DNA from: Sphingopyxis sp.
GTDB taxonomy: Bacteria; Pseudomonadota; Alphaproteobacteria; Sphingomonadales; Sphingomonadaceae
NCBI GenBank assembly: GCA_015657575.1
Contig: JACDQN010000502.1
Coordinates: forward strand, 1 to 32,590
Reading direction: 5' to 3'
Length of the DNA: 32,590 nucleotides
The first letter of the stretch is position 1, and each line of letters begins with the position of its first letter. The position numbers and the translations under genes were made by a program. The notes under the pieces were generated by a model that ran no database searches, had not been told where the DNA came from, and worked only from the letters and a program-made list of their open reading frames with translations. Below are positions 1 through 32,590 of the stretch, one piece after another.

Positions 1-695
1 CCCATGCCGGCGAGACTGGCGTCGATGCGCACCGCGCCGGCCTGCGCCGCGACGATCGAGTTTGCGACGCCGAGCGAGAGATTGTGATGCGCATGCATCC
101 CGCGCTGCGTTTCGGGCTTGAGGACCCGATCGTAAGCTTCGAAGCGGGTCCGGACGCCGTCCATGTCGAGGGCTCCGCCGCTGTCGGTTACATAGATGCA
201 ATGGGCGCCATATCCCTCCATGAGCAAGGCTTGCTGCGCGAGCGCTTCGGGATCGATCATATGGCTCATCATCAGGAAGCCAGAGACGTCCATGCCGAGG
301 TCCCGCGCAATCCCGATATGCTGCTTTGCAACGTCGGCTTCGGTGCAATGGGTAGCGACGCGCACCGAGCGGACGCCGAGACTGTGCGCGCGCCTCAGTT
401 CCTCGACCGTTCCGATGCCCGGAACCAGAAGCGTCGTCAGCACCGCATGTTCGATGACATCAGCCGCTGCCTCGATCCACTCCCAATCGGTGTGGGCCCC
501 AAACCCGTAATTAAAGGATGTCCCGTTGAGGCCGTCGCCATGCGAGACTTCGATGGCATCGACCCCGGCTGCGTCGAGCGCCTTTGCAATGGCTCGCACG
601 CTGTCGGTGCCATACATGTGAAGGATGGCATGCATCCCGTCGCGGAGCGTTACATCCTGGATGTAAAGCGACTGGCTGGATGGATCGAAGGTCAT
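1..695 (-). CDS. dmpG: 4-hydroxy-2-oxovalerate aldolase (3' end truncated by window edge)
   Basis: Own reverse translation from ATG at 695: [56 protein letters not shown]...[42 protein letters not shown] and [12 protein letters not shown] motifs. ATGA overlap with the upstream gene. Absent from the ORF track because it is open at the edge. Confidence 0.93.
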
Positions 696-1628
696 GCTGC
701 GATTCTCCCCGTCTGACGCACGAGGACTTCGGCGGCAGCCTTTGCCGCAGCGGTCATGATATCGAGGTTGCCGGCATATTTTGGCAAATAGTCGCCGGCG
801 CCTTCGACCTCGAGGAAGACGCTGGTCTTCATTCCTTCGAATTCGCCATAGCCCGGGATCTTTAGCGGCCGGTTCGATCCGAACCGTTCGAACTGAATGT
901 CCTGCTTCAATCGATACCCTGGCACATAACGCTGGACCTCGGCGACCATCGCCTTGACGGCATCGCAGACCAAGCTCTCGTCAACCAAGTCGGTCAGGGT
1001 GAAGATCGTGTCGCGCATGATCATCGGCGGGTCGGCCGGATTGAGAATGATGATCGCGCGGCCTTTGGCCGCTCCCCCCAACAACCTCGATGCCCTTGGC
1101 CGTGGTGCGCGTGAACTCGTCGATATTGGCCCTTGTACCGGGTCCGGCCGACCGGGACGAAACCGACGCGACGATTTCCGCATAATGGACCGGCGTGACG
1201 CTCGACACCGCAGCGACAATCGGGATCGTCGCCTGTCCGCCGCACGTGACCATATTGATATTGCGAGCGCCCGAGGAGACCGCTGCGTTGACCGGCGGTA
1301 CCACGAAAGGGCCGAGCGCGGCGGGCGTCAGATCGACGACAAGCTTTCCATCCGCTGCGAGGGCCTTGGCATGTTCGACATGCGCATAGGCTGAGGTCGC
1401 GTCGAAAACGAGCTCGATGTCAGGGTAATTCGTAAGCGCGCGCAGTCCATCGATACCTTCGTGGGTCGTGGTTACGCCGCGCGCGCGCGCCATCGCAAGG
1501 CCTTCGGAGGCGGGATCTATTCCTACCACAACGGCAAGTTCGAGTTCGCTCGAGCCCCGCAATATCTTGACCATGAGATCGGTGCCGATGTTGCCCGATC
1601 CGATGATCGCGCATTTCGTCTTCGCCAT
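692..1628 (-). CDS. dmpF: acetaldehyde dehydrogenase (acylating), frameshifted as presented
   Basis: N-terminal part in ORF 981..1628 ([24 protein letters not shown]...[11 protein letters not shown]) and C-terminal part in ORF 692..1219 ([28 protein letters not shown]...). Frames join at the C6 run 1074-1079. Confidence 0.9.
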
Positions 1629-1655
1629 CTCTTTATCCCTTTCCGGTTGATCGCC

Positions 1656-2459
1656 TCAGCTTGCAAACGCCGCTTTGACGGTCCCGACTCCATTGATTCT
1701 GGCCTCGACGACGTCGCCGGCCGCGACGGTTGCCATGGGTCCGAGAGCGCCCGACAGAAGAACATCTCCGGCAAGAAGCGGACGGCCTTCGCGTGCCATG
1801 ACGCGCGCCAGCCACAAGGAGGCACTGATCGGGCTGCCAAGACAGGCGACGCCCGCGCCGACAGAAACAGGCTCGCCGCGGCATTCCATCACCATCCCGC
1901 ACGCGCGTAGGTCGAGCCCGTCGAGCTTGCGCGGAACGGCGCCAAGCACGAACAGACCGCTCGAAGCATTATCGGCGATGGTGTCCAAGATCCGGATGTC
2001 CCAATTGGCGATGCGGCTGTCCACGACCTCGATCGCGGGCACGACATATTCGACCGCCCGGATCAGTTCGGCGATCGTAAGGTCGGGCTGAAGGAGGTCG
2101 CGCCCGACCACGATCGCGATTTCCGCTTCGACCTTTGGCTGGATGACCCGCCCGAGCCCGATCGGCTCGCCCTCGGGCACATCCATATCAGCGAAGAGCA
2201 TGCCATAGTCGGGCTGGTCCACGCCGAGCTGCTTCTGGACCGCCCGCGAGGTAAGCCCGATCTTGCGTCCGACGAGACGGCGCCCCGAGGAGAGTGCGTG
2301 GCGGGTGTTCAATTCCTGCACCGCATAGGCCGCCGCGACGCCACCGCCGCTGAGGCTTTCGCGAAGCGGGGGGATCGGCGAGCGCTTTTCGGCCGCCGTT
2401 CGCAGGGCGATCGCTGCTTCTTCAATGATGTCAGGGTCAAGTGTATTTTGTTCGGACAT
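1656..2459 (-). CDS. dmpE: 2-oxopent-4-enoate (2-keto-4-pentenoate) hydratase
   Basis: MSEQNTLDPDIIEEAAIALRTAAEKRSPIPPLRE...GRKIGLTSRAVQKQLGVDQPDYGMLFADM...QPKVEAEIAIVVGRDL; start moved to 2459 from the overlong ORF 1656..2741. Confidence 0.93.
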   Translation of the reverse strand: MSEQNTLDPDIIEEAAIALRTAAEKRSPIPPLRESLSGGGVAAAYAVQELNTRHALSSGRRLVGRKIGLTSRAVQKQLGVDQPDYGMLFADMDVPEGEPIGLGRVIQPKVEAEIAIVVGRDLLQPDLTIAELIRAVEYVVPAIEVVDSRIANWDIRILDTIADNASSGLFVLGAVPRKLDGLDLRACGMVMECRGEPVSVGAGVACLGSPISASLWLARVMAREGRPLLAGDVLLSGALGPMATVAAGDVVEARINGVGTVKAAFAS

Positions 2460-2461
2460 GA

Positions 2462-3973
2462 TCATATCTTCACGCAGATGTTTTCGAGCTCGGTGTAGAA
2501 TTCGAGGCTGTGCGCTCCGCCCTCGCGGCCTATTCCCGATTGCCCCGAACCGCCGAATGCCGTGCGCAGGTCGCGCAGGAACCAGCAGTTCACCCAGCAC
2601 ACGCCGACGGACATTGCCGCCGCGACGCGATGAGCTCGAGAGAGATTTTCTGTCCAGACGGTAGCGCACAGGCCATAATCCGTGTCGTTCGCCCAACTTA
2701 TCGCGTCGTCTTCGGTGTCGAAGGGAATGATCCCGCAGCAAGGACCGAAAATCTCCTCCCGCATGACGGTCGAATCATGAGCGAGGCCGGTCCAGATTGT
2801 GGGTTCGACCCAGAACCCGCCCGCCGCCGCGGCATCGACGTTGGGTACCCCGCCGCCCGTAACGGCGATTGCCCCTTCGGCGATCGCCCGCTCATAATAT
2901 CCGAGCACTTTCTGCCGATGTTCTTCGCTGATCATCGGCCCGAGGTAATGCGGATCACCCTTGTTCCCGGGTTTCAGTGCGCGAGCGGCAGCGGCAAGCT
3001 TGGCTACGAAAGGTTCGAAGACGGATTGCTCGACATAGACACGCTCGGTCCCCAGGCACACTTGCCCGCTATTCAGAAAGGCGGCGCGCGAAATGCCTTC
3101 GGCTGCTTTCTCAAGATCGGCATCGGCGAAGACGATCGCTGGATTTTTGCCGCCGAGTTCGAAGCTGATGTCGCGAACGCCGACGGCAGCCTGCTTCATT
3201 ATGGCCTGCCCGGTGCCGGTTTCGCCTGTGAAGGTGATGGCATCGACGTCCGGATGGGCGGTGAGGAACTCGCCTGCTGCGCCGGGGCCGAAGCCGTGGA
3301 CGACGTTGTAGACCCCCGTGGGCATTCCGACCGCGTCCATCACTTCGCCGAGAAGGGCTGCCGTCCGCGGCGTCTCTTCGGACGGCTTGACGATCACGGT
3401 GTTCCCGCAGGCCAGCGCCGGGCCGACTTTCCAGGTCATCAGCAAGAGCGGGAAATTCCACGGGCAGACGACCGCGATGACACCCTTCGGTTTACGCACA
3501 GCGTAATTGATCGCACCGCTCCCGTCAGGCGTCGGGGTACCGAACGATTCTGTCGGGAGGGTCGTGACGATGTCGGCGAACATCCGGAAGTTCGACGCGC
3601 CGCGCGGAACATCGATGTGCGCCGCGACCGCTCTCGGCTTGCCCGTATCGGCCACTTCTGCATCGAGAAAGTCTTCCGAGCGCCGTTCGATCTCATCCGC
3701 AACAGCAGCGATGAGCCGAATGCGCTCGGCTGTTGTCATTTTGCCCCAAGGTCCTGTGAGCGCACGCTTGGCCGCCGCTACAGCGCGATCCACATCCTCA
3801 CGGGTCGCCTCATGAACGCGCCCCGTCTCCCGACCGGTGGCGGGGTCGATGTTGGGGAACGTCGCCCCCGAGCCGCCCTTTACGAACCGTCCGTCGATAA
3901 AGTTCAAGATATCCGCAGCGACAGGTCGGTTTCTCTCTTCCGGTTCGACCGCAAGCTGTTGAACCTGTACCAT
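2462..3973 (-). CDS. dmpC: 2-hydroxymuconic semialdehyde dehydrogenase (ALDH family)
   Basis: 503 aa; FIDGRFVKGGSGATFPNIDPATG, VCPWNFPLLLMTWKVGPALACGNTVIVKPSE, ELGGKNPAIVFADADL, LNSGQVCLGTERVYV. Confidence 0.93.
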   Translation of the reverse strand: MVQVQQLAVEPEERNRPVAADILNFIDGRFVKGGSGATFPNIDPATGRETGRVHEATREDVDRAVAAAKRALTGPWGKMTTAERIRLIAAVADEIERRSEDFLDAEVADTGKPRAVAAHIDVPRGASNFRMFADIVTTLPTESFGTPTPDGSGAINYAVRKPKGVIAVVCPWNFPLLLMTWKVGPALACGNTVIVKPSEETPRTAALLGEVMDAVGMPTGVYNVVHGFGPGAAGEFLTAHPDVDAITFTGETGTGQAIMKQAAVGVRDISFELGGKNPAIVFADADLEKAAEGISRAAFLNSGQVCLGTERVYVEQSVFEPFVAKLAAAARALKPGNKGDPHYLGPMISEEHRQKVLGYYERAIAEGAIAVTGGGVPNVDAAAAGGFWVEPTIWTGLAHDSTVMREEIFGPCCGIIPFDTEDDAISWANDTDYGLCATVWTENLSRAHRVAAAMSVGVCWVNCWFLRDLRTAFGGSGQSGIGREGGAHSLEFYTELENICVKI

Positions 3974-4399
3974 TCAGAACTCCTTCGCACCAATCGAGGC
4001 GGCGGCTGCCCGGGCGCAGGCGATGTCGAACTCCTCGGAGCCGCCCGAGACTCCAATTCCCCCGATGCAATTCCCATCGACTATGATCGGGACACCGCCG
4101 CCGAACATCACGACCCGCGGCTGATGCGCGATGCCGTTGCATAAGGCTTCGGAGCCCGAGACCAGTTCGTAGACCGCTGCCGTCGGCACTTTGAAACTTG
4201 CGGCCGTGAAGGCTTTGTCCTGAGCGATCTTTTCGGAGTGAAAGGGAGCCGCGCCGCCTTTCAGGAACGCGACCAGTTCCCCCGACGCGCCCACGACCGC
4301 AGCGACCACGGGCGTTCCGCCGGCGGTGCCATGCCCTACGGCAGCGGCGACCGCCTCCAAGGCGGACCCGTGTGCAATCGTGTGGTAGTTTTCGACCAT
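3974..4399 (-). CDS. GlcG/HbpS-family (DUF336-type heme-binding-like) protein
   Basis: 141 aa; ...GTPVVAAVVGASGELVAFLKGGAAPFHSEKIAQDKAFTAA...GGGVPIIVDGNCIGGIGVSGGSEEFDIACARAA. Confidence 0.85.
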   Translation of the reverse strand: MVENYHTIAHGSALEAVAAAVGHGTAGGTPVVAAVVGASGELVAFLKGGAAPFHSEKIAQDKAFTAASFKVPTAAVYELVSGSEALCNGIAHQPRVVMFGGGVPIIVDGNCIGGIGVSGGSEEFDIACARAAAASIGAKEF

Positions 4400-4408
4400 C
4401 GCAGGAAG

Positions 4409-5335
4409 TCAGGTATTGACGGTCATGAAGCGGTCGTTGAGCGCCTTTTCATAATAGAAAATCGCCTTGCCCGCCTGTTCGACGCCCCACGACCGGCGAG
4501 GATTATCGGGGTAATAATCATAACCGCCGGCAAAGGTCTCGTTCCGATTTCCCGAAGGGTCGAAGAAATATATGGTCTGACCACGCGTGATACCGTGGCG
4601 CGTCGGGCCGATATCGAGTGAGATATCATAGCGACTGATGATATCGGCAGCATTTCCGACGTCGTTCCAGGATTCCAGGCGGAACGATGTATGGTGGATT
4701 TTCGCATCCTCGGGGCCTGCAAGGAACGCGATATCGTGAGCCTTATTGCTACAGCTCAGGAAGATGCCGAGCCGAGTGCCGCTCGCTTCGTCGACGAGTT
4801 CCTCGGTAACGGAAAAATCGAGCGCTTCGACGAAGATTCGCGCCGATCCCGCGACATCGATGCCGTTGAGCGCCGAGTGATCATATCGCATAGCGCGCAT
4901 GCCGCGCGGCTCACTGTGCCAGACGTCCGGGTTCTTTGTGGGAGGACCGTCTGCCGATAATTCCATGTCGGCGTAAAGGTCGAAGATATGCCCGGTAGGA
5001 ACCGCGAAGCGCAGCTTGCGTCCGACGCCCTCTTCCTCGCCCGCGGTGATCCATTCGACGTCGACGCCGGTGGCTTGCAAACGGTCTGCGAATATTTCGA
5101 GGTCGCTGTCGCGGCAAACCTTGAAGCCGATCCGATCAAGACCGGGCATATCCGCCTCGCGCAGGATGACGCTGTGTCGATCGAATTCGTCGAACCCGCG
5201 GAAAAATGCCCGGTCACCCGAACGACCGACGAGTTCCAGCCCGATCCGGTCGCGATAATGGGGGATGGCCTCCTCGAGATCGAGGACGCGCATCTGGACA
5301 AAGCCTGGTCGCATCACGCCTGTAATTGCCATCAC
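4409..5335 (-). CDS. dmpB: catechol 2,3-dioxygenase (type I extradiol, XylE/DmpB-like)
   Basis: 308 aa; ligand motifs MRYDHSAL (H), KIHHTSFRLE (H), ITRGQTIYFFDPSGNRNETFAGGY (E). Confidence 0.93.
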   Translation of the reverse strand: MMAITGVMRPGFVQMRVLDLEEAIPHYRDRIGLELVGRSGDRAFFRGFDEFDRHSVILREADMPGLDRIGFKVCRDSDLEIFADRLQATGVDVEWITAGEEEGVGRKLRFAVPTGHIFDLYADMELSADGPPTKNPDVWHSEPRGMRAMRYDHSALNGIDVAGSARIFVEALDFSVTEELVDEASGTRLGIFLSCSNKAHDIAFLAGPEDAKIHHTSFRLESWNDVGNAADIISRYDISLDIGPTRHGITRGQTIYFFDPSGNRNETFAGGYDYYPDNPRRSWGVEQAGKAIFYYEKALNDRFMTVNT

Positions 5336-5351
5336 CGCTCTCCCGGGAAAT

Positions 5352-6200
5352 TTAAAATTTTAGGCCGTGACTGAAAAATTCGATCACGGCGCGATTGAAA
5401 CTGGCCATCCGCTCGATCTGTACCCAATGGCCACACTCTCCAAAGAAGCGGACGTCTGAGTGTGTGATCAGGTTTCCGAGGCGCAGCGACACCTCTTGCG
5501 GAATGACTTGGTCGGCCTTGCCGTGCAGGACGAGCACTTCATGGGGAAGCGCGGCGATATCTTCCTCGCGGCTCGACAGCATAGCAATATTGGCCTGCCG
5601 GTCGGAACCGCCGAACGTCGCATGATAGGGCTCATGCGCTCCTGGGCGGATGCTCGCGTGATAACGGGAGTCGATCAGATCGTCGGTCAGCCGGCTCTGG
5701 TCCCATGCGAGCATCTTCAGCGACTCATGCATCATTTCGCGGGATGGCTCATAACCCCAGACGAAATCGAGCGCCGGCGTGAGCGGGAATTCAAGTCCAG
5801 CCGCTCCCATCAAAACGGCACGATCGACCCTGTCGGGATGGGCGATCATGAAGGCGAGCGTCACGCCGCCGCCGAAGGAATTTCCGACCATCGAGACCTG
5901 GTCGATTTCCAGGTCGTCGAGAAGACGGACCAGTTGATTGGTCCAGATGGCCTTGTCGGTGATCCGACCCACCGAGTCGCTGTAGCCGAAGCCAATCATG
6001 TCGGGAGCAATGACCCGGAATTCCTTAGCAATCTCGGGCATATTAAGCCGCCAGTTCGCCCATGCCGTGACCCCGGGGCCCGAACCGTGGACGAGGAGGA
6101 CCGGCCTGCCCTCGCCGGTGTCATGATAGTTGGTTTTGATCCCGTCAGCGACGAATGTCTTGCCGATTTCGGGCCGGACCATGTCGGGCGCCGAACTCAT
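5352..6200 (-). CDS. dmpD: alpha/beta hydrolase, 2-hydroxymuconate semialdehyde hydrolase-like
   Basis: 282 aa; VLLVHGSGPGVTAWANWR, MVGNSFGGGVTLAF nucleophile elbow, VLHGKADQVIPQEVSLRL, ECGHWVQIER. Confidence 0.9.
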   Translation of the reverse strand: MSSAPDMVRPEIGKTFVADGIKTNYHDTGEGRPVLLVHGSGPGVTAWANWRLNMPEIAKEFRVIAPDMIGFGYSDSVGRITDKAIWTNQLVRLLDDLEIDQVSMVGNSFGGGVTLAFMIAHPDRVDRAVLMGAAGLEFPLTPALDFVWGYEPSREMMHESLKMLAWDQSRLTDDLIDSRYHASIRPGAHEPYHATFGGSDRQANIAMLSSREEDIAALPHEVLVLHGKADQVIPQEVSLRLGNLITHSDVRFFGECGHWVQIERMASFNRAVIEFFSHGLKF

Positions 6201-6370
6201 TGGCCAGCAACCATGTAATCATCATGTCGGGCGACCTGCCCCCAAACGGCTTCAAGCATCACTCAATCTCCGTTCCACGGGCCATCATGTCGCAGCCCTC
6301 TTGGGACAATGTTTTGCACCATGGGAAACGCGTTTGCAACCGGTAAATGAAACCGGCGCCTCTGATCCGG

Positions 6371-6975
6371 TCACTTCAGGCTCTCGGCTCGCACGGCTTC
6401 GAGGACACCGGGCTCCTCTTCCATCCGGGCGCGGTAGCGCGTCAAAGCGGGGAAGCCCGCGAGACCGATCTCCACTCGAGAGGGCCACCCGAGGATGCAA
6501 TAGAGATAGGCGTCGGCCACGGTGAAGGCGTCCCCGAAGCAATAATTCTTGTCGGTCAATTCCAGGTCGAGCGCTTGGAGATGGTGCATGACGTCCCGCT
6601 TTGCCTCAGCGCGGATCTCCGGCCCCGCGGTTTTGGAGAAGAGCGGCACGAAGCTCTTGTGCAGCTCGGAGGCGATGAAGCTCAGGCTGTCCGTCAGCGT
6701 GTAGCGAGCGATTGTTCCGGCCGGCGGGGCGAGCCCGCGCGCGGTGCCAGGTCGGCAACATAGAGAAGGATCGCTATCGTCTCTGTGAGAAGCTCGCCCG
6801 AATCCAGAAGGAGAGCAGAGCTTTTTCCCGAAGGCTTTATCGACCGGAAGTCGGCGCCATGCTCGGTTCTGCGCGTGGGCATGTCGACTTTTTCAATATC
6901 GAACTCTGCCCCTATCCGGCGCAGCGCGATGTGCGGTGCCAGCGAGCAAAGGCCAGGCGCATAGTAAAGGAGCAT
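6371..6975 (-). CDS. glutathione S-transferase, frameshifted as presented
   Basis: N-terminal thioredoxin-like domain in ORF 6694..6975 (MLLYYAPGLCSLAPHIALRRIG...GELLTETIAILLYVADLAP) and C-terminal domain in ORF 6371..6649 (LQALDLELTDKNYCFGDAFTVADAYLYCILGW). One missing base near 6721-6736 joins them. Confidence 0.88.
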
Positions 6976-7047
6976 CTCATATCCTTGTGGACGACTTGAG
7001 CACAGCGCGCGAATGGCCGTGCTTCACGCCGGAGTTGGGCCGGCGCG

Positions 7048-8070
7048 TCAGCGATCCACCTCGGAAAAGCCCTTTCCGGCGGTCAGCACCCCACAAGTCC
7101 GCATGGCACTCAGCATCATCGATGGATCGGCTTTGCCCGTTCCCACAATGTCATATGCCGTGCCGTGTGCGACCGACATATGGAGATAGGGTGGCCCCAT
7201 CATGATCACGCAGTTTCCCGAGAATCCCCATGTCTTGACGGCTATGTGGCCTTGGTCGTGAAACATCGCTAGCACGAGATCGTATCGGCCTTCGATACAT
7301 TGGCGAAAGACGGTATCGGGCGCGGATGGTCCATCGACATTGATGCCGCGCGCGCGCGCGCGCGCGACTCCAGGACCGATGGCACGATCTTCCTCATCGC
7401 CGATGGCATGAGGATTGAGACCCGCGACCACGATCCTGGGGTTGGCGACGCCCCAGCTTCGAAGCGCCGCGTCGATTTGCTGTAGGGCGGTATCGATCAA
7501 CTCGGGCGTGATGAGGTCGCAGACCGCCCGAATCGACATATGATCGGTGAGGTGGGCGACACGGAGCGGTCCGGTGAGGAGGAGCAGATAACTCTCGCCC
7601 GGCGTCGGGCTGATCACCATATCCAGCTTTCCCGCCAGTTTAAGCGATCCGGTGCTGATCGGACCCATCACTGTGCCGGCGAAGACCCCGTCGCGCGCGA
7701 GCGCATCGAGTTCGGCTAGCCACTTGGCGGTCGCAATGCCCGATTCGAGCGTATCTTTCGCGAAGGGGAGCGCGCGGTCGTCCAGCGCACCTGTATCCAG
7801 GATATCGATGACTGCCGGGTCGTCGCTGAGCGGCTCGAGCGAACGCATGACACGCAGGCGGGCCGACACTTTAGTCAGGTCAAGCGCTCGTTCGACCGAG
7901 GCCGCCGACCCCACTAATAGGGGAACCGACACCTCATGCACGCGGCCTGACGCCCAGGCGCGAACGGTAACCTCGGGTCCGATGCCTGCCGGCTCGCCGA
8001 CCATGGTACCGATGCAGGGCCGGAATCCGGCCTGCTGCGACGCTACGCCGACCTCAAATGCTGTAGACAT
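7048..8070 (-). CDS. PdxA-family NAD-dependent dehydrogenase (copy 1; candidate dihydrodiol-carboxylate dehydrogenase)
   Basis: 340 aa; GTMVGEPAGIGPEVTVRAW, LTDHMSIR, VAGLNPHAIGDEE, LVLAMFHDQGHIAVKTW, VAHGTAYDIVGTGKAD. Overlaps the 3' end of the oxygenase beta gene. Confidence 0.9.
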   Translation of the reverse strand: MSTAFEVGVASQQAGFRPCIGTMVGEPAGIGPEVTVRAWASGRVHEVSVPLLVGSAASVERALDLTKVSARLRVMRSLEPLSDDPAVIDILDTGALDDRALPFAKDTLESGIATAKWLAELDALARDGVFAGTVMGPISTGSLKLAGKLDMVISPTPGESYLLLLTGPLRVAHLTDHMSIRAVCDLITPELIDTALQQIDAALRSWGVANPRIVVAGLNPHAIGDEEDRAIGPGVARARARGINVDGPSAPDTVFRQCIEGRYDLVLAMFHDQGHIAVKTWGFSGNCVIMMGPPYLHMSVAHGTAYDIVGTGKADPSMMLSAMRTCGVLTAGKGFSEVDR

Positions 8071-8548
8071 CGAGCATCGTCTGCGCGAGGTCGTTGATGA
8101 CGACGGTATATTTGCGTTTTATCACAAAGGCGTCGCCCATCGGTTCGAGATCGTAAATGGCCGACCCACTGTAGACCGTCGGCCGATCCTCCAAGACCGA
8201 GGTCACCGACCAATTCGTCCGCGCCCGAATGACGTCGTCCTCATGGTCGACCGCGAGCAGGCAAAAGATATGGGAAGTGCGCGGGGCCGGCGAACTGGCC
8301 GACGACCGGCCCGTCCGAATGCGATAGACGCGGTCCTCGAGCCCTGCCCGGGTCGGATAATAGATCAGCGAAATCTCGCGCCTTGGGTCCTCGGTCAATC
8401 GGCCGCTGTCATCCCACGCGGGGACCCAATATTCGGCATCGGGATGATATAGATCGATCCAGCTATCCCAATCCTTGGCATCGAGAGCGGCCGCTTCGCG
8501 CCCGAGAAATCGCTGGATCGCGGTCCATTGCGCAACTTCGCTGCTCAT
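8054..8548 (-). CDS. aromatic-ring-hydroxylating dioxygenase beta (small) subunit, set A
   Basis: MSSEVAQWTAIQRFLGREAAALDAKDWDSWIDLYHPDAEYWVPAW...; SnoaL/NTF2-like small subunit. ATGA overlap with alpha gene at 8545-8548. Confidence 0.9.
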   Translation of the reverse strand: MSSEVAQWTAIQRFLGREAAALDAKDWDSWIDLYHPDAEYWVPAWDDSGRLTEDPRREISLIYYPTRAGLEDRVYRIRTGRSSASSPAPRTSHIFCLLAVDHEDDVIRARTNWSVTSVLEDRPTVYSGSAIYDLEPMGDAFVIKRKYTVVINDLAQTMLDVYSI

Positions 8549-9955
8549 TTCGCCATCTCCGGCTTCGGGGGTAACGCGCGCTCGGCCTCTTCGCTCGCAA
8601 TGGCTCCGCGCATGCGCAATATCCATTCGTCGTGGATCGCGACGTAAAGCCCCTCGTCGGCCACCGCCGTGCCGCTAAGGATGGCGTCGACGCCCAGGGC
8701 TTCGCCGTGGCTGCTGACGCCTTGCACCCACCGTGTCGATCCCCGCGACATGTCGTTCATCCGGCCAGCCCCGCCACCGAAACCGACCTGGCAATTGTTG
8801 AACTCGGTCAGGTCGTCCGGCGTAGCCATGCCGCTTGCATTGAAGAAATCTTCATACTGGCGGATGCGCAAGGCGCGGGCGTCGTCACTCTCACCCACCG
8901 GAGCTATGCAGTAGGTTGTCACCTCGGTCTCATCCACCGAGATGGGCCGGATGATACGGATCTGGGTGCTCGTCTGGTCCATGAGGAAGACGTTAGGGAA
9001 CAGCTCCAGATTGCGTATCCGGCCGTTCATCCAGGTAGCGCGCTCTTCGCCGCGCTCGCGCTTCAACCAGTCCAGGATTTCGTAATTCGGCCGGTCCTGA
9101 TAGTTTGCATAGTCATTCCAGAGCACGCAATGGCCGTTGTCGAAGGAGAAAGAGCCGCCCTCGAGCTGAGCCCAGCGACCGAAATCGAACGCCCTGGTAT
9201 CGTTCTTCGATGTCCCGTCGACCCGGCGTGCGACCGTCATGAAGTAATTCGCGTGCACCGTGCCGATATGATAGCCGTCGAGGCCATTTTCGACCTGCAG
9301 CTTCCAGTTCCCTCGATAGCGGTAGCGCGTAGCGCCTGGAAGAACTTCGAGCTTCTCTTCGACCGACTGATCAACCATGAGATCGATGAATGTCTTCGCG
9401 CCCGCGAGATAGTCCTCAAGAGGAACGACCTCGGGGTTGAGACTGGCGAAAATGAAGCCCCGGTAAATCTCGATGCGCGCAACATGTTCTAGACCATAGT
9501 CTTCCCGCTTGAAGCCCGGCGCGTAGCCACCCCCAGCCTCATCTGTCACGTCGAGGAGTTGGCCCGCGGGATTATAGGTCCAACCGTGGAAGGGGCAGGT
9601 GAAGTTGCGGCGGTTTCCGCTCTTCTCGCGGCAAACGCGCGCGCGCGGTGCGCGCAGCATTGATCAGACAATGCAATTCCCCGGCCCGGTCGCGGGTCAG
9701 GATGACGGGCTGGCGGCCGATAAAAGTCGTGAGAAAGTCGTTCGGCTTTGCGACCTGGCTCTCGTGCGCAATGAAGACCCAGTTGCGCTCGAAGATATAT
9801 TTCAGCTCGAGAGCGAACACGTCCGCGTCGGTAAAGGCCTCCCGGTCGATCTGAAAGCGGCCGCTTCCCTCGTCTTTTACGAGCCATGCATCGATACGCG
9901 AACGCAGTGATTCAAGCTCTGCCACGGCTGCGCCGTTTCCGTCAGGTTGCAACAT
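8545..9955 (-). CDS. Rieske aromatic-ring-hydroxylating dioxygenase alpha subunit, set A (BenA/TphA2-like); frameshifted in the Rieske motif as presented
   Basis: N-terminal ORF (to 9994, TTG) with likely start MLQPDGNGAAV at 9955 after GGAGGAGA; C-terminal ORF 8545..9660 with RRNFTCPFHGWTYNPAGQLLDV, NWKLQVENGLDGYHIGTVHANYF. Frames break at about 9637-9659, within the first CxH half of the Rieske site. Confidence 0.9.
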
Positions 9956-10070
9956 CCTCTCCTCCATTTCCGGCCACCGAGATTCGTAGGTCAACTATTT
10001 GGATCAACGATTCTCGGCTCAACTCTTTGGACTCTTCCGATCCCGAATGACCCAACATAGCATGCGTGGC

Positions 10071-10096
10071 TCATTGTGCAATGGGTTGCACAATGA
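10071..10096. promoter_or_regulatory. perfect palindrome in divergent promoter region, candidate operator
   Basis: TCATTGTGCAA-TGGG-TTGCACAATGA: 11-bp perfect arms, 4-nt spacer, between divergent starts at 9955 (-) and 10203 (+). Confidence 0.7.
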
Positions 10097-10202
10097 TCTA
10101 AATTGCCCTATTCGAATCGCGTTGCATCATGTGCGACACGTCAACCAGGCTGGTTCAGGCGTATAAAAGCCAAAAATGGCTTGAGATTTGGGAGTGCGAA
10201 AT

Positions 10203-11102
10203 ATGGTGGGCGTGACCGAGCTGGGTTATCTAGGCTTGTCGGTATCTGATCTGGATGCATGGAAGAGCTTCGCGTGCGGCGTCGGCGGCATGGAATATGT
10301 CGATGAAGGCGAAGGCGACCGCGCGTATCTGCGAATGGACAAATGGCATCACCGCATCACGCTGCATGCTGATGGCGGTGACGATCTTGCCTATCTTGGC
10401 TGGCGCGTTGCGGGTCCGGTAGAGTTCGACGAAATTGTCGAGAAGCTGACAGTCCAGAATATCGAAGTCGAAATAGCGAGCGACGAAGCGGCGCGCGAGC
10501 GCCGGGTCCTCGGCTTGGCCAAGCTCAAGGATCCGGGCGGTAATCCCACCGAAATCTTCTTCGGCCCCCAGGTCGACAATTACCGCCCTTTTCATCCCGG
10601 CCGCCCGATGTTCGGTCGTTTTGTTACCGGCGCCGAAGGGATCGGCCATTGCATCCTGCGTCAAGATGATGTGGCCGCAGCGGTTCGCTTTTATCAGCTG
10701 CTCGGGCTGCGGGGCTCGGTCGAGTACCACCTCGCTTTGCCGAACGGTGAGGTCGCTGCCCCCTATTTCATGCATTGCAACGACCGGCAACATTCCGTGG
10801 CTTTCGGCCTCGGTCCGATGGACAAGCGGATCAACCATTTGATGCTCGAGTACAGCGAGCTCGACGATCTTGGCCTTGCCCACGACTCGGTGCGCGAACG
10901 AAAGATCGATGTCGCACTCCAGCTCGGAAAGCACGCGAACGACGAAGCGCTGACATTCTACTGCGCAAATCCGTCAGGGTGGCTGTGGGAATTTGGCTGG
11001 GGAGCGAAAAAGGCGGGCCCGCAGCAGGAACATTATCTGCGCGACCTCTTCGGCCATGGAAATGAAGCCGAGGGCTACGGAATGGACATCCCCCTCGGCT
11101 GA
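10203..11102 (+). CDS. type I extradiol dioxygenase (BphC/NahC-like)
   Basis: MVGVTELGYLGLSVSDLDAWKSFACGVGG...; ligand motifs EGIGHCILRQD (H), RINHLMLEYSELDDLG (H), WLWEFGWG (E). Track start 10188 is TTG; ATG at 10203 preferred. Confidence 0.92.
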   Translation: MVGVTELGYLGLSVSDLDAWKSFACGVGGMEYVDEGEGDRAYLRMDKWHHRITLHADGGDDLAYLGWRVAGPVEFDEIVEKLTVQNIEVEIASDEAARERRVLGLAKLKDPGGNPTEIFFGPQVDNYRPFHPGRPMFGRFVTGAEGIGHCILRQDDVAAAVRFYQLLGLRGSVEYHLALPNGEVAAPYFMHCNDRQHSVAFGLGPMDKRINHLMLEYSELDDLGLAHDSVRERKIDVALQLGKHANDEALTFYCANPSGWLWEFGWGAKKAGPQQEHYLRDLFGHGNEAEGYGMDIPLG

Positions 11103-11124
11103 CCACCTTAGGATATTTCAAGAG

Positions 11125-11466
11125 ATGGATGTGATTGAAATGGAGAGACTTCGCCTGTGCCCAATTGACGCCCCCCAGGACGGCGAGCCGGTTGCGATAC
11201 CGGCAGGCGCCTTCCCGGCGCTCGCGGTCTATAACGTCGATGGCCAGATTTATGTCACGGCCAACACATGTACGCACGGCAACGCGCAGCTTACCGATGG
11301 CTATCAGGACGGTGCGACGATCGAATGCCCCTATCATGGCGGCGCCTTCGACATTCCGAGCGGAGCCGCGACAACTTATCCCTGCCAGATCCCGCTTAAG
11401 ACCTATGAAGTGACGATCGAGGACGGCTGGGTGACGATCGACGCTCCCGGTGCGCCGGAGAGCTGA
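11125..11466 (+). CDS. Rieske-type [2Fe-2S] ferredoxin component
   Basis: MDVIEMERLRLCPIDAPQDGEPVAIPAG...TANTCTHGNAQLTDGYQDGATIECPYHGGAFDIPSG; both Rieske half-motifs C-T-H and C-P-Y-H. Confidence 0.93.
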   Translation: MDVIEMERLRLCPIDAPQDGEPVAIPAGAFPALAVYNVDGQIYVTANTCTHGNAQLTDGYQDGATIECPYHGGAFDIPSGAATTYPCQIPLKTYEVTIEDGWVTIDAPGAPES

Positions 11467-11470
11467 GGCT

Positions 11471-11959
11471 ATGGACCTTTCCACTCTGCCTCGCACCGAG
11501 CTCCTCCGGGAAGTGACGGACCTTATTGCCCTGCACGCCGAGCTGATTGACGACGATCAGCTCGAAGCGTGGCCCGATCTGTTCGTCGAGGACTGCCACT
11601 ATTCCGTATTGCCGCGAGAGAATGCCGACCGCGGATTGCCGGTTGCGACGATCTTCTGTGACAGCAGGGGCATGCTTGTAGACCGCATCGTCTCGCTCCG
11701 GCGCGCCAACATTTTTCCGGTCCATCACTATCGACACATCATCAGCACCAGCCGCATTCACGAGGTTCGTTCAGATGCGGTTGTGGCACATACAAACTAT
11801 CTAGTGCTCCAGACAAGAAACACCGGCCGATCATTTGTGTATAATGCTGGTAAATATGTCGATGAAATAGTGTTTTCGTCCGGGAAATTTCTTTTTCGGT
11901 CAAAGAAGGCGATTTTCGACACGGACCTGATCGACACTTTGATGGTCCGCCCCATTTAG
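11471..11959 (+). CDS. aromatic-ring-hydroxylating dioxygenase beta subunit, set B
   Basis: MDLSTLPRTELLREVTDLIALHAELIDDDQLEAWPDLFVEDCHYSVLPREN...; small-subunit signature, adjacent to ferredoxin and alpha. Confidence 0.9.
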   Translation: MDLSTLPRTELLREVTDLIALHAELIDDDQLEAWPDLFVEDCHYSVLPRENADRGLPVATIFCDSRGMLVDRIVSLRRANIFPVHHYRHIISTSRIHEVRSDAVVAHTNYLVLQTRNTGRSFVYNAGKYVDEIVFSSGKFLFRSKKAIFDTDLIDTLMVRPI

Positions 11960-11978
11960 CCCATTTCGAGGTTGCGAT

Positions 11979-13250
11979 ATGCTCAATGTTCAAGATACGG
12001 CCGTAGGTAAAGTGTCGACCGACACCGAGGAGCCCATTGGCTGCCGGATACCATATTCCGTGTTCACGGATGATGCCTTTTACAAGGCCGAACAGGAGCA
12101 TCTCTTCCGCGGCCCCACCTGGAACTTCGTTGCGCTCGAGGCCGAAGTCCCGAACCCCGGTGATTTCAAATCGACCTTCATCGGCGACACGCCGGTCGTT
12201 GTGACGCGGGACAAGGACCAGAGCCTCCATGTCGTTGTGAACCGCTGCGCGCATCGCGGCGCGACGGTATGCCGCGCACGCCAAGGCAATGTGCCGCATC
12301 TCGAATGCGTTTATCATCAATGGGCTTATGAATTGAACGGAGACCTCATGGGCGTCCCGTTCCGCCGCGGGATCAAGGGCAAGGGGGGGATGCCGGCGGA
12401 TTTCGATCTCAAGCAACATGGCTTGGTCAAGCTGCGCGTCGAAGCGTTGAATGGGCTGGTTTTCGCGACATTCTCGCAAGAAGTGGAGCCGCTGACGGAC
12501 TATCTCGGTCCGCTCATCACCAAGCATGTCGAGCGGATCATGTGCCGCCCGATCAAGATATTGGGCAATCAACGCCAGTTCATCCACGGCAACTGGAAGC
12601 TATACGCCGAAAATACGCGCGACCCCTATCACGCAAGCCTCCTCCATCTGTTTCACAATACTTTCGGCCTCTATCGTTCGACGCAAACCGGCGAATGCCT
12701 GATGGACGAGAGCAAGCGGCATTCGTTCCTTTATTCGAAGGCGGGCAGCAACGACGCGGCGCGCGACAGCGAAGTCTATCAGGACTCGCGCAGCTTCGAC
12801 ACGAGCTTCTCGCTCCAGGATCCGTCGCTGCTCGCGGGCCGGAGCGAGTTTCCGGACGGCATCACCCTCGTCATCCTGGCCCTTTATCCCAACCTGATTT
12901 TGCAGCAGATCTCGAACACGCTCGCGGTTCGCCAGATCGTCACCCACGGACCGGATTCGTTCGAGCTCGTGTGGACCCAATTTGGCTATGCGGACGATGA
13001 TGCGGAGATGGACGCGATCCGCCTCAAGCAATCGAACCTCATCGGACCGGCGGGCATGATCTCGATGGAGGATGGCGAGGCGGTCGAGATCGTGCAGCAG
13101 GCGGTCAGCTCGGACAGAAAGGCAAGATCCTATATCGCGATGGGCGGCGGCGGCGCCGATGATGCGGATCATCTTGTCACGGAAGGGGCCATCATCGGCT
13201 TCTGGCAAAATTACCGCGAGATGGTGGGAATCGAAGAGAGGGTCTCATGA
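11979..13250 (+). CDS. Rieske oxygenase alpha subunit, set B (salicylate-hydroxylase/anthranilate-dioxygenase-like)
   Basis: 423 aa; VVNRCAHRGATVCRARQGNVPHLECVYHQWAY Rieske site; HGNWKLYAENTRDPYHASLLHLFHNTFGLYRSTQ mononuclear Fe site. Confidence 0.92.
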   Translation: MLNVQDTAVGKVSTDTEEPIGCRIPYSVFTDDAFYKAEQEHLFRGPTWNFVALEAEVPNPGDFKSTFIGDTPVVVTRDKDQSLHVVVNRCAHRGATVCRARQGNVPHLECVYHQWAYELNGDLMGVPFRRGIKGKGGMPADFDLKQHGLVKLRVEALNGLVFATFSQEVEPLTDYLGPLITKHVERIMCRPIKILGNQRQFIHGNWKLYAENTRDPYHASLLHLFHNTFGLYRSTQTGECLMDESKRHSFLYSKAGSNDAARDSEVYQDSRSFDTSFSLQDPSLLAGRSEFPDGITLVILALYPNLILQQISNTLAVRQIVTHGPDSFELVWTQFGYADDDAEMDAIRLKQSNLIGPAGMISMEDGEAVEIVQQAVSSDRKARSYIAMGGGGADDADHLVTEGAIIGFWQNYREMVGIEERVS

Positions 13251-13837
13251 CCGCCACCATTGATTTCTACTTCGATTTCATCAGCCCGTTCAGCTATCTC
13301 GCACAGTTGCGTCTGCCGGAGATTGCGCGTCGGCACGGCCGGGCGCTCGCCTATCATCCCATCGACATCCCCGAAGCAAAGATTGCGGCGGGCAATTACG
13401 GCCCGTCCAACCGCGAGGTGCCGGCGAAGATAAAGGTTCTGACCGCGGATCTGCAGCGTTGGGCTCGGCGGTACGACGTGCCGCTTACCTTTCCATCGAG
13501 CTTCGAGTGCGGAGGCTGGAACACAGCCGCAATCTTCGCGGCCCGTCACGGTGCCGCCGAAGGCTTCGTGCGGGATGCCTATCGGCGCATCTGGGGCCTC
13601 GGAATCGATCCGCGAGACCGGGACGAATTGCGCGCCTCGGCGGCAACGGCGGGTCTCGAAGCCGATGCCGTCATGGCCTTCGTGGATTCGAAAGAGGGCA
13701 AGCGCGCCTATCGCGAAGCGCGGTCGAAAGCTTACGCCCGCGGCGTATTCGGCGCGCCGCTTATGTTTGTCGACGACCAGATATTCTGGGGAAACGACCG
13801 GCTGGATTTTCTTGAAGAGCATGTGCGGACGAATTGA
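13247..13837 (+). CDS. nahD: 2-hydroxychromene-2-carboxylate isomerase (DsbA-like fold)
   Basis: 196 aa; IDFYFDFISPFSYLAQLRLPEIARRHGRALAYHPID...GVFGAPLMFVDDQIFWGNDRLDFLEEHV; ATGA overlap with the alpha gene. Confidence 0.9.
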   Translation: MTATIDFYFDFISPFSYLAQLRLPEIARRHGRALAYHPIDIPEAKIAAGNYGPSNREVPAKIKVLTADLQRWARRYDVPLTFPSSFECGGWNTAAIFAARHGAAEGFVRDAYRRIWGLGIDPRDRDELRASAATAGLEADAVMAFVDSKEGKRAYREARSKAYARGVFGAPLMFVDDQIFWGNDRLDFLEEHVRTN

Positions 13838-13861
13838 AAAAAAGAATCAGGGAGAGGGAGA

Positions 13862-16049
13862 ATGGACATGAGGACCAACAGTTATAATAGCGGGCGCGCC
13901 CTCGCGAGCGGCATCGCACTTTTCGCACTGGCCTGGAGCGCGGCCGGCCAAGCCCAGGATACGGCCCCGGCTGCCGAACCCGAGCCCGAGGCGCAGTCGA
14001 GTTCGGGTATCTCCGACATCATCGTGACGGCCACGCGCCGCGAGGAGCGTCTGCAGGACGTTGCTGTCGCCGTGACCGCGATCACCGGCGATTCGCTCTC
14101 GGCGGCAGATGTTTCGACGGTGCGCTCGTTGACCCAGGTGGTTCCCGGATTCATCGGGAGCCGCAACATGGGTGTCTTCCAGCCCGTCATTCGCGGCGTC
14201 GGGTCGACCGGCATCTCGATCGGCGACGAGCCAAACATCGCCACCTATGTCGATGGTGTCTACCAGCCAGAGTCGGCCGCCAACTGGATCGATCTCGTCG
14301 AAGTCGAGCGCGTGGAAGTGCTGCGCGGACCGCAAGGCACGACATTTGGCCGCAACGCCACCGGCGGCCTGATCAACGTGATTACCCCCGACCCCAGTTT
14401 TGACCTGCGCGGCAAGGCGTCGCTGCGTTACGGCCGCATGCGGAGGGACGCGGGCGATTATGATGCCCGCTTCTATATCACCGGCGGCCTTAGCGATAAA
14501 TTGGCTGCCGATTTTGCCGCCCTCTATCGCAAGAACGACGGCTATATCGACGATCTGGTGCGCGGCGGCACGCTCGGCGACCAGCAAGTGATCAACTTTC
14601 GCAGCAAGCTGCTGTGGCAGCCTTCCGACAATGCCAAGGTCATCCTGACCGGCGAATCTTCGACCAGAACAGCACGACCAATTCGCCCCAGCCGGTCAAT
14701 GGGAATACGGCCGGCCGTCGCTTCCCGGGCGTTATACTTCCGACCGACGCTTGGCAGGCGTCACTGACAGCATTCCTACGCTGGACTTACGGCGCTGGAG
14801 TGCGGCGCTGCATGTAAAACTCGAGTTCGACGGCTTCAACCTCGAGGCGACGAGCGGCTTCATGAATCTGCGCTGGTACCAGGAAACCGATTCGGACGCC
14901 TCGAACATCTTCCTCGGTAATTTCCCTGCAACATTTGCGACGGAATCGGGGAGCCAGGAAATCAAGTTCACGTCTGCCGACCCCGGCCGATTCCAGTGGC
15001 TCCTGGGCGGCTATTTCTACCAGTTCGGCGGTCATACTGAGTTGGATCTCGTCACGTCGCCGGGGCCTGGAATCCCTCCGACCACCCTCAACCTTGATCC
15101 CGCACTATCGGGTCGCTCGTTCGCGGGCTTTGCCGAAGGAACCTACGAGATCGTCGACGACCTGTTCATCACTGTCGGCGCGCGGTACACCACCGAGCGG
15201 CGGACCTTCGAACAGGTCGTTAATGGAAATCTGGTCGTTCCGAAGACCGCCAAGTCGTTCAACAAGTTCAACTATCGCGGCGCAGTCCGGTACCAGTTCG
15301 CACCCGACGGAAGCATTTATGCAAGCTATGGCACCGCATTCAAAAGCGGCGTCTACAATATGGCGGGCACATCGCCGAATCCGGTCAATCCCGAGAACAT
15401 CAAGGCATGGGAGGCCGGCATCAAGGTCGACCCCTTCAATTGGCTCCGCACGAACCTCGCCGTTTATCACTATACGTACGACGATCTGCAAGTTCAGGCC
15501 AAAGACGCGTCGGGTCCGAGCTACGTCCTGCAGAACGCAGCGAGCGCCAAAATCTATGGCGGCGAGTTCGAGGCGATTATCCAACCGATTGACGATCTCA
15601 ACATCCGCGGCTCGGCGGCCTACAGCCACGCGCGCTATCGTGATTTTCCGCTCGCGCAGAGCTTTTTCCCGCGCCCCGACGGAGGCAACACTGTTGCCCC
15701 GGCGGACGCGTCGGGTAACGTGATGACCCGCGCCCCGAAGTGGACGTTCAACCTGGGGGTCGATTGGGGCCATGAGTTCGATGCAGGGCGCCTTGGGGTC
15801 TCGGTCAACACCTTCTACTCGACCCGGCTCTATTATGACTTCCAGAATATTTTCTCCCAGCCGAGCTATACCCTTACCAATGCGTCGATATCCTTTGCCC
15901 CAACCGGTGATCGCTGGAAATTCAGCCTCTGGGCGACCAACCTCACCAACGAAAAGGTCTTCCAGACCATTCGTGTCGGGGCGCAGGCAACTGACGGCTT
16001 TTACGAACAGCCAAGAAAAGTGGGCGTCAGCGCCGAACTCCGGTTCTGA
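13862..16049 (+). CDS. TonB-dependent outer membrane receptor (copy 1), two frameshifts as presented
   Basis: ORF 13862..14767 (DIIVTATRREERLQDVAVAVTAITGDSL...RNATGGLINVITPDPSFD), bridge in ORF 14614..14817 (FDQNSTTNSPQPVNGNTAGRRFPGVILPTDAWQASLTAF), ORF 14751..16049 (DSIPTLDLRRWSAALHVKLEFDGF...FYEQPRKVGVSAELRF). Colinear with the intact copy at 26170..28374. Confidence 0.92.
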
Positions 16050-16111
16050 CGCGCCCAAACGCGGTCCAAGGGCTTGATCCCGCGGATCGCGTGCGGCCGG
16101 GCTGCCGCCGT

Positions 16112-16158
16112 GTCCGCCAGCATGAGCCTCGGTGGCTTGTGCTGGCGGACTTTGTTTG
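16112..16158 (+). terminator. rho-independent terminator downstream of TonB receptor copy 1
   Basis: GTCCGCCAGCA(16112-16122) / TGCTGGCGGAC(16140-16150) perfect 11-bp arms, inner AGCC/GGCT extension, followed by TTTGTTTG. Confidence 0.8.
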
Positions 16159-16209
16159 CTGTCGCGTAAAGACGGTCCGTTCAACTGCTACTTGTCGAAG
16201 GATGCATGC

Positions 16210-17835
16210 ATGACGATCACGGGACAAATGCAGCCTGCGCAACTGGCGATCGGCACGATCCTGACATATGCCGCCGCCGCGCACGCAACCCGGGAAGTGG
16301 TGTCGCGCGAAATCGGCAGCGATCGGTTGTGGCGTTATGATTATGCAGCGCTCGCCCGCCGGGTAGCGCAGGCTGCCAACATGTTCACCCTTGCCGGGAT
16401 CGGGAGCGGTGACCGGATATCGTCGCTCGCCTGGAACACGCACCGGCATTTGGAACTCTTCTACGCGGTCCCGGGCCTTGGGGCAGTGCTTCACACCGCC
16501 AACCCCCGGCTCCCCGACGATCAGCTGATCTTTACCTTGAACCATGCCGAGAGTCGCATATTGGCGTTCGAGCCCAACCTCGCCGCGCTCGTCGAGCGGC
16601 TTGCGCCCAGCCTCCCGCATATCGAAAAATACATCGTACTGTCCGACGAAGGCGTCGGCATCGGCGAGGGGTTCGGGGCGCTGGCCTATGAGCCCTTGCT
16701 CGCGTCGGCACCGGTCTCGATCACCTGGCCCGAAATCGATGAAAATTCCGGGGCGTTTCTTTGTTACACCTCGGGGACCACAGGCGATCCCAAGGGGGTT
16801 CTCTACAGCCACCGGGCAGTCGTTCTGCATGCGATGGGAGCGGGCTTGGCGAGCGCGTTCGGCCTCACGTCGTTCGATTGCGTGATGCCTTGCTCCTCGC
16901 TCTATCACGCCACCGCCTGGGGCCTTCCGTTCGTGGCGCCGCTCTGCGGCGCCAAGCTCGTTCTTCCTGGCGACCGCATGGACGGTCCTAGCCTCCAGGC
17001 CCTAATCCGAGGGGAGGCGGTTTCTTTTACCGGTGGGGTGCCCACGATCTGGACCATGTATCTCGCCCACCTCGAGGCAACCGGCGGCGACACGGGAACG
17101 CTCAAGCGGATTATGATCGGGGGCTCCGCCGTACCTCGCGCGATGGCAGAAAGCTTCAAGGCCGACCATGATGTCGATGTCCTTCAGCTCTGGGGAATGA
17201 CCGAGACCTGCCCGCTCGGTGTGATCGCAACACCGACGCCGGCCGTCGCGGACCTCGGCGAGGCAGCGATGCAGGATATATTGTGGACGCGGCAGGGACG
17301 GCTCCAGTTCGGCGTCGAGATGCGCATCTTGGGCGAAGACGGGCACCCCTGCCCCCACGATGGGGCGACGGCAGGCGCGCTACAGGTGCGGGGTCCGTGG
17401 GTGGTTCAGCGCTATTTTCGTCAGCCGGCGGATTGCACCGATGTCGACGGGTGGTTCGATACCGGCGACGTTGCGACACTCGACGCCCAGGGGTTCATGC
17501 GAATCACAGACCGCACCAAAGATGTCATCAAGTCGGGAGGAGAGTGGATCAGCTCAATCGACCTTGAGAATGTTGCCGCTGGGTGCAGCGGGGTCAAGAT
17601 CGCCGCGGTCGTCGGCATTCCGCACCCTAAATGGGAAGAGCGCCCGCTCTTGATCGTCGAGCCTCATGATGGAATCCTTCCCGACGAAAAGGAAATTCTA
17701 TCAACCCTATCCGCGGAATTCGCGAAATGGCAGCTGCCCGATCGCATCCTCGTCGGCGCGGTGCCACTTACGGCAACAGGGAAAATCGACAAGAAGCAAC
17801 TGCGCGAACGCTATGGTAATGTCTACGCGGCTTGA
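16210..17835 (+). CDS. AMP-dependent synthetase/acyl-CoA ligase
   Basis: [24 protein letters not shown]...[95 protein letters not shown]. Track start 16132 is probably too far upstream because it overlaps the terminator. Confidence 0.92.
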
Positions 17836-17878
17836 GGGAACGGGACCCGATGGTTCGGCAGCAATCACTGCGCGGCGA

Positions 17879-17900
17879 GAAGCTTGTCATCGCAAGCTTC
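17879..17900. terminator. possible terminator hairpin between convergent genes
   Basis: GAAGCTTG-TCATCG-CAAGCTTC perfect 8-bp arms at the convergent end of the CoA ligase (+) and TetR (-) genes; no clear U-tract. Confidence 0.35.
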
Positions 17901-18600
17901 AACCAATAGCGTCTGGGCCGCCCGTCCCGTCGTTCCGCTCCCGCAGCGACTGCGCATAGCCGGACAGCAAGGCAATTGTCAGCTCGGTGACGCGCCTTGC
18001 CCGCTCGGGGTCCTTTCCGATCTGGGCTCGCACCGCCAATCCGCGGAGCACGCTCCACAGCAGCCACAATATGTCTTCGGCGTCAGACGGAGACAGGCCG
18101 GTCTTGGCAAAACGGCTGACCCAGACTTGCTCGGCCCCGACGCGTCGTTGCTGCGACATACCGCGAACATCGTCGGCGAGGGCCCGAAGCTTGTTTCCCG
18201 AGATGACGAGGTCGAGCGCGATCAAAAAATCTTCACCGTAGAAGAATGCCTCTGCATCGTCGCATGCAGCCTCGAGGAGGCCGTCATCTTCGATAGCCTT
18301 ACCCGCGGCAACGGTCGCCTTCTCGAGGGCTGCCGAAAAAACCTGCTCCAGGCAGGCGGCGACTAGTTGGTCCTTTGTCGGAAAATGGTGAAGCTGCGCT
18401 CCGCGAGAGACGCCTGCGCTTTCGGCAACGTCTGCGACGCGAAACGCCGAATAACCTTTCTCGCGCAACAGATTGATAGCGGCCGAAAGGATTCGAGCCC
18501 GCATCTTTCTACTGCGTTCGCCTTGTGGCTTGTGCGAATTGTCGTGAGCTGGGGAAATGTCCGCCACTGCGTCTGCTACACCTCTTGCCGAGACCCTCAT
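17899..18600 (-). CDS. TetR-family transcriptional regulator
   Basis: RSRKMRARILSAAINLLREKGYSAFRVADVAESAGVSRGAQLHHFPTKDQLVAACLEQVF, a typical TetR HTH domain. Start codon uncertain. Confidence 0.9.
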   Translation of the reverse strand: MRVSARGVADAVADISPAHDNSHKPQGERSRKMRARILSAAINLLREKGYSAFRVADVAESAGVSRGAQLHHFPTKDQLVAACLEQVFSAALEKATVAAGKAIEDDGLLEAACDDAEAFFYGEDFLIALDLVISGNKLRALADDVRGMSQQRRVGAEQVWVSRFAKTGLSPSDAEDILWLLWSVLRGLAVRAQIGKDPERARRVTELTIALLSGYAQSLRERNDGTGGPDAIG

Positions 18601-18721
18601 GCGGCCGAACGTACAGATGGCATAGCTTTCCTATCGGGCTTGTCAAAGTCATAGCTGCGAGATGCAACAGGATGCCGTCCGCACCCGGCTGGCCATTCCG
18701 CCCGCCTCGTTGCGGGCCTGT

Positions 18722-19503
18722 TCAGCGAAACGTCGTACCGCCATCGACGGCTATCGACTGGCCCGTCACAAATTCTGCGCCGTCGGACGCGAGGTAAAGC
18801 GCTGCGGCGAGCAAGTCGTCTGCGGTCTCGTGGCGTTGATGCACTGCATGTTCAATATCTGGGTCTTTTGCGCGGGCGTCACCGTCTCGCGCTCGATCTC
18901 CGTGAAGGTTGCGCCCGGAAGCAGCGCATTCACCGTGATCCCGTCGGCGCCGAGTTCACGCGCCATGGCGCGCGTCATACCGACCACCGCCGCTTTGGAA
19001 GCCACATAATGTAAATAGTGCGGTCGGCCCATAGTCACCACCCCGGACGAGATGTTGATGATGCGCCCATGACGATTACCTCGCATTACCGGCGCGCACG
19101 CCTTGGACACCAGCATTACGCCATCGACGTTCACGCGCATGACCTGTCTCCACTCGTCAAACGGGATTTCCTCGAAGGGCCGCATTTTCAGCGTCGAGAA
19201 GATCGCCGCATTGTTGATGGCGACGTCAATGCGGCCAAAGGCCTCCAATGTCTCCGCTATGGCGGCGTCGACGGCTGCCGGATCGGCCACATCGGCCCGA
19301 ATGGCGATAACGGTGCCGGCGCCACATTCCGCTTCGACCTCGGCCGCTACCGACCGTCCGCTGTCTTCGTTCAGTTCGACGATGGCGATTTTCGCACCGG
19401 CGCGCGCGAAGCCTTTGGCGAAAACCCGCCCGATTCCTTGTCCCGCGCCCGTGATGAGCGCGACGCGCCCCGCGAAGGTGTCTGTCTTGGTCATGTCGGT
19501 CAT
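18722..19503 (-). CDS. short-chain dehydrogenase/reductase, frameshifted near the C-terminus as presented
   Basis: GRVALITGAGQGIGRVFAKGFARAG, INNAAIFS, HYLHYVASKAAVVGMTRAMARELG. After the missing base near 18833 the frame gives RHETADDLLAAALYLASDGAEFVTGQSIAVDGGTTFR*, a typical SDR C-terminus. Confidence 0.9.
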
Positions 19504-19570
19504 ATCGTTTCCTCTTTCTTGCTGGTATTCGGGCGAGGCAACGGGGCATATGCGAGCACCGCGCCTGACG

Positions 19571-20271
19571 TCATCCGCCGCTTGCTCCTCGACCTTCGGT
19601 CACGTCCATCGCCGTCAGCCAACTCCACATCCGCTCAACGACGCCGCCGGCCAGGGTCTGGCGCGCGCGTATCTCGTCTTCATCGAGAAGCCCGTGTTGA
19701 GGGCCGAACCCCATCGAGCGCACGTCGCGCTCTACCCGCGCGGCGTCTTCGAGGAAGAAGGCAAAAGTCGCAGCTTCCTTCAGATCTTGCCCGACCGTAA
19801 TCGCTCCGTTTCCTCGCATGACGATCGCACGAGCCTCGCCAAGGGCAATTGCAAGATTTCTCGCTGAAGCGTCGTCGCGCAGGAGCCTGGGATCGTCCCA
19901 AAGCGGCGGCCGGGGAGCGAAATAGGCGCCTAGGCCGTGCCGCGCCGCCGGTGTGATCCCGAGCGTCGACAACGACATGGTGGCGGCGGGCATGATGCGA
20001 CAAATGCCGCCGACATCGGACGCGCGGCATAAATCGCCTGGTGCGCGCGCACTTCGCCAAGCACTTTTTGGGGAAGGGCGCCATCGACCGAGACAATAGT
20101 ACCGGGTTCGTCCTTGATAAGCCCCATGGGCATTGCGGCACAGACAAGAAAGTGCCGCGCATCGATGCGCGCACTGCAATGGCCGAACGCGTGCACGAGC
20201 CCGGCGTGCGCCAGGCCGCGCGCCGCCATGCGCACCTGCATCTGAAGTCCGGGGTCAATCGTCGCCGGCAT
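19571..20271 (-). CDS. class II aldolase/adducin-family protein (aldolase or decarboxylase), frameshifted as presented
   Basis: ORF 19930..20271 (MAARGLAHAGLVHAFGHCSARIDARHFLVCA...VRAHQAIYAARP) continues into ORF 19571..20179 (GGICRIMPAATMSLSTLGITPAARHGLGAYF...AIVMRGNGAITVGQDLKEAATFAFFLEDAARVE) after one missing base near 20017-20020. Confidence 0.85.
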
Positions 20272-21265
20272 AAAACCCTCTCCCGAAGCAGAGTGATTCG
20301 GCCATCTTCATCGCGGAGGCCATGCTGGCGTGCTGGGCGATGCCCTGTCCCGCAATTTCCATGGCAGATCCGTGCGGTACGGTCAGATGAACATAATCGA
20401 GGCCGATATAGATGGTGCACGCGCCTTCGAAGGCAGCCGTCTTGAGCGCAATCTGGCCCTGGTCATGATACATTGAGACAACGACGTCGTATCGCCCCTC
20501 CATGGCAAGACGAAATATCGAATCGGGCGACACCGGCCCCTCGACGCGGCGCCCCGCCGCGCGCTCCCGTTCGACCGCCGGCGCGATCTCGCGCACTTCT
20601 TCAGTTCCCATCGCGTGCGGATTCAGGCCGGCGACGCCGATCCTGGGGGCATTGACGCCCCAACGCCTGAAAGTCTCGTCAACGAGACCGATCAGCGACG
20701 ACACCGCCGCGGCAGAGACAGTGCCCGGGACCTCGGCGATGCTGATATGCTCGGTGATTGGGACGATCCGCAACGAGGGGCTGACTCGCAATAGATAGGT
20801 TCCAGTCGGCTGAAGATCGTCGATCGACGATATTTCGCCAGACGCCTTGAGTGATTGCGAGTCGACCGGGGCCATGATCCAGCCATCGATCTCTCCATTG
20901 CGAGCCAATTGCTCGGCCAAGCGGATCCATTCTATCACCGCCCGGCCCGAAGCGGCGCCCGACTGTCCGATATCCCATGCCCCCCTCGCCAGCGAGCCGT
21001 GGTCGAGAACGGCGATTTCGCCAACCGCACCGGACACCTCATCCGGCGTTTCCACCTGGTAGATGGGAGGGCTAATCCCGCTCGCCGCGGCCGCGAACCG
21101 GACAGCGTCGATGCTTCCGATCAATAGGTGCCGCGCCGCGTGGTTGCCGGCGGCGAGTGCCTTGACACAGACCTCTGGACCGATACCCGCCGGATCGCCA
21201 ATGACGGTAGCGATGAGTGGCTGCTCACGGCGCGGCTTGCCCGCTCCTTCGCCTGCACCTCTCAT
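20255..21265 (-). CDS. PdxA-family NAD-dependent dehydrogenase (copy 2; candidate dihydrodiol-carboxylate dehydrogenase)
   Basis: 336 aa; ATVIGDPAGIGPEVCVKAL, ITEHISIAEV, VAGLNPHAMGTEE, VVVSMYHDQGQIALKTAAFEG, VPHGSAMEIAGQGIA. Confidence 0.9.
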   Translation of the reverse strand: MRGAGEGAGKPRREQPLIATVIGDPAGIGPEVCVKALAAGNHAARHLLIGSIDAVRFAAAASGISPPIYQVETPDEVSGAVGEIAVLDHGSLARGAWDIGQSGAASGRAVIEWIRLAEQLARNGEIDGWIMAPVDSQSLKASGEISSIDDLQPTGTYLLRVSPSLRIVPITEHISIAEVPGTVSAAAVSSLIGLVDETFRRWGVNAPRIGVAGLNPHAMGTEEVREIAPAVERERAAGRRVEGPVSPDSIFRLAMEGRYDVVVSMYHDQGQIALKTAAFEGACTIYIGLDYVHLTVPHGSAMEIAGQGIAQHASMASAMKMAESLCFGRGFYAGDD

Positions 21266-21810
21266 AGCAGGAAGGTCACATTGCGCATGGGCGCATCATT
21301 GTTGATCAGATAGACCTTCTTGCCCAAGATTTTGAAGCCATCGGCCCCCTGTTTCAGGAGGTGGGTCGCGCGCGCGAACAAGGATTGATGCTGACCGGAG
21401 CGCGCCTCGCCCAGGATGAAGTTTGAACTGACAAGGACATCGGATCCGCCGGATGCGGCGACCGTAATGTTCGAGACGATGCGGATCAGACGCGACTTCG
21501 GACTTTGCGAATGCATCCGCTTATCCTTCAGGCGGAATATTCGATCCGAGATCTGGTCATAATGCTCGTAGATGATCGAGACGGACCGATCGGGGTCGAG
21601 GTCGGCCTGATTGGAGGGAACCCAGTAGAGGCCGCCCGGCTCCCAGAGCGCGAGCCAATCGTCATAGGCGTGGCTGTCCATCAATTCGGCCTCAAAATAC
21701 AAAAATGCTTCGATTTTGCCGAAAATGTCGCTCCCGGGCAGGATTGCCCGGCTCTCCTTCAATTCCGAGAAGACGGTGAAATCGCAAAGATCTGCTGCTA
21801 CCATGTTCAT
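21262..21810 (-). CDS. aromatic-ring-hydroxylating dioxygenase beta subunit, set C
   Basis: MNMVAADLCDFTVFSELKES...IEAFLYFEAELMDSHAYDDWLALWEPGGLYWVPSNQ...; small-subunit signature next to alpha. Confidence 0.9.
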   Translation of the reverse strand: MNMVAADLCDFTVFSELKESRAILPGSDIFGKIEAFLYFEAELMDSHAYDDWLALWEPGGLYWVPSNQADLDPDRSVSIIYEHYDQISDRIFRLKDKRMHSQSPKSRLIRIVSNITVAASGGSDVLVSSNFILGEARSGQHQSLFARATHLLKQGADGFKILGKKVYLINNDAPMRNVTFLL

Positions 21811-21811
21811 C

Positions 21812-23236
21812 CTAACGCCTCCCATCGGGCGATTCTTCGGCCATCATCGCCAGCCATTGCCGGATCTGAGCGCGCTGCGGAACCTCGTCGGAAACATGGC
21901 CGACGATCGTCCCATCTTCATCAACCCACTCGCGCTCCATCCCGCGCGATATATTGATCCACGGATCGAGATTAGCCTCCAGGCCGAGTTGCACCCGCTC
22001 GAAAATCTCGGCGTCGTCTGTCGATCCGGATCCTGCGGGTCCATAAAAGGATTCATGCTGGCGAAGTCGCAGCGCATTGATTTCGGTGCTGACGTTGGAG
22101 AACAGCACAGGGAACATCACGACCTCGGTCTCGTCGACAGACAGGGGATTAACGATCCGGATCTGGTTGTTGATCAGTTGCAGGTTTGGAAAAACGCCGA
22201 CGTGAGGATCGCCCGCCATGGCAAGCAGCATGTCCGCCCAGGCAACATCATGCTCTGCATAGAGCGCGTCGATATAGTCTGCCCCTCCCGGCGTGTTTTC
22301 CAGAAGCGCGCGATATTTTCCCGAGTGCTTGAGCCGATGCTTACGGAAATCGAGCATCGTGTGGCCATGACCGAAGTCGCGCGTTTCCGAGATTCCGTCG
22401 AAGTCGAAGGGGTTCGCACTGTGCGTGGCACCGAGGCTGTGACCCGAATCGGTGTGTCGTTCCCATGTCGCCAGCACCGAGGCATGGACGAACAACGGAT
22501 GATATCCATCCATCCCGACCTGCTTCCAATTTCCTTTATAGATCGTCCGGTTGGATCCGGCTCGCACGCTCAACTCTCCGCCCGGTGCCGCGTCGACCAG
22601 GATGTCGATCACCTTGGCTGCGTTGCCGAGATAGTCCTCGAGCGGAAGGACCTTTTCGCTCAAAGCCGCGAATATGAAGCCGCGATAATTTTCGACCCGC
22701 GGCACCGGCGTGAGACCGTTTTCGCTCGCGTCGAAACTCGGCCCATAGCCGTCGGGCCCGGAAACGCTGACCAGTTCGCCAGCATTGGAATAGGTCCAGC
22801 CGTGATACCAGCAGCGGAAAAAGCTGTCCCTGCCTTCGTCCACCTCGCAGACGATTGCGCCCCTGTGTCGGCAGCGGTTCAGGAAAACGCGGATCTCGCC
22901 ATCCTGGCCGCGAACAAAAATGACCGGTTGACGGCCCATCTGCCGACGCTTGAACTCGCCCGTTTTTGCAATCTCGCTCTCATGGCCGATGAACAGCCAA
23001 CCGGTGTGGAAAATCCGCTCGAGTTCAAGATCGAAAATCTTCGCGTCGGTATACACCGCCGAATGAATCCAGCCCGGTGCCACAAGCGATCGCAGGCCTG
23101 CCGCGTCATAGTCGCGGCCGCGTATGTCGAGGCGGTCCGGCATGCGGTGCGGTCCTGACGGCGCGCGATCGCCCTTGCCGGCCGGCAAGGTGCCGCCGGC
23201 GCCCATTGCTAGATGATTTTCCGCTGACAATTTCAT
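21812..23236 (-). CDS. Rieske oxygenase alpha subunit, set C
   Basis: VFLNRCRHRGAIVCEVDEGRDSFFRCWYHGWTYSNAGELVSV; YKGNWKQVGMDGYHPLFVHAS. Start uncertain (MKLSAENH at 23236 or an internal ATG). Confidence 0.9.
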   Translation of the reverse strand: MKLSAENHLAMGAGGTLPAGKGDRAPSGPHRMPDRLDIRGRDYDAAGLRSLVAPGWIHSAVYTDAKIFDLELERIFHTGWLFIGHESEIAKTGEFKRRQMGRQPVIFVRGQDGEIRVFLNRCRHRGAIVCEVDEGRDSFFRCWYHGWTYSNAGELVSVSGPDGYGPSFDASENGLTPVPRVENYRGFIFAALSEKVLPLEDYLGNAAKVIDILVDAAPGGELSVRAGSNRTIYKGNWKQVGMDGYHPLFVHASVLATWERHTDSGHSLGATHSANPFDFDGISETRDFGHGHTMLDFRKHRLKHSGKYRALLENTPGGADYIDALYAEHDVAWADMLLAMAGDPHVGVFPNLQLINNQIRIVNPLSVDETEVVMFPVLFSNVSTEINALRLRQHESFYGPAGSGSTDDAEIFERVQLGLEANLDPWINISRGMEREWVDEDGTIVGHVSDEVPQRAQIRQWLAMMAEESPDGRR

Positions 23237-23266
23237 TCTCCAGACAATGATGATGAACAATTTGTG

Positions 23267-24665
23267 TCACACTGGATTGACGGCCTTCCACCTGGTCATG
23301 TCGCGCCCGATCGACGACCGCGCGCGCCAGAAAAGAAATGCGGAGAATGGTGCGACCAGGCTTGTAAGGATGAGGGCGGCACGCAAACTCCTGCCGGAAT
23401 CTTGATCGAACTGCCACGAGATCGCGTCGCTGGCCGTCCCGACGAACAGCGGTCCCAAACCCACGCCGACCAGGTTCAAGACCAGAAGGAAGAGGGCGGT
23501 CGCGCGCCACGGATCTCCGGCGGTGAGACGCTTTGCTGGGTACTGTGGACCGGGCCATCCACATGGCCCCTAGCATGTTGGGAAGCGCAAGGCCCGCAAG
23601 CGCCAGCGCGCCACTGTCGATGCTGAAGATGACGGCATAACAGGGAAGGGCCGCCAGCGACGCAAACGCAGGGATGGTTACATAGGCTCGGACGTCGCTC
23701 CGGCCGAACCGATCGGCCAGCAACCCACCGAGCCACACGCCGGCGGCGCCTGCGAGACCTGTGGAAAGACCGAGCGTCAGGCCCAGGAACCCCGAAACCC
23801 CCATCCCGGCCTGGGTGGCCATGGCGACGATCTCCGGGCCATGATTGCGGATAAAAAAAGATGCGATGAAAGGTCCGAAGCCATATCCTACCGCGGCTTG
23901 CAGCGCAGTCGCGATCACGATGAGCCGGTAGGTGCGAACCGCCCAAAGCGTCTTTACCGCCGCGAGAGCGCCCGGCGGCGCCGTTCGCAACAGAGCGGCG
24001 TGCGCCTTGCGCGGTTCGCGCAAAACCAGCAGCAAAAAGGGGGCAAGGACGACACCTGGTATGCCGGCCACCAGAAAGGCGGTGCGCCAGCCATAGGCAT
24101 CGGCAACCAGCCCTCCCAATGCCATCCCCGCCAACGTTCCCAACGGCACGCCAAGATAGTAGAGCGAAAGCGCCGACGCGCGCCGCTCGGGTGGGTAATA
24201 ATCGACGATGAGCGAATTTGCGGCAGGTGTCAGGCCGGCCTCGCCAATCCCCACTCCGACACGCCCCACCAAAAGTTGGGGAAAGCTTCGCGCGAGGCTG
24301 CAGGCGATGGTGAACCCGCTCCAGACGAGAACGGAAAATGCCATGATCTTTGGCCGGTTGCCGCGATCCGCCCAGCGCGCGAGCGGGATTCCGGCGACGC
24401 TATAAAGCAAGGCAAAGGCAAGGCCCGACATCAGCCCGATTTGCCAGTCCGCCAGCTGCAACTCTTCCCGGATCGGTTCGGCTAGAATGTTGACGATCTG
24501 CCGGTCAACAAAGTTGAGTGTGAGAGCAAAGGTCAGGAAAAACATGGCGATGCGGCGGCGGAAAGCCGCCCCCGCCACAGCCAGCGCGGCTTCGCCCTCG
24601 CCAGGCGGCGTGCGTGCTGTGCCGAGCGCCGGTTGCAGCACAGGAGGCGCGCCCCCGCCCGTCAC
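23267..24665 (-). CDS. MFS transporter, two frameshifts as presented
   Basis: MFFLTFALTLNFVDRQIVNILAEPIREELQLADWQIGLMSGLAFALLYSVAGIPLARWADRGNR...; the C-terminus is spread over ORFs 23476..23946 (PVHSTQQSVSPPEIRG) and 23267..23479 (LVGVGLGPLFVGTASDAIS...). Probable GTG start overlapping the ALDH stop (GTGA). Confidence 0.88.
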
Positions 24666-26119
24666 CGGTTGCCCGATCCCAACGAGATGAAGATATTTTT
24701 CTCCTGGGTGAACGCCAGCAGTTCGCCGAGGCATTCCTCACGGCCGATGCCCGACTGTTTCATTCCGCCGAAGGGGGCTCCAAGAATGTGGCGTGAGGTC
24801 TCGTTGATCCAGACATAGCCTACGTCGACGGCCATGGCGGTGCGGTGCGCGCGTTCGAGATCTCGTGTCCAGATTGAGCAGGTCAATCCATACTCCAGTT
24901 CGTTGACGACCTCGATCATCGTCGGCTCGTCGGACCATCGCAGGATTCCGAGCACCGGCCCGAAAACCTCTTCGCGGGCCAAGCGCATGTCAGGGGTAAC
25001 GTCGGCAAACACTGTCGGCTCGATGTACAGGCCGCGCGCAAGAGCTTGGTCGGCCGGTGGCCCCCCGCCGCATATCAGTCGAGCGCCTTCCGCCTGGGCG
25101 CTATCGATGAATCCGACTATGCGCTCATGCTGTTTCGCGCTGATGATCGCGCCCATCGAAGTCGCCTCGTTGGACGGATCGCCCGGCTGAAACCGCTGGG
25201 CTTCCTCCTCGATACGAGCCAGAACCGCGTCGTAGATGTCCTCATGTATGAACGCCCGGCTCGTCGACCCGCATGATTGGCCGCACCACGCAAAATTCAT
25301 GCCCTGGATCAAGGCTTTTGCTACTTCGGCGGGATCGGCATCGCCATAGGCTATCAGGGCATTCTTGCCGCCAAGTTCGAGCAAGACTGGCTTGAGCGTT
25401 GGACTGGCCTCGCGCATCAGAGCGCGACCTGCAGCCGCGCTCCCCACCAAGCTGATCATCGCCACCTTGGGGTGGGCCGCTAACGCCGCCCCCGTTTCGG
25501 CTCCTCCCGTAAGGACGCTGAACGTACCCGACGGCAACAAGCCGTCGATCAGCTCGGCGAAGCGGAGTGCTGACAGGGGAGCCTGTTCGGATGGCTTGAC
25601 GATTACCGCATTGCCGGCTGCAAGGGGAGCGGCAACCTTGCCGGCGCAGAACAGAAACGGATGATTGAAGGCCAGAATGCGGGCGACGACGCCAAATGGC
25701 TGCCTGACGGAGAAGTTGACCGCATCTGGTCCGACGGGGACCGAAGCACCTTTCATCTCCGTCACCAGCCCGGAGAAATAGTCGATGAGCGCGGCTGCCA
25801 CATGGGAGTCGGCCGCCAGTTCACGGACCGGGTTGCCGCAATCGAGAGCATCGAGTTGCGCCAATTCCTTTGCATTCTGGCGAATGACTGCCGCTACTTC
25901 GCGCAGCAGCCGGGCACGTTCGAGGGGTGGCACATCGCGCCAGACCCTGGATCCGACGGCGGCAGCGAGGACTGCCCGGTCGACATCCTCGCTTTCTGCC
26001 TGCGCGACATGTGCGATGAGCGAGCCGTTGGCCGGATTGTGCGAGGGACTGTACCCGCCCGCCGTCGGTGCATGCCACCCGCCATCATAGTAAAGGTCGT
26101 ACTGATCTGGAATTGCCAT
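24662..26119 (-). CDS. aldehyde dehydrogenase family protein
   Basis: 485 aa; AFNHPFLFCAGKVAAPLAAGNAVIVKPSEQAPLSA, LLELGGKNALIAYGDADPAEVAKALIQGMNFAWCGQSCGSTSRAFI. Confidence 0.92.
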   Translation of the reverse strand: MAIPDQYDLYYDGGWHAPTAGGYSPSHNPANGSLIAHVAQAESEDVDRAVLAAAVGSRVWRDVPPLERARLLREVAAVIRQNAKELAQLDALDCGNPVRELAADSHVAAALIDYFSGLVTEMKGASVPVGPDAVNFSVRQPFGVVARILAFNHPFLFCAGKVAAPLAAGNAVIVKPSEQAPLSALRFAELIDGLLPSGTFSVLTGGAETGAALAAHPKVAMISLVGSAAAGRALMREASPTLKPVLLELGGKNALIAYGDADPAEVAKALIQGMNFAWCGQSCGSTSRAFIHEDIYDAVLARIEEEAQRFQPGDPSNEATSMGAIISAKQHERIVGFIDSAQAEGARLICGGGPPADQALARGLYIEPTVFADVTPDMRLAREEVFGPVLGILRWSDEPTMIEVVNELEYGLTCSIWTRDLERAHRTAMAVDVGYVWINETSRHILGAPFGGMKQSGIGREECLGELLAFTQEKNIFISLGSGNR

Positions 26120-26169
26120 CTATGCTCTCAATCCTTGAGGGGCGAGCCAGCCTATGACCGGCGATCGCA

Positions 26170-28374
26170 TCAGAATTTCACTTCGACGCCGGCGCCGATA
26201 CGCCGGGGCAGCTCGTACCTGAGATCGGTGCCAAGCGCGCCGGGCCGAACTTCCTGGATGATCTTCTCATTGGTCAAATTCGTCGCCCAGATCGAGAACC
26301 GAAACTTTTCGTCATCCGTTCGCCACGAAATTTCGCTGTTGATCGCCGTATAGGGATCCTGCTTCACGGAATTCAGGAAGTCGAAATAGACGACCGAACT
26401 GCGGAACAGGGTGCCGTTGATGTTCAACATTCCCGATGCGAGCGGTACGTCGAGACTTGGAGCGATGTTAAAGGTCCAGCGAGGTGCCCGCGGTAGGCGG
26501 TTGCCCGACACATCCGCTTGCGACACGATATTGCCTCCCGTTGGCCGGGGAATGAAAACTTGCGCGAGCGGAAAATCGTCATATTCCGCATGGGCGTAGG
26601 CGACCGCCGCGTTGACCCGGAAATGATCGGTTGGCGCCAAAGTGGTTTCGAGTTCGCCGCCGTAAAGAGTGGCGTTCGCGGCGTTCTGCAGGACATAACC
26701 GGGACCCAACGGATCGCGGGCAGTGACCTGCAAATCCTTATAATCATAACGATACAAGGCGAGATTGGCGCGCAGCCAGGGCGTGATGTCAGACTTGATA
26801 CCGCCTTCGAGGGCTTTGAGCGTCTCGGGATCGACCGCGAGAGGCGACACGCCAGTCATGTTGAACACACCGCTTTTGAAGCCGGTGCTGTAGGTCGCGT
26901 AGATATTCGTGTCCGGTCCGATTTCGAACCGGACCGTGCCTTTATACGTGACCCTGTTAAAGGATTTTTCCGCTGTCTGCGGAAAAAGGGCGACGCCGTT
27001 TACGATCTGATCGAAACTTCTTTTCTCATGGGTGTAGCGAATGCCGCCCGTCACGAACAGGCGCGGGACGACCTCAAGCGTCGCCTCGGCGAATCCGGCA
27101 TAGGAGGTCGTCTTCAGGACGGGGTCGAATGTGCGCACGAGCAGTGGCTGGCTCGGATCAGCGCGACTGCTCAGAATGAAGTTGGCGTCGCCGGAGAGGT
27201 GGAAGGCATATAAACCAGCGATCCATTGAAGCGGCCCGGAGCCGGACGAGAGCAGGCGCACTTCCTGACTATAATATTCCGATGCGATTTTGGGGGCCAC
27301 AAAAGTCGCGAGCAAGATATTCGACGAATCCGAATCCGTCGCCTGAGAGGTTCGGTTGGAGGCATATGCCCCGGTCGTCTCCAGATTGACCCCGCCTAGA
27401 TCGAAGCGTGTCTGCAAGGCGACACTGTATCGCCGGGTGGCGAGCGAGGGGCGCAGATCGGCGGACAGCTGCCAGGGTTTCAACGGGAGGATCGCGCCGG
27501 GAAAGGCTCGACCTGCCGTGTTATTCTCATAGGGCTGGTAGACATTCTCCGAGCCCTTGCGATCGAAATATTCTCCCGTGAGGACGATCTTGTTTCCGTT
27601 CTCGCCGCGGTACATCAGCTTGCTGCGGACATCGACAACCTGATAGCCGCCAGCTTTCCCACCGCGCACGAGATCGTCGACAAAACTGTCCGTTTTGCGG
27701 TAAATTCCGGCGATATCGGCTGCAATCGTATCGGACAGGCCACCAGTCAGATAGCCGCGCACATTATAGTCTCCGTCGCCCGTCTCGAGGGCGGCCGCGC
27801 GCGCCGAAACCATGCCGCTGAAGTCGAAACTGGGATCAGGCGTAATGACATTGATCAACCCGCCCGTCGCGTTCCGACCGAATATTGTCCCCTGCGGCCC
27901 GCGCAGGACCTCGACGCGGTCGACCTTGACGAGATCGGTCCAGGTGGAAAATGGGTCTCCCTGGTAGATTCCATCGACATAGGTTGCTACGTTTGACTCG
28001 TCCCCGACCGAAATACTGCTCGACCCCACCCCGCGGATAACGGGCAGGAACACGCCCGCAGCGCGGCCACCGAAGAAGCCGGGCACGACCTGAGTGAGAT
28101 TCCGGATGTCGGCCGCACCCGAACGGCCAAGCGATTCCGAAGTCACGGCGGTCACCGCGACCGGCACATCCTGCAACTTCTGTTCCCGGCGCGTCGCGGT
28201 CACGACGATATCTACGAGGCCGCTCTGCGTCGAGGTTTGATCCTGATCCTCGGCTGGGGCCGACGGGCTGGGCGCGGACAAACCGCCAACGGGCGCCGTT
28301 TGCGCCATGGATGGCGCGGCGGTCACGGCTGCCGTCATCATCAGCAGCGCTTTGGATGCAAAAAGGCCTTTCAT
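26170..28374 (-). CDS. TonB-dependent outer membrane receptor (copy 2, intact)
   Basis: 734 aa; signal-peptide-like N-terminus, VDIVVTATRREQKLQDVPVAVTAV, VEVLRGPQGTIFGRNATGGLINVITPDPSFD, C-terminal ...RRIGAGVEVKF; strong RBS GGGAGGGAGA upstream. Confidence 0.94.
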   Translation of the reverse strand: MKGLFASKALLMMTAAVTAAPSMAQTAPVGGLSAPSPSAPAEDQDQTSTQSGLVDIVVTATRREQKLQDVPVAVTAVTSESLGRSGAADIRNLTQVVPGFFGGRAAGVFLPVIRGVGSSSISVGDESNVATYVDGIYQGDPFSTWTDLVKVDRVEVLRGPQGTIFGRNATGGLINVITPDPSFDFSGMVSARAAALETGDGDYNVRGYLTGGLSDTIAADIAGIYRKTDSFVDDLVRGGKAGGYQVVDVRSKLMYRGENGNKIVLTGEYFDRKGSENVYQPYENNTAGRAFPGAILPLKPWQLSADLRPSLATRRYSVALQTRFDLGGVNLETTGAYASNRTSQATDSDSSNILLATFVAPKIASEYYSQEVRLLSSGSGPLQWIAGLYAFHLSGDANFILSSRADPSQPLLVRTFDPVLKTTSYAGFAEATLEVVPRLFVTGGIRYTHEKRSFDQIVNGVALFPQTAEKSFNRVTYKGTVRFEIGPDTNIYATYSTGFKSGVFNMTGVSPLAVDPETLKALEGGIKSDITPWLRANLALYRYDYKDLQVTARDPLGPGYVLQNAANATLYGGELETTLAPTDHFRVNAAVAYAHAEYDDFPLAQVFIPRPTGGNIVSQADVSGNRLPRAPRWTFNIAPSLDVPLASGMLNINGTLFRSSVVYFDFLNSVKQDPYTAINSEISWRTDDEKFRFSIWATNLTNEKIIQEVRPGALGTDLRYELPRRIGAGVEVKF

Positions 28375-28431
28375 TTTCGGTCTCCCTCCCGATTATTTAG
28401 TAATTGATTTATAAGGTTATTCTGTCACCGC

Positions 28432-28926
28432 TCACAAAGGAAACACCAGATACCGCGGCACGACCGCGTTGTCGGTCACCGCGTTCCGCGACAGAAAGCG
28501 ACATTGATCGTCTTCCATTCGAATAATGTCCTCGTAGGTCCCGGCGGCCAGCTGCTGCGGCAGCCCGGTATCGTCGGGGGTAAAGATCACGGAGAAGTTC
28601 GAGACCATGTCGACGAGACCATCCGCGCGGCGGCTGGCGTGCACGCGCTGAACGAAATGCCGGGTACGATAGTCCTGGAATGTACCCGCCCATATGTCTT
28701 CGATGAAGGTGCAGCGATCGATTAACCTGTCGCGGCAGTCGTCGAGCATCATCGCCACGCGCAGGCCGCTCTCGACATCGTTGCGCGCGATGCAGATGTA
28801 ACTCGCGCTCGGATCATCTTCGAACGTGTCGAGCCACGACCGCATTTTCTTCCCGTCCAGTGCCGACATATATGCCGACTGGAGTTCATCGAGCCGCGCG
28901 AGCTCGTCGAGCGTCAAGCGCGTCAT
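28432..28926 (-). CDS. aromatic-ring-hydroxylating dioxygenase beta subunit, set D
   Basis: 164 aa; MTRLTLDELARLDELQSAYMSALDGKKMRSWLDTFEDDPSASYICIARNDVESG...; ATGA overlap with alpha. Confidence 0.88.
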   Translation of the reverse strand: MTRLTLDELARLDELQSAYMSALDGKKMRSWLDTFEDDPSASYICIARNDVESGLRVAMMLDDCRDRLIDRCTFIEDIWAGTFQDYRTRHFVQRVHASRRADGLVDMVSNFSVIFTPDDTGLPQQLAAGTYEDIIRMEDDQCRFLSRNAVTDNAVVPRYLVFPL

Positions 28927-30113
28927 GCCTCCCTCCTCCGGAAGCCCATGGCGGCGCGATAATATTCCCAGTGCGGAAGATTGCCGCTCTCGTCGTTCTG
29001 ACGGAATTCGAACCCGAGCCGGGATGGATCGGTGACGCCTTTTTGGAAGATGGCCTTGCCGGGGGTGCGATTGCCGATCTGGACCCGGTGGAAAACCGAG
29101 GCGTCTTCCATACTGATCAGGCCGGACGGGCCGATCGCGTTGGAGCTTTGCCTTATTCGGTGCAAGACCATCGCGTCATCGTCGTCCTGATGCGCGAAAT
29201 AGGCGTAGGTGACTTCCACCTCGTCGATTGCGACAGGCGTAGCGAAACGGATGCTGATGACGTTCAGGTAATTTGAGGCGACGAGCATCGGAAAGAGAGC
29301 GAGCACGCTGGCGTTTTTCGGCCGCCCCTCGTCGCGAAACTCGATGACCGAAGCATCGCGGATTACGCTCGTGGGCTGGGGAACGGTCAACTCGGTTTCG
29401 ATGCAATAATGGCCACGTCCGGTAGTCGCATACTGGCGGCCTGCGCCGCCCTGCCAGTTGAGCATCGTGAACGCCTGGTGCAGGAGCGGCGGATGATAGC
29501 CGTCGTTGTCGCTATAGGCTTTCCAGTTGGTCAGATACCGGACCCGATGATAGCCAATCAGCTTGAGGCGTCCGTCACCGGCCATGATGTCCAGCAACGA
29601 CCCTTTCGCTTCCTGCAGGAAGTCGTCGAGGCTTTCGGTGTCCGGCGACAGCGTCACGAACAGGAGGCCGCCGACCGATTCCTGCCGCGGCTGGGTCAGC
29701 GGATAGTCTTTCTTGTCGAAACCGGGGATGAATTCGCGCTGATTGGGGCAGCCGACCAACTCGCCCTCTTTGTTGAACAGCCACCGATGATAGGGGCATT
29801 CGAATTCGGCTCGATTGCCCGAAGGCTTTACCTCGATCTGGGTGCTGCGATGTGAGCAGGCGTTGAAGAATGCCCTGACCCGTCCGTCGTCGCCGCGGAT
29901 GATGAGCAGGGGGACGTCCGCAAGATTGCAGGTTTTGAAGTCCCCCGGGTGCGGCACTTCGCTTTCGTGCGCAACGGGATGCCACTCGGCTCCACGGAAA
30001 ATCCGGTCGATCTCGGCTTGGTAGAGGTCTTGCCGGACGAAAATCTCCTTGGGGATTTCGTTAAAATTTGCCGGCCAGACAATGTCTTGAAGATAAGCCT
30101 CCGGAACCGTCAT
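28923..30113 (-). CDS. Rieske oxygenase alpha subunit, set D
   Basis: 396 aa; FFNACSHRSTQIEVKPSGNRAEFECPYHRWLF; YLTNWKAYSDNDGYHPPLLHQAF. Confidence 0.92.
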   Translation of the reverse strand: MTVPEAYLQDIVWPANFNEIPKEIFVRQDLYQAEIDRIFRGAEWHPVAHESEVPHPGDFKTCNLADVPLLIIRGDDGRVRAFFNACSHRSTQIEVKPSGNRAEFECPYHRWLFNKEGELVGCPNQREFIPGFDKKDYPLTQPRQESVGGLLFVTLSPDTESLDDFLQEAKGSLLDIMAGDGRLKLIGYHRVRYLTNWKAYSDNDGYHPPLLHQAFTMLNWQGGAGRQYATTGRGHYCIETELTVPQPTSVIRDASVIEFRDEGRPKNASVLALFPMLVASNYLNVISIRFATPVAIDEVEVTYAYFAHQDDDDAMVLHRIRQSSNAIGPSGLISMEDASVFHRVQIGNRTPGKAIFQKGVTDPSRLGFEFRQNDESGNLPHWEYYRAAMGFRRREA

Positions 30114-30205
30114 CTCCCATCCTTTCTCTTTGCTATTTCGCCGCCCGCGTCACCTCGCGATGCGGTCACATTCATCCCATGCCCGCTGCCCACCGGGGCC
30201 CAAGT

Positions 30206-31060
30206 CTATGTGGACAACTCCTTGATTTTCGGGGTTGCGCCCCACATGCAGAAGCTCTTCGGTTCAAAGCCGAACTGGCGTTCCCTGTAGGTCTCTTCGT
30301 CGACCTCGCGCACGCCGACGGAATATTCAAAGACCATCCCGTCGGGACCCTCGAAATATACGAACCGCGCGCCCGAAGTCGGATGCCGGCCGGGTCCGAA
30401 GACGATGGGAACCTTATGCTGGCTAAGCAGCGCGTAGCTGCGCTGCACATCGTCGATCGACTGAACCTGGTGGTTGATGTGCTGGATACCGCACCGGTCT
30501 GCGGGGACGAGCGCGATGCTGTGGTGAATCTGGCTCAGACGGAGCAGCGGGAGCTCGCCTACCCGGTCACTGACGCGTGCATTGCATATTTGGGTCCAGA
30601 AATGCTCATCGCGACCGGGATCCCGGCTGAACAGACCGACGTGACTGAAACCCGTAATTCCCGCGTCGCGAGACAGCTGCGCGCCATTGCCACCGATCTG
30701 CGGCGAAACCGCGAATTCGATGCGTCCCCCGCTGGGGTCACGAAAGGCTATGAATTCGGAAACGTGCCGCTGCTCGCGTTCCTCATGCGAACCGTAGCAC
30801 ACCTCATACCCTAATGCTTCGAGCGTTTTCGCCGCATTGAGGAGATCCTCCCCATTCGCCAATTCGAAGCCGACAATCGTTTCGGATGGGTCGCCGATCT
30901 CGTAGCTCATCGTGCTCATGCGACTATCGGAGCGAAACGACAGGCGATCAACCGCGCGATCGACAGGCTCCAGGCCAAGTATTCGCGTGGCGAAATCGGT
31001 ACGCGCGACATCCGGTGTCTTGAGACGAGTATAAGCGATGTCAATGATGTTGATGGTCAT
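30206..31060 (-). CDS. VOC-superfamily extradiol dioxygenase-like protein (predicted metal ligands present)
   Basis: MTINIIDIAYTRLKTPDVARTDFATRILGLEP...; GFSHVGLFSRD (H), GIQHINHQVQSIDDV (H), GPDGMVFEYSVG (E). Confidence 0.85.
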   Translation of the reverse strand: MTINIIDIAYTRLKTPDVARTDFATRILGLEPVDRAVDRLSFRSDSRMSTMSYEIGDPSETIVGFELANGEDLLNAAKTLEALGYEVCYGSHEEREQRHVSEFIAFRDPSGGRIEFAVSPQIGGNGAQLSRDAGITGFSHVGLFSRDPGRDEHFWTQICNARVSDRVGELPLLRLSQIHHSIALVPADRCGIQHINHQVQSIDDVQRSYALLSQHKVPIVFGPGRHPTSGARFVYFEGPDGMVFEYSVGVREVDEETYRERQFGFEPKSFCMWGATPKIKELST

Positions 31061-31935
31061 GGCAACGTTCCTCCCAATTCTTCGAGGTTGGAGGTCGAAC
31101 CCCAACTGCATAGCGAGGCGGGAGAATCGGCAAACTGCCGTGGCCGGCGTCCGACGGGCGACGGATCCGATCGGGTCGAATAGGTGAAATAGCTGTCGGG
31201 CGAGGGCCCGCTGAAGGTCAGAAACACTTCACCGCTCGCGGGTTCCTTGCCTGGGCCGCGGACAATGCCGACCTGCCGGTCAAGGAGAAAATATTTCGAC
31301 TGCATCACGGCGTCGATGCTCTCGACCTCAAACCCCACGACGAGGAAGCTCTCGCGCTTGCTCGGCACAATCATGATCCTGTGATGCTGATCGTCCCAGC
31401 CGAGGTAGATTGCGTCGCCCACCCGATCGGTGATCCGCGCTCCGAGGATGTCCACCCACACAGCGGCGTCAGACGCCGGGTCCCGGCTGCCGAGGATCAC
31501 GTGTGACAGGCCGACAATTCCCGCATCGCGCGATGGAAAATATCGCTCGCCGCTCTCCTCGGCCCGAACGACCAGCTCGATGAGATTGCCGCTTAGGTCG
31601 CGACAGGCGAGCCCCGCGTGATAGCGGCGGCTTCGACACAGATCGTGAGGGATCGCCTCGACATCCCAATTTCGCTCCCTGAGTTTCCCGGAGACTTCCT
31701 GCAGCTGCTCGACGGTTCTCAGCGACACCGCCACGCTGGGCCGGAGGCTGCTCCCGGAACCGTCGAACTCCAGGCAATAGGACCGAGAGTCAGAACGGAA
31801 CCGTTCGGCTTCCGGCAACCGTTCGCTGTGCTGCAGGCCGACGGTATCAACGGCGAGCCGCGTGGCTTCGCTAAGCGACTGAACCGGGATCCGTACGAAC
31901 CGTAGCTGCTCCAGCATTTGCCACCTCAAATCCAA
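31057..31935 (-). CDS. VOC-superfamily extradiol dioxygenase-like paralog lacking two predicted metal ligands
   Basis: MDLRWQMLEQLRFVRIPVQSLSEATRLAVDTVGL...; GLSHVILGSRD keeps H, but FLVVGFEVESIDAV and SGPSPDSYFTYSTR lack the second H and the E; ATGA overlap with 30206..31060. Confidence 0.82.
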   Translation of the reverse strand: MDLRWQMLEQLRFVRIPVQSLSEATRLAVDTVGLQHSERLPEAERFRSDSRSYCLEFDGSGSSLRPSVAVSLRTVEQLQEVSGKLRERNWDVEAIPHDLCRSRRYHAGLACRDLSGNLIELVVRAEESGERYFPSRDAGIVGLSHVILGSRDPASDAAVWVDILGARITDRVGDAIYLGWDDQHHRIMIVPSKRESFLVVGFEVESIDAVMQSKYFLLDRQVGIVRGPGKEPASGEVFLTFSGPSPDSYFTYSTRSDPSPVGRRPRQFADSPASLCSWGSTSNLEELGGTLP

Positions 31936-32167
31936 TGATCAGTCAGTCTGTACTGTTTGTTTTGATTCGGGGCAAGCCTTATCGCGAGTCCCGAGAGGGG
32001 TGTCGTCATGACCGGGGCGATGTGCTGAGCGGCACCTGGCAGCATAGGGTTGTTATCGCCCGCTCGTCGCGAACGTTCGATCCTTCAACGCGCAGGGCCC
32101 GAGGCAAAGAGCGGCCGGCTTCGGCGAGCCCGTCGAGAGCGATCTGGTAGTCCCCGCTGCCCCGATA

Positions 32168-32389
32168 TCAGACGTGTCGTGTCGGGCGATCCGCCGAAAG
32201 GGGAAGCACTAGCTTGTTCGGTACCCGACCGCGTGCGAGCCTCTTCAGGATTGGAAGCGCGTTGGGATAGGCGTCGGCGAATGCCAGAGGCTGACCGTCG
32301 GCGCCCAGCCTCACTTCAAAGACCGGCCCGTCGCCACAAGCGCAGCCACCGGCACTCTGTCCTCGCATGAAGCGCTCGGGTTGAGCCAT
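32168..32389 (-). CDS. hypothetical small protein, possibly truncated
   Basis: MAQPERFMRGQSAGGCACGDGPVFEVRLGADGQPLAFADAYPNALPILKRLARGRVPNKLVLPLSADRPTRHV*; GGAG 7 nt upstream of ATG at 32389. No family recognised. Confidence 0.4.
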   Translation of the reverse strand: MAQPERFMRGQSAGGCACGDGPVFEVRLGADGQPLAFADAYPNALPILKRLARGRVPNKLVLPLSADRPTRHV

Positions 32390-32590
32390 GTCGGTCTCCA
32401 AGCAGAGATTCGTTTCCTAGTAGACAACACGTTGCACAAAATGGCTCGTCGGTCAATTGGCGTTGGCATGCGAAGCCAAGAGCGGTCTGCCTCGAGGAAG
32501 AGCCTCACCGCCGAAAGATCGCCGGCTCGGTCGGACGATTTTGCTGACACGACAAGAGGTTAGGTAGGGCTCCCTGCCGCCATATTCGCA

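Follow-up and report, generated by a model that had tools for sequence, protein, structure and literature searches.

The window analysed here, a 32,590-nucleotide stretch of Sphingopyxis DNA, carries on its minus strand two overlapping genes for two-domain VOC proteins, here called P1 and P2, next to the genes of a ring-hydroxylating oxygenase:

31057..31917, minus strand: P1 (286 aa), putative ligand-less subunit with two VOC domains, type I extradiol-like (ORF, Pfam, AlphaFold/Foldseek)
30206..31060, minus strand: P2 (284 aa), predicted catalytic subunit of a type I extradiol dioxygenase, carrying H140/H194/E245
31057..31060, minus strand: ATGA, the P2 start over the P1 stop, coupling P1 to P2
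28923..30113, minus strand: Rieske oxygenase alpha subunit, directly downstream of the pair (Pfam PF00355/PF00848)
28432..28926, minus strand: ring-hydroxylating oxygenase beta subunit (Pfam PF00866, synteny)

An earlier note on this DNA had described two such VOC genes sharing an ATGA, and both ORFs are indeed present. Its span for P1 stands at the overlap end (31057) but not at 31935, an in-frame upstream TTG; the ATG at 31917 is favoured because orthologs begin at the same MLEQLRF. The lengthwise alignment that it reported has 36% identity over 264 residues (E 7e-44), which rules out a chance match, and by this comparison P1 and P2 are paralogs. Pfam Glyoxalase (PF00903) matches both, and two tandem VOC modules (beta-alpha-beta-beta-beta repeats) are present in P2 by AlphaFold secondary structure and Foldseek, and in P1 by AlphaFold, Foldseek and Pfam. 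The AlphaFold models, each built from a small alignment, have a mean pLDDT of 74.8 (P1) and 77.7 (P2). The best Foldseek matches are extradiol dioxygenases for P1 and 3b59, HsaC and catechol 2,3-dioxygenase (C23O) for P2, and both proteins fall among BphC, HsaC, catechol 2,3-dioxygenase and 3b59. No NCBIfam equivalog threshold is reached by either protein, P2 lying far under the cut-offs (86 bits for P2 and 53 bits for P1 against the 366 bits of the BphC equivalog TIGR03213). In both monomer models the C-terminal tail is unstructured from residue 251 onward, and its residues R260, C270 and W272 (P1 numbering) are invariant in both subunits; an unstructured tail with invariant residues is what would be expected of an intersubunit element.

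Operon context

Downstream of the pair lie the Rieske alpha and beta genes, a TonB receptor and an aldehyde dehydrogenase, in an order that is kept in relatives, and the Rieske alpha gene stays beside the pair in Sphingopyxis relatives (synteny in L003, L009, L039 and L059). The window also has a BphC-like gene (10188-11102) and a catechol 2,3-dioxygenase-like gene (4409-5335). On a Roseobacteraceae plasmid (L056), the operon combines Rieske alpha and beta, an SDR, a ferredoxin, an ABC transporter, the pair, an amidohydrolase, a hydratase, an acetaldehyde dehydrogenase, an aldolase and a BphD/HsaD-like hydrolase, an arrangement partly shared by L090, L091 and L113. In Tistrella the pair is followed by a class II aldolase-like decarboxylase, a 2-hydroxymuconic semialdehyde dehydrogenase, an FAA-family hydrolase and an HpcH/HpaI aldolase. 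In the stretch read of the L056 operon, as in that of the Tistrella operon, the pair is the sole annotated extradiol dioxygenase. These are different pathways with only the ring-cleavage step in common, and the pair would therefore serve ring cleavage in each.

Several side observations concern the surrounding cluster. Between positions 8054 and 30113 the 32 kb window holds four separate Rieske oxygenase alpha/beta sets, one of which adjoins an ORF that reads as a 2-hydroxychromene-2-carboxylate isomerase-like protein (13247-13837). Two further ORFs (7048-8070 and 20255-21265) have translations that read as members of the PdxA-like (4-hydroxythreonine-4-phosphate dehydrogenase) family, each sharing a few bases with a Rieske beta-subunit gene, and are possibly catabolic dihydrodiol dehydrogenases. 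Compared with an almost identical cluster from another Sphingopyxis genome (L042/L043), the window is 99.95% identical, with 3 substitutions and 14 single-base indels; difference sites are 1074, 6734, 9644, 9657, 14657, 14768, 18836, 20021, 23505, 23555, 31002-31004 and 32503. Because indels outnumber substitutions, several broken ORFs in the window (acetaldehyde dehydrogenase, Rieske alpha 8545-9994, TonB receptor 13862-16049, SDR and MFS) look like assembly or sequencing errors and not pseudogenes. Relative to the same cluster, P2 in the window is without one residue near position 20. The near identity of the whole cluster in this one compared genome, together with a P1 that is 100% identical in the genomes of nine other Sphingopyxis species, suggests that a large aromatic catabolic cluster has spread horizontally very recently.

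Metal site of the two proteins

The positions that bear on metal binding are as follows:

30641..30643, minus strand: P2 H140, metal ligand 1 (alignment with HsaC/BphC)
30479..30481, minus strand: P2 H194, metal ligand 2 (alignment with HsaC/BphC)
30326..30328, minus strand: P2 E245, metal ligand 3 (alignment with HsaC/BphC)
31501..31503, minus strand: P1 H139, ligand position 1; His only in the near-identical group, Q/S/A/G in other relatives
31339..31341, minus strand: P1 V193, ligand position 2; His in all catalytic partners
31183..31185, minus strand: P1 T245, ligand position 3; Glu in all catalytic partners
31381..31386, minus strand: P1 H178-H179, HH dipeptide, invariant in 21/21 ligand-less subunits

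An intact H/H/E set had been claimed for the downstream gene, and H140, H194 and E245 of P2 do match the ligand positions of HsaC/BphC; P2 further carries an HH pair (179-180) and the GRH histidine (H226). The 2-His-1-Glu triad of the C-terminal domain is thus found in P2, as it is in the catalytic partner of all 21 pairs described below. P1 has H/V/T at these positions, and the H/H/E set is found in none of the 21 ligand-less subunits. The losses described for the partner are borne out, with H139, V193 and T245 at the ligand positions, the HH pair kept at 178-179 and the GRH histidine position occupied by E225. The retention of the first ligand His in P1 holds for the window, but it is not a conserved feature: in orthologs the position is taken by Q, S, A or G, and H139, the last ligand His of P1, is by this comparison dispensable.

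The strands bearing the three ligand positions are equivalent in the AlphaFold models (134-144, 192-198 and 242-248 in P1; 135-145, 191-199 and 243-247 in P2), which rules out a slip in the alignment as the source of the ligand loss in P1. A His and a Glu at the P1 metal site would have contradicted the earlier note; no such set is present there. An assembly error behind the loss is ruled out by the identical P1 in independent genomes.

Conservation and co-inheritance of the pair

We searched for the pair in genome contigs, the genus Sphingopyxis, order, class and phylum samples, plasmids and the surroundings of three distant genomes. The genome contig scan found it in Sphingopyxis italica and other Sphingopyxis with a 100% identical P1, and in a Sphingomonadales MAG with P1 83% identical; the genus search added an identical P1 in nine further Sphingopyxis genomes and further relatives at ~70%. 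Altogether there are 21 non-identical tandem pairs including that of the window, spread over at least seven alphaproteobacterial families; they include some near duplicates (for example L085/L097, L088/L128 and L112/L133) and pairs on a Pseudosulfitobacter pseudonitzschiae conjugative plasmid (L056) and on Tistrella mobilis pTM2 (L117). The downstream protein has H/H/E in 21/21 pairs and the upstream protein in 0/21, where the triads are HVT (window), QVS, SSS, SGS, AAG, SNS, SNT, AAS, SEG, AYA, GEG, AGT, GYS and GNS. Position 2 of the ligand-less clade accordingly varies among V, S, G, A, N, E and Y, and position 3 among T, S, G and A; the ligand columns of the upstream family are unconstrained (variability percentiles 0.54-0.90). 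The pattern is not a matter of chance, since it recurs in 20 further pairs; 8 of the 20 were found once the pattern had already been defined, and all of these held-out pairs fit (8/8).

Gene order is invariant, the ligand-less gene always lying upstream of the catalytic one, with a 4-base stop/start overlap in 15 of the 20 pairs checked and a spacing of 10-32 bases in the remainder. In about 1500 genomes, every ligand-less protein found had its partner, and every member found of the paired catalytic clade had a ligand-less neighbour. Another type of tandem VOC pair, with H/H/E in both proteins, occurs in genomes of family f109 (L086, L087 and L089); it belongs to the solo-type clade and is an independent duplication.

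In a tree of the 21 pairs, built with the three ligand columns removed, the ligand-less upstream proteins group in a single clade (96/93) and their catalytic partners in a separate one (100/98.6), with solo relatives outside both. An earlier tree of 13 pairs had left the ligand-less clade unresolved (2 changes; the tree holding it together was not worse, p-AU 0.57). In the 21-pair tree this clade lies outside all catalytic members, a position that may be due to long-branch attraction. The internal branching of the two clades is closely mirrored, and their pairwise distances correlate with r 0.91 (0/5000 permutations as high; 0.88 with the first 12 pairs), although such mirroring can also be expected from operon co-inheritance without contact. 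Among the three closest pairs, pairwise dN/dS ranges from 0.10 to 0.16 in P1, which is under purifying selection, and from 0.05 to 0.13 in P2. P1-like proteins evolve faster than their partners (mean identity 0.44 vs 0.65), yet they are clearly under constraint.

A randomly decaying copy, which the earlier note had named as a refutation, does not describe these homologs, which form a conserved, co-inherited lineage under purifying selection. Because the pairing is kept across many bacteria, it is probable that the "dead" copy serves as a functioning subunit and is not a decaying gene. It is very improbable that P1 is a duplicate in decay that persists only because it hitch-hikes in a cluster of recent spread: recent spread alone could preserve the identical P1 of the nine other Sphingopyxis species, but dN/dS is about 0.1-0.16 measured at dS 0.7-2, and intact ligand-less orthologs reach down to about 40% identity across at least seven families in a separate clade, which together refute this explanation.

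A candidate heteromeric extradiol dioxygenase

P1 and P2 are likely, in our view, to be the subunits of one heteromeric extradiol dioxygenase of type I (VOC fold), in which the metal-free subunit is obligate. P2 would hold the active-site metal, expected to be Fe(II), through H140, H194 and E245 and would open a catecholic ring supplied by a Rieske dioxygenase pathway; Fe(II)-dependent meta cleavage of a catechol is the activity predicted for it from operon context. P1 would be an ancient paralog that lost its metal site, made in amounts coupled to those of P2 through the ATGA overlap and assembling with it in place of half the subunits of an ancestral homomultimer, where its role is probably to stabilise P2 or to shape the P2 active site. 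Two reciprocally co-occurring clades, mirrored histories and coupled translation are as an obligate heteromer predicts, and of the three options offered by the earlier note (a heteromeric enzyme, a substrate-binding or regulatory subunit, a new VOC chemistry) the first is best supported by them. The physical complex, its stoichiometry, the requirement of P1 for activity, the role of each subunit, the metal and the substrate are inferred.

Solo P2-like dioxygenases (L040, L057, L058, L060, L063 and others) are 44-53% identical to P2 with an intact H/H/E and are mostly accompanied in their operons by genes for a semialdehyde dehydrogenase and a hydratase, but they differ from P2 in having no ligand-less neighbour and in falling outside the paired catalytic clade. 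Judged by gene content they work without a partner, and P1 is therefore not required by the fold in general.

The invariant HH of P1 suggests more than pure scaffolding, with the P1 pocket or its strand still mattering, and keeps a ligand-binding or metal-free catalytic role in play as a rival. P1 could be a stand-alone metal-free enzyme or binding protein beside the dioxygenase, using the HH pair on, for example, the ring-cleavage product. H178-H179 stay invariant (21/21) while the ligand positions drift, Y246 is kept in 16 of 21, and the pocket-side GPG and S228 are kept; but other pocket residues (the GRH histidine, the Y235 equivalent) vary freely, there is no new conserved acid/base set, and the pair occurs in both hydrolase-type and dehydrogenase-type pathways, whose common step is ring cleavage only, so that we hold this reading to be unlikely. 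Just as doubtful is a heteromer of a regulatory kind, in which P1 is a substrate-sensing subunit and a catechol in its dead site tunes P2 allosterically: as this would have it, P1 retains its fold and the HH pair despite the loss of metal and GRH, but substrate ligation in type I enzymes is mostly through the metal, which P1 has lost. That P1 is itself an active dioxygenase with unusual coordination is hardly credible, for although ligand sets vary among VOC enzymes, the clade conserves no metal-capable residues in place of the ligands.

Known enzymes of the BphC, HsaC and catechol 2,3-dioxygenase type, which share fold, ligand set and HH with P2 and the overall fold with P1, are homomultimers, and we know of none with a ligand-less full-length partner. 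The co-encoding of catalytic and non-catalytic subunits seen in our 21 pairs recalls AmnAB and CarBaBb, the latter also of LigB-type fold, whereas P1 and P2 are both VOC. The 2-aminophenol 1,6-dioxygenase AmnAB (LigB-type, class III extradiol) combines inactive and active paralogous subunits (PMC10470539, PMC3790839), with iron only in the beta subunit, and the subunits of the Micromonospora enzyme were insoluble if expressed singly (PMC10470539). The AmnAB fold is unrelated to that of P1 and P2, and the amn cluster runs from amnB to amnA, unlike the pairs described here, which invariably start with the ligand-less gene. In 2'-aminobiphenyl-2,3-diol 1,2-dioxygenase, CarBa is the structural and CarBb the catalytic subunit (PMC10992316). 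As with P1/P2, a structural and a catalytic subunit are encoded in sphingomonads with the non-catalytic gene first and a small gene overlap (5814-5821 in strain XLDN2-5) (PMC2848856, PMC10992316), but with its 110 residues CarBa is short, unlike P1, which is a full-length P2 paralog. P1/P2, as a putative complex, is best explained as the VOC counterpart of AmnAB and CarBaBb. In the open-access literature we found no description of a heteromeric or pseudoenzyme VOC extradiol dioxygenase, which makes the novelty provisional, and a PDB search gave no solved hetero-complex among relatives. On balance we lean towards a class of heteromeric VOC-type extradiol dioxygenases that is ancient and has so far not been described, and whose metal-free HH paralog completes or gates the active site of its partner or carries out a separate metal-free step.

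In textbooks, type I extradiol dioxygenases are homomultimers, and they serve as models for how non-heme iron activates oxygen. A conserved pseudoenzyme subunit among them, if true, would parallel the unrelated LigB-type AmnAB and CarBaBb and mean that one design, a catalytic subunit with a dead one, evolved convergently in two folds. It would also be a warning that the "active" gene expressed alone may fail, and these genes, annotated merely as "VOC family protein", would encode the ring-cleavage step of whole operons.
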